Of a DNA stretch of 64,000 nt, positions 1 through 64,000 are shown in pieces. The notes below the pieces were generated by a model. The model did not search any database. It worked only from the letters and a program-made list of their open reading frames with translations, and was not told the DNA's origin. The DNA is from a virus. The stretch is from positions 1 to 64,000 of the IMG/VR virus record IMGVR_UViG_3300022723_000207; one strand, 5' to 3'. The position numbers and the translations under genes are program-made. How positions within the stretch are numbered: the first letter of the stretch is position 1; each line of letters begins with the position of its first letter.

Positions 1-337
1 TACATCATCTACTTCTACTTCAAGTGATTCTTCACTGAGTAGTCTGAGCACATCTAGTTCTAGTAGTGATGATACTTCTAGTTCTAGCTCAAGTAATACT
101 CCTTCTACATCATCTACTTCTACTTCAAGTGATTCTTCACTGAGTAGTCTGAGCACATCTAGTTCTAGTAGTGATGATACTTCTAGTTCTAGCTCAAGTA
201 ATACTCCTTCTACATCATCTACTTCTACTTCAAGTGATTCTTCACTGAGTAGTCTGAGCACATCTAGTTCTAGTAGTGATGATACTTCTAGTTCTAGCTC
301 AAGTAATACTCCTTCTACATCATCTACTTCTACTTCA
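1..337 (+). repeat. Perfect 105-bp tandem repeat inside the Ser-rich gene
   Basis: The same sequence begins at bases 1, 106, 211 and 316 with no substitutions until base 337, so there are 3.2 copies of a 105-bp unit (35 codons). The array probably continues past the left edge. Identity at third codon positions means recent duplication or ongoing homogenisation rather than protein-level selection alone. Confidence 0.9.
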
Positions 338-3300
338 TCTGACAGCAGCTTAAGTTCTCAAAGTACTAGCAGCTCAAGCAGCTCTAATACCCCTTCAACA
401 TCTTCTTCACAATCTAGCCTGAGTACTAGCTCAAGTTCCAGCAATACTCCATCCACATCTTCAAGTTCTACTTCAAGTGATTCTTCTTTAAGTAGCTTGA
501 GCACTAGTTCTAGTTCAAGTAATACTCCGTCTACAAGCAGTTCTTCGTCATCCCCATCTAGCCTGAGCACTAGTTCTAGTTCAAGTAGCTCTAATACTCC
601 ATCTACCAGCTCTAGTTCATCTTCACCATCTAGTTTGAGCACTAGCTCTAGCTCAAGTAATACTCCATCTACATCGTCCACGTCTACCTCTAGCAGCTCT
701 TCTCAGAGTAGCCTAAGCACATCTAGTTCAAGTAGCTCTAATACCCCGTCTACTTCATCTAGCACAATTTCAAGTGGGTCAAGTAGTTCTAGCTCCAGCA
801 ATACTCTATCTAGCTCGACTTCTAGCGATGATGATAGCTCAACCTCGACTTTTAGTTCAAGTAGCTCTAATACTCCATCTAGTTTAAGCAGCTCTAGCTC
901 CAGCAATACTCCATCCACATCTTCAAGTTCTACTTCAAGTGATTCTTCATTAAGCAGTCTGAGCACCAGCAGCTCTAGCTCCAGCAATACTCCATCCACA
1001 TCTTCTACTTCAAGTGATTCTTCATTAAGCAGTCTGAGCACCAGCAGCTCTAGCTCCAGCAATACTCCATCCACATCTTCTACTTCAAGTGATTCTTCAC
1101 TGAGTAGTCTGAGCACCAGCAGCTCTAGCTCCAGCAATACTCCTTCTACAAGTTCTAGTTCTAGTTCTACTTCAAGTGATTCATCTCAGAGTAGCTCAAG
1201 TAGCTCTAACACCCCTTCTAGTTCATCATCTAGTGATGACGACAGTTCTAGTTCTACTTCTAGCTCAAGTAGCTCTAACACCCCGTCCACATCTTCTAGT
1301 TCTATTTCAAGTGATTCTTCTTTAAGTAGCCTGAGCACCAGCAGCTCCAGCAATACTCCATCCACATCTTCAAGTTCTACTTCAAGTGATTCTTCGCTAA
1401 GTAGTTTGAGTACTAGTAGCTCAAGCAGCTCTAACACTCCATCTACAAGCAGCTCAACTTCTTCTGATTCAAGTGTTAGCAGCAGCTCTAGCTCCAGCAA
1501 TACCCCATCAACCTCATCCTCTAGCAGCACACCAAGTTCTCAGAGTGATGTTCAGAGCGAGTCTACTTCTAGCTCCAGCAATACTCCATCTACTAGTTCT
1601 ACTTCTATTTCAAGTGATTCTTCTCAGAGTAGCCTGAGCATTAGTAGTTCTAGCTCCAGCAATACTCCATCTACTAGTTCTACTTCTATTTCAAGTGATT
1701 CTTCTCAGAGTAGCCTGAGCATTAGTAGTTCTAGCTCCAGCAATACTCCATCTACAAGCAGCTCCTCTTCAAGAAGTTCAGTAAGCACTTCTAGTTCTAG
1801 TTCAAGTAATACTCCATCTTCAAGTTCTACTTCTTCGACAAGTAGTGAATCTGGCGCAAGTGAATCGACTTCTAGCACTGCGTCTACAGCATCTTCGATT
1901 AGTAGCAACAGCTCGTTATCAACAAGCAGCACCGACTCTACCGCATCTGAATCATCAGAGTCGATGTCGTCAGCTTCTGAATCGTCAGAGTCTGAATCGT
2001 CGTTGTCAGAATCTAGTTTGTCGATTAGTTCTATTAGTTCATTATCAACTCAATCCGACTCTACCGCATCTGAATCATCAGAGTCGATGTCGTCAGCTTC
2101 TGAATCGTCAGAGTCTGAATCTACCGTGTCAGCCTTATCGATTAGCTCTATCTCAACAGGCTCTTCTAGCTCTTCGACTTCACTGTCTTCTGTTAGCACA
2201 TCAAGCAGCAGCTCTAACACCCCATCTACTAGCAGTACATCAAGCAGCAGCTCTAACACACCCAGTTCAAGTAGCTCCTCTAGCTCTACCTTCTCGTCGC
2301 CTACTAACTCATTTAGTAGCATTTCATCAAGTAGTAGCTCTAACACTCCATCGACAAGTAGCAGCTCAAGCTCTAGTGGATCCAGCAGTAGCTCGCCCTC
2401 TAGTAATACTCCATCGACAAGCAGCTCTGGTACATCTTCGTCAAGCAGCCCTACGTCTCAGTCTGAGTCTAGCGAATCTGAATCGACTGCTTCAGAATCA
2501 ACAGTATCTGCATCATCTATAAGTTCTGTTTCGACAAGCTCTTCCAGCTCGCCAACTTCTGTTTCTGAGTCTAGCTTCTCTGAGTCAACCGCTTCTGAGT
2601 CAACTGTTAGCGCTTCTAGTGTTTCGTCTGTGTCAACACTATCTTCAGAAAGTAGCTCAAGCTCAAGTTCTAATACTCCTTCTTCTATTAGCTCTCTTAC
2701 TACCAGTGTTTCTTCAGAGTCAAGCTCAAGTTCTAATACTCCTTCTTCTATTAGCACGTCAAGTTCTACTTATTCATCTCCCACTAACTCGTTTAGTAGC
2801 GCTAGCTCTTCTAGCTCTAGCAATACCCCAAGCAGCTTAAGTAGTACTTCATCAACATCATCTACTGCTACATCTCAAACCAGTGGGTCATCAACTTCCA
2901 CATCTTCTGAATCAGCATCTACACAATCTGATTCCACTGAGTCAGAGTCGACAAATTCTGAATCAACTGTCAGCGCATCATCTATAAGCTCGGTTTCTAC
3001 AAGCTCATCAAGTTCACCTACTAGTCAGTCATTATCCACTGATTCTGATTCTACTGTTTCAGAGTCAACAAATTCAGAATCTACAGTTTCAGCTTCGACT
3101 ATTAGCTCTATCTCTACTGGGTCATCTGACAGTACGTCAAGCGGCAGCTCTAACACCCCATCCACTAGTACCTCTGCATCTCCAAGCAGTACTTCAAGTA
3201 CATCAAGCTCTTCTTATTCATCTCCTACCAACTCGCTAAGCTCATCGTCATCTAGCAATACTGAGTCTAGCACCAGTTCTTCATCTTATTCGTCTCCTAC

Positions 3301-3919
3301 AAATTCAGAATCTTCTTCTACAAGCCAGACTTCGCCAACAACCCAGTCTGAGACATCAGTCTCTGAGTCTACTGTTTCCGAATCGTCTGTGTCTGACACG
3401 TCGGTTTCTACTTTAAGCACTACTAGCAGCAGCACCCCATCAACTCAATCTGACTCGACGGAATCAGAAACCTCGGTGTCAGAATCTACGGTGTCAGAAT
3501 CCACTGTCTCTGACTCCACAGCTACATCAGTTACGACTTCATCGTCTAGTGAGTCGCAGTCTAGCGCTTCTTCGGATAGCACGTCTCAGACTAGCATATC
3601 TTCTGAGTCATCGACGAGTAGCGCCGTTGGTTCCAGTTCTAGTACTAGTGCACCATTCTCTCAAAGCTCTGCATCTAGCTCTAGTAATACGCCTAGCTCT
3701 CAGACAAGCTTGTCGTCTGAGTCTTCTTCAAGCTCTGGTGCTCCTGGATCTAGCCTTAGTAGCTTAACAACAGGTTCAACTGATACTTCATTAAGTAGTG
3801 AAAGCAGCAGTAGTTCTGTAAGTTCTGTCAGTTCTGAGAGCAGTGAGTCTTCGCCAAATGTTTCATCATCATCGTCCAGTTTTGTGGAAGATGATATTGC
3901 GTTTGGATTCTTATTTTAG
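1..3919 (+). CDS. Giant Ser/Thr-rich mucin-like repeat protein (5' end outside window)
   Basis: The frame is open from the left edge (first full codon at base 2) to a TAA at 3917-3919, giving about 1,305 visible residues; the true start lies outside. Almost the whole chain is Ser, with Thr, Asn-Thr-Pro triplets and scattered Asp, Glu and Leu. The recurring phrase is SSSSSNTPSTSS. From about base 1850 acidic phrases such as SESTVSASSISSVST become common. No globular domain, transmembrane helix or cysteine is visible; only the extreme C-terminus (FVEDDIAFGFLF) differs and could be an anchoring or assembly peptide. Such composition is typical of extended, O-glycosylated stalks. It ends tail to tail with a cluster of glycosyltransferase genes. 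I infer a virion fibre or surface stalk that is a glycan acceptor; no catalytic role is suggested. An adhesin-like, non-virion role remains possible. Confidence 0.8.
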   Translation, partial: TSSTSTSSDSSLSSLSTSSSSSDDTSSSSSSNTPSTSSTSTSSDSSLSSLSTSSSSSDDTSSSSSSNTPSTSSTSTSSDSSLSSLSTSSSSSDDTSSSSSSNTPSTSSTSTSSDSSLSSQSTSSSSSSNTPSTSSSQSSLSTSSSSSNTPSTSSSSTSSDSSLSSLSTSSSSSNTPSTSSSSSSPSSLSTSSSSSSSNTPSTSSSSSSPSSLSTSSSSSNTPSTSSTSTSSSSSQSSLSTSSSSSSNTPSTSSSTISSGSSSSSSSNTLSSSTSSDDDSSTSTFSSSSSNTPSSLSSSSSSNTPSTSSSSTSSDSSLSSLSTSSSSSSNTPSTSSTSSDSSLSSLSTSSSSSSNTPSTSSTSSDSSLSSLSTSSSSSSNTPSTSSSSSSTSSDSSQSSSSSSNTPSSSSSSDDDSSSSTSSSSSSNTPSTSSSSISSDSSLSSLSTSSSSNTPSTSSSSTSSDSSLSSLSTSSSSSSNTPSTSSSTSSDSSVSSSSSSSNTPSTSSSSSTPSSQSDVQSESTSSSSNTPSTSSTSISSDSSQSSLSISSSSSSNTPSTSSTSISSDSSQSSLSISSSSSSNTPSTSSSSSRSSVSTSSSSSSNTPSSSSTSSTSSESGASESTSSTASTASSISSNSSLSTSSTDSTASESSESMSSASESSESESSLSESSLSISSISSLSTQSDSTASESSESMSSASESSESESTVSALSISSISTGSSSSSTSLSSVSTSSSSSNTPSTSSTSSSSSNTPSSSSSSSSTFSSPTNSFSSISSSSSSNTPSTSSSSSSSGSSSSSPSSNTPSTSSSGTSSSSSPTSQSESSESESTASESTVSASSISSVSTSSSSSPTSVSESSFSESTASESTVSASSVSSVSTLSSESSSSSSSNTPSSISSLTTSVSSESSSSSNTPSSISTSSSTYSSPTNSFSSASSSSSSNTPSSLSSTSSTSSTATSQTSGSSTSTSSESASTQSDSTESESTNSESTVSASSISSVSTSSSSSPTSQSLSTDSDSTVSESTNSESTVSASTISSISTGSSDSTSSGSSNTPSTSTSASPSSTSSTSSSSYSSPTNSLSSSSSSNTESSTSSSSYSSPTNSESSSTSQTSPTTQSETSVSESTVSESSVSDTSVSTLSTTSSSTPSTQSDSTESETSVSESTVSESTVSDSTATSVTTSSSSESQSSASSDSTSQTSISSESSTSSAVGSSSSTSAPFSQSSASSSSNTPSSQTSLSSESSSSSGAPGSSLSSLTTGSTDTSLSSESSSSSVSSVSSESSESSPNVSSSSSSFVEDDIAFGFLF
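981..1140 (+). repeat. 75-bp tandem repeat inside the Ser-rich gene
   Basis: The phrase ccagcaatac recurs at 981, 1056 and 1131, giving a 75-bp (25-codon) period with near-identical units. A slightly longer version of the unit precedes it at about 901. Confidence 0.75.
1571..1755 (+). repeat. 81-bp tandem duplication inside the Ser-rich gene
   Basis: The block starting agctccagca at 1571 is repeated at 1652 and partly at 1733, an 81-bp (27-codon) period that is perfect until base 1755. It encodes the phrase SSSNTPSTSSTSISSDSSQS twice. Confidence 0.8.
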
Positions 3920-4581
3920 CGGAATCTGGCAGTTACTCTGCCATACCAATTAACTGACATATGTTCATTACCAAGATGAATACACGCAGCTTTCTTAATT
4001 CTACCGCGTTGCTCATCTGGCCATTGCCTTAAGAACATTCTGTCTGATCTGCCGCAATGATCGTATCTTTCGGAGTACCAATTGGTTCTTCCCATTAAGA
4101 TATCGCAATTGAAATTCACTAATTGAAAAAAACCAACACCAATAGCTTTATAATTGCGTTGATGTTCCCATTCTGAAACAATATCAGGATTTCTGAGATA
4201 TTTCATCCATCCCTTGTAGTCAGGACACATGAACCTTGATGTTCCGTAAATGCACTGATCATTTAAATTCTTTTTCTCTAAAACCTGTCTAAGATCTGGG
4301 GCCATTATCATGTCAGCATCAGTAATCAAAACCCAATCTTTTTTCTCTAGAGCAGCAATACCATCATTGATTGCTTTACCCTTGTTGAATCTATCGCCAT
4401 TTTCATAAAGTCTATCTGTAAACACATGCTTGACTTTATGTTTCTCACATACCTTGATGGTTTCTTGATCTTTAGCAACTGTTACAACAACGATATTATC
4501 GAAATGGCGTTTGTTGTTATCTAAGGTGAGATCTAAAAAATCACCATAGTCAACGCACACCATGACGCATTCTAGGAACAT
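3916..4581 (-). CDS. GT-A fold glycosyltransferase-like protein
   Basis: 221 residues. The N-terminal half has the GT-A nucleotide-sugar layout: an early beta strand (NIVVVTVAKD), then GKAINDGIAAL, then the metal-binding triad in WVLITDADMIM near residue 90. The C-terminal half has aromatic and basic residues that could bind an acceptor. The ATG at 4581 is preceded by GGAG at proper distance. It overlaps the downstream end of the methyltransferase gene by 10 bases, so the minus-strand genes from here to 7.5 kb look like one operon. Its stop overlaps the stop of the Ser-rich gene on the other strand. Probable role: adding a sugar to a phage glycan; donor and acceptor cannot be read from the sequence. 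Confidence 0.75.
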   Translation of the reverse strand: MFLECVMVCVDYGDFLDLTLDNNKRHFDNIVVVTVAKDQETIKVCEKHKVKHVFTDRLYENGDRFNKGKAINDGIAALEKKDWVLITDADMIMAPDLRQVLEKKNLNDQCIYGTSRFMCPDYKGWMKYLRNPDIVSEWEHQRNYKAIGVGFFQLVNFNCDILMGRTNWYSERYDHCGRSDRMFLRQWPDEQRGRIKKAACIHLGNEHMSVNWYGRVTARFR

Positions 4582-5090
4582 TTATAGACTCCGACCCCAG
4601 TGCGACCATTAAAGGAAGCCACTAGCTCGTATCCTTTGCTTTCTAAATAAAGTCGTGATTTATGGCCAGACCTTTTTCTCCAATCATGAATCATAATATG
4701 GCCGCCATCTTTAAGAAGCCTTTCGCTGAATTCGCAAGCATCATGACGGTGAAGCCCATCGCCACCCGGCGGGTATCCGGCACTAGAATCCACAAATACT
4801 AAATCATACTTAATGTTATCTGGGATTCCATACCAATCTGTTTTGACGATTGTAATATCTTCTAAATGATCGATCACATCCTTTATCGAAGGCACCCAAT
4901 GTTCCATGCACACATACTTTGATGGGCTAATAGCAGTAGCAATAGCCCAAGTAGTGGGACCAGCGCCAAATTCAAGAATGTTAGCGCCTTCAGCGACGTT
5001 GTTTTTGCACCAGTCGTGCATGAATTCCAACTCTGGAATAGTTGGCGATACTCTGGTTACGGTAAATGTTTTAGGTAGAGCTGGATTCAT
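4572..5090 (-). CDS. SAM-dependent methyltransferase-like protein
   Basis: About 172 residues from the ATG at 5090, which has a GAGAG element upstream; a TTG at 5105 is a weaker alternative. It has a class I Rossmann methyltransferase layout: motif I is ILEFGAGPTTWAI, followed by the acidic end of strand 2 (VCMEHW), a DITIVKTDW segment and motif IV-like YDLVFVDSS. The segment GGHIMIHDWRKR matches strand 5 and the following loop. It resembles small methyltransferases of glycan clusters rather than DNA methylases, since no DPPY or PC catalytic motif is seen. It overlaps both neighbours, which are glycosyltransferase-like, so a sugar or glycan methylation role is likely (inference). Confidence 0.7.
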   Translation of the reverse strand: MNPALPKTFTVTRVSPTIPELEFMHDWCKNNVAEGANILEFGAGPTTWAIATAISPSKYVCMEHWVPSIKDVIDHLEDITIVKTDWYGIPDNIKYDLVFVDSSAGYPPGGDGLHRHDACEFSERLLKDGGHIMIHDWRKRSGHKSRLYLESKGYELVASFNGRTGVGVYKCS

Positions 5091-5931
5091 GGTGTCTCTC
5101 AACAAGATTGATTAGAGTTTTGGCCATTCCATAAGGTGAGAAATGGTCAAAATAAAGCTGCCGAGAAGCCTGGGCATACGGCTTTGGGTCGATATCTCTT
5201 AATTTAGCCATATCCTCTGGTTTCTCTAGTTTTACGTAGTGAACACCAGCCTTCATCGGAAATGGATAAAAAGGATCGTAGTTTAGCGCTAAAGGTATAC
5301 CGCAAGATGAGAATTCGCACTCTCTTCTATTCTTCTCCGCGCCTTTCTTACCCTTTAAGATAATGCCCCACTTGCACTCTTTAAGTCTATCTAAATAAGA
5401 GTCTAAAGTGTCGTTTACTAAATAAGCACCGCTAGAGTAGAAGTCGTCCTGAGACTCACACCAATCAACCCATGGTTGGCGGCCAAACCGATTATTTTTA
5501 CCAGTTACGGTGCCATGCCACTTATGGTTTTTATCTTCCCATTTGAAATATTCTAATTGGAAATCTTTAGTCGGCATAACTGTCCATGCAGTGACAGGGA
5601 TGCCGGTATCCTTTGTAAATTCATCCCAGAACTTGCACGGATGGTACTGAATTTTAATTAGTAATTTGATATCTTTATAAGTGTCCTTGAAAAACCCATG
5701 TCCATGAAAATGAGCACTTGGGCTTAGAGTATCCCAGGTATCAAGACCTACTCTTATGCCATTAACCTCGATAGTGCACCAGTTAGAATTTCTGGCGCCG
5801 TCTACTCTAGCATATGGAAAGATGGTGGTGCTAACATCGAATACTTTGCTAGCAGCAAGCATGCGACATAGCGTCCAATTCCATCCATTAAGACGCTCGT
5901 ATCCTTCTGATAGGACTAACTTATTACGCAT
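5071..5931 (-). CDS. Glycosyltransferase-like protein, GT-B type C-terminal region
   Basis: 286 residues. No clear GT-A metal triad. The C-terminal third (NRRECEFSSCGIPLALNYD, then a run of prolines and EKPEDMAKL) resembles the sugar-nucleotide binding half of GT-B enzymes and of exostosin-like phage proteins, where a conserved acidic residue precedes a short helix and the chain then reads CGxPxxxxxDPFYPFP. The N-terminal part (VLSEGYERLNGWNWTLCRML) fits a GT-B acceptor domain. It overlaps the upstream gene by 8 bases and the downstream gene by 20 bases, so it is translated in the same operon. A glycan-building role is likely; the exact family is uncertain. Confidence 0.55.
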   Translation of the reverse strand: MRNKLVLSEGYERLNGWNWTLCRMLAASKVFDVSTTIFPYARVDGARNSNWCTIEVNGIRVGLDTWDTLSPSAHFHGHGFFKDTYKDIKLLIKIQYHPCKFWDEFTKDTGIPVTAWTVMPTKDFQLEYFKWEDKNHKWHGTVTGKNNRFGRQPWVDWCESQDDFYSSGAYLVNDTLDSYLDRLKECKWGIILKGKKGAEKNRRECEFSSCGIPLALNYDPFYPFPMKAGVHYVKLEKPEDMAKLRDIDPKPYAQASRQLYFDHFSPYGMAKTLINLVERHHESSST

Positions 5932-7501
5932 GTTGAACTTGGCTTACGACTTCTCTTAGTTTATCGATATTTGTTTGGTTTCCGCATCCAGTCTTTTTAA
6001 ATGAGTGCCAGCACCATTTACGGTCTGGAAGTCTTTCTGCCATGTACCACAAGTAAGTGTCGTGACTCGGAACGGGCAGTCTCTTACCGGCTGCCTCTGC
6101 TGCCTCCTTGGTGAATTCAGTATTATGCAGACAAACAAAGGAGGCTATGCGACGATGGCCATATCTTTTAGACGCTTCAGCTTCTGGTCTTTGCTCTTCA
6201 GAAAGATAAGCATCGCCATCAATATCAGCATTGAACGCCCAGTCATCTAGATCGCAAATCCAACGTCCAGGTTTTGTGTATTTCCACTTATGGCCGGCCA
6301 AATCATACTCGAAGAAATGATCTAGAATGATGTCTTGGTCATTGTAGAAATAAGCATCAGCGTCAATCTTAAGCCAATAGGGCGTGTCAACTTCATTAGG
6401 TGCACCCAAGACAAAAGCTGAAAGCATAAGTTCTCTTAAACTATCGGATTCTGGCATGTCCCAAGCCACCAATTTAACATTTCGTCCTGTCACTTCATGA
6501 ATGAAAGCCAATTCATTAACTGGATCACTAAACCCGTTATGGAATACTACCATTGGGCAGTCTTTGAGTTGTGGTTTCTTTTGCCACGTTGGCAAAGTAA
6601 TTTTTAGCTTCTCTAGATATGGTGGATTAATTGCGGTGACAATAGTAATCCTCTTGTCTGTGACCACTTTCTTAGGCGTGAAATTCTTGAATTTACGATA
6701 CATACGATCAATTGGTGAATCACTAATACTGAGATAGTTCTCTTTTTGCGCTTCTTCATATTCTTCAATCCATAAATCGCCGTGGTATAATACTTCGCCT
6801 TCATCATTTAGGCGGCAGTGTTTTCTACCATGATAATGAATTATTCTGGCGTCATCACCACGAGGGTTGCTGTATTTACAAGAAATGTTGAATTTTTGGT
6901 CACAAACGTAGTGTGGATATTGATGTAAGACAACCTGCATTCCAGTCTCGTCTGGAATGAAATTATGCCTTCCAGGTTTGATGTCGTTGCACCAATTGAC
7001 TGCAAACTTAGCATTTTTTTTAAATGCGAACACGCCACAATTCACTGCTGGGCCAAAATTAAGCGCTGGCTCCATTAGGTCAGGATAGGCTTCTTTCCAG
7101 CCATTAATGCGCCTTTGAATGGCTCTGGTGTTAGTGGTCCATTTAGTAAATTGCGGGACTATAAAATCATGCTTTTCAGCATATTCAAACAACTCATCAA
7201 TGGGGCCTCTAACTAAAGTATCTGCGTCCAAAAATACTGACAACTCGTATGGTGTCCAAGCATTGACTGATGCTTTTTTAAGGTATACGTCATTTTTACC
7301 ATCTAGCGATTTATCAAATGATGCTTCAACAATGTTGACAAATGTTCCGCCGAACAATCGCTTACAAAGTGCATGAGAATCAGCACCACTTGAGATTACT
7401 GTGATAGGTCCGTCATAATACTTTCTGAGGCTATGAATCGATACAATTAACCGGAGCAAGCACTTGGAGCCCTGGTTGAAATAAATTACGCCTTTGCCCA
7501 T
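5924..7501 (-). CDS. Two-domain GT-A glycosyltransferase
   Basis: About 525 residues from the ATG at 7501; a TTG at 7531 in frame would add ten residues, and neither start has a strong ribosome site. Domain 1 (about residues 1-230) looks like the GT8 group: GVIYFNQGSKCLLRLIVSIH, later YELSVFLDADTLVRGPIDEL with the DxD metal site, and a nearby NCGVFAFKK. Domain 2 (about 270-500) is another GT-A unit, starting RITIVTAINPPYLEKL and carrying WLKIDADAYFYND. Two transferase domains in one chain suggest it adds two sugars or makes an alternating chain, as bifunctional polymerases do. It is the first gene of the minus-strand cluster ending at 3916. Confidence 0.75.
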   Translation of the reverse strand: MGKGVIYFNQGSKCLLRLIVSIHSLRKYYDGPITVISSGADSHALCKRLFGGTFVNIVEASFDKSLDGKNDVYLKKASVNAWTPYELSVFLDADTLVRGPIDELFEYAEKHDFIVPQFTKWTTNTRAIQRRINGWKEAYPDLMEPALNFGPAVNCGVFAFKKNAKFAVNWCNDIKPGRHNFIPDETGMQVVLHQYPHYVCDQKFNISCKYSNPRGDDARIIHYHGRKHCRLNDEGEVLYHGDLWIEEYEEAQKENYLSISDSPIDRMYRKFKNFTPKKVVTDKRITIVTAINPPYLEKLKITLPTWQKKPQLKDCPMVVFHNGFSDPVNELAFIHEVTGRNVKLVAWDMPESDSLRELMLSAFVLGAPNEVDTPYWLKIDADAYFYNDQDIILDHFFEYDLAGHKWKYTKPGRWICDLDDWAFNADIDGDAYLSEEQRPEAEASKRYGHRRIASFVCLHNTEFTKEAAEAAGKRLPVPSHDTYLWYMAERLPDRKWCWHSFKKTGCGNQTNIDKLREVVSQVQHA

Positions 7502-7551
7502 AGTAATATATACTTCAAAGCATTTGGACAAAAATAATCAAAGAGGCCATT

Positions 7552-7992
7552 ATGTCTTTCATTGACCAACTACATTTTAGACTTCTAGAAGAAGATTCAG
7601 CATGCCCTTGCAAGATGTTCTGGTGTGTTCCAACACCAACTGACAGCAATGATATAAGCTGGGATGTTATGTCATTCGACTCTGATAGTGATGATTTAAG
7701 TAATTGGCTAATTATTCTGCATAGACTTAAAAAGGATTGGAAAAAAGACTTTGATGTTTGCAAGGGCAGTCACTCTGGCCTTCCTAGAGGGATATTGGTT
7801 GATGGTCATCTTTATCATGGCAATAACCTGCCTCCAACATTAGACCTACCAACTGTAGCCTCCAAAATGGGTGGAAGCCTTGGCAGAGATATTACACCAG
7901 TCTATAGTTCTAACTATGGAATAAACCAAGAAGACCTTGCTAGAATTGAAGAATTAATAGGTCAAGAATTGGGTTTGCAATACACAGATTAA
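7552..7992 (+). CDS. Hypothetical protein, 146 aa
   Basis: A complete gene with AAGAGG upstream of its ATG, divergent from the two-domain glycosyltransferase. The protein is soluble and mixed in composition, with a Cys pair near the start (SACPCKMFWC) and an acidic patch. The C-terminal part (GGSLGRDITPVYSSNYGINQ) is Gly/Ser-rich and ends in a short helix. I do not recognise the family. It sits inside the glycan gene region but on the other strand, so it need not belong to that pathway. Confidence 0.6.
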   Translation: MSFIDQLHFRLLEEDSACPCKMFWCVPTPTDSNDISWDVMSFDSDSDDLSNWLIILHRLKKDWKKDFDVCKGSHSGLPRGILVDGHLYHGNNLPPTLDLPTVASKMGGSLGRDITPVYSSNYGINQEDLARIEELIGQELGLQYTD

Positions 7993-8012
7993 CGATTTAA
8001 CAAATTCCATAC

Positions 8013-8040
8013 TTGACAAAAATGCCTCCTCTACTATTTT
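8013..8040 (+). promoter_or_regulatory. Sigma70-like promoter before the small gene at 8059
   Basis: TTGACA at 8013-8018 is followed after 16 bases by TATTTT at 8035-8040. This is a good match to a host vegetative promoter and fits an early phage gene. A predicted start near 8047 would leave only a very short leader before the GTG at 8059. Confidence 0.5.
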
Positions 8041-8052
8041 CATAAAGGAGGC
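8024..8052 (+). promoter_or_regulatory. Inverted repeat masking a ribosome binding site
   Basis: GCCTCCT at 8024-8030 is the exact complement of AGGAGGC at 8046-8052, and the second arm is the Shine-Dalgarno site of the gene at 8059. In a transcript that covers both arms the ribosome site would be paired in a 7-bp stem with a 15-base loop. Confidence 0.45.
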
Positions 8053-8058
8053 CATACC

Positions 8059-8238
8059 GTGACTAACAATAAAGTTAAACAAATTTGTAGTGAAATATTC
8101 GATGATTATGACATTTTAAATGCCACGTTAGATGGTAAGGACGTGGTTCTTAAGATGAAACCTAAAAAATTAAGAAAGAGCTTTTCTAAAGTAGTCGATA
8201 GTGCCCTTGAGCCCATCCCTAAGCTTAATTTTGGGTGA
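8059..8238 (+). CDS. Small hypothetical protein, 59 aa
   Basis: A GTG at 8059 follows a perfect AAAGGAGG site 5-6 bases upstream and a sigma70-like promoter. The frame runs to TGA at 8236-8238. The product is basic with an acidic start ([11 protein letters not shown], later [11 protein letters not shown]) and no known domain. Its last 69 bases overlap the 3' end of the UDP-glucuronate decarboxylase gene on the other strand, so the two transcripts converge. The strong translation signals are the main support. It could be a small early host-interaction protein (inference). Confidence 0.5.
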
Positions 8239-9124
8239 CCAGTCTAAGTCTCTTTGAGACTTGCTGATATCCGGCTTCCGGCGTTTAGGATCGTCTCTAG
8301 GAAGATCCTGCCAAACAATCTTTGAATTAGATCCGGTCATCTCAATGATGATTTCGGCCAATTCCAACATGGTATACTCATCTGGATTTCCAATATTGTA
8401 TGGTTCGTGATACTTAGGCCATTCGGCAGATTTGCAATTCATTAATTTTATCATTCCGTCAATTAAATCATCGACATATTGAAATGACCTTGACTGTTTG
8501 CCATCACCATACATAGTAATATCTTGGTCTTGCAATGCTTGTGCGATGAAATTACTAACTACACGCCCATCGTCAACATCCATGTTTGGACCATAAGTAT
8601 TGAAAATGCGAACTACTCTTACATCTATCCCAAATTGCCTGGCATAATCATAGCACAGGGTTTCTGCGACGCGTTTTCCTTCATCATAGCAAGATCTAAT
8701 ACCTATCGGATTAACGTTGCCCCAATATGACTCCGACTGCGGGTGCTCAGATGGATCACCATAGATCTCAGATGTAGACGCTTGCAGTATTTTAGCGCCA
8801 GTTTCTTTGGCTAAATCTAAAGTTTGAATCATTCCAAGAACATTGGTTTTAATAGTAAAAACTGGGTCTCTTTGGTAGTGTGGCGGGCTGGCTGGGCATG
8901 CCAGATTGTAGATCTGATCTAATCTGCTGCAGAAATTGATTGGTTTAGAAACATCAGCAACCAATAGATGGAAGTTGTAGTGGCATTTAAATTGGCTTAT
9001 GTTTACGTTAGATCCTGTATAAAAATTGTCAATACAGAAAACTTCATGACCTTCATCAAGTAGTTTCTGGCATAAATGACTACCAATAAATCCGGCCCCG
9101 CCAGTCACAAGAATTAATTCTCAT
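8170..9124 (-). CDS. UDP-glucuronate decarboxylase (UDP-xylose synthase) homologue, N-terminus frameshifted
   Basis: The protein is an extended short-chain dehydrogenase. It shows [11 protein letters not shown] at the NAD-binding turn, [12 protein letters not shown], the catalytic Ser/Thr stretch [10 protein letters not shown] and YDEGK (Tyr-x3-Lys), then [10 protein letters not shown] and [11 protein letters not shown]. The [10 protein letters not shown] and RSCYDEGKR phrases are characteristic of UDP-glucuronate decarboxylases, which make UDP-xylose. The long open frame begins only at GTG 9108, leaving off the first beta strand. An ATG at 9124 with a perfect GGAG site lies one base out of frame. 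Dropping one base between 9111 and 9120 gives the expected N-terminus (MRI, then ILVTGGAG). It is therefore either an assembly error or a mutated start. It would supply the xylose donor to the neighbouring glycosyltransferases. Confidence 0.85.
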
Positions 9125-9191
9125 TTATTGTCTCCGCAAAAGTATATAAAGCTAGAAATTCTTTTACATCTAAATACACACATGTCTCCCT

Positions 9192-9225
9192 GGTGACTTT
9201 AAACCCAGCCGTTAGTCACCCGGCT
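9192..9225 (+). promoter_or_regulatory. Two mutually exclusive hairpins in the leader of the 9246 gene
   Basis: GGTGACT (9192-9198) pairs perfectly with AGTCACC (9214-9220). AGCCG (9207-9211), inside that loop, pairs perfectly with CGGCT (9221-9225) just after the stem. Both cannot form as a normal pseudoknot because no bases are left to cross the first stem, so they look like alternative folds. The Shine-Dalgarno AAGGAAGGAG follows at 9230-9239. Confidence 0.5.
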
Positions 9226-9245
9226 TAACAAGGAAGGAGATTGAC

Positions 9246-10037
9246 ATGATGCACCGAAACGATTTCGTCGTATCTATACGACCAGCGGGTGGAGGAAAGA
9301 CTTATCGAGAGTATAAGATCGATAAGACTCCTGATTCTTCAGACACTCGCTCTCGCCAAATCAATATTCCATTCGATCAAGAGTATGAATTTGTCTTCAA
9401 GAATATGAAGGCTGTTCGTAGATCCATCACTCTTGAGATTGATGGTAATGAAATTGGTAGCTGGGTCGTTGGTAAGGGCGATCGCAAATTCCCCAATGAG
9501 GTTGTCTTAGAACGCTTCATGGACAGTGACAAGAGATTCAAGGTACTTCACCTTGGGGATGGTGGGGTTGACGACCCCAGTAATCCAGAGAATGGCGTCA
9601 TCAAGATTAAAGTAATCGATGAACAGCCAAGTATTTCCATGAGATGGATACGATCTCATGATGGAGAACAGTACTCTAACGGTGGAATAACTAGGGGAAT
9701 GCGCGGTTGCAGTGGTGGCGACATGAAGGGTATGTCTGCTGCAGCCAGCTACTCTTGTGATTTAAACGTAGCGCCTAGTGGTGGTGAGGTTAACTTATCC
9801 GCCCACACCGCCAACGCTGCTACAGGAGAAGGTTCTCACAGTGGTCAGCAGTTCACCAGCACTACATGGCATGGAGATAATGGGACACCCATCTTCTTCG
9901 TGTTTTATATCCATGGCGTCGATAGGCCAGTACAGATGCGAAGCGCGGTTTTATTCTGCCATGAATGTGGATCGGAAGTGGTGAACTGCGCTAAGTTTTG
10001 CCACCATTGCGGAACTAAGGTAGCGGTGACAGTATGA
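9246..10037 (+). CDS. Beta-domain protein with C-terminal double zinc ribbon
   Basis: 263 residues; the ATG at 9246 (a second ATG follows at once) has the strong site AAGGAAGGAG upstream. Residues 1-125 form a beta-rich domain with the phrases GSWVVGKGD, VVLERFMDSDKRF and DPSNPENGVIKIKV. This pattern recurs in phage and giant-virus proteins of unknown function, where a Glu-Arg-(Phe/Tyr) turn precedes a short strand. The middle is Gly/Ser-rich and hydrophilic. The C-terminus has CHECG-x8-CHHCG, two Cys pairs that fit a zinc ribbon. It overlaps the next gene by 4 bases and shares a zinc-ribbon theme with it. A virion or regulatory role is possible; function unknown. Confidence 0.6.
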   Translation: MMHRNDFVVSIRPAGGGKTYREYKIDKTPDSSDTRSRQINIPFDQEYEFVFKNMKAVRRSITLEIDGNEIGSWVVGKGDRKFPNEVVLERFMDSDKRFKVLHLGDGGVDDPSNPENGVIKIKVIDEQPSISMRWIRSHDGEQYSNGGITRGMRGCSGGDMKGMSAAASYSCDLNVAPSGGEVNLSAHTANAATGEGSHSGQQFTSTTWHGDNGTPIFFVFYIHGVDRPVQMRSAVLFCHECGSEVVNCAKFCHHCGTKVAVTV

Positions 10038-10234
10038 GATATACAGGCACTGATCAGCAGTTTTTAAAAAACCCGCTTAGTACCCCTATTGGCACTAACC
10101 CGATGATCCCAAAACCAATTCCAAAAATTCCGATGCTGGTTGGGTGGTTATGCCCTAGTTGTGGATGTTCTAACAGCCCAAACATGAGAGTGTGTGGGCG
10201 ATGCTCTCCTCCCATGCCACATGAAATAAGCTAG
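10034..10234 (+). CDS. Small zinc-ribbon protein, 66 aa
   Basis: It starts with ATGA overlap on the stop of the upstream gene, indicating coupled translation. The N-terminal half is Pro-rich (IPKPIPKIPMLVG). The C-terminal half holds LCPSCGCSNSPNMRVCGRCS, two CxxC pairs typical of a zinc ribbon. It pairs with the larger zinc-ribbon protein before it and may act with it. Family not recognised. Confidence 0.6.
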   Translation: MRYTGTDQQFLKNPLSTPIGTNPMIPKPIPKIPMLVGWLCPSCGCSNSPNMRVCGRCSPPMPHEIS

Positions 10235-10243
10235 AACATCAAA

Positions 10244-12925
10244 CTACGGCACGTTGGTTATGTAATTTGTAGCATCCATGTTAACCAACGTGCCGTTTAC
10301 ACTTCCAACAGCATCAAAAACAGTAGTAGCACTGTCTCCTTCACCCATTCTCCACCAAGTGAAAATATCATTTAGAGTGGAATGTTCGCTTGGGTCTATA
10401 AGATTGCCACTGTTATATAAATCTGATATTTCTTGGTTGGTTATCACTCTATTCCAAATCATCATTTCGCTGATGTAGCAATCTGAATGCCTGATATTAT
10501 TAGAAAATGCCCCCATTACCAAATCTGATGAATTTGTTATAGAGCCTATAGTTGTTCCAGTGTAGGTGGCACTAAATTGAACTCCATCAGACCATATCTC
10601 AATATTTGAGATATCACCATCACCGTTGTAAGTTATTACAAAATGATACCAAGTATCTTCAGAGATTACAGGACCAGAAGCTATTACTTCTGTGGTGCCG
10701 TTTGCAAATCTGACTTCTAAAGCTTCGGAGCTATCTTCAATTAATATAGCATATCCAGTGGCCGCACCGCCGTTATCATTCTTTTTAACTAATATACCAG
10801 AATTTAATGTAGGCAGTGTTTGAACATTGAGGTAAAATGCTACTGTAAACGGAGTGCTGGATGTAAGTGGAAGTGAATTTCCAAAGTTAATATATTCATC
10901 AGCACCATTAAATGATGTTGATAATGTGTTCGCTATCTGCCCATCAATGGCATCGTCTAAGGTTTGAGCAGCATCACCAAATCTTCTATCCAAAACTTCA
11001 ACATTTGAAGTTTCTGATTCATCTAATATAAGAAGTCTATCTGGACCATTGGTGATTTGACTTTGTTCGCTGGCAGGAAAACTTGTTCTATCTAAGATAT
11101 ATCTGTGCAAAATTGTTATTTCTTCTGGATCGTCTTCTTCTGGGTCTTCTTCTGTTTTCTTAAACACTCTAGAACAGTCTACTTTAAGTCTTGGAACCCT
11201 AATTCCGTAAAAATTAGGATTATATATATCTGGTATTATCCCACCGCCAAATATTTCAAAAACTTCGTCTGCCACTAAACCATTATTGACAGAATTAGTA
11301 AATCTTCTGGCCATCAAATCACATGTACCACCGCCACTTGATTCTGAACTTGAACTGTCTTCTAAAAGAGAAAAAGCTTCCCATTCCTCACAAGTGAATT
11401 TAAACCATTGATCGCATGTAAAGGTATCCCAATCTGGATACCCAGCAGATGATGTACTATTAGTTGATTGACTTTCTATATCACTTGAGCTAGATGTGCT
11501 TATTGATGACGTACTAGAACTGAAACTGGAATCAGAACTAGAACTTGCACTTGAATCAGAACTCGTACTGCTGGTGGTACTGCTGCTATTATCATCAAAT
11601 AGGCTGGCAAGATTAATACCTTGAATTACATAATCATTTGGCTGGAAAGTAGCATTGACATCAGTTCCAGTAGATTCATCTATGTTTGTTATGCTTATAT
11701 CATCGGTGTCAGTAAGATTGGCTATAAAACCGCCAGAGCGGCCAGCATATAACACTGGTGCACCACCCTGGGTACCTCTATTGTAAAAACCAAAACTGCC
11801 GTATTGTTGACTAGTTCCGTTTACTTCCCACACCCAGTGAGGAACTAATCTGGATCCACTTGTTCCAGTTCTATCTGAGTAGAATGTTGACAGAAACAAA
11901 TAATCGCCTGTTTTATTAACTTGAATATTTTCAGTATTTGTTACTGTCGAATGTGTAAAACTAGCAGAATCAACTTCAACATTAGTATCCCAAGTTATGT
12001 CTGCATTAGTATCAATTCTTTGGCCACCGCCAGTTTCTCTTAGCCTTACAAACTCAGCAAAGTCATTTAACTTAACCGCTGTAAATCCAGTTGAATCGCT
12101 TAAAATGTTGGCGGTAGCAAAAGTGTCTCTAATCGCCTGAAGTCTTAAAATCTGGCCAGCAGTGGCTTCAATAATGATGAATAAGTTAGCACAACCAGTA
12201 TTGCAACCATTGTTGCCACGCATATACGCAGTTACTTCTGAACCATTAACTTGCGTGCCATCTAGCGTAAGACGTATTTTGGCACCAACTCTAGTTCCAG
12301 AAGAACCAGTATCGAACATTACGTTGGAACAGACCATATAGTGGCCTGTTTGGTTTAGTGTAATATTGCCAGAAGATTGGGTAAATGATCCAGAGTCTAC
12401 TTCGTCTTGAACATTCCAAGTTACATCAGTATATGTTGTTGCTACTGATTGATTAGCAGAATTCCTTATCCTTAGATAATCCCAGTTATCATTTAATTTT
12501 AATAATTGAAGACCGCATTCATTAGCGCGCCTTTGAACAGTTGCTGAGTTACTGTCAGTCCTAATTGCATTAACAATTAAGTCATTGCCAGCAGTAGCAT
12601 TGATAATGGTGGCACTGGACAAAAAACATTCATCTGTGCCGCCAGATCTTCTGATGTAACCAGTAGATCTGCCGTAAGCTAAGTTGACGCCATTTAGATT
12701 AAGTCTAGACTGGATCTCACTTCTGTTAGATCCACTAGCGCTTTGTAAACCTAGGTTGGTTATTACTAAATAATGGCCGCTTTCGCCAAGATCAACGTTG
12801 GTGCCGGTCCTAGTATAAATAGCATCTTGTCTAACATTGGTATCCCAAGTTTGATTAGTTTGGGTTGTGCCAATGGTCTCTAAGCCAGCGGCTTCTCTAT
12901 AAATTGCAATATCGCCAGCGGCCAT
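10244..12925 (-). CDS. Tail fibre/adhesin with three beta-sandwich repeats, Ser linker and LamG-like end
   Basis: 893 residues. Three repeats of about 140-150 residues share a pattern: a start such as TWDTNV or TWNVQD, a GHY-L/M-V strand, then N-A/E-x-T-A-G and a final strand ending in -LKLND. This resembles the jelly-roll (C1q/TNF-like) modules of fibres. A Ser/Thr linker follows (about 440-485), then a Trp/Cys-rich segment (FTCDQWFKFTCEEWEAF). The C-terminal 220 residues resemble a LamG/concanavalin-type lectin fold (AFYLNVQTLPT, then YHFVITYNGDG and ISEMMIWNRVITNQEISDLY). It is likely an exposed receptor-binding or glycan-binding protein. The Ser linker echoes the mucin-like protein at the left edge. 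Confidence 0.7.
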   Translation of the reverse strand: MAAGDIAIYREAAGLETIGTTQTNQTWDTNVRQDAIYTRTGTNVDLGESGHYLVITNLGLQSASGSNRSEIQSRLNLNGVNLAYGRSTGYIRRSGGTDECFLSSATIINATAGNDLIVNAIRTDSNSATVQRRANECGLQLLKLNDNWDYLRIRNSANQSVATTYTDVTWNVQDEVDSGSFTQSSGNITLNQTGHYMVCSNVMFDTGSSGTRVGAKIRLTLDGTQVNGSEVTAYMRGNNGCNTGCANLFIIIEATAGQILRLQAIRDTFATANILSDSTGFTAVKLNDFAEFVRLRETGGGQRIDTNADITWDTNVEVDSASFTHSTVTNTENIQVNKTGDYLFLSTFYSDRTGTSGSRLVPHWVWEVNGTSQQYGSFGFYNRGTQGGAPVLYAGRSGGFIANLTDTDDISITNIDESTGTDVNATFQPNDYVIQGINLASLFDDNSSSTTSSTSSDSSASSSSDSSFSSSTSSISTSSSSDIESQSTNSTSSAGYPDWDTFTCDQWFKFTCEEWEAFSLLEDSSSSESSGGGTCDLMARRFTNSVNNGLVADEVFEIFGGGIIPDIYNPNFYGIRVPRLKVDCSRVFKKTEEDPEEDDPEEITILHRYILDRTSFPASEQSQITNGPDRLLILDESETSNVEVLDRRFGDAAQTLDDAIDGQIANTLSTSFNGADEYINFGNSLPLTSSTPFTVAFYLNVQTLPTLNSGILVKKNDNGGAATGYAILIEDSSEALEVRFANGTTEVIASGPVISEDTWYHFVITYNGDGDISNIEIWSDGVQFSATYTGTTIGSITNSSDLVMGAFSNNIRHSDCYISEMMIWNRVITNQEISDLYNSGNLIDPSEHSTLNDIFTWWRMGEGDSATTVFDAVGSVNGTLVNMDATNYITNVP
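10246..10296. terminator. 15-bp inverted repeat between convergent genes
   Basis: ACGGCACGTTGGTTA (10246-10260) is the exact complement of TAACCAACGTGCCGT (10282-10296), with a 21-base loop. It starts at the stop codon of the minus-strand fibre gene and lies just after the end of the plus-strand zinc-ribbon gene. Most of the stem is inside the fibre coding sequence. A bidirectional terminator or RNA-stabilising hairpin is the likely role; there is no long U-run on either side. Confidence 0.55.
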
Positions 12926-12940
12926 AAATTAACTTTTACG

Positions 12941-13621
12941 CTAATCGTCGCCGTATAGAATGCTCAATTCTCCATAAGCGCTCTTAGCGACAGATCCATT
13001 ATTGACCATCTTCATTCTCAATGGGGTATTAGCTGGAAGTAGAGCACTATCAAACGTGTCTTCTCCCCATGTTCTTACCACACCAGGAATTACTCTGTAA
13101 TTTGCTGGCGGAGTCCCAACAAAGTACCTGTGCATGTGTAGCGAAGTGCCGATACTTAGATCATCTTCCAATTCATCTTTTAATGTGATCTCTCCAGTTT
13201 CTCTGTTTATTTCAATAATATGTAGATACACATCGTTATCATCATCATTTCCGATAGCCAGGAAATCTCCTTGGCTCATGCCTAGAGGTTCAATTAGTAA
13301 TTGTGGGATATACACTGTAGAATCACCAGTAGTAGCGTTCTGGGTTAGTGCTAGCGATGGATGCTCTATATCAACCCATACAGATATAAAGTCACCTAAA
13401 TCCGTGGATTCTGATCCACCTTCAGCATTGACTACTTTTAATAATGCTCCAGAACTGACCCCAATAGGATATGGCCAAGATTTTGTCTCAACTTTTGACT
13501 CGCCAGCAGCAACATTTAATATGTCTAGTGATTCATAACGTATATGGCCTGACTTTAGACCCTCAGGAGTATGGACTTGTCTAAATAAATTGCCAGCCAG
13601 TACGCCCTCTTCTTCTGACAT
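12941..13621 (-). CDS. Probable virion structural protein, 226 aa
   Basis: Its ATG follows AGGAGA at a good distance. The protein is beta-rich, acidic and ends in ELSILYGDD. Phrases such as GDFISVWVDIEHPSLAL and GTPPANYRVIPGVVRTWG suggest a beta-sandwich of a fibre or baseplate accessory protein. It lies in a minus-strand row of fibre-type genes (10.2-17.2 kb), which is the main reason for the call. No family recognised. Confidence 0.5.
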   Translation of the reverse strand: MSEEEGVLAGNLFRQVHTPEGLKSGHIRYESLDILNVAAGESKVETKSWPYPIGVSSGALLKVVNAEGGSESTDLGDFISVWVDIEHPSLALTQNATTGDSTVYIPQLLIEPLGMSQGDFLAIGNDDDNDVYLHIIEINRETGEITLKDELEDDLSIGTSLHMHRYFVGTPPANYRVIPGVVRTWGEDTFDSALLPANTPLRMKMVNNGSVAKSAYGELSILYGDD

Positions 13622-13629
13622 GGTGTCTC

Positions 13630-14529
13630 CTAAGAATACTTCCGTATAGTTGATCTTCTAGAAGCGTAGAACGTCCTAGTATCTGTTGATTGTACGTTGC
13701 CATCAGAATCATAATTGTTAGTAGTGATTGAAATCAATTTGTTTCTGACGTAATTGTACACATCTTCTTTAACCAAACCAGAATATGTTCCATCTCCATT
13801 ATCAATTATATATTTCTTAATTGATTCAATCTTATCATTGTCTTTTTCCACTACTTCGTAACGCCAATCTACATAACCAGTTGACGATGAATCAAGCCTT
13901 TTGTTAACGACAGTGCTAGCAATATCATCTGATTCTGATCTACTATCAATTATGCTGTCAATTTCAGATTTTGAGGTAGCATTATTTATTTGGCTCTTCA
14001 AATCCCTGCCTGCGTTTAAGTGATGATTTACTGTATTTGCATAGGCAGCGAAGAAACTATTAGCATCAGAAATAGTTCTAAGGATATATGTCTGATTGTC
14101 AGCGGTCGATAAATATCTCGGAAAATCAATAGAAGATAGGACTCCAGTTGACAGAGAAGTTCTGAGCATGTTCCAGGTCAGCTGGGCTGGCTGGCTCATA
14201 CTGAATCTGTTGCCATCAAATTCAAATCCACATGCTATTAATTCTTGGGTTTTATCATCTATTAACTGAAACTTTCTAGCCTTATATGCATCTAGATCTG
14301 GTATTACTGTATAGTGGTTTATGTTTGTACCATCACCAGAAGTTTTTCTGTGATACTCAGTGGCATTTGGGTGCGGATCATTGATTCTGAGAGGTTTTAA
14401 GCCACTTGGGGCATTAGAAATCTTAATCGTAACATCTGGAGCCTTATTTTGAATTTCTTCAATAGATGGATCAGCATTTTTAGCAACCGCTAGCACGTCA
14501 CCGTCATCATTGAGATACGCACTAGTCAT
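13630..14529 (-). CDS. Probable fibre-associated protein, 299 aa
   Basis: Its ATG overlaps the stop of the 885-residue gene upstream (TAATG), so translation is coupled. The N-terminus is beta-rich; the middle is helical and polar (DLKSQINNATSKSEIDSIID), which would suit a trimeric coiled stalk or a fibre chaperone. The C-terminus is Arg/Ser-rich. No enzyme motif is visible. Position between two fibre genes suggests a fibre subunit or assembly factor. Confidence 0.45.
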   Translation of the reverse strand: MTSAYLNDDGDVLAVAKNADPSIEEIQNKAPDVTIKISNAPSGLKPLRINDPHPNATEYHRKTSGDGTNINHYTVIPDLDAYKARKFQLIDDKTQELIACGFEFDGNRFSMSQPAQLTWNMLRTSLSTGVLSSIDFPRYLSTADNQTYILRTISDANSFFAAYANTVNHHLNAGRDLKSQINNATSKSEIDSIIDSRSESDDIASTVVNKRLDSSSTGYVDWRYEVVEKDNDKIESIKKYIIDNGDGTYSGLVKEDVYNYVRNKLISITTNNYDSDGNVQSTDTRTFYASRRSTIRKYS

Positions 14530-17186
14530 TAGTCGAGCCTCTTGCGAGAGAATTCAACGTCGATATCTACTATAACCCAATCATCGACCAAAGTATCATC
14601 GCCATTGCCAACACTGCCATCTCTCTCTAAAGCAACTACAACTCTGCCCCCTGGTGGTAATCCTGGTAAGGAAACTTCAATCTCGTGTTCTACCAATTGT
14701 CCTGAGATAGCTGTTGCTGCTTGGATATCAGAAAATGGACCAAATTCGGTTAGTGTCCCAGCGTTAATATTTTGACCTTCAAAATACGATGCAACTAGTA
14801 ACTGTAACTCAATATTACCACTTCCAGTTCCTAATTGGAATCCTGATATCTTAACAATCGCTGGCGATGAAGTATCAACCCATTCTGGAACTTTTAATCT
14901 GTAATGGATTTGAGTTAATTGGCTACCACTAAGACTATTTCTAATTCCTATTGTGCTAATATTGGTGCTAAAATTGATGTTTTCATCAGCGGCAGCATTG
15001 GTGGTTGGCTCTAGAGCAATAGAAGGCAATATTGTGATGTTATCAGATCCTCTAGATCCACCCCACAAAACAATGTCGCCATCAGTATGTACACTAACGT
15101 CATTTCCAATTACTGACCCACCGCTAAATGTTGCTCCAGAAGTTATGGCCCCTGAATTTCTAAATCTTATTGCGTAATGGTCTTGGCTGTCATCCCATTC
15201 TGGAACTTCATCAGCAACATCATTTGCTGCCGCCTGAGAAACAGCCTTACTTACTTCTAGCAACTGAGTCTCGACCATGGTGAAAGGTGTTATTCCTCTA
15301 AAATTCAGCTCCTCTTCGTCGCCATAAGCGTTATAGTCAGTTGAAACCCATGATGATCCATTCCAGTACTCCGCAACTATGGATCCGGAGCCCAACACAG
15401 CTGCAGTATCTATGTCTAACTTAATCGCTTGGAATGGACACAAACTACCGATTATAATAGCATCATTGTCGGCAGTTAGCTGAGAACCGCCATTACTGGC
15501 AAATCTTGAAAACTTGCTGCCACTTGAGGCGGAATCATCATAAGACCAATATTCAACGATCTCTTGCCCAAATTCATTGTTTATATATGGCCCACCTTCA
15601 CCTATGTATGTGAAAATATCCTGAACTCCTGGGACACCAACGGACAAGCCACCTTCCACTTTGGCACCGCCGCCAAGCAATGCTCTGTTAGTTGTCTTGT
15701 CTATCCCGGTAAAGTTTAATGTAGCGCCACTAGCTATTGACCTTTTTTCTAGATTGGATATCCCAATTATATTAACCAATCCAGATGATGCTTCAATCAA
15801 GACATCAAATGTTGTAGAATTTTCAATACTAGTGGATGATGAGAATATACTGTTGGCCCCACTGGAACCAGATCTGATAGAATTTACAGTATTGACTACC
15901 CTAAGACCTTGTGAATTAATCGTTCCGCTATTGTTGGCGTATAAACCATTGGTAGCTTCTTGAGTAACAATACTAGTAGCACTAATAGTGCCACCATTAG
16001 CGAATAAACTAGTAGTTAACTGGGATATTGCTGTTCCGCCTACAATCGGGCTAACACAATTTAAGCTAGCGCTGCTAGTTGCTTCTAGCCCAACAGAAAG
16101 AGTTTCTCCTGGGGCTCTAAATATCACACATCCATTGACAGCTAGTATAGTGCCAGATCCTGTTGCTAGGATACCGGTCTCGCAATTTCTAACTAAACAC
16201 GAATTAACACTACCGTTCTGATTGCCACCTGAAGCTCTAAATCCAACACCACCTGCCCCGGAGGCCCCTCTGGCAGTTATGCCGCTGACTAATGCACTAG
16301 ACTCTATTTCGAATATAGCAGCAGTAGTGGTGGCTGGTTCTACAAAGGTAGTTCCAAAACCACTGGGAGCAACAATACTAACGCCAGTAGGAACTGTTAA
16401 AGGATTAGGCTCGTTTAAATAAACACCGGCAGTTAGTTCAATTAAAATAGGATTGCTAGTGCTTGGCGAAAAAGAATTAGCGACAGCCAATGCACCAGCA
16501 ATGGTGGTGGCATCACCATTACCTGCTGGATCAACAACAATAGGCAATAAAGGAATTTGGCCGACAATGATGTAGTCACTACCATCGCTAGTGATGGCGA
16601 TATTGCCGTATTGTTTGGCGATAGAAACTGTAGTATTACCATTGATTGTTTCGGAACCATCCCCATCAATGATTACAAGGTTCCCACTAGTGTCAATCTT
16701 ATAAACTCGAAAAACAATACCAACAGAAGTTGACGCTGGTGGCAGCGTGATAGTTCTATCACCACCAGAAGCATCAACATTTAAGATACTATCACTAAGC
16801 AATAAAGTTGTATTTGTAGCTGTGGCTCTAATTGTTCGGCGGATTTTTACAATATCCCAAGAAGAGCCATCCCATTGGTAATGAACATCTTCGTCATCAT
16901 CTCTTACAATCCACCCTTCTTTTGGGGTGTTAAACCGCCATACGCCGTCAGTATATTCAGCGATATCGTTATCTTGTCCGGACCAAGCGCCAGTAGCTCC
17001 AGAAGCGACTAAATATCGATTACCTTCTGAGGGGCTGCCCGGAGGAGTGGTAATGTAATCTAGAACTGGTAATCTGAAGGGGTTTCGACTAGATCTTATG
17101 AAGTTTTCGTTTAGTACTTCGCCAGCGTCGCCAGACGGAGTAGGGTCAACAATCTTATACCCGTTATTGAAGACAAATGATGACAT
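14529..17186 (-). CDS. Tailspike-like protein: DUF2793-type head and beta-helix body
   Basis: 885 residues. Residues 40-110 match the DUF2793 pattern of phage fibres: PGSPSEGNRYLV, then GATGAWSGQDNDIAEY, then EGWIVRDDDEDVHYQWDG. Residues about 225-450 are a run of short Gly/Ser/Thr/Ala strands (GVSIVAPSGFGTTFVEPAT, SGITARGASGAGGVGFRASG, NCETGILATGSGTILAVNG) typical of a right-handed beta-helix. The C-terminal 300 residues are a mixed beta region. It is likely a tailspike, perhaps acting on host polysaccharide; no catalytic acid pair could be assigned. The ATG at 17186 is preceded by the recurrent GTAAATATAGAGTATG signal. Confidence 0.7.
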   Translation of the reverse strand: MSSFVFNNGYKIVDPTPSGDAGEVLNENFIRSSRNPFRLPVLDYITTPPGSPSEGNRYLVASGATGAWSGQDNDIAEYTDGVWRFNTPKEGWIVRDDDEDVHYQWDGSSWDIVKIRRTIRATATNTTLLLSDSILNVDASGGDRTITLPPASTSVGIVFRVYKIDTSGNLVIIDGDGSETINGNTTVSIAKQYGNIAITSDGSDYIIVGQIPLLPIVVDPAGNGDATTIAGALAVANSFSPSTSNPILIELTAGVYLNEPNPLTVPTGVSIVAPSGFGTTFVEPATTTAAIFEIESSALVSGITARGASGAGGVGFRASGGNQNGSVNSCLVRNCETGILATGSGTILAVNGCVIFRAPGETLSVGLEATSSASLNCVSPIVGGTAISQLTTSLFANGGTISATSIVTQEATNGLYANNSGTINSQGLRVVNTVNSIRSGSSGANSIFSSSTSIENSTTFDVLIEASSGLVNIIGISNLEKRSIASGATLNFTGIDKTTNRALLGGGAKVEGGLSVGVPGVQDIFTYIGEGGPYINNEFGQEIVEYWSYDDSASSGSKFSRFASNGGSQLTADNDAIIIGSLCPFQAIKLDIDTAAVLGSGSIVAEYWNGSSWVSTDYNAYGDEEELNFRGITPFTMVETQLLEVSKAVSQAAANDVADEVPEWDDSQDHYAIRFRNSGAITSGATFSGGSVIGNDVSVHTDGDIVLWGGSRGSDNITILPSIALEPTTNAAADENINFSTNISTIGIRNSLSGSQLTQIHYRLKVPEWVDTSSPAIVKISGFQLGTGSGNIELQLLVASYFEGQNINAGTLTEFGPFSDIQAATAISGQLVEHEIEVSLPGLPPGGRVVVALERDGSVGNGDDTLVDDWVIVDIDVEFSRKRLD

Positions 17187-17199
17187 ACTCTATATTTAC
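17184..17199 (-). promoter_or_regulatory. GTAAATA..TATG start signal
   Basis: Read on the minus strand the bases are GTAAATATAGAGTATG, ending in the start codon of the tailspike-like gene. Apart from one A it is identical to the signal at 51500-51516. There is no Shine-Dalgarno site. Confidence 0.4.
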
Positions 17200-17216
17200 A
17201 CCAGAGCCCATGCCAT

Positions 17217-18050
17217 TTAAGATTCGTTATCTTCATCATCTGGAAGGTCATTTTTATTCCAAACTTTTTCGTACAATTCCTGAATCTCACGCATTTTGGA
17301 TCCTAGTTCATCCATGCGCTCGTTGTACTTCTCTTCCTTACCATCTGTGTCGAAATCCAAACCAGACTGTTCTTGCATATAAATGTCAGTCAAGAAGTCA
17401 GATAATTTTTCAATATGCTGCAACGCTTTGTTAACCGGGCGCATTGGAGATGAGCCCTTAGACGCAGAACTCTCTCCGGTACTACCACCAAGGCCAGAAG
17501 AACCATCTTCATCTAATCCGGATAGCTGAGCATTTTTCTCGTCAGAAATGGTCTTCTGAAGCTCTTTTACTTTAGGAGCTTCATCTTCCTTTTCGACTTG
17601 CGCAATCATGTGTTTTTTGATATCGCCATCTGGAAGATCATTAATAATTTTAAAATGAGACCAAGTATACCCAACCTGTGCCCTCTCAATAATTTTATCT
17701 TTATCGAAGGATAGATAAAACTTGCGGAAACGGGACAGATCAGAAATAGCGATGTCCAATTCGTTGCTGGTGCGCTTTAGGATACTTTCCTCATATTTAG
17801 TTTCATTATCGTAAGCATCATTAATTTTTTGGCCAATCATCCAACGCCATGCTAAATCGTTTTCACGGCCTTTTTGATAGATGTCGCGACATTCAGAGAT
17901 TAATTGGTTACTAGCTTCAACTTGATTCGAAGTAACAACTTCATTAGGGGATACCGCCCTGATATCTTCGGAATCGCTCTTTGAGTCCTCTTCATCCAGA
18001 CCCAATTCGCCAATTAGTGTGTCAATTTCGTTATTATCTTCGTCGCTCAT
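17217..18050 (-). CDS. DUF1016-like helical protein
   Basis: 277 residues, with acidic N- and C-termini. Residues 45-150 (NQLISECRDIYQKGRENDLA, WRWMIGQKINDAY, a further helix, then ARVGYTWSHFKIIND-like phrasing) recall the N-terminal helical domain of DUF1016/YhcG proteins and some plasmid-type DNA-binding proteins. The region 190-210 is a Gly/Ser linker and the C-terminus is a coiled coil (MDELGSKMREIQELYEKVWN). It lies 13 bases after the Xre regulator in the same direction, so the pair is probably one operon. A DNA-binding or partition-type role is possible; I cannot assign it. Confidence 0.45.
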   Translation of the reverse strand: MSDEDNNEIDTLIGELGLDEEDSKSDSEDIRAVSPNEVVTSNQVEASNQLISECRDIYQKGRENDLAWRWMIGQKINDAYDNETKYEESILKRTSNELDIAISDLSRFRKFYLSFDKDKIIERAQVGYTWSHFKIINDLPDGDIKKHMIAQVEKEDEAPKVKELQKTISDEKNAQLSGLDEDGSSGLGGSTGESSASKGSSPMRPVNKALQHIEKLSDFLTDIYMQEQSGLDFDTDGKEEKYNERMDELGSKMREIQELYEKVWNKNDLPDDEDNES

Positions 18051-18063
18051 AGTAATTTAAATA

Positions 18064-18615
18064 CTACGAACCAAGAAGCTGATTGACGAATCCCTTGCCG
18101 TAGTGTTTGGCAAGCTTCTTCATAGTGTCGAAGCTAGGCTTGCGAGATCCAGTCTTGTAGCGGCTGATGGTAGATTTGTGAACATCAATCTCATCTGCCA
18201 TATCATCTTGAGTTTCACCCTTTGAACGAGCGGCTTTAGCAATAGGGGACTGTTCGCCCTTCTTACGCTTGTCAGCTTCTTTTTCAAACTTCTCTTTATT
18301 CTTTTTAGACTGTTCGTCTTCGTCTTCTTCCTCAGTGATTGCTTGAATAATTTGCATAGCACTATGTCCGAGATCATCACGGACCCGGCGGTATTTATTG
18401 TCAATAAATTCATATAAATTGGTTTTGAAATCGTTGAATTCTTCTAGTTCCCAAGATTCGCAGATATCCCTTAGATCGCGATATGTTTTTAGCATATCGC
18501 CAGCTTTGTAATCGTGTCCTAATTCTGCTAGATCTGCTAAGACAATCACTCGACCATCAGCATCGATGTGGCTTAAAAATTCTAACAAAAAATCACTGCG
18601 TGGGCCAAATTCCAT
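18064..18615 (-). CDS. Xre-family helix-turn-helix protein
   Basis: 183 residues, ATG preceded by GGAGAAGGG. The C-terminal 55 residues are a clear Xre/Cro helix-turn-helix: ETQDDMADEIDVHKSTISRY, then KTGSRKPSFDTMKKLAKHYG. A charged Lys/Glu linker (about 95-120) separates it from an acidic N-terminal helical domain (LLEFLSHIDADGRVIVLADL). It probably controls transcription or marks a DNA site for the DUF1016-like partner encoded next. Nothing suggests lysogeny, since no integrase is present in the window. Confidence 0.7.
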   Translation of the reverse strand: MEFGPRSDFLLEFLSHIDADGRVIVLADLAELGHDYKAGDMLKTYRDLRDICESWELEEFNDFKTNLYEFIDNKYRRVRDDLGHSAMQIIQAITEEEDEDEQSKKNKEKFEKEADKRKKGEQSPIAKAARSKGETQDDMADEIDVHKSTISRYKTGSRKPSFDTMKKLAKHYGKGFVNQLLGS

Positions 18616-18645
18616 TACCCTTCTCCTGACCTATTTTTGCATTTC

Positions 18646-18846
18646 CTAATAAGTTTTATGCTGGGGTCGCACAATGTCGTTTAATGATAGTTCTCCATTA
18701 TTAATTTTGTTCAATATTGTTTCGATTTCATTTTCTAATGCTATTCTTTGAGTGTTTAAATTTTCAATTTTAATTCTTTCTGTATTATGTGACATCTTTA
18801 AATGTACAGTAAATAATTTGTCAATGCAGTTACCTAATGTGTCCAT
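18646..18846 (-). CDS. Small DUF4254-like helical protein, 66 aa
   Basis: I chose the ATG at 18846 because GAGAGGAA sits just upstream; the frame is open further but that part overlaps the homing endonuclease. The protein reads as two helices: CIDKLFTVHLKMSHN and the phrase LNTQRIALENEIETILNKI. This resembles the LS-I-NLK-xWH .. LN-QR-xL-xEID pattern of DUF4254-like phage proteins. The first gene of this cluster (19632-19994) has the same pattern, so the two look like paralogues. The start overlaps the end of the LAGLIDADG gene by 17 bases. Confidence 0.5.
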   Translation of the reverse strand: MDTLGNCIDKLFTVHLKMSHNTERIKIENLNTQRIALENEIETILNKINNGELSLNDIVRPQHKTY

Positions 18847-19648
18847 GCAGATTCCTCTCAAAGTTAAATTTTTTCCTTGACATATATATTGAGCTGCTAT
18901 CATAAAACCAGTTATAGATTGACAGTATTTTAGATTTATCAGTAGTCCTAATCCTAAATAAATCTTTTAAGTCATTACCATGCTTGGTTTTTCTAAACCT
19001 TGCGCTTCTTTTATCACAATATACTTTAATGCTGCATCCTATTTCTTTTAATATTTTGTTTATACTATGCAGGATATTATAGTGCGGTGAAGAAATATTA
19101 AACTCTCTTGGTCCTATAGACCCATCGCCGTCAAAAAAACCACGCATCAAATGGCGATGAGATTTTATCTCTTTAAATATCTTAGGGTTTCCATCATATT
19201 TAAAATTATTCCAGCCAATAGATATTAAACTTTTACATATCGATTTTGAGCATATTTCGATCTTAGACGTCTTGCTATTCGGTGATATCCTATTATTGCT
19301 TATTATTATTGGAATTGATTCGCATACGTATGCACCAAATTTTTTTAAATGATCGTAATCTTTGTAAGATAATTCGACTACTATTTTGTTTTTGTTGATA
19401 TGGCCGTCAGCTAGCAAGAAGCCTAGCCAATAATCACCATATTCTGTGTTGATTGGCCATTTACTGAATGTTTTATGATGATATGAATGGTACCTTCTAA
19501 TACTAACCCCTAATTTTCTAATGAATGATGTCATATTATTAGGAGCCACTGAAAATTCTCTAGCCAGACTAGAAGAACTTCTACCATTTTCATATTCATT
19601 GATGATATACGATTTTACATTGTTGTCTAAATCAACTAATTTGGACAT
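18830..19648 (-). CDS. LAGLIDADG homing endonuclease
   Basis: 272 residues. The N-terminus has a helix-turn-helix (SSSSLAREFSVAPNNMTSFI). Two LAGLIDADG helices follow: DYWLGFLLADGHI near residue 75 and HLMRGFFDGDGSIG near 170, each ending in the catalytic acidic residue. It sits between two related small genes on the same strand and overlaps both by 17 bases, with lower GC than them. This is the pattern of a free-standing homing gene that inserted precisely between neighbours. It would cut the same site in relatives that lack it. Confidence 0.85.
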   Translation of the reverse strand: MSKLVDLDNNVKSYIINEYENGRSSSSLAREFSVAPNNMTSFIRKLGVSIRRYHSYHHKTFSKWPINTEYGDYWLGFLLADGHINKNKIVVELSYKDYDHLKKFGAYVCESIPIIISNNRISPNSKTSKIEICSKSICKSLISIGWNNFKYDGNPKIFKEIKSHRHLMRGFFDGDGSIGPREFNISSPHYNILHSINKILKEIGCSIKVYCDKRSARFRKTKHGNDLKDLFRIRTTDKSKILSIYNWFYDSSSIYMSRKKFNFERNLHGHIR

Positions 19649-19994
19649 TTTTGGCTGCTACTTTATCTATTGCATCCATTAGATTGGCTCTTTGAACATT
19701 CAGATCACAACATCTTTTGATTGTCATGTGTAATTCTTTAAGATTGTTATCATATTGTTTTATAAATTCATCAGTATCCATAAATCTTATAGCATATAAT
19801 ACTTCCTGGTTTGACCACATTTGAGTAGTCACACATGCTAATTTTGATATTAACGTACCAACAGAGTCGCACTCTGATGGGTCATTCTCTTTTAAGGCGT
19901 CTAGATAGTGTCTGCCATCTTTTCCGATTTCTTTCTTGATGTTAACATGGTCAGTTGAATCTAGTTTGTCCATTATTTTGTCATATATGAACAC
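19632..19994 (-). CDS. DUF4254-like helical protein, 120 aa
   Basis: It starts at GTG 19994, supported by AAGGAG nine bases upstream. The chain is helical: LISKLACVTTQMWSNQEVLY, then DEFIKQYDNNLKELHMTIKR and the phrase LNVQRANLMDAIDKV. This resembles DUF4254-type proteins common in phages, whose role is not known. The last residues (AAKNVQIS) overlap the start of the homing endonuclease, so the natural C-terminus may have been altered by the insertion. Confidence 0.5.
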   Translation of the reverse strand: MFIYDKIMDKLDSTDHVNIKKEIGKDGRHYLDALKENDPSECDSVGTLISKLACVTTQMWSNQEVLYAIRFMDTDEFIKQYDNNLKELHMTIKRCCDLNVQRANLMDAIDKVAAKNVQIS

Positions 19995-20032
19995 GTATTG
20001 TTTCTCCTTGTTGTTTACAATATTTTTGGTTT

Positions 20033-20041
20033 AAATACGTC
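20033..20041 (+). promoter_or_regulatory. TTTAAATAC promoter-like motif before the structured RNA
   Basis: TTTAAATAC at 20033-20041 precedes the structured block, and the same nonamer recurs at 20549-20557 before the gene at 20579. A very similar CTAAATACA is at 9171-9179 upstream of the switch-like leader. It may be a phage promoter core. Confidence 0.35.
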
Positions 20042-20545
20042 CCCACCGCTTTCCCATGGGAGATCCCCTTGGAAAAAGATCTTAAAGAATGTTTCCGAAC
20101 TCTTCTGAACTTAGGTCTCTAGGCTGCTATTCTTTTATTTGCGGTAGTGTTTCCACTATCCTCTGAGTTTCGGGTTATAAAACCCGCTCCCATTTCAGCA
20201 GCCGGGGCAGAATCGGACAAAGCACTAGTGGGGAACTTCTAGTGTCCGCATTACGCGGAGCCTCCTTGTCAGACCTTATTCAGATCATTCTATGTCCCGA
20301 AGATCTTTCCAAGACGAACAGACGACACGTGTAGACCCAAGGCGAAGCCCTCAAGAGCCAACCGTCTATTCTCGATCCATCCACGCCCCGGTGGTTTTAA
20401 CGCCCGATTAGGCATGGAGGGTTCTTGCTAAGACCCCTGGTCGAAATCAGCCTGATTAGGTTTCGCCAAAAGTTTGCGGTCATTTCTCTAGTCTCTGTGC
20501 CTAATGGCATCTCGATGTAGACCTGACTTTTGGGGTTCGGTTTTT
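20041..20545 (+). ncRNA. Large structured non-coding RNA candidate, about 500 nt
   Basis: No open frame is convincing here. The block folds into collinear nested helices: 20068-20083 with 20300-20313 (14 bp, two A bulged), 20086-20091 with 20286-20291, 20104-20109 with 20279-20284, 20113-20118 with 20271-20276, then 20122-20128 with 20197-20203. Inside are hairpins 20143-20160, 20171-20186, 20215-20247 and 20246-20258. A second domain has hairpins 20381-20394, 20419-20436 and 20445-20457 and a long helix 20466-20473 with 20526-20533. A G-U pair in hairpin 20143-20160 favours the plus strand. It lies between divergent genes and has promoter-like motifs on both sides. It does not show tRNA, tmRNA, RNase P or group I intron signatures. 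Large phage RNAs such as GOLLD or ROOL are comparators only. Confidence 0.7.
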
Positions 20546-20578
20546 GGATTTAAATACACACAAGGACAAAAATAAGTC

Positions 20579-21145
20579 ATGAAACTAATAAACGATTTAA
20601 TAATTGAACAAAATGGCATTCTTTCTGTAGTTCGATCAGGAACTCTGATTAGAGAGACGGTAGAAGATTTCTTTTCTCAGTATGTTTCTGAGATACCAAA
20701 AAACGCTAAAATTATTAAGAATACGGTAGAAGACTTTACCGATAAGGTGGAAGGCCGTCAAACAGATGTTGACGACTTTGATATGCATCATGTGGATGTA
20801 GCAGAAGGTGAATTTATTTTTCAATCATCAGTTCCATTGACTGATGAAATCATCAGGGATTTTCAAGAGGAAATTGAGGAGCCAGTTACAGCTGAAAAAA
20901 TGGCTAACTATATTCAGGAAGATTTAGATGAAAATGATTTGTATGAAATTTTGGTCAGTAAATTATTGCCTGGTTTGGAAGGTTATACAAGAGAGGATGA
21001 TGATCGCGCAGCTGTAGTGGATTATGGCCTAAATGGTTACAATCTTAATCTGACAATCAAAATGAATATTAATCGTTATGATATGGCAGATGAACCGTTT
21101 CACAAGGGCAGTTACCGAACTGGTGGCTATTATCCAGATGCCTGA
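20579..21145 (+). CDS. Hypothetical protein, 188 aa
   Basis: First gene of a plus-strand row running to 25.5 kb. The protein is acidic with amphipathic helices (DFFSQYVSEIPKNAK, TDEIIRDFQEEIEE, MANYIQEDLDENDLYEILVS) and a Gly/Tyr-rich C-terminus (HKGSYRTGGYYPDA). No family recognised. The TTTAAATAC motif 22 bases upstream may be its promoter. There is only a weak ribosome site. Confidence 0.6.
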   Translation: MKLINDLIIEQNGILSVVRSGTLIRETVEDFFSQYVSEIPKNAKIIKNTVEDFTDKVEGRQTDVDDFDMHHVDVAEGEFIFQSSVPLTDEIIRDFQEEIEEPVTAEKMANYIQEDLDENDLYEILVSKLLPGLEGYTREDDDRAAVVDYGLNGYNLNLTIKMNINRYDMADEPFHKGSYRTGGYYPDA

Positions 21146-21156
21146 ATAAATAAAGC

Positions 21157-21528
21157 ATGCCTAAAAATATCCCAAAATACGTTCAAGTCCTAAATCGCGT
21201 CCCTGATCCAGACAATAAGTTAAAAGAACACCTGATCAAGGCGTATGAGTTAGACGGTGTTTTAGTTGATAAGGAGATGGCACGTCTAAACCCCAATGCT
21301 AAGACGAAGGTTATTTGTGTTACTTCGCGCCATGCTAAGAAGGTGGTGATGGCTGGAGCAGAGGAATTTGAGGGTCGCAATCAGAAGCTGGGGCATTGGA
21401 TTTATTGTGGTAATCTTTATTATGTGCGGAAATTAGGAGAAGAATACGAATTTGCGCAGTATTTGCGCTATAACACTGAGACTAAAAAGACCGAGGGTCT
21501 TTGGGATGCGGAATCCGATAATCCATGA
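21157..21528 (+). CDS. Hypothetical protein, 123 aa
   Basis: A mostly beta protein with basic patches; phrases include TKVICVTSRHAKKVVMAGAE and GHWIYCGNLYYVRKLGEEYE. It starts 11 bases after the previous stop, in a TAAATAAAGCATG context without a Shine-Dalgarno site, and ends in a 4-base overlap with the next gene. Family not recognised. Confidence 0.6.
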   Translation: MPKNIPKYVQVLNRVPDPDNKLKEHLIKAYELDGVLVDKEMARLNPNAKTKVICVTSRHAKKVVMAGAEEFEGRNQKLGHWIYCGNLYYVRKLGEEYEFAQYLRYNTETKKTEGLWDAESDNP

Positions 21529-21896
21529 TCGTTGAGCTTATTACTGTTCTCTTAATATTGATTGTTAGCGGGATTGTTAGCGGGATAGTTTGCCGTATTG
21601 TTTGTTATGGCATTAAACAACGTTGTGAAAGCAATGAGCGAATTGCAGCATTGATAGTAAATGCTTTAAGACACTATTCAGAAATACATAGGGAATGGAT
21701 AGAGTATCAGGCTACTAATGGACCAAAACGCTTTACTAACAACCCAGAGAGTAGCCCTAGAACTGCTGAAAAAGAATCAACTGGAGACGAAGATCGATCA
21801 GCTATGGCGATCGGTCCGCAGCCGGAAGATTACCTCTCGAAAATTTCTAAAGGAACTAAAACGGCTGTGTCATTTGGAGAAGATGTCTCCGAGTGA
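21525..21896 (+). CDS. Small membrane-anchored protein, 123 aa
   Basis: The first 28 residues (VELITVLLILIVSGIVSGIV) form one transmembrane helix, followed by a short helical cytoplasmic part (RIAALIVNALRHYSEIHREW) and a polar, probably disordered tail. ATGA overlap with the gene before suggests coupling. From 21718 on, another frame is also open and continuous with the actin-like gene, so the tail or that extension may not both be real. Confidence 0.5.
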   Translation: MIVELITVLLILIVSGIVSGIVCRIVCYGIKQRCESNERIAALIVNALRHYSEIHREWIEYQATNGPKRFTNNPESSPRTAEKESTGDEDRSAMAIGPQPEDYLSKISKGTKTAVSFGEDVSE

Positions 21897-21951
21897 AGTA
21901 GATAATATCAAATGGCATTATACAGCATTACTCATTAAGAGGGGCCAGCTA

Positions 21952-22983
21952 ATGCGCTTGGGACTCGATTTAGGCACTAAGAATATTGTTCTCTGTTACG
22001 AGGATGATGGTAAGATGCGTTTTCGCAGGGAGGTTAACGGTTTTTATCGTCTTCCACAGGATAATAATTTCACTAAGAATATGCTAGTATCCGCTGGAGT
22101 ACCGTATATTGAAATGGATGGTGCTTTTGTAGCATTAGGTGGTAAAGCAGAAGAAATTGCCCATGCCTTCAATAAGACTCTGCGTCGCCCAATGCAAGAA
22201 GGTGTCTTGGCTCGTGGTGAGGAAGATGCTATTGAAATCATGGCTATTATTGTTCAAAACCTCATTGGCTTTGATCTAGCAGAAGATGCTACTTTATACT
22301 ATTGTGTACCAGCTCCTGCACTTAATGCTGATGTCAACACGGACTTCCACCAAAGAATTGCCCAATTGATTATTAATGGTTATGAAAGCCAAAGTGGCAA
22401 ATCTTTAACGGGTCATCACGTCAATGAAGCACATGCTCTTGTCTTATCGTCGTTACCAGCTCCCACGGGTATCGGTATTTCTTGGGGCGCTGGCATGGTT
22501 AATGTTTGTTATTGTCTTTTTGGGCTTCCTGTTTACAGCTTTTCTCTTGTTGGTTCTGGTGACTGGATCGATACAGAGGCAGCGCGGCAGTTCGGTTATG
22601 ACCCCAAGAATCCAGAGGGGGACTACAAACACACCCCCACGTCCATTGCCAGGCTAAAAGAAGAGGTCAGCTTGACGGGAATGCCGTCAGACCCTACTAA
22701 GCGGGCGATTTATGTTTGTTATACTATTCTTATGGATAAGGTTATCGATGGAATCATTGATGGCTTTAAGAAGAATGAAGATAAGGCTCGCATTAACGAC
22801 GAAATACCTGTCGTAGTAGCAGGTGGTACTTCTAGCCCTGAAGGCTTTACTGAACTTTTCAAAGAACAATTCATGAAGAAGAATCCGCCATTTAAGGTCG
22901 GAGAGATAACTAGACCAGAGAAACCACTTTTCGCAGTAGCAGAAGGGTGTCTTCGCGCTGCACAACTACATGAGGAGGACTAA
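21952..22983 (+). CDS. Actin-like ATPase (ParM/MreB superfamily)
   Basis: 343 residues from the ATG at 21952, which has GAGGGG upstream and starts exactly at the first strand of the fold. Phosphate 1 is LGLDLGTKNIVLCYED, the connecting Glu is in VNEAHAL (residue 159), phosphate 2 is GIGISWGAGMVNVCYC (173-188) and the adenosine loop is VVVAGGTSSPEGF (287-299). These are the five-motif landmarks of actin-like ATPases. The frame is open 234 bases further upstream (a Lys-rich stretch, KITSRKFLKELKRL) and overlaps the membrane gene. Such phage filaments position DNA or virion parts or segregate genomes. It is followed 2 bases later by a histone H1-like gene. Confidence 0.8.
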   Translation: MRLGLDLGTKNIVLCYEDDGKMRFRREVNGFYRLPQDNNFTKNMLVSAGVPYIEMDGAFVALGGKAEEIAHAFNKTLRRPMQEGVLARGEEDAIEIMAIIVQNLIGFDLAEDATLYYCVPAPALNADVNTDFHQRIAQLIINGYESQSGKSLTGHHVNEAHALVLSSLPAPTGIGISWGAGMVNVCYCLFGLPVYSFSLVGSGDWIDTEAARQFGYDPKNPEGDYKHTPTSIARLKEEVSLTGMPSDPTKRAIYVCYTILMDKVIDGIIDGFKKNEDKARINDEIPVVVAGGTSSPEGFTELFKEQFMKKNPPFKVGEITRPEKPLFAVAEGCLRAAQLHEED

Positions 22984-22985
22984 TC

Positions 22986-23255
22986 ATGTCTGATGAAGAG
23001 AATACCCAAGATACCAGTGATGTCAGTGAGGACACCAGTGTCAAGAAGAATGTTGTAGAATTCGATCTTGATGCTATTGGTTCGGATTCAGCTGAGCTGG
23101 TTGGGTTGGCCAAGCAGATTGTTGACGATACCCCTAAGGGTCTCGCTGGCAACAAGCAGGCCGCACGCCGGGCGCGTAAGGCGCTCAATGAGCTGAAGAA
23201 GTTGTGTACGCCTCTGCGTATCAAGATCCAAGAAGCGATCAAAAAGGGCGACTGA
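22986..23255 (+). CDS. Histone H1-like (Hc1-type) protein, 89 aa
   Basis: ATG preceded by GAGGAGG. The first 35 residues are acidic; the second half (GNKQAARRARKALNELKKLC, then PLRIKIQEAIKK) matches the GNK-x-A-x-R-x-RK-x-L-x-(D/E)L-K-K-L pattern of Hc1-like proteins, basic helical proteins that bind DNA. It could compact phage DNA. As the small gene after an actin-like gene it might instead be the filament adaptor, as ParR is for ParM. The strong hairpin directly after it suggests a stable, abundant message. Confidence 0.6.
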   Translation: MSDEENTQDTSDVSEDTSVKKNVVEFDLDAIGSDSAELVGLAKQIVDDTPKGLAGNKQAARRARKALNELKKLCTPLRIKIQEAIKKGD

Positions 23256-23279
23256 AGTCACGACACCCTTCTGCTCTCT

Positions 23280-23316
23280 CTTTGATGGCCATTGGGATTT
23301 CCAGTGGCCATCAAAG
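23280..23316 (+). terminator. Very stable hairpin after the histone-like gene
   Basis: Bases 23280-23295 pair with 23301-23316, a 16-bp stem (one G-U) around the loop GATTT. The first 12 pairs are perfect (CTTTGATGGCCA with TGGCCATCAAAG). No U-run follows, and the next start codon is only seven bases after it, with no Shine-Dalgarno site. It may be a terminator of unusual type, an RNA end-protector, or a processing site. Confidence 0.6.
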
Positions 23317-23323
23317 TTAATGT

Positions 23324-24418
23324 ATGGAAGATATCAAAAATAATGCTGAGAGCAGTTTACTTAAAAAGAAGAATGTCGTCGGGGTTGGGTTAGGCCAAAA
23401 ATGGATTAAAGGCCAAAACACCGGGGAAGACGCGATATTGGTCTTTGTGTCACGTAAGATGGATAAAAGAGCGTTGTCTAAGGACGACCTTATCCCTGAC
23501 ACTATCGACGGCGCTAAAACAGATGTAGTGGGCCGGTCTGGTACTTTTAAAGTCCAGGGGGTTTACACTAATCGCATGCGGCCACTCCAACCGGGGTATT
23601 CAGTTAGTCACCCACGAGTGACTGTGGGCACGATGGGCGCAGTATTCAGAGATTTTAATAATGAAGTAGTGATCCTGTCTAATAGCCATGTCTTGGCAAA
23701 TTCTGGCCGTAGAGTTCGACGGGGAGATCCGATTTATCAGCCAGGGACTTATGACGGCGGTGCTGGAGGAGATACGGTTGGTAAACTTAAATATCATAGA
23801 GGACTAGCAACGCAATGGGGTAGGGCATGGAATAACGCCGATCGTCATCATGTATATGGTTATAATTTTGAAGATTCAGCAGTGATGTCAATTAACGATG
23901 GGATTGATTACAATCATGAAATCCCAGTTGTTGGTTATGTACAAGACTTTAGAGAAGAATTATTGACAGTTGGTGAGAACCTTCAGAAGTCTGGTCGTAC
24001 AACAGGATATACAAGAGCTAAAGTGATCGCTACTAGCATGACTGTTAATGTTGACTATGGATTTGCGGTTTTGCAATTTAGAGATCAGATTGCTACGGAC
24101 GCAATGAGTAGTGGTGGGGATTCCGGTAGTGTAACCCTAGATATGAATAACAATGCAGTAGGGTTGTTGTTTGCTGGTTCTTCTACTGTCACACTTCATA
24201 ATCGCATTCGTTACCCACGTGCTTCTTATGGTCTGCAGATTATTCCTGGAACTAACATTGTTACATCTTATGATTACCAACTAATTGTTGATGGGCAGAC
24301 CACTGAACAGTCATATAACATTAATGATTATGATGTAGCGATGCAAGATGTGCGCCAATTAGCACTGGATGGCAAGACTGCTTCAATTGCACTGACCTAT
24401 CAGGCTCAACCAGAATGA
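23324..24418 (+). CDS. Trypsin-like serine protease
   Basis: 364 residues. The N-terminal 80 residues (NVVGVGLGQKWIKG, then DAILVFVSRKMDKRAL) match the lead domain of bacterial S1-type peptidases. The catalytic triad is visible: His122 in VILSNSHVLAN, Asp184 in NFEDSAVMSI and Ser267 in MSSGGDSGSV. There is no signal peptide, so it acts in the host cytoplasm or in the virion. It follows the actin-like and histone-like genes and overlaps the next gene by 4 bases. It could be a maturation protease, but those of T4-like phages belong to other families, so a different role is possible. Confidence 0.75.
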   Translation: MEDIKNNAESSLLKKKNVVGVGLGQKWIKGQNTGEDAILVFVSRKMDKRALSKDDLIPDTIDGAKTDVVGRSGTFKVQGVYTNRMRPLQPGYSVSHPRVTVGTMGAVFRDFNNEVVILSNSHVLANSGRRVRRGDPIYQPGTYDGGAGGDTVGKLKYHRGLATQWGRAWNNADRHHVYGYNFEDSAVMSINDGIDYNHEIPVVGYVQDFREELLTVGENLQKSGRTTGYTRAKVIATSMTVNVDYGFAVLQFRDQIATDAMSSGGDSGSVTLDMNNNAVGLLFAGSSTVTLHNRIRYPRASYGLQIIPGTNIVTSYDYQLIVDGQTTEQSYNINDYDVAMQDVRQLALDGKTASIALTYQAQPE

Positions 24419-25554
24419 CCTTAACTAGTATTAGTCCACCATTTATCTTCGAGGATGATCAAGACCCCGAGCATGTTTATCGAGGAATCAAGGATCACGA
24501 AATTAAATTATTGGAGAAAATTGGCGATATCCATACTTTAGTTGATTTTGAAATATTAGATGAACGAGTTGAAGTTGGTGGTTCTAAAATTCGCTTGGCG
24601 CGGATGAAGCGTGTTCCAGCGGACATTCGTATTCAAGAACTTACTAAGAAACAAGCCAAAAAACTTTTATGTGATCAGATCGATCTATGTGTTGATGTAT
24701 TAAAATGTGGTGTCTGCTTATCTGATATTTCAGAATCTAACATTATTTATTGGGCTGGCAAGTCATACTTCATTGATTTAAATGCCTTTGCGGATCCTGT
24801 TTCCCGTAGGGGCATGCCTTATGCGTATGTTAAAATGTCTTATATGGTCAATCGTTATTTGGGTGATAAGACTTGCATTGGTTCTTCAGTAAATGCAGAT
24901 CATAAGACTATTAGAGGGTATAAAGATTGGACTGCACATAATTGGACCCCAGATCAAGATATAAATTTATGGCAACGTTTTCAAGAATATGTCCATAATT
25001 ACCCAATAACCGAAGCTAAAAAAACTCACTGGTCGGATGAGTATGCACATGATGAAGAGAAATTACGTGAAAACAAAAAGATGAAAATTGTAGCAGACAT
25101 GTTGAAACAGGTAAAAGGGTATTCTGTTCTAGACATTGGGACTAATAAAGGGTATTACTTAGATATCGTTAAGGACAAGTTTGATCGTTTAATTGGATTT
25201 GATTGTGATGATCGCTGCATTAATTTGGCTGAACAACAATGCGGTGATGATAAGACTACATTTGTAAAGTTTGGAATTGAAGACTGTTTTGGTGACAGGA
25301 CTAAAAGAGAAGAGCGATATCGTTCTGATGTAGTTTTAGCACTGGCGGTTACACATCATTTTGCAACTAATAGGATATCCGCGCAAAAGGCAGCTACAGC
25401 TATTGCCAAAATGGCAAATAAGACGATCTTAATTGAAGACATAGATAATGGGCATATGTATCGTGGAGTGTTTGAAGCTGCAGGATTTAAGCGGGTTGAT
25501 CGTAGAGACTCAGACCCGTGTAGACGCAAGCTAACTCTGTGGTCTAAATCTTAA
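24415..25554 (+). CDS. Kinase-like domain fused to a SAM methyltransferase
   Basis: 379 residues. Residues 35-150 read as a shortened protein-kinase-like fold: a Lys in RLARMKRVP, then LSDISESNIIYWAGKSYFID, where Asp and Asn sit where kinases have the catalytic loop and the final Asp where the metal-binding site lies. Residues 220-379 are a class I methyltransferase with VLDIGTNKGYYLD (motif I), LIGFDCDD and SDVVLALAVTHHF (motif IV). Kinase-methyltransferase pairs of this sort cap O-antigen chains (WbdD has them in the opposite order). It is placed next to an FkbM methyltransferase, a glycosyltransferase and a sulfotransferase on the other strand. Capping a glycan is the best inference. Confidence 0.6.
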   Translation: MTLTSISPPFIFEDDQDPEHVYRGIKDHEIKLLEKIGDIHTLVDFEILDERVEVGGSKIRLARMKRVPADIRIQELTKKQAKKLLCDQIDLCVDVLKCGVCLSDISESNIIYWAGKSYFIDLNAFADPVSRRGMPYAYVKMSYMVNRYLGDKTCIGSSVNADHKTIRGYKDWTAHNWTPDQDINLWQRFQEYVHNYPITEAKKTHWSDEYAHDEEKLRENKKMKIVADMLKQVKGYSVLDIGTNKGYYLDIVKDKFDRLIGFDCDDRCINLAEQQCGDDKTTFVKFGIEDCFGDRTKREERYRSDVVLALAVTHHFATNRISAQKAATAIAKMANKTILIEDIDNGHMYRGVFEAAGFKRVDRRDSDPCRRKLTLWSKS

Positions 25555-26170
25555 CATAAAACGAATTGTTGTGGCTCTTCTTGTCGAAACGGTAGCCTAG
25601 TTTAGATAAATATTTGTCTATTTGTTGCCCTAGATGACCGTGTTCAATGCAGAATACTTTTGGCAGGATTTTAGACCCGTGCATTCCGTCTAATACTTGC
25701 AGTTCATGTCCTTCCACATCAAGAACAAAGAGATCTAGTTCTTTGATCTCTGCGATCTCCAGTAACTCTGGATAGGTAATCAAATCAACATCATATTTTT
25801 CGAATTTGCAGCCGTCTTTGATTAGAGACTGCTTGTGGGTAGGAGTGTGCGCCAATGACCCATTACCAAAACGACGACCTAGACTAGGATGAATGGCATG
25901 CATAAATTCAGCCGCGCCTGACTGACCAGATAATGCAGCTCGTACGTTGATGCTATCCGGTCTGTTGTTACAGAGCATTTCATAGAGAGGCGGCACTGGT
26001 TCCACATTAATAGTGGTCCATCCCATGGTTTCTTCAAAGAATTTGCAACTGGATTCCAATAATCCGTCTAGTGCGCCACATTCGATGCATATGCCGTTTC
26101 TTTTATCCTTGAAATAATTGTCGTATAAGAATTTATCGACAGGTGGATCCCATTGGCCATAAAATTTCAT
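25544..26170 (-). CDS. FkbM-family methyltransferase
   Basis: 208 residues. NGICIECGALDGLLESSCKF is the FkbM form of motif I, followed by WTTINVEPVPPLYEMLCNNR (strand 2), an INVRAALSG segment and LDLFVLDVEGHELQVLDGM near residue 150. FkbM enzymes O-methylate sugars and other small hydroxyls. It overlaps the glycosyltransferase gene upstream by 4 bases (same operon) and the kinase-methyltransferase gene tail to tail by 11 bases. Likely methylates the same glycan. Confidence 0.8.
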   Translation of the reverse strand: MKFYGQWDPPVDKFLYDNYFKDKRNGICIECGALDGLLESSCKFFEETMGWTTINVEPVPPLYEMLCNNRPDSINVRAALSGQSGAAEFMHAIHPSLGRRFGNGSLAHTPTHKQSLIKDGCKFEKYDVDLITYPELLEIAEIKELDLFVLDVEGHELQVLDGMHGSKILPKVFCIEHGHLGQQIDKYLSKLGYRFDKKSHNNSFYVKI

Positions 26171-27021
26171 GATAAGTCTTTCTTCAAATCGTTTAAGAAG
26201 TTAGGCAGTGCATGTCCTAATGGTTTTAATCTTTGTTTAAAATAGCCAGCTGCGTTAGAGCTTAATGGTTGGACATTAAAATCTTCTTCGATCCATCTTT
26301 CTTTGTGGTCTTTAAATTTAGAAAATACTTCTTCGTACCAATCTTTGCGAATGCACCCTGGAATTCTGTGGTTATAATATTTCATTTTCATTTTGACAGA
26401 GCGGTCTAAGACATATGAGAAATGATAAGTGTAAATGCCTGCTGCTTTAAAGATATCAGGCTGCACAGTCGGGGCCGGTAGCACACGTTTTGTTTTAGGG
26501 TCGTAGTATCCACGTTGAGGAATATGATGGATATACTTCCCTGGTGATCGGCGGAAGATCCGTTCAAAAGTGAACCAATCTCTTTTCCATCCATTTGCGC
26601 CGTGTGCTTCTATGATAGTGTCGGTATCGCCCCAGAATACGTAATTTGGGATTGAAAGGATTTGATTATGTCGGTTACTAAATTGTTTTTTAATGAATGG
26701 GATATGTGCGGGGTCAACGAATTCATCAATGTCGATGTGCCAAATGATATCGCCAGTAGCGTGCCTGCTGTATTCGTGACACATTTCATTTTTATTATTC
26801 CAATCACGCTGAATTAATTTGATTTTATTATGGGGGTCTGAATATGATTTAATAAAATCGATAGTTCCATCCTGTGAACGTCTATATCCGTTTATCTTGT
26901 TCCAAGTATTGTCTCCACCCTCGCATATAATTATTTGGTGGGCATGCGGGTAGATCAGTTTTAATTGATGCTTGATGAACGGCATGCCATCCACCACAAT
27001 CACACCATAGGTAATTTTCAT
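26167..27021 (-). CDS. GT-A glycosyltransferase-like protein
   Basis: 284 residues from ATG 27021, which overlaps the stop of the sulfotransferase gene (ATGA); six more codons are open upstream from a non-ATG start. KITYGVIVVDGMPFIKHQLK opens the fold, HQIIICEGGDNTW follows, and DIIWHIDIDEFVDPAHI carries the DxD-type acidic triad near residue 108. This layout is typical of glycan-cluster transferases that read GxIWHxDxDEF. Translationally coupled to both neighbours. Confidence 0.75.
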   Translation of the reverse strand: MKITYGVIVVDGMPFIKHQLKLIYPHAHQIIICEGGDNTWNKINGYRRSQDGTIDFIKSYSDPHNKIKLIQRDWNNKNEMCHEYSRHATGDIIWHIDIDEFVDPAHIPFIKKQFSNRHNQILSIPNYVFWGDTDTIIEAHGANGWKRDWFTFERIFRRSPGKYIHHIPQRGYYDPKTKRVLPAPTVQPDIFKAAGIYTYHFSYVLDRSVKMKMKYYNHRIPGCIRKDWYEEVFSKFKDHKERWIEEDFNVQPLSSNAAGYFKQRLKPLGHALPNFLNDLKKDLS

Positions 27022-27719
27022 AAAAACTCCGTCGACCAACTATCGTCTGATTCATATCCTAGTTCTTGGAGTACACGACAGAAATCAGAATGATAGCTTT
27101 TCAAGATTTCTTTAATTCGATTTTTGTGTTCTTGATTTCGCCAGTTGCCGACACTATTTTGATCAATTGGCCTTAGGTTTCTAACAGCATTCCTTACTTG
27201 AGAATTATTTTCAAATGAGCTATATGCCTTGTTGTAGTTGCTATAGACATCATTTAAGAATTTGGCTATCTTTTTTACTATATGCTGATGGTTAGTAGTT
27301 AAATCTTCATATTTAACGAAAAATAAGTTAGGGTTATCATAATAACTTTTAGCATTATCGTGTGAATAGATCCATTGCCATGGTCTAGCCCAATAAATGT
27401 CTTTGTTCAGATTATGTTTCGAAACACAAACATCACGGCCATCCCTTGCGACGTAGATTATTTTCCAGTTTTCTTTCAATAAGTCGCCAATAGTTTTAAT
27501 TTGATCACCTTTAATAAAGTCCCCTTTATATCGATCATTTTCTTCAATGTATTGCCCTTGTGGGCATTTGACTATATAATTTTTGTGTTTTGTTTTAGGT
27601 ATTTTGTTGAAGGGGTTTTTCTCTTCTGGATGTGTATAGGAACCCCTAAAAGAAGAAAGTATCACTTGTAACAGTGTGGTCCCAGACCGTTGATTACCAG
27701 TGACAAGCACTTTTTGCAT
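27018..27719 (-). CDS. PAPS-dependent sulfotransferase
   Basis: 233 residues. The 5'-phosphosulfate loop is VLVTGNQRSGTTLLQ (residues 5-18) and the 3'-phosphate site is IIYVARDGRDVCVS (87-100, with Arg92 and Ser100). Later FFVKYEDLTTN matches the KYEDL element of sulfotransferases. It would move sulfate from PAPS onto a hydroxyl, most plausibly of the glycan made by the adjoining genes. First gene of a minus-strand trio with the glycosyltransferase and FkbM genes. The start codon follows the GTAAATAGTATATG signal. Confidence 0.85.
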   Translation of the reverse strand: MQKVLVTGNQRSGTTLLQVILSSFRGSYTHPEEKNPFNKIPKTKHKNYIVKCPQGQYIEENDRYKGDFIKGDQIKTIGDLLKENWKIIYVARDGRDVCVSKHNLNKDIYWARPWQWIYSHDNAKSYYDNPNLFFVKYEDLTTNHQHIVKKIAKFLNDVYSNYNKAYSSFENNSQVRNAVRNLRPIDQNSVGNWRNQEHKNRIKEILKSYHSDFCRVLQELGYESDDSWSTEFL

Positions 27720-27730
27720 ATACTATTTAC
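27717..27730 (-). promoter_or_regulatory. GTAAATA..TATG start signal
   Basis: Read on the minus strand the bases are GTAAATAGTATATG, ending in the sulfotransferase start codon. It differs by two bases from the signal in front of the gp26-like gene at 60527. No Shine-Dalgarno site is present. Confidence 0.4.
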
Positions 27731-27743
27731 AAAAATAGCTAAG

Positions 27744-28016
27744 CTAAATAGATGGACTGGGGTTCGGAACTAGATTTCCAGGCTTATTGCGGTCGCGATC
27801 TCCTTCGGAGGCACCGACCATATCTTTAACATCTTTGTCGTTTGTTGCAGCTGCAGTTTGATTGCCAGAACGATCAGGTTGTTCTGTTTTATCAGGGTCG
27901 TCTTCAGCTTGTTTTTTATTGATGTTGCCTCGCCCTCTAGCACGCACATATTTGCTTAGAGAATTATCGAATAACTCATCTTCATCAAAGTCCTCGTTGA
28001 TGATTTTAAGCTTCAT
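27744..28016 (-). CDS. Small charged hypothetical protein, 90 aa
   Basis: A short, very polar chain that starts with a hydrophobic-acidic segment (KLKIINEDFDEDELFDNSLS) and continues as a probably disordered Asp/Gly/Asn/Pro-rich tail. Its ATG lies inside the end of the gene before (11-base overlap). Family not recognised; it resembles small phage scaffold or adaptor tails only in composition. Confidence 0.5.
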   Translation of the reverse strand: MKLKIINEDFDEDELFDNSLSKYVRARGRGNINKKQAEDDPDKTEQPDRSGNQTAAATNDKDVKDMVGASEGDRDRNKPGNLVPNPSPSI

Positions 28017-28527
28017 TATAAGAAGGTCTCACGTTATCTGGCTCTGCGCCAGTGTGAGGTTCGTTGTCACCGCTCATGGTGTCTTTATCTAAATCGTTGA
28101 CGGGATTATGGTGAGGCTCTTGAGTTACCTGTTTAATGCCTTCCATGTCTTCTGGCCAACCGCTCGCATTTTCGTTATTATGGTCAGGAAGGTATTCTGT
28201 GCGCACTTTATCAAGGGCTTCTAGAGCTGTTTCTATTTCTTCGTGGGGAATCCCTTGCCCCTCTAATTCTGAAGTTAAGGCTTCTTCAAAAGTAGAGTCA
28301 TTAATCCATTTGTAAGTGTGCACTTTATAGAAAGCACTGGTCAGTGAGTCAAAGAAATCGGATTCTCTAACGGCTACAGAAAAGCTGTTTTGGATATCTT
28401 CCCATTGGAATTGAGTGTTGTGGGAATGTTCTTCGTCTGAGCCGCCTTCTACCCGACCTAGATCATCTTGATCCAATAGGTTCTTCATAGATTCGACTAA
28501 TAGCTTCTCTAAGCGTGGTTTATCCAT
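28006..28527 (-). CDS. Hypothetical acidic helical protein, 173 aa
   Basis: Starts with ATG after AGGAATC. The N-terminal half is helical (LEKLLVESMKNLLDQDDLGR, SVAVRESDFFDSLTSAFYKV) and the C-terminal half is Asp/Asn/Pro-rich. It is divergent from the RecA operon and coupled to the small acidic gene after it. No family recognised. Confidence 0.5.
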   Translation of the reverse strand: MDKPRLEKLLVESMKNLLDQDDLGRVEGGSDEEHSHNTQFQWEDIQNSFSVAVRESDFFDSLTSAFYKVHTYKWINDSTFEEALTSELEGQGIPHEEIETALEALDKVRTEYLPDHNNENASGWPEDMEGIKQVTQEPHHNPVNDLDKDTMSGDNEPHTGAEPDNVRPSYNEA

Positions 28528-28559
28528 AATATTGATTCCTGTAAATAGATTTGACGAAA

Positions 28560-28853
28560 ATGAAAAGAACTACTTTCCAGCAATTCGATTTAGTCCGTAT
28601 CTTAACTACTCGCAATGTACAATGGCGTTGCGATACACCTGGAACGGTAACTGATCCTAAAGGGGCTTGGTCCGTGGTTGCGACTATGCCTTCTAAGGGG
28701 TGTTTGTTAATCCAAAAAGAAAATGCTCTAGCAGAGATTCCGGCATCGGATGTTAAAAGAGTGGCTAACTTTGATGTAGAAACTGTATTTGAAAAGATTG
28801 AAGAAATCAATAACAAACACTTGCCATCAAAGAGAGACGAAGAAGATGCCTGA
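28560..28853 (+). CDS. Hypothetical protein before RecA, 97 aa
   Basis: I chose the ATG at 28560; a TTG nine bases upstream is also possible. The protein begins like a small beta-barrel (FDLVRILTTRNVQWRCDTPG, then GAWSVVATMPSKGCLLI, QKENALAEIPASDVKRV), the form of an SH3- or KOW-like fold, then ends in a helix. It overlaps the recA start by 8 bases, so the two are coupled. A GTAAATAG motif lies at 28541. Confidence 0.55.
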   Translation: MKRTTFQQFDLVRILTTRNVQWRCDTPGTVTDPKGAWSVVATMPSKGCLLIQKENALAEIPASDVKRVANFDVETVFEKIEEINNKHLPSKRDEEDA

Positions 28854-29874
28854 TAAAGATTTGGAATCCATCTTAAAGGCCGTCAATGGTAAAGACGGCA
28901 ATTTAGTTAAAATTGCATCTGATAGAGAACCAGTCGAAGCCTTAACAACCGGGTCGATTGCTATTGATCGTGCTATTGGTATTGGAGGGATGCCTAAAGG
29001 GCGCATTGTAGAAATTTATGGTCCAGAGGCTAGCGGTAAGACTACGATTATTCTTGGTATGATCGCAGCAGCCCAAAAAGCTGGTGTTAAATGTGCTTTT
29101 TTGGACATGGAACACGCTCTTACGCCTGGGTTGGCTACTGGCTGTGGCATTGATATGGATCAGTTAATATTCTCACAGCCGAATTATGGAGAGCAGTGCT
29201 TGAGCTTTGCTCAGAAATTGATTGAGACCGGGAAAGTCGGCATTGTAGTGATTGATAGTGTGGCAGCTATGGTCCCCAAGGCAGAATTAGATGGCGAAAT
29301 GGAGGACAACCAAATTGGTGCCCAAGCAAGGATGATTGGCAAAGGTGTTCGTAAGATTGTCGGCTCTATTAGTGATACTAATACGGTAATGATATTTGTT
29401 AATCAAATTCGTGAAAAAGTTGGTGTTATGTTTGGATCACCAGAAGTAACTCCTGGCGGTAAAGCAATCAAGTTTGCAGCTTCCCTACGTTTGGAAGTAC
29501 GTCGTACCACTTCTATAACGCAAGGTAGGAAGACTATTGGAAACAATCTTAAAGTCAAGGTCATCAAGAATAAGGTTGATATGCCAGGTGATTTTGCTGA
29601 AGTTGAATTATATTTCGGCAATGGAATTGACAATTCTAAGGACTTTATTACTGTTGCCATAGAGATGGGAATTGTAGAAAAGAGTGGTAGTTTCCTGACT
29701 TACGGGGAAATTAAAGAGAATGGCGCAGCCAATTTCCTGACTGAGGTTAAAAAGAAAGGCGTGTACGAGGAAATTGAGAAGAAGACTCGTGTAGCAATGA
29801 TCCAAGAAGTTAAAGATCCCATACCTCCAGAAGATAACGGGTTTGATGATGAGGAAGAAGGGGATCAAACTTAG
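28846..29874 (+). CDS. recA: RecA-type recombinase
   Basis: 342 residues from the ATG at 28846. GRIVEIYGPEASGKTTIILG carries the Walker A loop (59-66), CAFLDMEHAL is the bacterial RecA signature (normally DAEHAL), GIVVIDSVAAMVPKAELDGE is the Walker B region, and NQIREKVGVMFGSPEVTPGG is the DNA-binding L2 area. This is the bacterial form, not the T4 UvsX form, and matches the usual 340-350 residues. It ends in an acidic tail. It pairs homologous DNA for repair and recombination-dependent replication, with the SSB and helicase encoded nearby. Confidence 0.95.
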   Translation: MPDKDLESILKAVNGKDGNLVKIASDREPVEALTTGSIAIDRAIGIGGMPKGRIVEIYGPEASGKTTIILGMIAAAQKAGVKCAFLDMEHALTPGLATGCGIDMDQLIFSQPNYGEQCLSFAQKLIETGKVGIVVIDSVAAMVPKAELDGEMEDNQIGAQARMIGKGVRKIVGSISDTNTVMIFVNQIREKVGVMFGSPEVTPGGKAIKFAASLRLEVRRTTSITQGRKTIGNNLKVKVIKNKVDMPGDFAEVELYFGNGIDNSKDFITVAIEMGIVEKSGSFLTYGEIKENGAANFLTEVKKKGVYEEIEKKTRVAMIQEVKDPIPPEDNGFDDEEEGDQT

Positions 29875-29879
29875 AATAG

Positions 29880-30557
29880 ATGGCCGATAACACTATAATT
29901 CGCGTTCCGCAGCCCCGTTTTGGCATTAGGGAAGTTGTCTATTTTAGAGAATCAGCCTTATTGGGTTATTTAGAGCCCGCTAAGGTTAAAGAGACTTTTT
30001 ATGATCCAGAACTTGGTAAGACTTTTTATGTTTTTGAATATAAAAAGAGTAAACCTAATACACAGATTGCTGGGGATGCAATTGATTTAAAAAGTGCTAA
30101 AAGGATTAGTGTAGTAGAAGAAGAATTATTAACTTACCAAGAAGCTTTGGCGATTAAATTGAATGCCTTGAATGCTGAACTAGATAAAACACAAACTCAA
30201 ATTGATAATAGTTTAGGAAGCCCAGAAATCGATGTAGTTGAAGCAGAAGCTACTGTGCCTCTTGAATTTGGTGATGTGGCTGTTGGGTCTTCAGTAACTA
30301 GAGAATATTCCGTCACTAATAATGGCGGAATCAACTTAGTATTGACCGGTTCTCCTGCTGTTTCGGTGTTAGGTGATGCTAATGACTTCTTGGTTACAGT
30401 GCAGCCAATTTCAACTATAGCTCCTGGTGATAGCGCCACGTTTACCTTGCGTTTTGCGCCTGTAGTTGTTGGCAGGAGAGTTGGCGTAATACAGATTTTA
30501 AGCAATGACTCCACGACATCGTTATTGTCATTTTCTGTAGAAGGAAATGGGACGTAG
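29880..30557 (+). CDS. Protein with C-terminal Ig-like (ASH/choice-of-anchor D type) domain
   Basis: 225 residues. The N-terminal 75 residues are a beta domain (FGIREVVYFRESALLGYLEP). A helix of about 45 residues follows (YQEALAIKLNALNAELDKT). Residues 122-225 form an Ig-like beta sandwich: PLEFGDVAVGSSVTREYSVT, then GDSATFTLRFAPVVVGRRVG and a closing SNDSTTSLLSFSVEGNG. This is the pattern of choice-of-anchor D and ASH domains. Ig-like domains in phages usually sit on virion proteins, yet this gene lies between recA and a helicase. Either it is a late virion protein in a mixed operon or the domain has another binding role. Confidence 0.6.
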   Translation: MADNTIIRVPQPRFGIREVVYFRESALLGYLEPAKVKETFYDPELGKTFYVFEYKKSKPNTQIAGDAIDLKSAKRISVVEEELLTYQEALAIKLNALNAELDKTQTQIDNSLGSPEIDVVEAEATVPLEFGDVAVGSSVTREYSVTNNGGINLVLTGSPAVSVLGDANDFLVTVQPISTIAPGDSATFTLRFAPVVVGRRVGVIQILSNDSTTSLLSFSVEGNGT

Positions 30558-30583
30558 GGGATTAAAGCAGTATTTAACTTTTT

Positions 30584-31906
30584 ATGGCCGAAGAGTTCAC
30601 GGAATTTGAAGAAGAGCAGATAGTATTATTAGCTCTTGATAGTCCTGATTTTTTCTATCGTATTGCTAGATTCATGCAGCCTGGTTATTTTGAATCAGAT
30701 ATACATCAATATATTATGACTTCATATTTGGAATATTATGAGAAATTTGATGATGTTCCAACCAAGGAAGTATTGAAGAACTTAATTTATCGAGAGCTTA
30801 AATCAGACGATGAATTAGCTGAGCCAGTTATTGATGTTTTAAACAAGGAGATCGATCCTAGGAATAGTAAGTATATTCGCGATACAGTTGTTAAGTGGGC
30901 TAGGATTAAGCAGTTGGCTGAGTTATATGATGAGGAAGTAATGGAGGCTGTTAATGATGGTCAAATAGAGAGTGTTGAAGAAATATTTGAAAAAGCAATG
31001 GCCATTTCTGATGTGGTGATTAAACCATTTCGATTTTTTGAAGATGTAGATGAATTATTTATCGAAGATGAAAGAGAATACTATACGTCTGGATTTACTA
31101 GGCTAGACGGTTTTATTCATGACAATCGTGGGCCAGCTAGAAGAGAAGTTTTTATTTGGGTTGCACCTACGGGTGTCGGTAAGTCTATCATGCTTGTGAA
31201 TACAGCAGTTGCTAATATCTTGGACGGCAAGAATGTATTGCATGTCTCATTAGAGAATAGCGAAAAAGTAACTGGTCATCGCTATCTTGGCGCTTTTACT
31301 GATATGGCGATTGCTAATCGGAAAGTAAAAGAAGAACAAATGAAGGACAAGCTGCGGAAGATAAGTCTGTCTGATGGCTCTGGTGATTTGTTTATTACTT
31401 ATTTCCCAACAGATACAATATCGGTTAGAGAGATCGAACTGACGATTACGGAATTGAAGCGCCATCATGGATTTGTTCCAGATGTTATTGTCGTCGATTA
31501 TTTAGAGTGCCTGATATCTAAAAATCCATACAAGAATCGTGAAGAGTATTCGCGTCAGAAAGCTGTGTCAGCTGAGCTTAGACAATTAGCGGCAGTCACA
31601 AACACTATGCTTTATTCAGCTTCGCAAACAAATAGATCTGGTTCTACTTCCGCAGATAATAATGAAAACATTAACCTTGATAAGTTAGCAGAATCTTTTG
31701 GTAAAGCTATGCCCCTTGACTACGTGGTAAGTATCAATCAGAGTCAGAGGCAATACCAGTCTGATTCTGACTCTTCTAATTCGCATATTGGGCACGTGCG
31801 GTTTTTCTTTGCAAAAAATAGAAACGGTCCTAAGTTTAAAGTGGTTAATGCTAGAATTAATTATGCCACCATGAAGGCTCTCCAGGAGCAGGCCAGTGAT
31901 TCCTAA
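30584..31906 (+). CDS. DnaB-family replicative helicase
   Basis: 440 residues. The N-terminal helical domain (about 1-140) matches DnaB/gp41 layout. VFIWVAPTGVGKSIMLV holds Walker A (195-202), NVLHVSLENSEKVTGHRYLG is motif H1a, and VPDVIVVDYLECL is Walker B. MLYSASQTNRSG is the sensor region (motif H3). Length is close to T4 gp41. It unwinds DNA ahead of the polymerase and would load through the primase encoded at 45.2 kb. It overlaps the next gene by 11 bases. Confidence 0.9.
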   Translation: MAEEFTEFEEEQIVLLALDSPDFFYRIARFMQPGYFESDIHQYIMTSYLEYYEKFDDVPTKEVLKNLIYRELKSDDELAEPVIDVLNKEIDPRNSKYIRDTVVKWARIKQLAELYDEEVMEAVNDGQIESVEEIFEKAMAISDVVIKPFRFFEDVDELFIEDEREYYTSGFTRLDGFIHDNRGPARREVFIWVAPTGVGKSIMLVNTAVANILDGKNVLHVSLENSEKVTGHRYLGAFTDMAIANRKVKEEQMKDKLRKISLSDGSGDLFITYFPTDTISVREIELTITELKRHHGFVPDVIVVDYLECLISKNPYKNREEYSRQKAVSAELRQLAAVTNTMLYSASQTNRSGSTSADNNENINLDKLAESFGKAMPLDYVVSINQSQRQYQSDSDSSNSHIGHVRFFFAKNRNGPKFKVVNARINYATMKALQEQASDS

Positions 31907-32207
31907 TGATGGTTCAGAAATAATTGTTGATGATATTAAGCAGAAAGTGATCTATTATTTGGTACCCAAGGATGATGGTGATGTATTGATAGTTGACTTG
32001 CCAGAGATAGTGCATGAGGATATCGATGCTTGGATAAATGATGGTAAGAAAGATTTGTACTTGAATACGATTAAGCGCAAGTTTACTTTTAGAGATGCCT
32101 TAGTTGATAAACAAGTAATAGGTGTAAATAGATATGGAATGACAAGCAGAAATCTTAGAGTATCTTATTCAACGATGCTTTTTGGATTTCATAGGAGAAG
32201 TGAGTAA
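31896..32207 (+). CDS. Hypothetical protein, 103 aa
   Basis: GTG start inside the helicase 3' end. The chain is beta-rich then helical (KQKVIYYLVPKDDGDVLIVD, TIKRKFTFRDALVDKQVIGV). Its stop overlaps the start of the zinc-ribbon gene (TAATG). Family not recognised; coupling to the helicase hints at a replication accessory role. Confidence 0.5.
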   Translation: MIPNDGSEIIVDDIKQKVIYYLVPKDDGDVLIVDLPEIVHEDIDAWINDGKKDLYLNTIKRKFTFRDALVDKQVIGVNRYGMTSRNLRVSYSTMLFGFHRRSE

Positions 32208-32860
32208 TGCCAGTATATCAATATGTATGCGATGATTGTTCAACTGACGGAAAGATCAAGAAGAGCGATCTATATGATCGCGAAGAAGATACCGCTGGCT
32301 ATCATCCAAATGGGTCGTATTTATTCTTTAAGAACTATCCTATGAAGAAAATGGTTCCCAAGCCTAAATGCCCGAAATGTGGTGGGGCCAATACTTCTCG
32401 TTCATATCATGATATTAATCTGGTTTGTTATATTCGTGGTGACGGTATTGTTAAAGATAGGGCTGGTGCTAGAAGAGATATGAATAGGCATCATCTTCAA
32501 AATGGTGATCCGTATGGTTACATGCGTCAACCAGGTGAAGTGGACCACATGTTAGATCAAATTAGAGATGCTGGTCGCGATATGTCTAAAATTCGCTCTG
32601 AGGCAGCGTCAACTTCTAGAGAGACAGCTAAAAGAGCGCGTCGGATGCAACAAGATGATTTACCACGCGATCAAGAAAGAGTTCTTATTAAGATAGAAGA
32701 ACTAGGAGGGTCTTGTCGTTTTAGTGATTTATCTGAATTTGATGATGTTAGTGGTTTGTTGAATAAATTGATGCCCGAATTTGTTTGTGAATCTAAAGAT
32801 ATTTTTATGTTGATGGCTGCTGGTAGGGCATATGTGGACAATATTCTTAACCCAGATTAA
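32207..32860 (+). CDS. FmdB-type zinc-ribbon protein, 217 aa
   Basis: The N-terminus reads MPVYQYVCDDC, then MKKMVPKPKCPKCGGANTSR, which is the FmdB-like zinc ribbon (two CxxC pairs about 50 residues apart). The middle is a long charged helical part (RDAGRDMSKIRSEAASTSRE) and the end resembles a small winged-helix region (IKIEELGGSCRFSDLSEFDD). It lies between helicase and polymerase genes and may bind DNA or RNA. Role unknown. Confidence 0.6.
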   Translation: MPVYQYVCDDCSTDGKIKKSDLYDREEDTAGYHPNGSYLFFKNYPMKKMVPKPKCPKCGGANTSRSYHDINLVCYIRGDGIVKDRAGARRDMNRHHLQNGDPYGYMRQPGEVDHMLDQIRDAGRDMSKIRSEAASTSRETAKRARRMQQDDLPRDQERVLIKIEELGGSCRFSDLSEFDDVSGLLNKLMPEFVCESKDIFMLMAAGRAYVDNILNPD

Positions 32861-32868
32861 AAAGTGAG

Positions 32869-33966
32869 ATGGATGTTCTAATAGTTCAATGGGGAAATAA
32901 GAGGCCAGAAGAAGTACTTATTACTAATCTTGAGAAATGTAAAAAGATAACTCTTTGGAAGAAAGGGTCTGATTTAACCATTCAGGAAGTATTAGATAAT
33001 GAAAAAAGGTTGATTGATATAGTAAATGATAAAGATGATTTGACAATAGTAGAATATAAGAAATATTGTGACTACTTTGGGGTTGCTAGATCTCAGCAGT
33101 TATATGATTGTCCTCTTGATTTTGATGATTTAAAACATGGATTAAAATTAATTGCGTTAGATAGGAATAATCTTGGTAAAGAATGGCAAGCTATTCGTGC
33201 TGATGCTGCAGAAGCTTATATGGCTATTGAGAAAAGAGGGATTCTTGTTAGTGGTATACCTAAATTTCCTAAATATTCAATGGATGTTTATAGTGGGCGC
33301 TCTAAGACTACATCTTTCAACATCCAGGGATTAGGCCCTGGCTATGAGATAGAACACCCGGATATTAAAAATAATATTTTTGTTCGTTTTGATTGGGTTG
33401 CAGCTGATATGCGTATGGCATCCTATTTGTCAGAAGACAAGGAATTGATGGGTAGCTATAATACTGCCGACCCGTATGCATATATAATGGATTGTTTGGG
33501 TGATAAGATTGACAGAGATCAGTGCAAATTGGCTTTAAATAGGGCGGTTAATTCATTAAACAATAATGATTTGATATTGAAGATATTTCCCAAATTTGGT
33601 TCATGGATCCAAGATCAAAAGAGGAACTTAGAGAAATTAGGGTACGCTAGATCTATTATGGGTAGAAGGTTTTACACGGATAGAACCCTAAAGGGAGACA
33701 GAAGAGCCTTTAATGGTACATTACAAGGTAGCGTAGCGCATGCAATGCAAAACACGGTGTCGAGAGTTACGAGATCGTGTGGTAATATTATCATTACGGA
33801 ACAGCACGACTCTTTGACGATTGCTATTTCTGAACCTCGGTTGATGAAGACCATCAGAAAAATTACGGAGATAATGCTTAATCCTATTGATGGTGTGACA
33901 ATGCCGCTGACGGTTGAGGTTGGCAGGTCTTGGGGTACTTACAAAAGATTTAAGGAGTTTCGATGA
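32869..33966 (+). CDS. Short family A DNA polymerase (polymerase domain only)
   Basis: 365 residues with the Pol I landmarks in order: motif A FVRFDWVAADMRMASYL with Asp175, motif B DRDQCKLALNRAVNSL with Arg216-x3-Lys220, YARSIMGRRFYTD, RRAFNGTLQGSVAHAM (the QG element) and motif C ITEQHDSLTI with His313-Asp314. The catalytic Asp pair and the motif B Arg/Lys are kept. The Tyr-Gly of motif B is Asn-Ser, and the Glu after HD is Ser. There is no 3'-5' or 5'-3' exonuclease domain, and normal family A enzymes are 550 residues or more. An exonuclease may be encoded elsewhere. The enzyme probably replicates the phage genome. Confidence 0.8.
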   Translation: MDVLIVQWGNKRPEEVLITNLEKCKKITLWKKGSDLTIQEVLDNEKRLIDIVNDKDDLTIVEYKKYCDYFGVARSQQLYDCPLDFDDLKHGLKLIALDRNNLGKEWQAIRADAAEAYMAIEKRGILVSGIPKFPKYSMDVYSGRSKTTSFNIQGLGPGYEIEHPDIKNNIFVRFDWVAADMRMASYLSEDKELMGSYNTADPYAYIMDCLGDKIDRDQCKLALNRAVNSLNNNDLILKIFPKFGSWIQDQKRNLEKLGYARSIMGRRFYTDRTLKGDRRAFNGTLQGSVAHAMQNTVSRVTRSCGNIIITEQHDSLTIAISEPRLMKTIRKITEIMLNPIDGVTMPLTVEVGRSWGTYKRFKEFR

Positions 33967-34169
33967 GCAAGAAACTATCTAAAGATCAAAAGCGTAATAA
34001 GAAACTCAATAAGAAGAAGTCTAAGAAGAGGCGTTGGGAAGAGCGGTGTGTTAATAGATTGATAGAAGCGGCGGAAGAATATAACCGTCTAAAGACTCAG
34101 GAAAATTCTGAGGTATTTGATAAAGAGAATCCGGAGTCTGATGATGAAGAACAAGTGGTGGGAGAATAA
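33963..34169 (+). CDS. Small basic-acidic protein, 68 aa
   Basis: ATGA overlap with the polymerase gene. The first 30 residues are Lys/Arg-rich (SKDQKRNKKLNKKKSKKRRW), followed by a helix and an acidic end. It may bind nucleic acid or the polymerase. No family recognised. Confidence 0.55.
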   Translation: MSKKLSKDQKRNKKLNKKKSKKRRWEERCVNRLIEAAEEYNRLKTQENSEVFDKENPESDDEEQVVGE

Positions 34170-34620
34170 CGTAGATTCAGATATTGCTGACGTAATTATT
34201 GATCTTAGGGCTACCTTGAGTGGCAAAAAGGTCAGCAAGAATTGGGTTGATGATTTGGCCCTTAATTATGAAAATCTCGATAGAGATATGGAAGATATTC
34301 CTACCGTATTAGCGTTTTGGGGCGCAGTATTGGCGGAAGCTAGAAAACAGCGTGGCATTAATAGAATGAAGATGGATATTCGTAGGTCTAAAGTGCTTGA
34401 AGGTACCAAGGAACTTGCAAAAGAAGGAATTAAATTAACGGTTAGTGATAAAGATAACATTGTTAATGTGGACCAAAAGTATATGGCTCTTGGAACCAAA
34501 GAGATCGAATTGGATGCCACGATTTCCAAGCTATTTGGAATTGTAGATGCCCTCAAGATTAAGGCTGATAATTTGCGTTCTTTTGCAGCCATGAAGAGAG
34601 CGGAATTACACAACACATGA
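34141..34620 (+). CDS. Helical hypothetical protein, possible recombination accessory
   Basis: 159 residues from ATG 34141; a TTG at 34117 is less likely. The chain is almost all helix: DLALNYENLDRDMEDIPTVL, then AEARKQRGINRMKMDIRRSK, and a C-terminal helix LFGIVDALKIKADNLRSFAA. Small helical proteins of this size next to SSB and RecA genes include recombination mediators such as T4 UvsY, but sequence alone does not prove that. It ends just before the SSB leader. Confidence 0.45.
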   Translation: MMKNKWWENNVDSDIADVIIDLRATLSGKKVSKNWVDDLALNYENLDRDMEDIPTVLAFWGAVLAEARKQRGINRMKMDIRRSKVLEGTKELAKEGIKLTVSDKDNIVNVDQKYMALGTKEIELDATISKLFGIVDALKIKADNLRSFAAMKRAELHNT

Positions 34621-34641
34621 TTTTAAGCAAATGTAAGGCAT

Positions 34642-34747
34642 ACTAGAGACAAGCTAGAAATACTAGAGCGTATTTCAAAATAAACCAGAGATCTGAGGAT
34701 GTTCCTCAGAACGAAGAGACAGCCAGAACAACTAGAGGAGACTAGAG
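34642..34747 (+). promoter_or_regulatory. SSB leader with ACTAGAG repeats and a hairpin
   Basis: ACTAGAG occurs exactly at 34642, 34662, 34731 and 34741, with near matches at 34653 (GCTAGAA), 34684 (ACCAGAG) and 34722 (GCCAGAA). They are spaced about 9-11 bases on both sides of a perfect 8-bp hairpin (TCTGAGGA 34692-34699, TCCTCAGA 34703-34710). The last copy touches the ATG. This resembles the autogenous operator of T4 gene 32, where SSB binds a structured element and then unpaired repeats. Confidence 0.55.
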
Positions 34748-35863
34748 ATGGCGCTTTCACGAAGTGAAAAGCAGAAGCTTCTGCAAAAGATGAGGGAAAC
34801 CAAAGCCAAGAAGGGTGGCGGATTCCGGGACCCCAATGAATGGCGTCCCAAGTTTGAGAAAGATAAAGATTTAACTTATCGCATTCATATCTTGCCACCA
34901 TTGTTGGAGGGTGACGAGTGCATTGGTAAAGATGGTAAAACCACTAAATGTGAGAAAGACTGGGACCTATATTATTACCAGCGTGGTGGCCATTTTATTA
35001 ATAAGAAGATCCACGAGTGTCCAAGAGTGCGTGATGGCGGCGAATGCCCCATGTGTTCTATCGGTTTTGATTTAATGCGCGAAAGTGATGATAAAGAAGT
35101 TCGTAAGCAGATCGCTAAAGAGTGGCTCTCTCAAGAGTCCCATGTTGTGAACATTTACTTCCCTGACCATAAAGACAATCCATCCGATTTGCGTGGTAAT
35201 GTGATGTATTGGCGTTTACCTATGGCTATTTTCCGCCAGTGTGAAGATGCTTTTGATCGTGATGATGACGGTGGCGATGATGACGACCCATTAGCATTTG
35301 GGCTGTTTTTTGATCCGGAAGAAAGCTTCCCGATTAAAATCACTCTGCGCGAAAAGGCTGGATACAATAATTATGATGACTCCAAGCTCTTAGGCAAGAG
35401 CAGAGCATTAGCTGATTCTGAAAGTGAAATTGAAGAGATTTTAGCTAAGCGTATTGATGTGCCAGAGCGGTATCCTAAGCCTGATATTAAAGAGCTGCAA
35501 AAGATTGCTGACGCTAAGATGTCTGGTGACACTGACGGGTCGTCTGGCTTTGATGAAGATGATAACTCTTCCAAGGAAAATAAGAAGGTTCAAGAGTCTA
35601 AAGAAGAACCTGAGAGTAAAGATGACTCAGATGGCTCAGAAGAGGATGAGAAGAAGAAAAAGAAGGAAGAGGCCCTTAAAAAGCAGCGGGAAGCCAAGAA
35701 GAAGAGGGAAGAAGCTGCCAAGAAAGAAGCTGAAGAGTCTAAGGATGACGATGACGATGACGATGATGATGGTGATTCAAAGTCTAAGTCTAAATCCAAG
35801 GATGACGATGACGACGATGAATTAGATCCCGAGATGGCTGCCCTTCTTGAAGATCTTGCTTAA
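34748..35863 (+). CDS. gp32-type single-strand DNA-binding protein
   Basis: 371 residues. The N-terminus is basic (ALSRSEKQKLLQKMRETKAK) like the cooperativity region of gp32. The zinc site is HECPRVRDGGECPMC with His89, Cys91, Cys100 and Cys103. The OB-type core includes SHVVNIYFPDHKDNP and NVMYWRLPMAIFRQCEDAF. A very long Lys/Glu/Asp/Ser tail (260-371) ends in acidic residues, as in gp32 where it recruits partners. It coats single-stranded DNA for replication and recombination. The leader carries probable self-binding repeats, and a strong hairpin follows. Confidence 0.85.
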   Translation: MALSRSEKQKLLQKMRETKAKKGGGFRDPNEWRPKFEKDKDLTYRIHILPPLLEGDECIGKDGKTTKCEKDWDLYYYQRGGHFINKKIHECPRVRDGGECPMCSIGFDLMRESDDKEVRKQIAKEWLSQESHVVNIYFPDHKDNPSDLRGNVMYWRLPMAIFRQCEDAFDRDDDGGDDDDPLAFGLFFDPEESFPIKITLREKAGYNNYDDSKLLGKSRALADSESEIEEILAKRIDVPERYPKPDIKELQKIADAKMSGDTDGSSGFDEDDNSSKENKKVQESKEEPESKDDSDGSEEDEKKKKKEEALKKQREAKKKREEAAKKEAEESKDDDDDDDDDGDSKSKSKSKDDDDDDELDPEMAALLEDLA

Positions 35864-35889
35864 TAATATCGAATGAGTTTTTTGGTCTT

Positions 35890-35918
35890 GCTTGCGGGAG
35901 GCGCTGCCTCCCGCAAGC
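35890..35918 (+). terminator. Very stable hairpin after the SSB gene
   Basis: GCTTGCGGGAGGC (35890-35902) pairs perfectly with GCCTCCCGCAAGC (35906-35918) around the loop GCT, a 13-bp GC-rich stem. There is no U-run after it. The next gene starts 15 bases later without a clear Shine-Dalgarno site. Confidence 0.7.
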
Positions 35919-35932
35919 TGTATTTGAATTAT

Positions 35933-36748
35933 ATGTATGACAATATTTTAGTTGATGGTAAGAACATTGTGTGCAGGGCAACTATGGCTGCCCGTAGTGG
36001 GGGATTTAAAGTACATCCTGTCACAATAATGATTAGAATGATGGATCGCTGGCGTAGAACTTTTGATCCAAAACATTGGAGAATATTCTGGGATGTGCCT
36101 AAAGAAACTTTGTGGCGCAGGGAGATATATTCAGAATATAAGGAAGGAAGGCCAGAATATGATAAAGTTGTCCACGGTTATATAAAAGATAGCCAGAAGA
36201 TTGCGGCTCTGGTTTTTGCTAACATGGCAATGACGCAATATATTAAAAAATGTCATGAAGCTGATGACTTAGTATATGCTTTTGTTGTTGGTCATTTAGA
36301 CCAAAATAACTTGGTGGTTACTAGCGATGGCGATGCTACACAAATACCTTACCATTTGGGGGTAGATCTATTTAACCCCGGCAATAAAGATGGGAATGTT
36401 GAACCTATTCCGGAATACGATCCAGTTGTGGTGAAATCATTAGCTGGGGATAAATCCGATAATATACCTAATTATCGGCTTATTAGAGATTTATCAGCGT
36501 ACAAAATAATCGACAAAGGCATTGATGAATTTTTAGATGAAAGAGGAAGGGAATTATTTGATAGAAATAAGAAACTGGTAGATCTATCTTATAATCCGTA
36601 TTTAGATGAAAATATTGAATATGTTAAGAGTGTAAAAGAAAATGACTCTTTTGACATCCAAAAAATAAGAAAATTAATCGCTAAATATAATATAGATGGT
36701 TTGAGTGGTGACTTGGTTACGAGGGTCAGACCGTTCAAAAATATTTAA
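35933..36748 (+). CDS. 5'-3' exonuclease / RNase H (FEN-like)
   Basis: 271 residues from the ATG at 35933, just after the hairpin; the open frame starts earlier but would read through the stem. NILVDGKNIVCRA is the first acidic strand, HWRIFWDVPKETLWRREIYS the clamp region, HEADDLVYAF the metal-site Glu/Asp pair, NLVVTSDGDATQI the next acidic site and SLAGDKSDNIPNYRLI the helix-hairpin-helix. This is the FEN/PIN fold of T4 RNase H, which removes RNA primers and flaps. Confidence 0.85.
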   Translation: MYDNILVDGKNIVCRATMAARSGGFKVHPVTIMIRMMDRWRRTFDPKHWRIFWDVPKETLWRREIYSEYKEGRPEYDKVVHGYIKDSQKIAALVFANMAMTQYIKKCHEADDLVYAFVVGHLDQNNLVVTSDGDATQIPYHLGVDLFNPGNKDGNVEPIPEYDPVVVKSLAGDKSDNIPNYRLIRDLSAYKIIDKGIDEFLDERGRELFDRNKKLVDLSYNPYLDENIEYVKSVKENDSFDIQKIRKLIAKYNIDGLSGDLVTRVRPFKNI

Positions 36749-36760
36749 ACGGAGGACGCA

Positions 36761-37030
36761 ATGGCTGTTCGAACTGCGATAATGAGATTGGTTAATGTAG
36801 ATTCTAGCGGAAATATTGTGTATAAGGACAATGCAACTATTGCCCAAGTGATGGCACATGCAGCTCCGCAGCTTAGAGTGTTCGAATTTCAATCTGGCTC
36901 AGCCCCAAATGCTGCTAAAAACAATTCAAAGACCGCACCTACTTTACATGAATACTTGAATCTTGAAGATGATGATGGATATGAATTATGGCATCTAGAT
37001 CAGACTTTTGTGATTACGCACATTCCTTAA
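36761..37030 (+). CDS. Hypothetical protein, 89 aa
   Basis: ATG preceded by GGAGGACG. A small mixed protein (AIMRLVNVDSSGNIVYKD, then ATIAQVMAHAAPQLRVFEFQ) with an acidic mid part. No family recognised. It lies between two nuclease genes. Confidence 0.55.
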   Translation: MAVRTAIMRLVNVDSSGNIVYKDNATIAQVMAHAAPQLRVFEFQSGSAPNAAKNNSKTAPTLHEYLNLEDDDGYELWHLDQTFVITHIP

Positions 37031-37045
37031 ATTGATATATAATGT

Positions 37046-37633
37046 ATGTCATCGTGGAAAGCAGCCGAAAGCAGAATAGGAATCTGGTTTGGTGCTAAGG
37101 GAATTAAAAAATCTGGTCGAGTACCGTTAAGTGGTGGCGGTTCTGGTACTTCGCGTAGCGATTCACCACATAGAACGGTTTTTATAGAATCTAAAAGAGA
37201 TAAGCGATATCATTCGGTTATCAGATTATGGAAGAATAATAGGAAAAATAAAGGTTTGCATGTGCAGGCATTACCTGTCGCTGAACACGGCAAAATAACC
37301 GCCAAAACAAGTGATTTATGGTGCTTTCATAATTCTGATATGGAAGCGATCGTTAATGCACTGAATAACGATGAAGAAATTACCATCCATAGTTGGAAGG
37401 GCAACTATCCAAGTGCATTAACGTTGTATAAAGAAGCATTGTCAATAAAGAACTCCACTATTTTAGATAGGGATAAACAAGTAGTTTGCTGTAGTTTAGT
37501 TTATCATCGCAGTCCTGGATTTTGGATTATTATTAATAAAAATGACATAATTAAATGTTGGGATTTGATATTGCTGGAGAGAGAATATAGAGAAGAATTG
37601 ATTAGAGAAGAAGAATTATTTCAAGGAGAATAA
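37046..37633 (+). CDS. PDDEXK nuclease, resolvase-like
   Basis: 195 residues. WKAAESRIGIWFGAKGIKKS and VPLSGGGSGTSRSDSPHRTV followed by FIESKRDKRYHS give the Glu of helix 1, the Asp and the Glu-x-Lys triad of the PDDEXK fold, as in small phage resolvase or Holliday-junction nucleases. The middle (NKGLHVQALPVAEHGKITAK) fits the following strand. It probably resolves branched DNA before packaging. Confidence 0.65.
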   Translation: MSSWKAAESRIGIWFGAKGIKKSGRVPLSGGGSGTSRSDSPHRTVFIESKRDKRYHSVIRLWKNNRKNKGLHVQALPVAEHGKITAKTSDLWCFHNSDMEAIVNALNNDEEITIHSWKGNYPSALTLYKEALSIKNSTILDRDKQVVCCSLVYHRSPGFWIIINKNDIIKCWDLILLEREYREELIREEELFQGE

Positions 37634-37634
37634 A

Positions 37635-37817
37635 ATGGGATGCGGTTGTGGCAAAAAGAAAGTCAAAGTCAATATTAAAAATTCTAAGTTGCGCAAAGCA
37701 TGCCCTAAATGTAGAACCTTGATGGGATACAAGCAGTTATACTCTCCTAAGATGAAACGATATATAAAGAAGTGGGAGTGCCCAAGATGCAAACACACGG
37801 AAGTTTTGAAGAAATAG
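37635..37817 (+). CDS. Small zinc-ribbon protein, 60 aa
   Basis: ATG preceded by AAGGAGAA. It opens MGCGCGKKK and has LRKACPKCRTLMGYKQLY and KKWECPRCKHTEVLKK, two CxxC pairs of a treble-clef or ribbon. Basic, so nucleic acid binding is likely. Partly overlaps the next gene. Confidence 0.65.
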   Translation: MGCGCGKKKVKVNIKNSKLRKACPKCRTLMGYKQLYSPKMKRYIKKWECPRCKHTEVLKK

Positions 37818-38176
37818 CAATCTTTATTCTGCTATGGATATTTTTCATAGTCTTTGCGGAGTCGCTAACACAAATCCTTTTGCATGCAGGACCGCTTGAG
37901 CCTATTAGAGCATTTTTGGCTCGCCAGAGTCGATTTCTGGCTGATCTTTTAGGATGCGGATATTGCTTTTCAGTTTGGGTTGCTTTTTCGATTGCGTGGG
38001 TATTGCCATCTCCCGTTGGTTTAGCTTTGTCTTTTGGTATATCTAATGATTTTTTAATATTCGTGGAAGATAATTTGTGGTGGTTTGTGAATGGATTGAT
38101 ACTACACAGATTGGCTAATGTGTTCCACGATAGAGTAACTAGTGTACCAGAAATAGAGGTCATTGATGAAGAATAG
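37787..38176 (+). CDS. Small membrane protein, 129 aa
   Basis: I prefer ATG 37787 over GTG 37772. Two strongly hydrophobic helices: FEEIAIFILLWIFFIVFAES near the start and YCFSVWVAFSIAWVLPSPVG in the middle, with a weaker third near the end. The phrase LADLLGCGYCFSVW resembles the DUF1360-type CxxC membrane motif. Overlaps the zinc-ribbon gene by 31 bases and the next gene by 11. Could be a holin or other membrane accessory protein; unproven. Confidence 0.55.
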   Translation: MQTHGSFEEIAIFILLWIFFIVFAESLTQILLHAGPLEPIRAFLARQSRFLADLLGCGYCFSVWVAFSIAWVLPSPVGLALSFGISNDFLIFVEDNLWWFVNGLILHRLANVFHDRVTSVPEIEVIDEE

Positions 38177-38648
38177 ACGGATGAGATCTGATGTTAAGGT
38201 TGAGGATCACCTTAAGCCGGTTGTCATTAATAATATTCAGGATATTCGTAGGGCGATAATGCCTTTTGTTAGAGAGGTTCCTGAAGGTAAGGTAGACATT
38301 GAAGGTAAGGTAGATTGGACTGATGAGGATGGTAAGAAACATTCTACTGATGTTAAGTCATATAGCTCTGACGCAAGTATGCGCAAAGGCTTGATTGATG
38401 GATTTGAGCATGTTAAAGAACAAGAAGAGATGTGGAATCGGCTTTATAATGTGCTAGATGATGATGAATATAGTGCTACTTTGCCTAAAGTGAATGTTGA
38501 CAGTATGTCTCTTCCAGTAGACCGCATTATCAAACAACGTCTTGGTGGTCGTAGAGAGGGTATGACGGTGGTCTGGAATTTATCGACTAGAAAAGTGGTA
38601 TTTGATCCTTATAGTAAGAAGTTAGAAGAGATACCATTGGAGGAATAA
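38166..38648 (+). CDS. Hypothetical protein, 160 aa
   Basis: ATG at 38166 inside the end of the membrane gene. N-terminus basic; the rest mixed (AIMPFVREVPEGKVDIEGKV, then GRREGMTVVWNLSTRKVVFD). ATG overlap with the following gene (TAATG). No family recognised. Confidence 0.55.
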   Translation: MKNRRMRSDVKVEDHLKPVVINNIQDIRRAIMPFVREVPEGKVDIEGKVDWTDEDGKKHSTDVKSYSSDASMRKGLIDGFEHVKEQEEMWNRLYNVLDDDEYSATLPKVNVDSMSLPVDRIIKQRLGGRREGMTVVWNLSTRKVVFDPYSKKLEEIPLEE

Positions 38649-38923
38649 TGGCTAGAGACGTTCAAGTTGATCTTATTGAGCATGGCTCCATGAATATGTG
38701 GGTGCCTAAAGTCGGTGATATGATTTTTAAAGATGGCGGTCTCTTTAGATGGTGTGGGGTTATTGACGGTATTAAAGATGATAATGCAAGTGTTAGGAAG
38801 TCTGGCAACCCGACTTTGTTGTTGACTGGCGATTATAAAGCTGAGATCATAAATGTCCAAAAAATCAAGCATGCCAGGATGGGTTCATATTTTGTAGTTT
38901 CTGGTGGTACTTATTATGTATGA
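38648..38923 (+). CDS. Hypothetical beta-rich protein, 91 aa
   Basis: A small protein with alternating strands (MWVPKVGDMIFKDGGLFRWC, then NPTLLLTGDYKAEIINVQKI), perhaps an SH3-like barrel. Overlaps both neighbours by 1-4 bases, so it is translated as part of the row. Family not recognised. Confidence 0.5.
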   Translation: MARDVQVDLIEHGSMNMWVPKVGDMIFKDGGLFRWCGVIDGIKDDNASVRKSGNPTLLLTGDYKAEIINVQKIKHARMGSYFVVSGGTYYV

Positions 38924-39447
38924 GCTTTACTATACCAGATTTTGTTGACTATCCTGAGCTTTATAATGTTAGCGATAACCTTAAATTATTTAAGGGTGTT
39001 TTTGTATATGTCATCGAGCCTTATCCTGTAAAAGGTTATAGTTTATATATTGGCTTTAGGGAAGATTATAGCTTTTTCAGAATTGCTGATTTTAAGTCTA
39101 AGGAAATTGGTAAAGATGATTTAGATCAGCAGTCTCAAACTGTATTAGCCTGGTCTGCATTATTGAAAGAAGTGATGAAGTCAGCGCGAGTTACTGATGC
39201 CCTGTTTTATTTTTCGGCAGGAAAAGATTTAAGGTTAGTGGATGTCATGATGTCAGCCAATAAATTTCTTGGACCAGGTATGTTAAAAGACTTGTTTGCT
39301 AGTGTTGTGCCTACTCAAGAGGTAATAACTCATGTTGTTTTAGATGATGAAGAAATATCTAAATACAAAGGTAAGATAGTGAAGCCTAGTAGGTTCAGGT
39401 ATCTTACTGAAGAAGGATTAGTCAGGCCACAATACGGAATTATATAG
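38920..39447 (+). CDS. Hypothetical protein, 175 aa
   Basis: ATGA overlap with the preceding gene. Mixed alpha/beta, mostly uncharged start (LYNVSDNLKLFKGVFVYVIE) and a helical middle. Its stop overlaps the GTG start of the intein-bearing glycosyltransferase gene by one base. No family recognised. Confidence 0.5.
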   Translation: MSFTIPDFVDYPELYNVSDNLKLFKGVFVYVIEPYPVKGYSLYIGFREDYSFFRIADFKSKEIGKDDLDQQSQTVLAWSALLKEVMKSARVTDALFYFSAGKDLRLVDVMMSANKFLGPGMLKDLFASVVPTQEVITHVVLDDEEISKYKGKIVKPSRFRYLTEEGLVRPQYGII

Positions 39448-42329
39448 TGCAATATTTGTTTAGGAACATTAAGGGACATACGGTTAAGTTGCCAGGGCGT
39501 GATGGCAAGCTGGTACATTTCGCAGTTGGTGAGCAGAAAGCTTTGGATTCTTATTTTAAGAAGTATGCTCCAAAGTATTTGGCGGTTGTTAGGGAAGTTA
39601 AGGGTAAGGCAGTAAATGTCAGCAATCAGAGAGTACGTGTAGTAAAGCCCAAGACTAAAAAAACTAGTGAACCTAAAAAAGTACTGATAACACGTAAAGC
39701 AGCCAATTCTACTATTACTGTCGACAATGGCAGAAGGGTTATAAAGACTTCGAAAGTTGTCGGCAGGGCGTCTAAAATAGGGCGCAAGAATGCCACTGCT
39801 TTTTCCCAAGCCAGGATTACGGAAAATTCTGTTCCAATCTCTAATGATATTGGTGTTGGTATACTAAGTTTTAATCGTTTAAAATCACTAATACCACTTA
39901 TTGAATCTATTCGTAAATATACAGATTTAAAAAAGACAACTATTTTTGTTAGCGATGAAAGTACAAATCCAGAAGTATGGAATTGGCTTAAAGAACAAAA
40001 GGACATTGTAGTTTTTCATGAAGAACGCAAGGGAATCGCTGTTAACACTAACAGGATTTTGAGATGCCTTGCTCGTTTTAAGTATAAATTGCTCCTTAAT
40101 GATGATGTTGAAGTATTAAAGGAGGGCTGGGATTCTTTTTATTTTGAAGCAATGAAAAAAACCGGTTTGAAACATTTTTGCTATCGGCAGCGAGGGATTT
40201 ATGGAGCTGAAAGACCTAGAGCTGATTCAAAAGGTCTCTTAAAGATCGTAGAGAAGCCTCATGGTGCTGTATTGGCAGTTCATGATGATGCATTTAGAGA
40301 AGTTGGTTATTTCGATGAGGGATTTGGCACTTATGGATTTGAACACGTAGAATATAGTGATCGCATAGCCAGAGTCTGTCATAAAGAAGATGGTTATTTT
40401 GATGTAAGCGGGTCTGACTCTTATTTTAGAATTTACGATGATACTTCAAGTGATCCAGAAAAGCACAGAAATTATGCCAAAGCCAAAAAACGGTATGCCG
40501 AAACCCCTAAAAATAGGAAATTTGTTGATACTACTGATAATTCTGCAGTTCCTGGAATTACTTATATTATCCCTTTTAGGGATATTGGTCGGCAAGAGTG
40601 CGTTAGGACAGTGGTAAACAATATCAAAGCTCAGCGCTACCCTGAAATTCAAATTATTTTAGCCGAACAAGATGAGCGTTTAAAGACTAGCTTTAGCTGT
40701 ATTGATCATATATTAGTTAAGAGCTGGTTTAAAGGTATGCACTTTTGTAAGGCGGCAGCATTTAATAGAGGTGTTGAGGTTGCGAAATTTGATAAGCTGA
40801 TTTTACATGATGCGGATATGTTGGTTAGGTCTGACTATACGCACAATCTGTCTATATTATTAACAAAGTATGAGTCGGCCCATATAGGTGCCACTGTTTG
40901 TTATATGGAGAAAGAGTCTACTGATAAGATTGTTCGTAATCAGTCTATTAATAGAGATCAAGTGTCTAGTGATAGAATTGTTAATTATTACGAAGGAGGG
41001 TCTTTTGGTATTTTGAAATCTGCCTACATTAGAATAGGTGGATTCTGTGAAGATTTCATAGGTTATGGGTGTTTCACTGAAAATAATTATGTGGTTACTT
41101 CTGACGGTTTGGTTGACATTAAAGATGTTCAAGTAGATGACTATGTTTTAACACATACTGGTGAATACCATGCAGTAACCAGAAAGTTCATTAGAAATCA
41201 TGGTGGTGAAGTACATGACATCTTCATCCCTGGGAGATTGCCAATAAAAGGAGTGACTGAAGAACATCCATTCTTGGTTGACGGCGAATGGATTAGGGTT
41301 GATGATCTAAAAATCGGCATGAAATCAACATTTCAACCAGATTATTTAGACCTAGTTCAATATCAAGACCTTAGTTATATTTCTAATGCTGACAATTCAA
41401 AAAATGAAATAAATATTGATTTTTACTCAAAAGAATTTTCATGGTTTGTTGGAGTGTTTTTGGCTGAAGGAGTTGTTAAATTAAACAAAGCGGTATACTT
41501 GTACATCGCAGAAGACGAATCATGCTTATTGTCAAGAATATTAGACATGATTAACAAAATAAACCCGATGATCTCAGTTAAATCTCATTATGTTAAAAAT
41601 GGGTGTAGGGAAGTAAGAATATTTAGTTCAAAATTGGCTAAAATAATTAATGCTGTTTCACCAAAATCAATTGCAAGAAACAAAGTGCTAGCCAAATGGT
41701 ATATTGAAAAGTTGAACACCAATTCTAAGCTATGGCTCCTTAATGGTTTGATAGATGGTGATGGCGATAAGCAACATGGATCCAAAAAAAGGTTAGTTTA
41801 TACGACTGGTAGTATAAACCTAGCTAACATTATATCGATGATGATGGGCGAATCTGGCATAACACATAGCTTTGGAATAAGAAAAACTGGTGGTTTTACA
41901 GAAAATGATTATTATTCATTAACAATAAATAGAAATTGTGAAAGATTTTTAGATGTTGTTGGCATGATAAAAGAAGATGTCGTAAGTCATGACTCAAATT
42001 TTGGGCACATAAATGAAATAAGAAAAAGACTGGTTAATGAGCCTGTTTACAATTTAGAAGTAGAATGCGATAATTCATATATAGTTAATGGTGTGGTTGT
42101 TCATAATTGTGAAGACACAGAGTTTTATAAGAGGATGACCGAAGGAACAAAGAGTTTTACGCAGAGGTCTGTTGATCTGTTTCATTTGTGGCATGGTCGC
42201 ACTGATGGCTGGACTGAACGCCATGACATTAATAAGAATATTCAAGTTAAAATGTTTAAAGAGAATCAAGTTTCTTTGTACAAGAGACTAAATAAGTTTT
42301 TGCTGAATAAGTATGAAGGATTAAAGTGA
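39447..42329 (+). CDS. Two-domain glycosyltransferase interrupted by an intein
   Basis: 960 residues as translated; 614 after removal of the 346-residue intein. The N-terminal 70 residues (YLFRNIKGHTVKLPGRDGKL) form a small separate domain, then a Lys/Arg-rich linker. GT domain 1 (about 135-330): GVGILSFNRLKSLIPLIESI and YKLLLNDDVEVL (DDxE metal site). GT domain 2 (about 370-560): GITYIIPFRDIGRQECVRTV, KLILHDADMLV (DxD), and GGFCEDFIGYG directly before the intein, continuing CEDTEFYKRM after it. That junction is the catalytic ED motif region of GT2 enzymes. The pair resembles chondroitin-polymerase-like two-domain transferases. It lies in the replication region, away from the other glycan genes. 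Confidence 0.85.
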   Translation: MQYLFRNIKGHTVKLPGRDGKLVHFAVGEQKALDSYFKKYAPKYLAVVREVKGKAVNVSNQRVRVVKPKTKKTSEPKKVLITRKAANSTITVDNGRRVIKTSKVVGRASKIGRKNATAFSQARITENSVPISNDIGVGILSFNRLKSLIPLIESIRKYTDLKKTTIFVSDESTNPEVWNWLKEQKDIVVFHEERKGIAVNTNRILRCLARFKYKLLLNDDVEVLKEGWDSFYFEAMKKTGLKHFCYRQRGIYGAERPRADSKGLLKIVEKPHGAVLAVHDDAFREVGYFDEGFGTYGFEHVEYSDRIARVCHKEDGYFDVSGSDSYFRIYDDTSSDPEKHRNYAKAKKRYAETPKNRKFVDTTDNSAVPGITYIIPFRDIGRQECVRTVVNNIKAQRYPEIQIILAEQDERLKTSFSCIDHILVKSWFKGMHFCKAAAFNRGVEVAKFDKLILHDADMLVRSDYTHNLSILLTKYESAHIGATVCYMEKESTDKIVRNQSINRDQVSSDRIVNYYEGGSFGILKSAYIRIGGFCEDFIGYGCFTENNYVVTSDGLVDIKDVQVDDYVLTHTGEYHAVTRKFIRNHGGEVHDIFIPGRLPIKGVTEEHPFLVDGEWIRVDDLKIGMKSTFQPDYLDLVQYQDLSYISNADNSKNEINIDFYSKEFSWFVGVFLAEGVVKLNKAVYLYIAEDESCLLSRILDMINKINPMISVKSHYVKNGCREVRIFSSKLAKIINAVSPKSIARNKVLAKWYIEKLNTNSKLWLLNGLIDGDGDKQHGSKKRLVYTTGSINLANIISMMMGESGITHSFGIRKTGGFTENDYYSLTINRNCERFLDVVGMIKEDVVSHDSNFGHINEIRKRLVNEPVYNLEVECDNSYIVNGVVVHNCEDTEFYKRMTEGTKSFTQRSVDLFHLWHGRTDGWTERHDINKNIQVKMFKENQVSLYKRLNKFLLNKYEGLK
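41070..42107 (+). mobile_element. Intein with LAGLIDADG endonuclease in the glycosyltransferase
   Basis: Residues 542-887 of the host protein. It starts with Cys in CFTENNYVVTSDGLVDIKDV (block A), has GVTEEHPFLVDGEW (block B, Thr-x-x-His), LAGLIDADG helices WFVGVFLAEGVV and WLLNGLIDGDGD, a block F-like VYNLEVECDNSYIVNG and ends VVVHN before extein Cys888. All splicing residues (Cys1, His-Asn, +1 Cys) are present. Removal restores the run FIGYGCEDTEFYK of the transferase, so the boundaries are firm. Confidence 0.9.
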
Positions 42330-43340
42330 CTTGATTTTTTCTATTAGTGATTGTTCATTTTTGAATTCATCTTCCCAAATTTCGATTAGCATATAATTAG
42401 TATTGCTATTGACAAATGACCTTTTTCTTTTGTCTCTTGCTATTACTTCTGGTTTTGTATGCCAATAATTACCTTGAACTTCTATTAAAATATTATTGTT
42501 TGGTAAGAAATAATCAAAATGCCAAAATTTAATTAAGTGTTCTTCTTTCCATTCAATGTTTAATAAATTGAATATTGGTATTAGTTTTCTTTGTAGTTTA
42601 GATGGCTGTGGACTCCAAAAAGCTGTGTTAGCCATATGTTCTCTATAATCGTCGTTTGCCCATAGTTCTATCATTAGTTGTCTATTGAATTCTCTTTTTT
42701 CTTTTGTCATAATTTTGGATTTTAGTTTTCTGTGTTCTGCAGATTGCATTATAGATAATAATTTTTCTCTAAAGTCTGGTTTTCCCCACATTTTAGAAGA
42801 TCGTTTTGAACGCTGTTCAAATGATTCGTTATTGCCTAATTCCTTGTTTTCCCTTTCTAACAATGATGAGACTACTTTATTTCTAAAGTCAGTGTCTCTC
42901 CACAATCCAGATATTATTGATGATGCCAGCTCATGAGATTCTGGTTTAGACCAATATTCTTTAGAAGCTAATATTGATTTTTGTAGTACTTTTTCAGAAT
43001 GTTCAAAACACTTTTTGTGTTTAACTCTGTGTAACTTTTTTAGCAAATCATTAGCACCTCTATATTGGATCTCTACTTGTTTCTTGCACTTAATGCATTT
43101 GCATATTACCGGATTTCGCATTCTGATATTAGTGTAATCATATCCGTATTTGTTTTTGGTGGTGCTCCATAGAACGTTAGGAGCGGTTTTTAATGTTTTA
43201 ATTCTGTTCTGCAGCTTGTTTTCAGCTAAGGAACAATTGCGACATGTGAATCCATTATTTTGTGCTTTCTTGATCGCTCTTCTGTCTTTTAGTGTAAATA
43301 ATTCGTTGCATTTTTTGCATGGTGTTGTTAAAGAATCCAT
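42321..43340 (-). CDS. Vsr-like (EDxHD) homing endonuclease with zinc fingers
   Basis: 339 residues, on the opposite strand to its neighbours. The N-terminus has several Cys pairs (CKKCNELFTL, CRNCSLAENK, CKCIKCKKQVEIQ). The middle has repeats of the type SGLWRDTDFRNKV, SKMWGKPDFREKL and IELWANDDYREHM, a DNA-recognition repeat seen in phage homing enzymes. The C-terminus (LLNIEWKEEHLIKFWHFDYF, then NILIEVQGNYWHT) is the EDxHD fold related to Vsr nuclease. It sits immediately after the intein-bearing gene, overlapping its end by 9 bases. Another sign of an active homing locus. Confidence 0.8.
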   Translation of the reverse strand: MDSLTTPCKKCNELFTLKDRRAIKKAQNNGFTCRNCSLAENKLQNRIKTLKTAPNVLWSTTKNKYGYDYTNIRMRNPVICKCIKCKKQVEIQYRGANDLLKKLHRVKHKKCFEHSEKVLQKSILASKEYWSKPESHELASSIISGLWRDTDFRNKVVSSLLERENKELGNNESFEQRSKRSSKMWGKPDFREKLLSIMQSAEHRKLKSKIMTKEKREFNRQLMIELWANDDYREHMANTAFWSPQPSKLQRKLIPIFNLLNIEWKEEHLIKFWHFDYFLPNNNILIEVQGNYWHTKPEVIARDKRKRSFVNSNTNYMLIEIWEDEFKNEQSLIEKIKSL

Positions 43341-43385
43341 GCATTACTTTTGGTTGTGTGGTTTCACTAACACAAGGAGAGGGCC

Positions 43386-44380
43386 ATGAAGGTTCTTATC
43401 ACTCGACCGCAAGGTGGAGCTTTTTTTTTTTTTTTTTCATAACCAAGGGTTTTCTAAACGCTTTTAATGATATCGGGGTTGAAGCAAAATATTGGGATGG
43501 TGATCAAAAGTCGTGGTTCGATTTTGATCCTGACCTGTATTGCGGAGCCAGTGGCCACAGACAAAACATTCCGTTAAATCGAGGGAAATGTAAAGTTGCT
43601 GTTCATGTCAACCCGTTTGGAGTCCAATTAAAACCTTTGTTTGGTGTTGATATCAATGAGCCAAGACATGCTATCGATTGGACCGCTAAGCAGAAACCGG
43701 ATGCCGTATTTGGTTATGGTTTACAACAAGATGCTAAAACTTATTGGAAAAATTGGTCTGATATAGCACCATTTGTGGGGTGTCCAACTGCTGGTGATGT
43801 TACTGAGTATTATCCTCAAAAAGAAGATTGTGATTATAAAGTTGCTTTTTTAGGTGGTAGGTGGGGTTATAAAGGTCACAATATTAATAAGTGGTTGCTG
43901 CCGTCGATTTATAAACTAGGAAATAAGATAGCGATTAAAGGATGGGGTGGTTGGCAAGAAGTCAAGCAATATCATGGAGTTCTACCAGAGAGTGATAGTG
44001 GAAGAGTATTTTTAAGCTCTGCTTTAGTGGGTCCATGTGTTTGTGAACCGCATACGTCTGATTATGGCATAGATATCCCTGAACGATTTTTTAAGGTTGC
44101 TTTGTGTGGCGCTTTACCAATTATGGATAATGTTGTTGGGTTTGATCGATATTGTGATAATTATGTAATGGCGAGTAACCCAAATGATTATTATACTAAA
44201 ATTTTAAATTATTCTTCCAATCCTGATTATATTGAGGAGGGTAAAAGGCTAGCGGCTAAAATTAGGGAAGAAGTATTGAAAAAGCACACTTATCATCATC
44301 GCATGCGCGATTTATGCTTGGCAGTTGGGTTTGATGATATTGCTAAAAGATTTGATGAAAGAATAGCTAAATTCGATTAG
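43386..44380 (+). pseudogene. Glycosyltransferase-like gene, frame broken at a 17-T tract
   Basis: ATG 43386 has the strong site AAGGAGAGGG upstream and reads MKVLITRPQGGA, a good start for a GT-B enzyme. The T17 run at 43421-43437 then shifts the frame to a stop at 43440. After the run, the next frame continues to 44380: KGFLNAFNDIGVEAKYWDGD, then EDCDYKVAFLGGRWGYKGHN and PERFFKVALCGALPIMDNVV, the last matching the nucleotide-binding half of GT-B (exostosin-like) transferases. One extra T, or two fewer, would restore the full 330-residue protein. The gene may be phase variable, rescued by slippage, or miscounted in assembly. Confidence 0.65.
43421..43437 (+). repeat. Poly-T tract (17 T) in a coding start
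   Basis: Seventeen T in a row within the first 40 bases of the glycosyltransferase-like gene. It encodes a Phe run in either frame and is the longest homopolymer I noticed in the window. Confidence 0.95.
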
Positions 44381-44604
44381 CCTTCACCAACATTTATCAT
44401 TACCTGTCTTAGAAATTGTGTATGGGTTGTTTTAAGTGTACGGGTAATTTCCATAATATCTTGAGGCCTATATAAAACTGCTAATTTTTCTTCTTCAATA
44501 TGGGGATTGTCGTATATGAAGACGTATTTTTCAATGTTGAATTCTTCAACTAATTTTTCAAATCGGTCTCTGAATTCATTTAGATTCGCATCATCTTCAC
44601 TCAT
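44377..44604 (-). CDS. Small hypothetical protein, 75 aa
   Basis: ATG context AGATAATACACTATG without a Shine-Dalgarno site. Helical start (NLNEFRDRFEKLVEEFNIEK) and a short beta part (YVFIYDNPHIEEEKLAVLYR). It converges on the glycosyltransferase-like gene. No family recognised. Confidence 0.5.
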   Translation of the reverse strand: MSEDDANLNEFRDRFEKLVEEFNIEKYVFIYDNPHIEEEKLAVLYRPQDIMEITRTLKTTHTQFLRQVMINVGEG

Positions 44605-44618
44605 AGTGTATTATCTAC

Positions 44619-45230
44619 GTGGCTGAGATACGTAAAGATGTACTAGAAGCGGCTGTCGCATTTAAGAACGAAATGCGAAAAGTTGGCAAGGGTTTTAAAT
44701 TCGCTAAGGCTAAAGATATTACTAAGACCTACCATTATCGGTGGTTCTGTTCTTTTTTAGATAAATGCTATCGTAATGGATTTAATTCAGATAGTGTCAA
44801 AGAAGTTGTGAGAGCAGTGGTGTTGTATGCCAAAGAATATGGTCTGCTCAATAAGGGAGTAGCTTTATTGAGCAGAAGTGATATTGTCGACATTTGCATT
44901 AAAAATATGGAAAAAGAAGTGCAAGACACTGACGACCATTTGTCATTGATAAGGTCTGCTGTGGAAATAATTGACGTTGATGATCCTGTTAGAATGTTAA
45001 CTAAAAAGCAACATCGTCATGGTTCTCCAAATATTATTGCTCTAAGGGATAATGGCAAGTTGCCTGATTTCTTTATAGCTATATCAAAATCCTGCATGAA
45101 AGCCGTGGCAGATTTGAAATGTGATGATTTACCTACTGTAAGGGAATATTTTATTACGAGGATGAAAATGAAAACCAAGTTTGGTGATGAAGTTCTTGGT
45201 GAGGTGATGGGAGGTGAATATAATGGCTAA
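44619..45230 (+). CDS. Hypothetical protein before the primase, 203 aa
   Basis: GTG start at 44619. Mostly helical and basic (FKNEMRKVGKGFKFAKAKDI, YHYRWFCSFLDKCYRNGFNS) with no known motif. It overlaps the primase start by 8 bases. Position between helicase and primase genes would suit a helicase loader or similar factor, but nothing in the sequence proves it. Confidence 0.5.
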   Translation: MAEIRKDVLEAAVAFKNEMRKVGKGFKFAKAKDITKTYHYRWFCSFLDKCYRNGFNSDSVKEVVRAVVLYAKEYGLLNKGVALLSRSDIVDICIKNMEKEVQDTDDHLSLIRSAVEIIDVDDPVRMLTKKQHRHGSPNIIALRDNGKLPDFFIAISKSCMKAVADLKCDDLPTVREYFITRMKMKTKFGDEVLGEVMGGEYNG

Positions 45231-46251
45231 ATATATGGATTTTAAGAGAAGTAAGTACACCATTCAGCCTACCCCAGACCAAATGGAATACTGGTTTAGA
45301 GCCAATGGTGTTGACTATAAGATAGGAACCAAAGACCAATTTAGGATCTGTAATCCAGACGGTGATACTAAGTTTTGTGTAGAGGTGAGTAAAGAAAAAG
45401 CACTAGTTCATGATTTTAGGCCAAATCACCAGCAATACGATGGTACCTTCATACGATTTGTTTCAAAGTATAAAGGCATATCAATCCAAGAATCTATCGA
45501 AGAGGTATGTGGCAAGAATATTAGATTAGCAGCTATTGCCAAGAAGCAAGAAGAGGTTGAAGAAGAAATTGAAGATGAGATAGATCTTCCCAGTGGTTGT
45601 TGTTCTATTAGAGATGAATCAATGTTTGATACTAAAATGCACCAACTGGTCATAAATTATTTGATTAAGGACCGTTGCTTAGACAAAGAGGCGGTCATGA
45701 AAGCTAATATTCACTATCTTGGGACATCTATTGTGGTTCCGTATTATGAGTACGGGATGATAGTCTTTTGGCAAATGCGCCAGCAGCTTTCTAAAGTGTT
45801 TAAGTTCCCGCCTTCTTCTAATAAAAGTGCTGGCGATTTCTTGTATGGATTTGATAATGTAGAACCACATTCTTTTGTTATTGTTACTGAAGCTATTTTT
45901 AATACATTATCTATTGGTGATGACTGTGTAGCAACTGGTGGAGCTACTTTGAAAAGCGGTCAAATCCAGCTACTAAAGGCGTTGTCTCCTGAGAAAATCA
46001 TATTGGCACCAGACAATGACCCTGCAGGAATTAAGTCGTTACAAAAAGACTATTTAGCTTTGAGAAAAGGGAAATGGGATATCTATTATTGTTTGCCGCC
46101 TTACGCTGGCAAAGGAGAATCGGATATTGATTGGAATGACTTGAAGAAAATGGGAGTTGATCCTAGGGAATATATATTAAATACTAATCGAAAGCTAACT
46201 ATGAAAGATGTTTTCAATGGCGTCGATAACAAGTCATTTAAGATGCCCTAG
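45223..46251 (+). CDS. DnaG-type primase (Toprim)
   Basis: About 342 residues from ATG 45223 (GGGAGG upstream). The N-terminal domain (FRICNPDGDTKFCVEVSK) resembles a primase zinc or CHC2-like region with some Cys missing. The Toprim core is VIVTEAIFNTLSIG (Glu) followed by ATGGATLKSGQIQLLKAL and IILAPDNDPAGIKSLQKDYL (Asp-x-Asp). This is the T7/T4-like primase layout without a helicase domain. It makes RNA primers with the DnaB-type helicase from 30.6 kb. The full four-Cys zinc finger is not visible. Confidence 0.8.
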   Translation: MAKYMDFKRSKYTIQPTPDQMEYWFRANGVDYKIGTKDQFRICNPDGDTKFCVEVSKEKALVHDFRPNHQQYDGTFIRFVSKYKGISIQESIEEVCGKNIRLAAIAKKQEEVEEEIEDEIDLPSGCCSIRDESMFDTKMHQLVINYLIKDRCLDKEAVMKANIHYLGTSIVVPYYEYGMIVFWQMRQQLSKVFKFPPSSNKSAGDFLYGFDNVEPHSFVIVTEAIFNTLSIGDDCVATGGATLKSGQIQLLKALSPEKIILAPDNDPAGIKSLQKDYLALRKGKWDIYYCLPPYAGKGESDIDWNDLKKMGVDPREYILNTNRKLTMKDVFNGVDNKSFKMP

Positions 46252-46555
46252 GATTATTTTTGATATATTTCCTGTTGGATAGAGAATATGACCGTTGAAC
46301 TGTTACTTTGTCTAGTATGAACTCTCGATATCCTTTTTTATATGCCTTTGGTGTATTCCTTTTAAACCAAGACACTTTGTTGATTAGTTGATATGAATCA
46401 AGTTTATCATTATTGTTCATAATAATTTCAGCTTCTTGCTTGTCGATAGCTTCATCTAAAATGGCGACAAGTTTGTCCCCTTTGCGTCCAATCATCAAAA
46501 TGACGACGTTTTTGCGTTCGTTTCTTTTTTGATATAGTATTTGGCTTAATATCAT
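46238..46555 (-). CDS. Small basic hypothetical protein, 105 aa
   Basis: Opposite strand between primase and baseplate genes; overlaps the primase end by 14 bases. Basic and mixed (NVVILMIGRKGDKLVAILDE, SWFKRNTPKAYKKGYREFIL). No family recognised. Confidence 0.45.
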   Translation of the reverse strand: MILSQILYQKRNERKNVVILMIGRKGDKLVAILDEAIDKQEAEIIMNNNDKLDSYQLINKVSWFKRNTPKAYKKGYREFILDKVTVQRSYSLSNRKYIKNNPRAS

Positions 46556-46583
46556 GGATACATAAAATATAGATCAGTGAAGC

Positions 46584-48656
46584 ATGGCAATAAACGACAA
46601 CCTTCATAATATTTACAATAAATTAGCCTACGACCGCAAGCAGCAGTCTGCTTATGATCGTTATCCCGGCATGTATCGTGCAGAGGTGGTCGAGACTAAT
46701 GATCCGCTAAATATTCACCGAATCCGGTATAAAATGCCGGAACAACATGATTTTGATTTGAAGCCTGAAGATTGCCCATGGGCAGTGCCTGGATTTCAGC
46801 ATGGTGGCAAGGGAGCTGGTTATTGGTCGGCTCCTAAAATAGGCGACATTGTTTGGATTTCTTTTGAAAAACAACATTTTTACTCGCCCATATGGGTTGG
46901 CCATGCAGAGCCGACTAGGCGTCGCTTTTATAAACTGCATGCTTTATTTCAAAAGACTCAAGTATATGTGGATAGAGAAGGTAAACCAGTTGGTGATGAT
47001 CCTATTTCATATGAAGACTATTATCCTAAAGATGGCAGACCTTATTCATTAGGGACCAGAGATCGTTATGGCAATATGTTTGTCATGGATGAAACTGGAT
47101 TCTTTCCTTCAGAGCATTCTCAGTTTCCAGCACCTGCTGGTGTAGACGGCATAACTAACTCCAATTTTCAGAGCCAGCAATCATCTCCGGAATCCAACAG
47201 TCCTGATCGCAAAATGATTGCCCATGTTAGCAAGTATGGGCATTATATGATTTTAGGTGATCAGGGTTATGATTGGCAATCGGAATTTTCCGGCGATTTT
47301 GACGAAGATCACGAGAAAGAGAAGCAGCGAGAAAATAATTTAATTAGGACATTGAATGAGGACGTTCCTAATAGTGCTGATAGAGACCAGAGGCGAATTG
47401 AATTTCGTAGTGGCTACGGCCACAAGTTTGAAATGCGTGATGTTGGCTGGTCTTCTGCTGGACCCAGCGGTAGCAATAGTAGGTCCAATGATTGGTTTGA
47501 AAGTTCTGCTCAGCAATCACAATTTAGTGAGCGTGATGAACGTTGGATGAAGTTCAGAACTAAGGGTGGTCACCTTATTCAAATGATGGATATGGGTGCT
47601 GACCCGTCATCTGATGTTTTTATTAGACGTAATCGAATAGAAGAGATCGGTGGGACAGCGGACGCTGAAGATGATCATTGGCAAGATAGAGATGCTAGAC
47701 AGTTGCGATTTGTGTCTAGATATGGTTTTAAATTTGTTTTGGATGATCGTGGTTCTGATCCAACTGATGCAGAAGGAGCAGAATCTCCTAGGGGAAATGG
47801 GTGGTTAATAAAAGGCCGCAGAGATAACAGGGGGTTCGGTTGGGAAGTTAACGAGAAGGATACTCTTAATCATTCTTTGATGTACACACCTAAATCTAAA
47901 ATTATGGAGCTAAATGATCGATTTGATTATATGATGATGTGTACTGATACCAATTCACCAATTAGTAGGGATTGGGAGAAGCTTAGAGAGAATGAGTTTG
48001 CGCTAGCCAATGCTATGTCTTTCACACCTGAAAATGATACCTATCATTGTAAGCTGGACTTAGCTAACAATTATATTAGAATGAAAACACCCGGCGGTCA
48101 ACGTAATGGTCAGGGTTTTGAGACACGCTATGAGGGTGGCCCAAATACTGTTTGGACTGAAATGATGGATCGAGACAATCGTGCCTTGATTATGAATAGT
48201 ACCTTGCGCCATACTTCATGGCACGATCCGAGAGAGCAGAAATTTATAATGATAGGAGATGACGAACAGGTTATATTGATTAGGAATAAAGCGGGTAAGG
48301 TGCAAATTCATGCTGCTGGTAATGTTGAGGTCAAATCTGATGCTAATATTACTTTAGATGCTGCAGCAAATATTAATGCCAGAGCTGGTGGTCAATTTAT
48401 TGTTAATGCTGGCGGTGGTCAATTTGTTGTCGATGGGTCTGGCGCTGGTACTACTGGTGATCTTAGAGCATCGCAAGTCTTAGCATTCCACCCAGGATGC
48501 GAGCCGGGTGGCGGCGGAGGTTCGCCTTCGCCGTCTGGTGGAGTAGCTCCCCCGTACATTCCTCCAGCAGAGTTGCCTTTGACACCTACAGATCGTGGAA
48601 GAACGTTTAATGGTGGATTTAGCCCTGTTGATGAAAATGTAATAACGGGGATCTAA
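46584..48656 (+). CDS. Baseplate hub/spike protein (gp5/VgrG-like)
   Basis: 690 residues. Residues 25-110 form the OB fold of gp5/VgrG hub proteins: PGMYRAEVVETNDPLNIHRI, then CPWAVPGFQHGGKGAGYWSA and GDIVWISFEKQHFYSPIWVG. The middle has three related blocks (IEFRSGYGHKFEMRDVG, MKFRTKGGHLIQMMDMG, LRFVSRYGFKFVLDDRG). The C-terminus is a repetitive beta prism (NKAGKVQIHAAGNVEVKSDA, NITLDAAANINARAGG) ending in a Pro/Gly region. This is the central needle of the baseplate. I see no lysozyme domain as T4 gp5 has. The structural operon starts here. Confidence 0.8.
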   Translation: MAINDNLHNIYNKLAYDRKQQSAYDRYPGMYRAEVVETNDPLNIHRIRYKMPEQHDFDLKPEDCPWAVPGFQHGGKGAGYWSAPKIGDIVWISFEKQHFYSPIWVGHAEPTRRRFYKLHALFQKTQVYVDREGKPVGDDPISYEDYYPKDGRPYSLGTRDRYGNMFVMDETGFFPSEHSQFPAPAGVDGITNSNFQSQQSSPESNSPDRKMIAHVSKYGHYMILGDQGYDWQSEFSGDFDEDHEKEKQRENNLIRTLNEDVPNSADRDQRRIEFRSGYGHKFEMRDVGWSSAGPSGSNSRSNDWFESSAQQSQFSERDERWMKFRTKGGHLIQMMDMGADPSSDVFIRRNRIEEIGGTADAEDDHWQDRDARQLRFVSRYGFKFVLDDRGSDPTDAEGAESPRGNGWLIKGRRDNRGFGWEVNEKDTLNHSLMYTPKSKIMELNDRFDYMMMCTDTNSPISRDWEKLRENEFALANAMSFTPENDTYHCKLDLANNYIRMKTPGGQRNGQGFETRYEGGPNTVWTEMMDRDNRALIMNSTLRHTSWHDPREQKFIMIGDDEQVILIRNKAGKVQIHAAGNVEVKSDANITLDAAANINARAGGQFIVNAGGGQFVVDGSGAGTTGDLRASQVLAFHPGCEPGGGGGSPSPSGGVAPPYIPPAELPLTPTDRGRTFNGGFSPVDENVITGI

Positions 48657-49366
48657 TGATAGTAACTGCTCCGACAGGATTATATGAACCGATACTTCCT
48701 CAATCTTCAGAGGATGCGGGCAATTTTACTTATACTATATCAAGTCAGTCTCCACCTAGATCGGCTGGCACATTTGTTCAGTTACCTGCACCAGAAGTAT
48801 TCCGTAAGCAGCCAGATAGGGTGTACACCAAGCAGCAAAAGAGGGTATTTCTTGGCAAACTTGTTTTTGATGTGACGGTGCCTGGCCCAGCGATTACAGG
48901 TAGTGGCACTGCCCAATTTGATATTGGTGATATTCTAGAATTTGTGGATGCGGATCCTGTGACAAGCGATCCGTTTACGTTGGTTAGGGAACAAGTAAGA
49001 CAAGATCTTAAAGCTATTGACTTTGAGTCTGCTGGCTTATCCAAGGATGAATATATTCAACTTAGAGAAGCTTCGGAACGACGAATGGATGAGATCACTG
49101 TACAAATTGCGGAGGTTAGCTCTGATATTAATTCAAATAAAGAATCTATTCAGCATAATCAAGCCAACATTAATAACTCTAGGTCATTATTGGATAATAT
49201 CATTTTAGTGCTTGGGGATGATAGTGTACAAGCAGAGAAAGTGAAAAATAATTTAGATGATTTAAATGCTCGAAAAGCTGATCTGCTTGTTGAGCGCCAA
49301 CAGTTGCAGGCTTCTTTGCAAACGCTGAGGGATGAGCTGCAGAAAGTTCGTGAGGTAGTAAGGTAG
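48656..49366 (+). CDS. Baseplate-region protein with C-terminal coiled coil, 236 aa
   Basis: TAATG overlap with the spike gene. Residues 1-115 are a beta domain (FTYTISSQSPPRSAGTFVQL, FLGKLVFDVTVPGPAITGSG). Residues 140-236 are a coiled coil (NSRSLLDNIILVLGDDSVQA, NARKADLLVERQQLQASLQT). Position between gp5- and gp25-like genes suggests a baseplate part. No family recognised. Confidence 0.5.
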   Translation: MIVTAPTGLYEPILPQSSEDAGNFTYTISSQSPPRSAGTFVQLPAPEVFRKQPDRVYTKQQKRVFLGKLVFDVTVPGPAITGSGTAQFDIGDILEFVDADPVTSDPFTLVREQVRQDLKAIDFESAGLSKDEYIQLREASERRMDEITVQIAEVSSDINSNKESIQHNQANINNSRSLLDNIILVLGDDSVQAEKVKNNLDDLNARKADLLVERQQLQASLQTLRDELQKVREVVR

Positions 49367-49818
49367 TGGCTACTTGGTATGGACCTAGTTTTCCTTTTTA
49401 TCGTGGTAACACACTTTTAGGTGCTACTTCGCAGGTTTTACCTAGGCAAGAAGACAGCAGATTAATTAGAAACGACTTTATTCAAGGCATTTTGACGAAT
49501 AAAGGCGAAAGGGTATTTCGTCCTTCATTTGGCGGTGATGTTTTTAATTTCTTGTTTGAACAAAACGATGCGCAATCTAGAACAGCTCTAGAGAGTTCTA
49601 TCAGACAACAGACATCAACTTATCATCCTAGAATTATAATTAATAATATTGATATAGATCAGCCAAATGATAGCCCAAATGCTGTGGTGGTTAAAATATT
49701 TGGAAGAACCAGCTTAGATGCCACCAATGTGGATGATTTGTTAGTGAGATTTATGGTTCCGATATCTGGGTCTGTTGGACAGAATGCTACAAATAATCCT
49801 TTGGGGTCTAATTCATGA
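49366..49818 (+). CDS. Baseplate wedge protein, gp25/gpW family
   Basis: 150 residues from a GTG that overlaps the previous stop by one base. FIQGILTNKGERVFRPSFGG followed by LFEQNDAQSRTALESSIRQQ is the signature of gp25-like proteins, the small lysozyme-like wedge piece at the base of the sheath. It overlaps the gp6-like gene by 4 bases, as in many contractile tails where gp25 and gp6 sit together. Confidence 0.8.
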   Translation: MATWYGPSFPFYRGNTLLGATSQVLPRQEDSRLIRNDFIQGILTNKGERVFRPSFGGDVFNFLFEQNDAQSRTALESSIRQQTSTYHPRIIINNIDIDQPNDSPNAVVVKIFGRTSLDATNVDDLLVRFMVPISGSVGQNATNNPLGSNS

Positions 49819-51503
49819 ATGACTTTAATACAATAATTGATCTACCGATTAGCCCAGAAGAGATTGGCGTTAGTTTGCCGCCGTCGCAGTTGCGTCGTAT
49901 CGATTTTTCAGCCTTAGATTTTGAAGCTCTTAGGAGAATGGGAGTTGAATATGTAAGAACATATTTCCCAGAAGACTTCAATGATTTTACAATTAGTAAT
50001 GGGTTTGTATTATTTCTAGAAATAGTTTCGGCTGTTGGTAATGTTATATCGGAACGGTCAGATATAATTGCTGATGAGTCATTCCTTCCTACAGCACAAT
50101 CTAGGACAGCAGTTGCCAATCATTTAGAACTGATTGGCCAAATGCTTCGTAGGGCATCTGCTGCTACGGTTGAGATAGAATGTAGCCTAGCAGTTCCTGC
50201 CGCTTTCGATGTCACAATTCCAGCGGGCCTTATTTTTACGGTTTCTGGCCCAGATGGCTCACCAGTGGCCTATGAGTTATATGGTGCACCTGGTGACTTT
50301 GAGACTGATTTAGTGATTCCAAGAGGTAAGCGTGGCGTAATCGGATTCGCTATTGAAGGAAGGTTTGCATCTCCAATCACTCAGATTAGCAATGGTGAGC
50401 CTAATCAGTTTGTTGATATTGTTGGTTCCAATATTTTAGAATCTCCGATCACTGTAGAAGTCGCCAGTGGGTCTACTGCCACTTTGTGGTCGAGGGTCGA
50501 TTTTATTGAGCAATCTGATGCTAATGATGATGTGTTTGAAGTCAGATTTTTGGAAGATAGAGCAAGAGTAATATTTGGCGACGACCAGAATGGTAAGATA
50601 CCAATTTCTGGGCAAGTCATTACGGTAAATCATAGGACTGGTGGTGGTATTCGCGGGCGTATTGGCTCTGGCATCATTAATGAAACCAGACCAATTGGAC
50701 AAACAGGATTTGCTACTCAGACCGTTCTTTTCAGGAATGTGGAACCTTCTATTGGCGGTCAAGACCAAGAATCTTTAAGTAGCGCTAAGAAGAGGGCTCC
50801 GAGAACGTTTGCGATTCATAATAATGTTGCCACATCAGAAGATTATATCTCAATATCTGAGACGTTTGCGCATCCAGCTTTTGGCGCTATCCAGAAGGCT
50901 TCAGCAGCCATTAGGACTGGTATTGATAATGACGTAGATGACGTAGTTAAAGCTGTTCGTTCTGCCCCTACGTTGGAGGCTGCAAAAACGTATTTGTTAG
51001 GAAATTATGTTAATAGAAATATCGTAGAGTTATACGTTTTGCAAGAGGACGAGAATGTACCAATCGCTCCGAATAAGGGGCTAAAGGAAGCTTTAAAGAC
51101 TAGGATTGAAGACATCAATGTGTTTACAGACGAGGTGCGTGTATTAGACGGCAGCATTAGGCCAATTAATATTAGTGCTACTGTTACTGTCTCACGAAAT
51201 GTCGATGCCACATTAGTTAAGGAACAAGTAGACCTTGCTATAGCTGGTGTGTTTAATATTAATGAAATAGAGATGGGCGAGAGCTTTAATAGGAGTGATT
51301 TGATTAGAGCTATTTCTAATGTTGCTGGTGTTGCCGCTGTTGATTTGTTTGAACCAGCTGATGATTTCCCATCTCTAGGTACTATTGTTGACTCTAGTAT
51401 TCCTGTCGAAGATAGGCCGCAAGGTATAGGCATTAATGAATTGTTTGTGCTGGGGTCACAGAACCTTCAATATTTCTTAGAACGTGGAAATTTGAATACG
51501 TAA
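49815..51503 (+). CDS. Baseplate wedge protein, gp6/baseplate-J family
   Basis: 562 residues. LEIVSAVGNVISERSDIIAD and a following helix form the typical lead. GARVIFGDDQNGKIPISGQVI-like phrasing (VIFGDDQNGKIPISGQVITV) and EDYISISETFAHPAFGAIQK match the baseplate-J core. GINELFVLGSQNLQYF closes it. It joins gp25 to form the wedge that triggers sheath contraction. Confidence 0.8.
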   Translation: MNDFNTIIDLPISPEEIGVSLPPSQLRRIDFSALDFEALRRMGVEYVRTYFPEDFNDFTISNGFVLFLEIVSAVGNVISERSDIIADESFLPTAQSRTAVANHLELIGQMLRRASAATVEIECSLAVPAAFDVTIPAGLIFTVSGPDGSPVAYELYGAPGDFETDLVIPRGKRGVIGFAIEGRFASPITQISNGEPNQFVDIVGSNILESPITVEVASGSTATLWSRVDFIEQSDANDDVFEVRFLEDRARVIFGDDQNGKIPISGQVITVNHRTGGGIRGRIGSGIINETRPIGQTGFATQTVLFRNVEPSIGGQDQESLSSAKKRAPRTFAIHNNVATSEDYISISETFAHPAFGAIQKASAAIRTGIDNDVDDVVKAVRSAPTLEAAKTYLLGNYVNRNIVELYVLQEDENVPIAPNKGLKEALKTRIEDINVFTDEVRVLDGSIRPINISATVTVSRNVDATLVKEQVDLAIAGVFNINEIEMGESFNRSDLIRAISNVAGVAAVDLFEPADDFPSLGTIVDSSIPVEDRPQGIGINELFVLGSQNLQYFLERGNLNT

Positions 51504-51516
51504 AATATAGAGTATG
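51500..51516 (+). promoter_or_regulatory. GTAAATA..TATG start signal
   Basis: GTAAAATATAGAGTATG ends in the start codon of the gp13-like gene. The stop codon of the gp6-like gene lies inside it. Almost identical to the signal at 17184-17199 on the other strand. Confidence 0.4.
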
Positions 51517-52263
51517 ATTTGTGGACCTAACGGCCCAGGCGGGCAAGGGTGTGGTGCGGTTCTTCAGTTGGATACTAATCCAACTAAATTAGAGGTTTTA
51601 GCGCATTTTGGTCATCCCAATGTGCGTGTTGAAATAACTGAAGAACAGTTTCAGACTATTTTTAGAAGTGCTGGTGATTTTATTGCTGGATACTTTCCAT
51701 TTGAAGAACAAATTGCCACTTTTTACACCAAGCCCCTTGTAAACGAATATGATCTTCCTCCTAATGCGTATTGGATAAAGCAAGTTAAATGGGATCCAGC
51801 AGTAACTCGAATAGGCGATATATTTGGCGCTGAATCGTTTTTATTTAATATAGGTAATATAACCGGTTTGCAAGGATTGTTGTTAGATTATCATTTATTG
51901 CAAGCATACCGCAAGTTTAGTCAAAGAATACTAGGCACTGAAGGTAGGTGGGAAGTAAAAGGAAATAACAAGATAAGGTTACTGCCAATACCCCGTGGAA
52001 CATTTCCTGTGTTTGTAGAGTATTTTCCATGTGTCAATGAATTTAGAACACCTTGGGCTAAAGAGTTACTTAGAAGATACGTAATTGCGGAAGCTTCTAT
52101 GGTTATTGGTCACACTAGAGCTAGGCGTGCTTTGCCAACCCCCGATGGTGGGACTACTACATTTAATGGTGAAGATTTGTTGTCGTGGGGTCGTGATGAG
52201 AAACGTAAGGTTGAAGAAGAAGCTATTAAGTATGGTGAACCTCCTGGGATTTACCCATATTAG
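51514..52263 (+). CDS. Neck protein, gp13-like
   Basis: 249 residues. VRVEITEEQFQTIFRSAGDF and LLLDYHLLQAYRKFSQRILG, then RWEVKGNNKIRLLPIPRGTF, KELLRRYVIAEASMVIGHTR and PDGGTTTFNGEDLLSWGRDE follow the order seen in gp13-type neck proteins (a helical start, DYHL, an LxIxP-GxxxV strand, then GG-TxNGxxLL near the end). The neck joins the portal to the tail. The assignment rests on this pattern only. Confidence 0.55.
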   Translation: MICGPNGPGGQGCGAVLQLDTNPTKLEVLAHFGHPNVRVEITEEQFQTIFRSAGDFIAGYFPFEEQIATFYTKPLVNEYDLPPNAYWIKQVKWDPAVTRIGDIFGAESFLFNIGNITGLQGLLLDYHLLQAYRKFSQRILGTEGRWEVKGNNKIRLLPIPRGTFPVFVEYFPCVNEFRTPWAKELLRRYVIAEASMVIGHTRARRALPTPDGGTTTFNGEDLLSWGRDEKRKVEEEAIKYGEPPGIYPY

Positions 52264-52299
52264 AATTTACTGAAATGTTTCCTATATCAAAAATATTTT

Positions 52300-53730
52300 A
52301 TGGAATTTGTACCGATAGCTTTAAAAGATTTGGCAGACAAATACCAAAATGGTAGTTCGCTGAGATCTTTAGCGAAAGAATTTGGAACATCTAAATTAAC
52401 TATAAAAAGGAAATTGCAAAAAGCGGGAATTCCTGTTTTGAGTTCTAAAGAATTTATACAAAACAATAAAGAAAAACATAGACGGCAGTCATCTAATAGA
52501 TATAATTACGATCAAAAAATATTTGATGATTACCATAAAGAAAATAAATCTATAAACCAGATAATTAATTTTTATGATGTATCTGAATCAAAAGTTCGTA
52601 GAATTATTGGCACTACAAGAATAATTGATGGTAATTACATAGCTTCTAGGTTTGCTGATATTTATAATGAAGTAAAGCCGGATTGGATTGATAGTGACAA
52701 TTTGTATAATTTATATTATAATGAAAAATGGTCTATTTCTGATATTGCCAAACATTACGGGTATGATGAAGAATCTATTAGACAAGCATTTATTAAATAT
52801 GGAATTAAAAGAAGGAGCACATCAGAAGCCACTTTTTTATGTAATAAAAATAAGAATTATGAGTCTGGATTAGAAGCAGTTGTTAAAAGAATATTAGATG
52901 ATAACAGCGTAAAATATGATAAAGTGATTTTTGGTGGTTATGAATTTGATTTTTTAATTGATAATAAACTATTATTGGAGATTAATGGTTTGTTTTATCA
53001 TTTAAATTGTGATAAGAAGGTTAAAAGAGATGAAGAAAAATATGAATATTGGCACAATAATCTTAGAGAAAAATATGACTTTAAAATATTATGGGAACAT
53101 TTCGCTGAGTCAGTTGGCTCTCTATATGATTTATTAAATAAGTGGATTGGTTTTAATAATGAATATATTGATAAAATCAATATAAGATTTGATAATATAT
53201 CATATAGCGAAGCTGATAATTTTTGTAAATCGTATCACTATCATAGAAAAACTAGAAAAGGTTGTTATTATGGCGCTTTTTATGATGGTGAAATGATCGG
53301 TGTTGCGGTGTTTTCATCGATAACTCGCAAGCAGTCTGCTGATAGATTAGGTGTTTTGACTACTCAAATCAAAGAACTAACTAGATTTTGTATTAATCCG
53401 CGTTTCAAATCTGATAATCTAGCATCGTTTTTGTTGGCAAAATTCGAAAAATTATTTAAAAAATATTCTAATAATACAACAATATTATTAACGTTTGCAG
53501 ATCAAACGACTGGTCATATAGGAACAGTGTATAAAGCATGTAATTGGATTCCTGATGGTGAAACAAAAGAATCTTATTACTATGAGAAAGGTGGCATGAG
53601 ATGGCACAAGAGAACCATATGGCAACATGCAAAGTCTTTAAAAATGAAAGAGATGGAGTTTGCATCGTTGTTTGGTATAAGTAGAGTTAACACTTTAAAG
53701 AAATATAGATTTATTAAGATGGTTAAGTAA
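52300..53730 (+). CDS. Vsr-like homing endonuclease with HTH repeats and acyltransferase-like tail
   Basis: 476 residues, AT-rich. Three helix-turn-helix units at the start (SLRSLAKEFGTSKLTIKRKL, SINQIINFYDVSESKVRRII, SISDIAKHYGYDEESIRQAF). Residues 190-275 are the EDxHD nuclease fold (SGLEAVVKRILDDNSVKYDK, then FDFLIDNKLLLEINGLFYHL and YDFKILWEHF). The last 180 residues (ADNFCKSYHYHRKTRKGCYY, GAFYDGEMIGVAVFSS, LTRFCINPRFKSDNLASFLL, LTFADQTTGHIGTVYKACNW) resemble an acetyltransferase-fold domain of the Mom type. Such tails occur on phage Vsr-type enzymes. It lies between two neck or tail genes without damaging them, so it is a free-standing homing gene. Confidence 0.75.
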   Translation: MEFVPIALKDLADKYQNGSSLRSLAKEFGTSKLTIKRKLQKAGIPVLSSKEFIQNNKEKHRRQSSNRYNYDQKIFDDYHKENKSINQIINFYDVSESKVRRIIGTTRIIDGNYIASRFADIYNEVKPDWIDSDNLYNLYYNEKWSISDIAKHYGYDEESIRQAFIKYGIKRRSTSEATFLCNKNKNYESGLEAVVKRILDDNSVKYDKVIFGGYEFDFLIDNKLLLEINGLFYHLNCDKKVKRDEEKYEYWHNNLREKYDFKILWEHFAESVGSLYDLLNKWIGFNNEYIDKINIRFDNISYSEADNFCKSYHYHRKTRKGCYYGAFYDGEMIGVAVFSSITRKQSADRLGVLTTQIKELTRFCINPRFKSDNLASFLLAKFEKLFKKYSNNTTILLTFADQTTGHIGTVYKACNWIPDGETKESYYYEKGGMRWHKRTIWQHAKSLKMKEMEFASLFGISRVNTLKKYRFIKMVK

Positions 53731-53739
53731 ATTTATTCT

Positions 53740-54321
53740 ATGAAACTGTCAGTTTTAAATGAAGGCGCTTGGGGTTATGGTCCTCTAGATAATGATGCTG
53801 CCTCTGATCGAAAATGGGAAATTGGTAGATCAGCAGTTGAAGGGCTATCAGATGATCTAATGAATAAATCTGATCCCAGAAAAATGTATCATGCTATTGG
53901 CTTGTGGCTTGATTTAGAGGATAGGCTGGAGACTAGACATTCATATTTAACTGATGATATTAAAGCTAAACATTTTGCATTAGCCAGAGAAGCAATCGAA
54001 TGGTTGCTTAATAATACTGGTGAACTCCATTATGATGAACCGTCAAAAGTAGAAAATATTCTCAAGCGGATGCAAGATTATATTGAATCTCAAGAGTTAG
54101 AGTTAGTTGAAAACATAGCACCTGATCACAAGGATATGCTTAAAAGCTTGTTCACTGATAACCCGATAATGTCCATGGCTTTAGAACCTAAAGAGGATAG
54201 TATTGAAGAATTAGAAGATGAAATTGGTGATGAAATAAGTCAGAAGTCATACGGTCAATCATCAAATTATCATCGTTTAAACACATATGGGAATGACGAT
54301 ATTAGGGGCAGCCAAAAATAA
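53740..54321 (+). CDS. DUF4259-like protein, 193 aa
   Basis: NEGAWGYGPLDNDAASDRKW matches the start of DUF4259 proteins (GAWGxGxFDNDxAxD). The rest is helical (MYHAIGLWLDLEDRLETRHS, ALAREAIEWLLNNTGELHYD) with an acidic tail. The function of the family is not known. The GTAAATTTATTCTATG signal precedes it. Confidence 0.6.
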   Translation: MKLSVLNEGAWGYGPLDNDAASDRKWEIGRSAVEGLSDDLMNKSDPRKMYHAIGLWLDLEDRLETRHSYLTDDIKAKHFALAREAIEWLLNNTGELHYDEPSKVENILKRMQDYIESQELELVENIAPDHKDMLKSLFTDNPIMSMALEPKEDSIEELEDEIGDEISQKSYGQSSNYHRLNTYGNDDIRGSQK

Positions 54322-54324
54322 AAT

Positions 54325-54753
54325 GTGGCCAATCCTATTGTAATTAAGAATCGTTTGTTGGTTATAGGTAATCGAGTACGTGTGCCTGGATTCGAGCCCC
54401 TATCTGAACAGACTACCAATAATTTATCTTTAGCGTTACAAGGTGCTAACACATTCATCGATTTGGATATCGCTTTAGATTTAATACCTGGATCTAGAGT
54501 AGTTGTTACGCATAATGGTGGCCCAACTGCTGGATCATTCGGGTTTGATAAATGGTTTGAGATTCCTAGTGGCCCCCCACCAAACGGGAACCAATGCCCA
54601 AATAATTGCATAAGGGACTCTTATAAGATATTACAAGACTATGCTCGTTCTTCATTATCCTCCTTACAGCAATCGACATTGGTGCAAGAGTGTAATAAAC
54701 TTGGCGAGTTTGGTCAGTGTGATTTTGATGAATTTGATAGGGGGCTTACATGA
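54325..54753 (+). CDS. Probable virion protein, 142 aa
   Basis: GTG start three bases after the previous stop. A beta-rich start (VIKNRLLVIGNRVRVPGFEP), a GLY/Pro-rich loop with two Cys (CPNNCIRDSY) and a helical end with a third and fourth Cys. ATGA overlap with the neck gene after it. No family recognised; a neck or tail role is likely from position. Confidence 0.5.
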   Translation: MANPIVIKNRLLVIGNRVRVPGFEPLSEQTTNNLSLALQGANTFIDLDIALDLIPGSRVVVTHNGGPTAGSFGFDKWFEIPSGPPPNGNQCPNNCIRDSYKILQDYARSSLSSLQQSTLVQECNKLGEFGQCDFDEFDRGLT

Positions 54754-55328
54754 GTGAGTTTCCAGAATACAGCAGTTTGGATCAGCAGCAGGATTTTAGA
54801 GATCCTGATGCGTCACAAATATCAATATTCGATCCAAATAATCCAGATATCGCGTTCATGGAGCGCGAAGCTTTTAATTATATTCATGAATCTGGCGCTC
54901 CAACTAAGATCTATCTAAGAACAAATGATTTAGGTAATGTCGATGAAGTATGGGAAGAAGATAATAACCCAATATACGATTTGCCTATCACTATTAAGGG
55001 CCAATTTGTTCCTGAGAAAATGAGTATGGCTCTCAATAAATTCGGTGTTGAAAATAATGCCCAATTTGAGATCCACTATTCGAGAGCAGAGCTATTTCAT
55101 ACCTTTAATACCAGAATGATTCGGTCTGGTGATATCATACAGATACCATATAATACATTAATTCAAACTCAGAATACAGAATTTATCGATGGTCAGTTTG
55201 GATTGGCAGATAAATTTAGGGTAATTAGTGCCACCGATACTGGTAATTTTAATTATCGATGGCTTTATTGGTCATGTACCGTTGAACTACTGACAGGCAA
55301 CTTTACTGTGAGGCCAGAGAATGGCTGA
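54750..55328 (+). CDS. Neck protein, gp14-like
   Basis: 192 residues. The phrases KIYLRTNDLGNVDEVWEEDN, FVPEKMSMALNKFGVENNAQ and FEIHYSRAELFHTFNTRMIR, GDIIQIPYNT and a closing FRVISATDTGNFNYRWLYWS with CTVELL resemble gp14-type neck proteins, where a strand pair follows a long loop and a ring surface ends in (Y/W)-x-C-x-x-E-L. Position beside the gp13-like gene supports this. Confidence 0.55.
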   Translation: MSEFPEYSSLDQQQDFRDPDASQISIFDPNNPDIAFMEREAFNYIHESGAPTKIYLRTNDLGNVDEVWEEDNNPIYDLPITIKGQFVPEKMSMALNKFGVENNAQFEIHYSRAELFHTFNTRMIRSGDIIQIPYNTLIQTQNTEFIDGQFGLADKFRVISATDTGNFNYRWLYWSCTVELLTGNFTVRPENG

Positions 55329-55590
55329 ATTGCGTACTAACTGGGATCTAGTTAAGCAGCAGATGTTAAATGAGACTTCTAAAGTCTTGCGTAATTTTGG
55401 TAGACGTGCCGTAAGTGATTTTGAAAATCGATTAAAAAAGAAAGGAGTAGACCCTACTAAAATGACTAAATCATCAGATGGAATTGCTTTTATTACTGAT
55501 GATCAACAAGAATATGAATCTGGTAAGGTTTATTTTAGTGAGGTTTATGAGGAAGTAAGCGACAAGAAGTGGCCGGAATCTATATTATGA
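55321..55590 (+). CDS. Small hypothetical tail protein, 89 aa
   Basis: ATGG overlap with the gp14-like gene and ATGA overlap with the next. Helical start (WDLVKQQMLNETSKVLRNFG) and a mixed end. No family recognised. Part of the neck and tail operon. Confidence 0.5.
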   Translation: MAELRTNWDLVKQQMLNETSKVLRNFGRRAVSDFENRLKKKGVDPTKMTKSSDGIAFITDDQQEYESGKVYFSEVYEEVSDKKWPESIL

Positions 55591-56528
55591 CAATCCATGA
55601 ATTTGACTTCCCTTCTTTTAATACTGGGCAGGAGGAACAGCAAAGTTTTGTTCCTAAACCTAAGATTGATAATGATTTGCCTGGAGAAAGAGAAACACCA
55701 ATTATAGATGATGTGGGTGATCCAGGTGCTCGTATAAATGATGAACGGAATTTAGAGGATTGTCAACCTTGCAGTTATGTTGATGAAGATAGAATTGATG
55801 TAAATTTTGTTGAGGATGTCAGAGAAACCTATCCGATTGGATTTAAGTTAATGGATAGGGGGATTAAGAACTATTTCTCTGGAATTAGGATACCTGTAGG
55901 TAGCGGTGCTGAACACTATACGATTTTACCAGTTCGTATTACGGCTGCTGACCCAGATACTCTGATTTATTCGGACCAGCACCTCCGTGGCGGCAGGATT
56001 GAATATCCATTTTTGGCGATCACTAGAACAGATGAAAGTTTTGATAATAAGCGTTATAGCCCGCCAATAAGGCCTATTTTTAGGCACATGTTAAAAAGCG
56101 GCAAAAAATCAGAGCTAGTTTATCGTCCAGCTCCTTATCTTATTGACTATACTTTAGACATAGTGGCGGAGCATAAGAGTGAAGCAGAATATGCTCTGTT
56201 TTCAATTATTGCTAAGTTAAATCCGATTGGGTCTTTCTTTTTAGAGGAGAGATCTATGGGTATGGCCCATGAGGTTATATTACATCCTGGAAGCAGTACT
56301 GATAATAGTGATCTAGAGACAGATGCTAATACTAGGCAGTATATTAGGAAAACGATTACTTTGAAGATGGAAGGTTGGTTGCCTACTCCGACTAAAGTTG
56401 TTCCCAATATATTGGCCAAGCCCTTGGCTATTAAAGAAGGTATTGGTCGCACACCTAGTGAAGTCAAAATTCCTGGAGAAACATTTGCTGTAATACGAGA
56501 TTCAGCTATCCCCCCAAGTGAGGATTAA
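55587..56528 (+). CDS. Tail sheath stabiliser, gp15/gp3-like
   Basis: About 313 residues from ATG 55587, which overlaps the previous stop; a GTG at 55569 is also open. After a disordered start comes the phrase YPIGFKLMDRGIKNYFSGIR with EHYTILPVRIT, EYPFLAITRTDES and YRPAPYLIDYTLDIVAEHKS, and EYALFSIIAKLNPIGSFFLE. This order (short fibre-type start, PxPY-x-x-DYTLxI strand, ALFSII helix, N-P-x-G strand) matches gp15-type sheath terminators. It would sit between neck and sheath. Confidence 0.55.
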   Translation: MTIHEFDFPSFNTGQEEQQSFVPKPKIDNDLPGERETPIIDDVGDPGARINDERNLEDCQPCSYVDEDRIDVNFVEDVRETYPIGFKLMDRGIKNYFSGIRIPVGSGAEHYTILPVRITAADPDTLIYSDQHLRGGRIEYPFLAITRTDESFDNKRYSPPIRPIFRHMLKSGKKSELVYRPAPYLIDYTLDIVAEHKSEAEYALFSIIAKLNPIGSFFLEERSMGMAHEVILHPGSSTDNSDLETDANTRQYIRKTITLKMEGWLPTPTKVVPNILAKPLAIKEGIGRTPSEVKIPGETFAVIRDSAIPPSED

Positions 56529-56529
56529 C

Positions 56530-56997
56530 ATGGTTCAACAAAAAGATAGACCCCTTACTGTTCGTGAGCTTCAGGCTCAGAAAAAACAAAAGAGAGAAGC
56601 AGAACAAAATAAAATCAGAATTCGTAACGTCACTAAGCTTCAACCTGTACCACTGCAACTATATGGCAAAGAATCAAAAGCTGCAGTCAATCAAATTACT
56701 ATTCATATTGGTCCTGGAAAATCTGTTGATTTACCTGAATATCGCTTAATTCCTGGTCAAATTATTAATCTTCGTAAGAAGAAATTAATTTCTACTACTA
56801 AGATGGGCGCGTCTGGTAAGACATTTAAAGATACAGACTACAAGCAATTTTTGCCTGCGGCGAAAAAAGCCCAAAAGGTTGATTTAACTAGATCTGGGAA
56901 GGGTGCCAAAGCGAGTTCAACTAAGGTCGAATCTAAAACCAATAAGTCTTCTAAAAAGAAGACTGATAAGATCACTAAGTCAGAACCGGCTGAATAG
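56530..56997 (+). CDS. Small basic tail protein, 155 aa
   Basis: ATG 56530, GAGG upstream; the GTG at 56518 is weaker. Lys/Arg-rich start (VRELQAQKKQKREAEQNKIR) and end (KSSKKKTDKITKSEPAE) with a beta core (VPLQLYGKESKAAVNQITIH, then GPGKSVDLPEYRLIPGQIIN). No family recognised. Sits right before the sheath gene. Confidence 0.5.
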   Translation: MVQQKDRPLTVRELQAQKKQKREAEQNKIRIRNVTKLQPVPLQLYGKESKAAVNQITIHIGPGKSVDLPEYRLIPGQIINLRKKKLISTTKMGASGKTFKDTDYKQFLPAAKKAQKVDLTRSGKGAKASSTKVESKTNKSSKKKTDKITKSEPAE

Positions 56998-57037
56998 TGA
57001 CTTCAGCAAAAATATTATAAAGTTTACGGAGTAAGCG

Positions 57038-59905
57038 ATGGCGACGTTTCTAAGTCCTGCAGTTTTTGTGAATGAAATCGACCTGAGCGCCCTCCCAGGC
57101 GGATCAAGCGGTATCATTCCTGCTTTTATTGGCACTGCTAATAAGGGTCCGGTAAATGAGCCTCAGGTCATTACTAATGCGCAACAGTTTGTAGATTCTT
57201 TTGGGAATCCTTTCCCAGAGAGTTTCTTGGGGTATGCTGTAATTGCATATCTTGAGGAAGGAAATGTCGCTTGGGTTAATAGGGTTGGTGTTGAATGTGA
57301 AGATGGCCAAGTAGAAGAATTAGATAGCATTTGCATAGATACTTCTGGAAATCAGGGTAAAGGTTGGGGTCGCATTCCAATCTACCAGAATATCGATTTT
57401 GGTAAAATCTGTAGTCGTGATATTGATGATGGTTTTAGTTTTCATGATCAGTCTATCACTTTTGTCGAGTTCAATGATGCGATTGTTAACGATGTAACTT
57501 TTGGTCCTACTGCTGCTACATTAACATTCACTGGTACTGATTACACTGCTCCTATCGATGATGAATTCTTAGTGATCATCACTACTGCCCCAACTACTGT
57601 TGGTAGCGTTATGGATGGTGCAGGATACTCTGTTATTCGCAGCTCAGATGGTCTTGAGGTTGATTCAGGGGCCATTGTCGAGAGTGGTACACCAGGCACC
57701 AGCGAAGACATTGCGTTGAGTGATGGTATAATCGTTCAAATTGTGGTGTCCGCAGGCACACTGGACGTTAATGATAGCTTCCGGTTTAGTGTGGAGCCTG
57801 ATAATCGTTCATTCTCATTCAATGTGACTGATAATGTGACTCGTTGTGGATTTAGAGATCCTAGTGATGTTGAAACTTTCAGTCTTACTGGCGATTATAC
57901 AGATGTTGAGGTTTTAGTAACTGATATCTTGGCTATCTCTGGGTTCTCGGCTGAGGATTATACTGTAGTAGTGGACGGCGATACTATCTGCTTTAGAACT
58001 GAGAATAATGGTGATGCGATTCAGCTAGTAGGATCTGAAGCTTTTGCATTAGAGATCGGTCAGAGCCTCTACGCCTTTGATATTCCTAGGTCTAATCTAG
58101 TAGGAATTCAGCCTGAACCTTTCGATATTACCTCTGATAATAGCACTGCTAAGTTTGAGGTTGAGTCTAATACTGGCAAGACACAGTTCACCGCGACTAT
58201 TCCAGTAGGGTTCGATATTCCAGCAGCTACAATTGCCTCGGCAATTAATGCTGCTGCGACTGTTTCTGGCGACACATTAGTTTGTTCTTATCCGCTGACG
58301 ATCCCAGGTGGTGATGTTGTTCTAGTGGTTGAAACCACGGTTGATCACCAACTAGATCAGCTCAAATTGTTAGCTAATGGTAGTAATATCTCTTCGGTAA
58401 GATTCGCTGAAGAGGTTGGGTTTATTTTCCCATATACTGAAAACTTTAGAGGTTTCTTCGATTCTCGCACTATTCTTCCTGAGGGCGGCGAGGTGACAGA
58501 AGAGACTCCCCTCTCCTGCGAGGAATTCTTGGATGGTGACTCCAGTCAAGAGGCTCAATGTACGTTAGATGCTGCGTACTATGCCAACATTGTTGGTTGG
58601 TTTGTGGCTACCTCTGCAGGCACTTGGGTTGACAGTTACACGCTTGATCTAGAGAGATTTGAGGGAGATGTCACAGAGCCTGGTAGGTTTACTCTTAAAC
58701 TTTATGATAATCAAGATGTGTTGATCTTCCGTCTGGATGATTTCAGTTTCAATCCGGGTAGTGATGCTTATATTGGAGATCAGATTAATCCTGGCACCAG
58801 TGGTGGTGGCGTTAATGGCAACGAATTCATTAATTGGATTAATCGTCCTGATTTCTTAGGTGGTGACGCCACCAGTGATGATTTTGAGGATCGTGAGCCA
58901 GCTTCCTTCTTCAATCGGGAGTTTGCTGGACAAGCCAATGGCATCCCGGCTGATCCTGCCTTTAGCAGTGAATTAGATCGTGCCATTATTGGTAATCCTG
59001 CGTTGCAGACTGGTCTGTTCAAATTCTCTGATCCAGAACGCTTTGATATTAGCCTATTGGCTGCCCCTGGCTTTAGCAGCGGGGCAGTGATTACAACGGG
59101 CATTTCAATTGCTACTCAGCGTGGTGATGTCCTTTATCTGGTGGATGCTCCATTCGGCTTGAATGCGCAGCAGGTTGTTGACTGGCATAATGGCCTTCTG
59201 TTCAATGACTTACAAGCCGCGCTTAATAGTAGCTATGGCGCTTTGTACTACCCATATGTGAAGATCAGTGATCAGTTTAATGGGGGCAATATCTTCACAC
59301 CTCCATCAGGCCATGTTGCTTCGGTATTCGCACGCACAGAGCGTGAGAATGAGCAATGGTTCGCACCAGCTGGTCTGCGTAGAGGTAAACTAAGTCAGGC
59401 TCTAGATCTTGAGATCGACGTAACTCGTGGTGAAAGAGATCTTCTCTACGGTCTGAATAATGCGGTCAATCCGCTTGTCAATTTCCCTCAGCGTGGCATT
59501 CATGTTTGGGGTCAGAGAACTTTACAGAGGCTGGATAGTGCGCTCGATCGCATCAATGTTCGTATGCTCTTATCCTTCATTAAGAAGGGCTTGGCTGGAC
59601 CTAATGGCCTGCTTAATGATTTCATCTTTGAACAGAACGATGAAATCACTCGTTCATCTGTCACGTCGGTCGTGTCCGGATTTATGGGTGATATTCAGGC
59701 AAGAAGGGGTGTTACTGGTTTCCGCGTGATTTGCGATGAGACTAATAATACTCCAGTGCGTATTGATAGGAATGAGCTTCATGTCGCTCTTCTTATTAAG
59801 CCGACTCGCGTTGCCGAATTTATCGTCTTAAACATTGCTGTGCTTCGCACTGATCAGAGCTTCTCTAGTGAAGAGGTTCTGGCTGCTGCTGGCGTGGTAG
59901 TCTAA
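57038..59905 (+). CDS. Tail sheath protein (gp18-like)
   Basis: 955 residues, ATG preceded by GGAG. The start (LSPAVFVNEIDLSALPGGSS, GIIPAFIGTANKGPVNEPQV) and end (FAPAGLRRGKLSQALDLEID-like phrasing, then VNPLVNFPQRGIHVWGQRTL and DRINVRMLLSFIKKG) are the classical sheath N- and C-terminal handshake domains. It is longer than T4 gp18 (659), the extra being two or more beta insertion domains between residues 130 and 650 that would project outward from the sheath. It forms the contractile sleeve. Confidence 0.95.
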   Translation: MATFLSPAVFVNEIDLSALPGGSSGIIPAFIGTANKGPVNEPQVITNAQQFVDSFGNPFPESFLGYAVIAYLEEGNVAWVNRVGVECEDGQVEELDSICIDTSGNQGKGWGRIPIYQNIDFGKICSRDIDDGFSFHDQSITFVEFNDAIVNDVTFGPTAATLTFTGTDYTAPIDDEFLVIITTAPTTVGSVMDGAGYSVIRSSDGLEVDSGAIVESGTPGTSEDIALSDGIIVQIVVSAGTLDVNDSFRFSVEPDNRSFSFNVTDNVTRCGFRDPSDVETFSLTGDYTDVEVLVTDILAISGFSAEDYTVVVDGDTICFRTENNGDAIQLVGSEAFALEIGQSLYAFDIPRSNLVGIQPEPFDITSDNSTAKFEVESNTGKTQFTATIPVGFDIPAATIASAINAAATVSGDTLVCSYPLTIPGGDVVLVVETTVDHQLDQLKLLANGSNISSVRFAEEVGFIFPYTENFRGFFDSRTILPEGGEVTEETPLSCEEFLDGDSSQEAQCTLDAAYYANIVGWFVATSAGTWVDSYTLDLERFEGDVTEPGRFTLKLYDNQDVLIFRLDDFSFNPGSDAYIGDQINPGTSGGGVNGNEFINWINRPDFLGGDATSDDFEDREPASFFNREFAGQANGIPADPAFSSELDRAIIGNPALQTGLFKFSDPERFDISLLAAPGFSSGAVITTGISIATQRGDVLYLVDAPFGLNAQQVVDWHNGLLFNDLQAALNSSYGALYYPYVKISDQFNGGNIFTPPSGHVASVFARTERENEQWFAPAGLRRGKLSQALDLEIDVTRGERDLLYGLNNAVNPLVNFPQRGIHVWGQRTLQRLDSALDRINVRMLLSFIKKGLAGPNGLLNDFIFEQNDEITRSSVTSVVSGFMGDIQARRGVTGFRVICDETNNTPVRIDRNELHVALLIKPTRVAEFIVLNIAVLRTDQSFSSEEVLAAAGVVV

Positions 59906-59915
59906 GGAGAAATAA

Positions 59916-60452
59916 ATGCCAGGATTCGCTATTCCTTATAGTGCTTCTCATGCTGGGCGGGATGCTCCGAATGCTCGTTCAGAGTCGAAAAGAAAGCATC
60001 GGTGGATTTTCACGGTTTTCTGGAATAACGACATCTCGTCACTCCAGAATAGTTCAGTTTATTTGCAGTCTGCTCAAAGGCCGCATGCAGTAACTGAAGA
60101 AGTCGTGATGCATCATGATGAAGAACAGGTGTATTTTGCTGGTAAGTATCATTGGGAGCCTCTTTCGTTGGTATTCTATGATGTTCAGGATCCAGTGAAT
60201 TCATCGCAGGCTATTTGGGATTGGTTTAATGCTGTTGTTGATGTCCCAAATGCCACTGTTGCATTGCCTTCAGATTACAAGAAACAGTGCAAACTTGATA
60301 TGACTGATGGCGCTGGTGGGTCGATCGAGTTATGGGAAATTGATAACTGTTGGCCAATCGATGTGAATTGGAATGATCTCGATTACACCAATACTGAAAT
60401 TCAGACTGTTGACGTTTCGATGAAGTTCGACAGAGCTAACAAGACTTCTTAG
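59916..60452 (+). CDS. Tail tube protein (gp19-like)
   Basis: 178 residues, AAGGAG upstream. WIFTVFWNNDISSLQNSSVY and VYLQSAQRPHAV, then YHWEPLSLVFYDVQDP and WDWFNAVVDV with IELWEIDNCWPIDVNWNDLD match the gp19-type tube fold. The order sheath then tube is that of T4-like tails. A strong hairpin follows, as expected for an abundant transcript. Confidence 0.9.
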   Translation: MPGFAIPYSASHAGRDAPNARSESKRKHRWIFTVFWNNDISSLQNSSVYLQSAQRPHAVTEEVVMHHDEEQVYFAGKYHWEPLSLVFYDVQDPVNSSQAIWDWFNAVVDVPNATVALPSDYKKQCKLDMTDGAGGSIELWEIDNCWPIDVNWNDLDYTNTEIQTVDVSMKFDRANKTS

Positions 60453-60462
60453 CATAGTGTTT

Positions 60463-60493
60463 CTGATCCCCTCGCTTTTAGTGAGGGGATCAG
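60463..60493 (+). terminator. Very stable hairpin after the tube gene
   Basis: CTGATCCCCTCGC (60463-60475) pairs with GTGAGGGGATCAG (60481-60493) around the loop TTTTA, a 13-bp stem with one G-U. No U-run follows. The gp26-like gene starts 34 bases later. Confidence 0.7.
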
Positions 60494-60515
60494 TGTATTC
60501 TGAAGTCTGTTGTTA

Positions 60516-60529
60516 GTAAATAGTGTATG
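60516..60529 (+). promoter_or_regulatory. GTAAATA..TATG start signal
   Basis: GTAAATAGTGTATG ends in the start codon of the gp26-like gene. It lies just after the hairpin that follows the tube gene, so it could restart transcription there. No Shine-Dalgarno site. Confidence 0.4.
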
Positions 60530-61522
60530 AGTAATGAGAACGAAGCCGAAAACGATGACATGGACCAGCTTCCAGATGCCGTCGTTAGAAATGCTGAGAG
60601 ACTACAGCAAGACAAGGAGGCTCAAGCTGAGTCCCTTGACCTGCTTGATGAACTTTTAGGTCATGTACAAAATAATTATATTCCTTGGGAGAAGGTCCAG
60701 CTTCCGAGTAAGGGGATCTATTACGGCGATCTTATGCCAGACGGTTGGCTTGAAGTCAAGCCGATGGGCGTGGATGTCGATAAGATGCTTACTAATCAAA
60801 GGCTGATTGCTAATGGTGAACTTTTAAATAAAGTGATTGAGGTTTGTACTCGTCTCCCAGATGGCTTTAGCATTCGTGATATGCTATCTGGTGATTTCAA
60901 CTTTTTGCTTTATTATCTTAGAGGCATCACTCACGGCCCTGATTATGAGTTTGTGGCGGATTGCCCTGCCTGTAAGACTAAGAATACTTTCACGTTTGAT
61001 CTTAGTGGTTTGAACGAAACTATTAACTGGGCTAATGAAGCATATCTAGAGGAACCCTTTGAGGTTGAGTTGCCTGTTCTTACTAAGTCGTTTGGTAAGA
61101 AAGTTTGCGCCCTTGTGCGGATGATCCGTGTAGACGACATTATGCGTATGGCTAGGCCAGGTGAAGATAAGGTCTTTGACCCTGTTCGTCGTGGTCGTGT
61201 TTCGGTTAGAAAGAAGAAAGATAAAACTATTATTCGTAACGATGGTCAAAACCTTGAACGGATTTACGAAGATAATATGAAATCGCAAATATTGGCTGTA
61301 ACGATTGATGGAGTAAGGTATGGAGATCGTGAAAAGTTGAATGCTATCATTGACCAGATGCATCAGAGGGATGCAGCAGAGATTAGAGATTTCTTGGATG
61401 ATGTTAGCCCAAGCATTGATACAACATTGGATGTAACTTGTGTCAATGACGAGTGCAAAAATGAATTTAGTGTAAACTTACCCTTTAACGAAAACTTTTT
61501 TCGCCCCAATAACCAGCATTGA
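60527..61522 (+). CDS. Baseplate hub/assembly protein, gp26-like
   Basis: 331 residues. After an acidic helical start, the core VQLPSKGIYYGDLMPDGWLE, DKMLTNQRLIANGELLNKVI, MLSGDFNFLLYYLRGITHGP and FVADCPACKTKNTFTFDLSG is the T4 gp26-type baseplate pattern with its first Cys pair (146, 149). A second Cys pair (VTCVNDECKNEF) comes near the end. It ends NENFFRPNNQH, whereas relatives go on into a further helical part; that part is present here in the +1 frame. Either an assembly chaperone or a hub component. Confidence 0.7.
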   Translation: MSNENEAENDDMDQLPDAVVRNAERLQQDKEAQAESLDLLDELLGHVQNNYIPWEKVQLPSKGIYYGDLMPDGWLEVKPMGVDVDKMLTNQRLIANGELLNKVIEVCTRLPDGFSIRDMLSGDFNFLLYYLRGITHGPDYEFVADCPACKTKNTFTFDLSGLNETINWANEAYLEEPFEVELPVLTKSFGKKVCALVRMIRVDDIMRMARPGEDKVFDPVRRGRVSVRKKKDKTIIRNDGQNLERIYEDNMKSQILAVTIDGVRYGDREKLNAIIDQMHQRDAAEIRDFLDDVSPSIDTTLDVTCVNDECKNEFSVNLPFNENFFRPNNQH

Positions 61523-61739
61523 CCTAGAGAAACAGTATTGGGGTATCTGGAATCAGATATTCTTACTTAAGGAGTATTGTGGTCTGAGTCTAGAAGAACA
61601 GCGGATGATGACTGCTGAGGAACGGGCTTGGTATTTATCTAGATATAATGAAGAAGTAAAGAAACGTAATGAAGATGAGAAGAGACATTCTCGTAATGCT
61701 CGTGCGCCCAGTGTATCAAGACCGAGCGTCAGAAGATAG
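61500..61739 (+). CDS. gp51-like small protein, probably joined to the gp26-like protein by +1 frameshifting
   Basis: An open frame, +1 relative to the gp26-like gene, runs from 61476 to TAG 61737-61739. It reads SIDLEKQYWGIWNQIFLLKE, then YCGLSLEEQRMMTAEERAWY and LSRYNEEVKKRNEDEKRHSR. The YWxIWxQIFxLxxYxG and ERxWYLxRxNEEVKKxNE phrases are the gp51-type tail of small baseplate chaperones. No ATG exists before the double ATG at 61605, which would give only 44 residues without the conserved first half. At TTT TTT C (61496-61502) a +1 slip from TTT to TTC joins the frames: NENFF then APITSIDLEKQY. An ATT at 61518 is a poor alternative start. Confidence 0.6.
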   Translation, partial: FAPITSIDLEKQYWGIWNQIFLLKEYCGLSLEEQRMMTAEERAWYLSRYNEEVKKRNEDEKRHSRNARAPSVSRPSVRR

Positions 61740-61756
61740 TAATGCAAATATAACCT

Positions 61757-62626
61757 ATGCCAACAAGAGAGCGTCTTAGTGGTGCTGTATGTGAAGATAT
61801 TGCTCTCAACGTACAGTTCTTAAATAGCGGTGTTCCAGCGGATCCATCTGCCATATGTTCAGTAAAGATTTATAAGTGTTCAGTTAGCCAAGAGAATTTG
61901 GTGACTGAGGTTGTGTTCCCAGAGCCAACTGATAATGATTTCGATTTATCTAATGAGTTTGTTTATGGAGGCATGCTCCAGCGGTGCAATGATACTTCCG
62001 ATCCTGCCCTTTGCGGTACTGATGTGGAGCCCCAGTTTACTCCTGGATGTTTTGTACTAAATCTTAATCTGTGTCCGGATGTGTTTGAGCCTGGTGTTTA
62101 TTTTGATGTGTGGAATTTTGTAGGTACTGCATGCGATCCTTGTGAAGGTACTGATGTTACTTCGGTCACAGATGCTAGCATTTGTGCTGATGAGACGCAA
62201 CTTCAGAGTCAATGTAATAAATTCTTCGTAAGTGATCGTGGTTGGTTTGTAGATGATGGCCTTAAGAATATTAGGTTAGGGTTCGAACCACTAGATAAAA
62301 GGTTCCAGCAGCCAGAGAAGCGGTATCTTGAAGTTGGCTTGACTCCGTTACCGCTATATGATTTTGATACAGATAAAATTCAAGCAATTTTGCCGTCGTT
62401 AAGTGCCACAATCACAATTCAGACGGCTTGTTTTGAGTTGTTGGTTGACGCAGAACCAATGAAAGTTGGGTTGAGGCAAGGGTCTTACCGCTCTAATCCA
62501 TATATTTTAAAATATCTTTTAGATACTAACAGATTTCTAAAGGGTACATATCGATATCGGGTAGACGTACAACTACCTGATGGTCAAACTAGATCGTCAC
62601 CTTATTTCACTCTGGCTATAAGATGA
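61757..62626 (+). CDS. Probable virion structural protein, 289 aa
   Basis: Beta-rich, with many Cys in the first 170 residues (FTPGCFVLNLNLCPDVFEPG, GTACDPCEGTDVTSVTDASI) and a second beta domain (RYLEVGLTPLPLYDFDTDKI, TACFELLVDAEPMKVGLRQG, ending SSPYFTLAIR). The Cys may form zinc sites or disulfides. No family recognised; its place after the baseplate genes and overlap with the next gene suggest a virion protein. Confidence 0.5.
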   Translation: MPTRERLSGAVCEDIALNVQFLNSGVPADPSAICSVKIYKCSVSQENLVTEVVFPEPTDNDFDLSNEFVYGGMLQRCNDTSDPALCGTDVEPQFTPGCFVLNLNLCPDVFEPGVYFDVWNFVGTACDPCEGTDVTSVTDASICADETQLQSQCNKFFVSDRGWFVDDGLKNIRLGFEPLDKRFQQPEKRYLEVGLTPLPLYDFDTDKIQAILPSLSATITIQTACFELLVDAEPMKVGLRQGSYRSNPYILKYLLDTNRFLKGTYRYRVDVQLPDGQTRSSPYFTLAIR

Positions 62627-63102
62627 AGATTTTAAATCAATCAGGGATTAGAAAAATCATAAAGTATCTAGGAGAAGACCGCTTCGCCTTGGCGAAACCC
62701 TATGGTCTTGATTGCTTACTAGGCAAAGTAACGCAAGAAGACAAAGAGAAATTATCGGAGATTGGTGTTACGCTTCATCCGTGTAGTAATGATGGCGTCT
62801 TATTTGAAGCGACATTATCTGAAGAAGCATCATTAGATAGCACTAAGGTAGAGCCAGAAGATCCAACCAGCTCAGAAGAGCCAAAACAGGTTGGTGATGG
62901 CATACCAGAGGGTGAAGTTAGAAAATTAGCTAACGCATTGATTCCTTATTTGGAAAGAAACTTTCCGACTAAGGAAGAACTTAATGATATTTTGAGTGCT
63001 CTGCAAGCTCAAGCGATTGATCCTGAGGAAATGATTGATGGTCTTAAAATGCAGATTAAAAGAATAAAGAAACAGTCTCGGGTTAATGATGAAGTTGGGT
63101 GA
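62623..63102 (+). CDS. Hypothetical protein with helical end, 159 aa
   Basis: ATGA overlap with the structural gene before. A small mixed start (IRKIIKYLGEDRFALAKPYG, then CLLGKVTQEDKEKLSEIGVT), an acidic linker and a helical, basic end (LERNFPTKEELNDILSALQA, KMQIKRIKKQS). No family recognised. Confidence 0.5.
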   Translation: MKILNQSGIRKIIKYLGEDRFALAKPYGLDCLLGKVTQEDKEKLSEIGVTLHPCSNDGVLFEATLSEEASLDSTKVEPEDPTSSEEPKQVGDGIPEGEVRKLANALIPYLERNFPTKEELNDILSALQAQAIDPEEMIDGLKMQIKRIKKQSRVNDEVG

Positions 63103-63364
63103 TCTTAATCAGAATAATATCGATTTAGGCCACAGTAGAACTGTGGAAGGTGACTCTTTTGAATTCGCTGTTCCCATGAATATGCGCCAGATTGATAAAG
63201 CTAATATCGATGACGACGAGGATGAAATTGATTATTCAGATGATTTTGATGATGATATCGATCATGATAAATTAATTAATTTGTTACATGTTGCAAAATC
63301 TTGGGCACCTAAGAGGGATCTTCCAGATATGCGGAAGGTTCCCAATACGGCAAACGTAATGTAA
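63086..63364 (+). CDS. Small acidic protein, 92 aa
   Basis: Double ATG inside the end of the gene before. Very acidic middle (IDDDEDEIDYSDDFDDDIDH) and a basic end (SWAPKRDLPDMRKVPNTANV). The acidic chain just before a sigma-like gene recalls small late regulators in layout only. No family recognised. Confidence 0.5.
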   Translation: MMKLGDLNQNNIDLGHSRTVEGDSFEFAVPMNMRQIDKANIDDDEDEIDYSDDFDDDIDHDKLINLLHVAKSWAPKRDLPDMRKVPNTANVM

Positions 63365-63376
63365 TTGGAGGCATCC

Positions 63377-64000
63377 ATGTTTGGATTCGATGACAAAATG
63401 ACTAGTCTGTTTTCTGTTAACGATGAGATTATCGTTGAACAGGATGATGATCAGAGGGATTGGACTAATATCCCAAATCCAAAGCCTGGAAAGACTCTTG
63501 ATGATCTAAAGGGTGTCAAGTTGCCTTTAGAGAGTGGTTGGACTGAAGAAGAATTAGTGTCTGCACTTAAGCCCACTTTAATCGCTGCTGCTCGCAAGTA
63601 TGATACTCCTAACTTTAGTCAGGATGAAGCTTTAATGGCGGCTATGGAAGGCATTTTTGACGCGATTAGGACTGATAAAGGAATTGCACCGTTTACAACG
63701 CACGTGTTTCCAGCTATTAAGAGTAAGACCATGCGTGCGGCAGCTGGTACGCGTGATTTTCCAACGTCCAATGTGTCTGGAGTTAAACCTCACGAAGGCG
63801 GTAAGACAGATTTCTTAAAAGGATCCAAAGCGACCGTTAGCGCAGATACGCCGGTAGATGATGAATCGGGCGGCGGATCTCATGTAGCCAGAATGTCTAG
63901 CGATGCTGACTCTGGTGAAAGAGCTGCTCAAGAACAGATGAATACAGTTAAATTGTTGAATAATTTGTTCTCTTCTGAGGAAGTTGGTCTTAATAAGCAA
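63377..64000 (+). CDS. Sigma-like transcription factor (3' end outside window)
   Basis: ATG 63377 follows GGAGG and the frame is open for 208 codons to the edge. Residues 65-115 read LIAAARKYDTPNFSQDEALM, AAMEGIFDAIRTDKGIAPFT and THVFPAIKSKTMRAAAG, the pattern of sigma region 2 (ARKY, an acidic helix that ends in AI and a G-x-x-F-x-T-x-V-x-x-x-I-K-x-x-x-R helix). An acidic, Ser-rich linker follows, and a further helix begins at the edge. As a late sigma (gp55-type role) it could read the TAAATA-type signals seen across the window. Confidence 0.6.
   Translation, partial: MFGFDDKMTSLFSVNDEIIVEQDDDQRDWTNIPNPKPGKTLDDLKGVKLPLESGWTEEELVSALKPTLIAAARKYDTPNFSQDEALMAAMEGIFDAIRTDKGIAPFTTHVFPAIKSKTMRAAAGTRDFPTSNVSGVKPHEGGKTDFLKGSKATVSADTPVDDESGGGSHVARMSSDADSGERAAQEQMNTVKLLNNLFSSEEVGLNKQ

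Follow-up and report, generated by a model that had tools for sequence, protein, structure and literature searches.

A folded non-coding element upstream of an actin-like gene in a contractile-tailed phage, a candidate orphan RNA gene

The locus, its genes and its promoter motifs

The window, the whole stretch of DNA analysed, comprises 64,000 nt of a 153,184-base IMG/VR virus record (G000). The record is that of a contractile-tailed phage with a T4-type tail sheath, and between 104 and 133 kb it carries more than 20 tRNAs, a one-piece tmRNA and a group I intron. The tmRNA (L006:4102-4448, record positions 128102-128448), with the tag ADDHVSYAPVAVAA, is located inside the large tRNA island together with the intron.

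The region studied is a gap of 584 nt (19995-20578) that holds no ORF of at least 60 aa and has divergent genes on both sides, so the description given by the sequence-only reading, a region with no credible gene between divergent genes, is borne out. ORFs were called mechanically with this cut-off, and the records may be incomplete. The G+C content of the element within the gap reaches 0.50, compared with 0.30-0.38 in the flanks. The Pfam search of frame fragments revealed no protein remnant within the element, and a decayed protein gene was rejected on this ground. The features of the locus, with the evidence for each, are:

18830-19648, minus strand: free-standing LAGLIDADG homing endonuclease gene (PF14528, phrog_4645)
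19632-19994, minus strand: left neighbour, a 120-aa gene with function unassigned (ORF list, family searches)
20021-20028, minus strand: CAAAAATA, promoter motif, probably late, facing left, for gene 19632-19994 (enrichment, genome rank 17, kept before the sheath genes of relatives)
20023-20038, no strand assigned: left copy of a 16-nt direct repeat flanking the element (repeat search)
20039-20549, no strand assigned: the whole non-coding element (ORF-free gap 19995-20578, G+C peak, partition-function helices)
20542-20557, no strand assigned: right copy of the 16-nt direct repeat, 88% (repeat search)
20567-20574, plus strand: CAAAAATA, promoter motif, probably late, facing right, 12 nt before the ATG of gene 20579 (enrichment, same spacing at four other genes)
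20579-21145, plus strand: right neighbour, a 188-aa orphan gene (no family or relative found)
21718-22983, plus strand: volactin (actin-like) gene of the rightward block (PF25216, E 2e-58)

The plus-strand block starting at 20579 runs on to volactin. Elsewhere in the window there is an ORF with long tandem repeats (1-3919; periods of 72-105 nt), apparently encoding a Ser/Thr-rich repetitive protein, and a glycosyltransferase with an intein-like insert (39447-42329). In several proteins of the record, matches to endonuclease-like (HNH or homing) and Mom-like DNA modification domains are combined, at window positions 52300-53730 and also at L003:9221-10534 and L004:2383-3843.

The motif CAAAWATA is enriched in the sense orientation in upstream regions of G000 (12 occurrences versus 2 antisense), and stands exactly 12 nt before the start of five genes, including gene 20579. 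The exactness of this spacing is as if the transcripts were nearly leaderless. In most relatives this motif, or one very like it, is found ahead of the sheath gene (21 of 36 with the strict pattern), and in the window a motif of this type lies 31 nt upstream of the sheath gene at 57038. Its position ahead of sheath genes suggests that it is the late promoter motif of the phage. The two CAAAAATA copies at the ends of the element both point outward, and neither drives it. No good copy of CAAAWATA able to drive the element was found, the internal match at 20141 (minus strand, genome rank 97) being weaker, nor was a sigma-70-like site for it. The idea that the RNA is driven by a late promoter of T4 type (TATAAATA or TTTAAATA) was rejected, since these sequences are not enriched upstream of genes.

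Fold of the element

Partition-function folding and a nested perfect-helix search recovered all five collinear helices of the sequence-only reading, with 14, 6, 6, 6 and 7 bp. The first is formed between 20068-20083 and 20300-20313, 14 bp with a 2-nt offset. It is followed inward by helices 2 (20086-20091/20286-20291), 3 (20104-20109/20279-20284), 4 (20113-20118/20271-20276) and 5 (20122-20128/20197-20203). The helices had been taken to close one domain of 505 nt; they enclose about 250 nt. The element is thus divided into two domains:

20066-20314, no strand assigned: left domain, a long branched arm of five collinear helices with inner hairpins (folding, shuffles, nested chain)
20315-20530, no strand assigned: right domain, weaker, folding differently on the two strands (z -2.4 on plus, -1.3 on minus)

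In the plus-strand fold the whole is closed by outer helices of 4, 4 and 5 bp (20039-20042/20546-20549, 20045-20048/20538-20541 and 20052-20056/20531-20535). The helices of the left domain are perfectly Watson-Crick paired and are therefore uninformative on the strand. The left domain has the better z on the minus strand, and the right domain on the plus strand.

The left domain folds with z -3.7 on the plus strand and -4.4 on the minus strand, and none of 200 shuffles was as good on either. For the region as a whole the values are -2.6 (plus) and -3.0 (minus); the mean z of 500-nt windows of G000 is -1.15, and seven lie below -4, so the energy of the whole region is unexceptional. Of 1000 dinucleotide shuffles, 1 gave a chain of nested perfect helices as long as this, and of 611 windows of G000, 3 did, one being the element's own; both the statistic and the domain limits were chosen after sight of the earlier claim and fold, and the choice of statistic matters. 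On this measure the nesting of perfect helices is rarer than chance; once G-U pairs are admitted to the chain, the element as a whole does not exceed shuffles (108 of 150 on plus, 65 of 150 on minus), and the left half on the plus strand is marginal (8 of 150).

Two further signals had been proposed. The local hairpins are not enriched, as 576 of 1000 shuffles equal their number. The 8-bp pseudoknot between 20408-20415 and 20498-20505 is present in the sequence, but we estimate that chance alone would give about two 8-mer pairs of this kind in 500 nt. Its 5' arm overlaps a predicted helix (20364-20371/20406-20413). The left domain is the one solid part of the element, beating all shuffles; the rest is unproven, given the weaker right half, whole-region energy, hairpins and G-U chain.

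The ordinary energy of the whole region and the weak right half would suit a spacer, or decayed inserted DNA, in which the helices are due to chance or are relics. So would the orphan sequence, the homing endonuclease gene nearby, and the 16-nt direct repeats that flank the element, which could be the mark of an insertion. However, the left domain lies beyond all shuffles, the G+C content is well above that of the flanks with no protein remnant inside, and G000 is otherwise without long gaps that lack an RNA gene. We consider a spacer or insertion fairly unlikely.

Related loci and a covarying RNA family upstream of volactin

No DNA match to the element was found in phage and plasmid collections, from which close relatives may be left out, and no homologue was detected by sequence or covariance-model searches. 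R1, a covariance model built on the inner part of the left domain, recovered no sequence but its own from approximately 2.6 Mb of related loci, and gave no hit in 49 records scanned over their full length. Weak BLAST matches in three records (G050, G051 and G057) all fall inside ORFs and were rejected. The record of a relative with 88% sheath identity, G002 (IMGVR_UViG_3300023202_000230), begins too far to the right to cover this locus.

A collinear relative reached via volactin (G001; 256 kb, about 55 shared proteins, sheath 51%) has its longest ORF-free gap, 737 nt (L002:5059-5795), directly upstream of its volactin block. The gap has the same address as the element and a similar length, is folded, and is followed by the promoter motif, 15 nt before the next ATG. 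However, it has no similarity to the element in sequence and no detectable one in structure, and homology of the two was rejected; the structural alignment lies within 1.3 sd of shuffles for all strand pairings. Just before the folded part, at L002:5174-5279, tandem arrays with units of 8 bp (AAAGTAGC, 8.4 copies) and 16 bp occur. Apart from the element and this gap, all ORF-free gaps in G000 and G001 that reach 300 nt carry tRNA or tmRNA genes. The two exceptions share the address upstream of volactin, and no other comparative argument speaks as strongly for RNA genes in both. Most of the 80 volactin loci have no long gap, and none was found in those of two huge phages (LR756511 and LR745208). 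The long gap of G031 was rejected as a counterpart, as its fold is weak (z -0.4). Two non-coding segments from two relatives, L153:8845-9150 and L188:19482-19878, have about 140 nt in common at 79% identity, with no match to Rfam or to tRNA.

The position directly upstream of the block in both G000 and G001 (lacking in G033) raises the question of a long structured 5' leader controlling the plus-strand block towards volactin. In both phages, however, the promoter motif of the next gene comes after the element or gap, and a transcript from the motif at 20567 would exclude the element. A leader is very unlikely.

The address could also be that of a DNA site at the boundary of two gene blocks, for example an origin of replication or a partition site used by the actin-like protein, with the inverted repeats acting as DNA hairpins or protein-binding sites. 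The cumulative GC skew of the record has its global minimum within the element, at 20389, and the element is situated between divergent blocks and outward promoters; volactin is nearby, and the G001 gap contains the 8-bp array. Yet gene orientation switches where the skew is lowest, and the minimum of G001, at 19.8 kb, is 5 kb off its gap. The element itself is without tandem repeats, and is G+C-rich rather than A+T-rich. A DNA site therefore seems unlikely.

Related phages carry a different RNA in this part of the genome. The gap of one volactin locus (L214) folds strongly (z -3.5), and its sequence is conserved in six other loci. In a core alignment of six sequences, built from sequence without structural fitting, pairing is kept despite changes on both sides at 25 of the 32 consensus pairs (raw counts). 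The resulting model, R2, matches 13 of 50 related phage records, always approximately 4-23 kb upstream of volactin (distances taken by hand) and in 12 of the 13 on the same strand. The RNA is about 350 nt long, with the motifs AACTCGAA, CTGATAGAG, GACGGCAG and TTCGACC. No Rfam family matched R2 in the loci tested, and it is neither tRNA nor tmRNA. As judged from these alignments, R2 is a covarying structured RNA family absent from Rfam. Its members include, besides those in further records:

L214:1935-2294
L220:1129-1474
L239:1190-1535
L223:2085-2463
L232:2794-3123
L234:2531-2941
L221:1-178

The strong covariation of R2 upstream of volactin indicates that RNA genes are usual in this genome part of the clade. 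The element is not itself an R2 member; with filters off the best R2 score was 5.1 bits, and lay elsewhere.

A candidate RNA gene and its comparison with known RNAs

The explanation that we favour, at slightly better than an even chance, is that the element is a structured non-coding RNA gene of an orphan class. An RNA-gene-like reading is plausible: the element does not code for protein, is rich in G+C, includes one domain whose fold is highly significant, and occupies one of the only two long gaps without a known RNA gene in two related genomes; a new RNA class is possible. Against an RNA gene stand the lack of a homologue and of a driving promoter, the ordinary whole-region energy and a G-U chain statistic that is not significant for the whole element. 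Moreover, the G001 gap is structurally unlike it, and most volactin phages are without such a gap.

As an RNA gene, the element would be transcribed from its own, still unrecognised promoter, located between the two outward-facing phage promoters, into an RNA of about 0.5 kb. This would fold as a two-domain molecule with the left domain as a long branched arm. This structured RNA would probably work in trans, by itself or together with protein, and not as the leader of a neighbouring gene, since the promoter motif of the plus-strand gene lies downstream of the element. Transcription, strand, autonomy and any function of the element are what we infer. A more elaborate proposal is that the clade keeps a wider set of large structured RNAs upstream of the volactin block and that the element is a counterpart of these which diverges fast; RNA and filament might then work together, for instance to position or segregate phage DNA. 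We regard this as quite unlikely. The window element alone is only a candidate. Together, a candidate outside every Rfam family and an independent covarying RNA upstream of the actin-like gene in its cousins mark a place to seek more such RNAs.

The known large phage RNAs GOLLD and ROOL form RNA-only oligomers, and the sequence-only reading had suggested that the element might be one of them. Searches with cmscan of the window and of 19900-20700, at gathering and relaxed thresholds (E up to 5, covariance-model E-values being rough), found no Rfam match, while the same library picked up the tRNA, tmRNA and group I intron of the record. The check that had been proposed against GOLLD, ROOL, OLE, HEARO and group I and group II introns thus gave nothing, and all of these, together with tmRNA, were rejected for want of a covariance-model match. 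GOLLD and ROOL are frequently encoded close to tRNA islands (PMC12286853), whereas the nearest tRNA of this record is near 107.6 kb. Lacking an Rfam match and not lying beside a tRNA island, the element is unsupported as GOLLD or ROOL.

Known large structured phage RNAs are few, and the functions of GOLLD and ROOL are unknown (PMC12286853). The element resembles GOLLD in being a candidate large structured phage RNA, and differs in lacking an Rfam match and in size and setting, GOLLD often being longer than 800 nt and near tRNA islands (PMC12286853). ROOL is a many-helix RNA of about 0.5-0.6 kb found in phages (PMC12286853), and the element is of similar size; it differs in having no Rfam match and in being far from the tRNA island. 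From R2 the element is distinct in sequence, length and architecture, but the two are alike as non-coding sequences, structured RNA in R2 and putatively so in the element, placed upstream of volactin in related phages.
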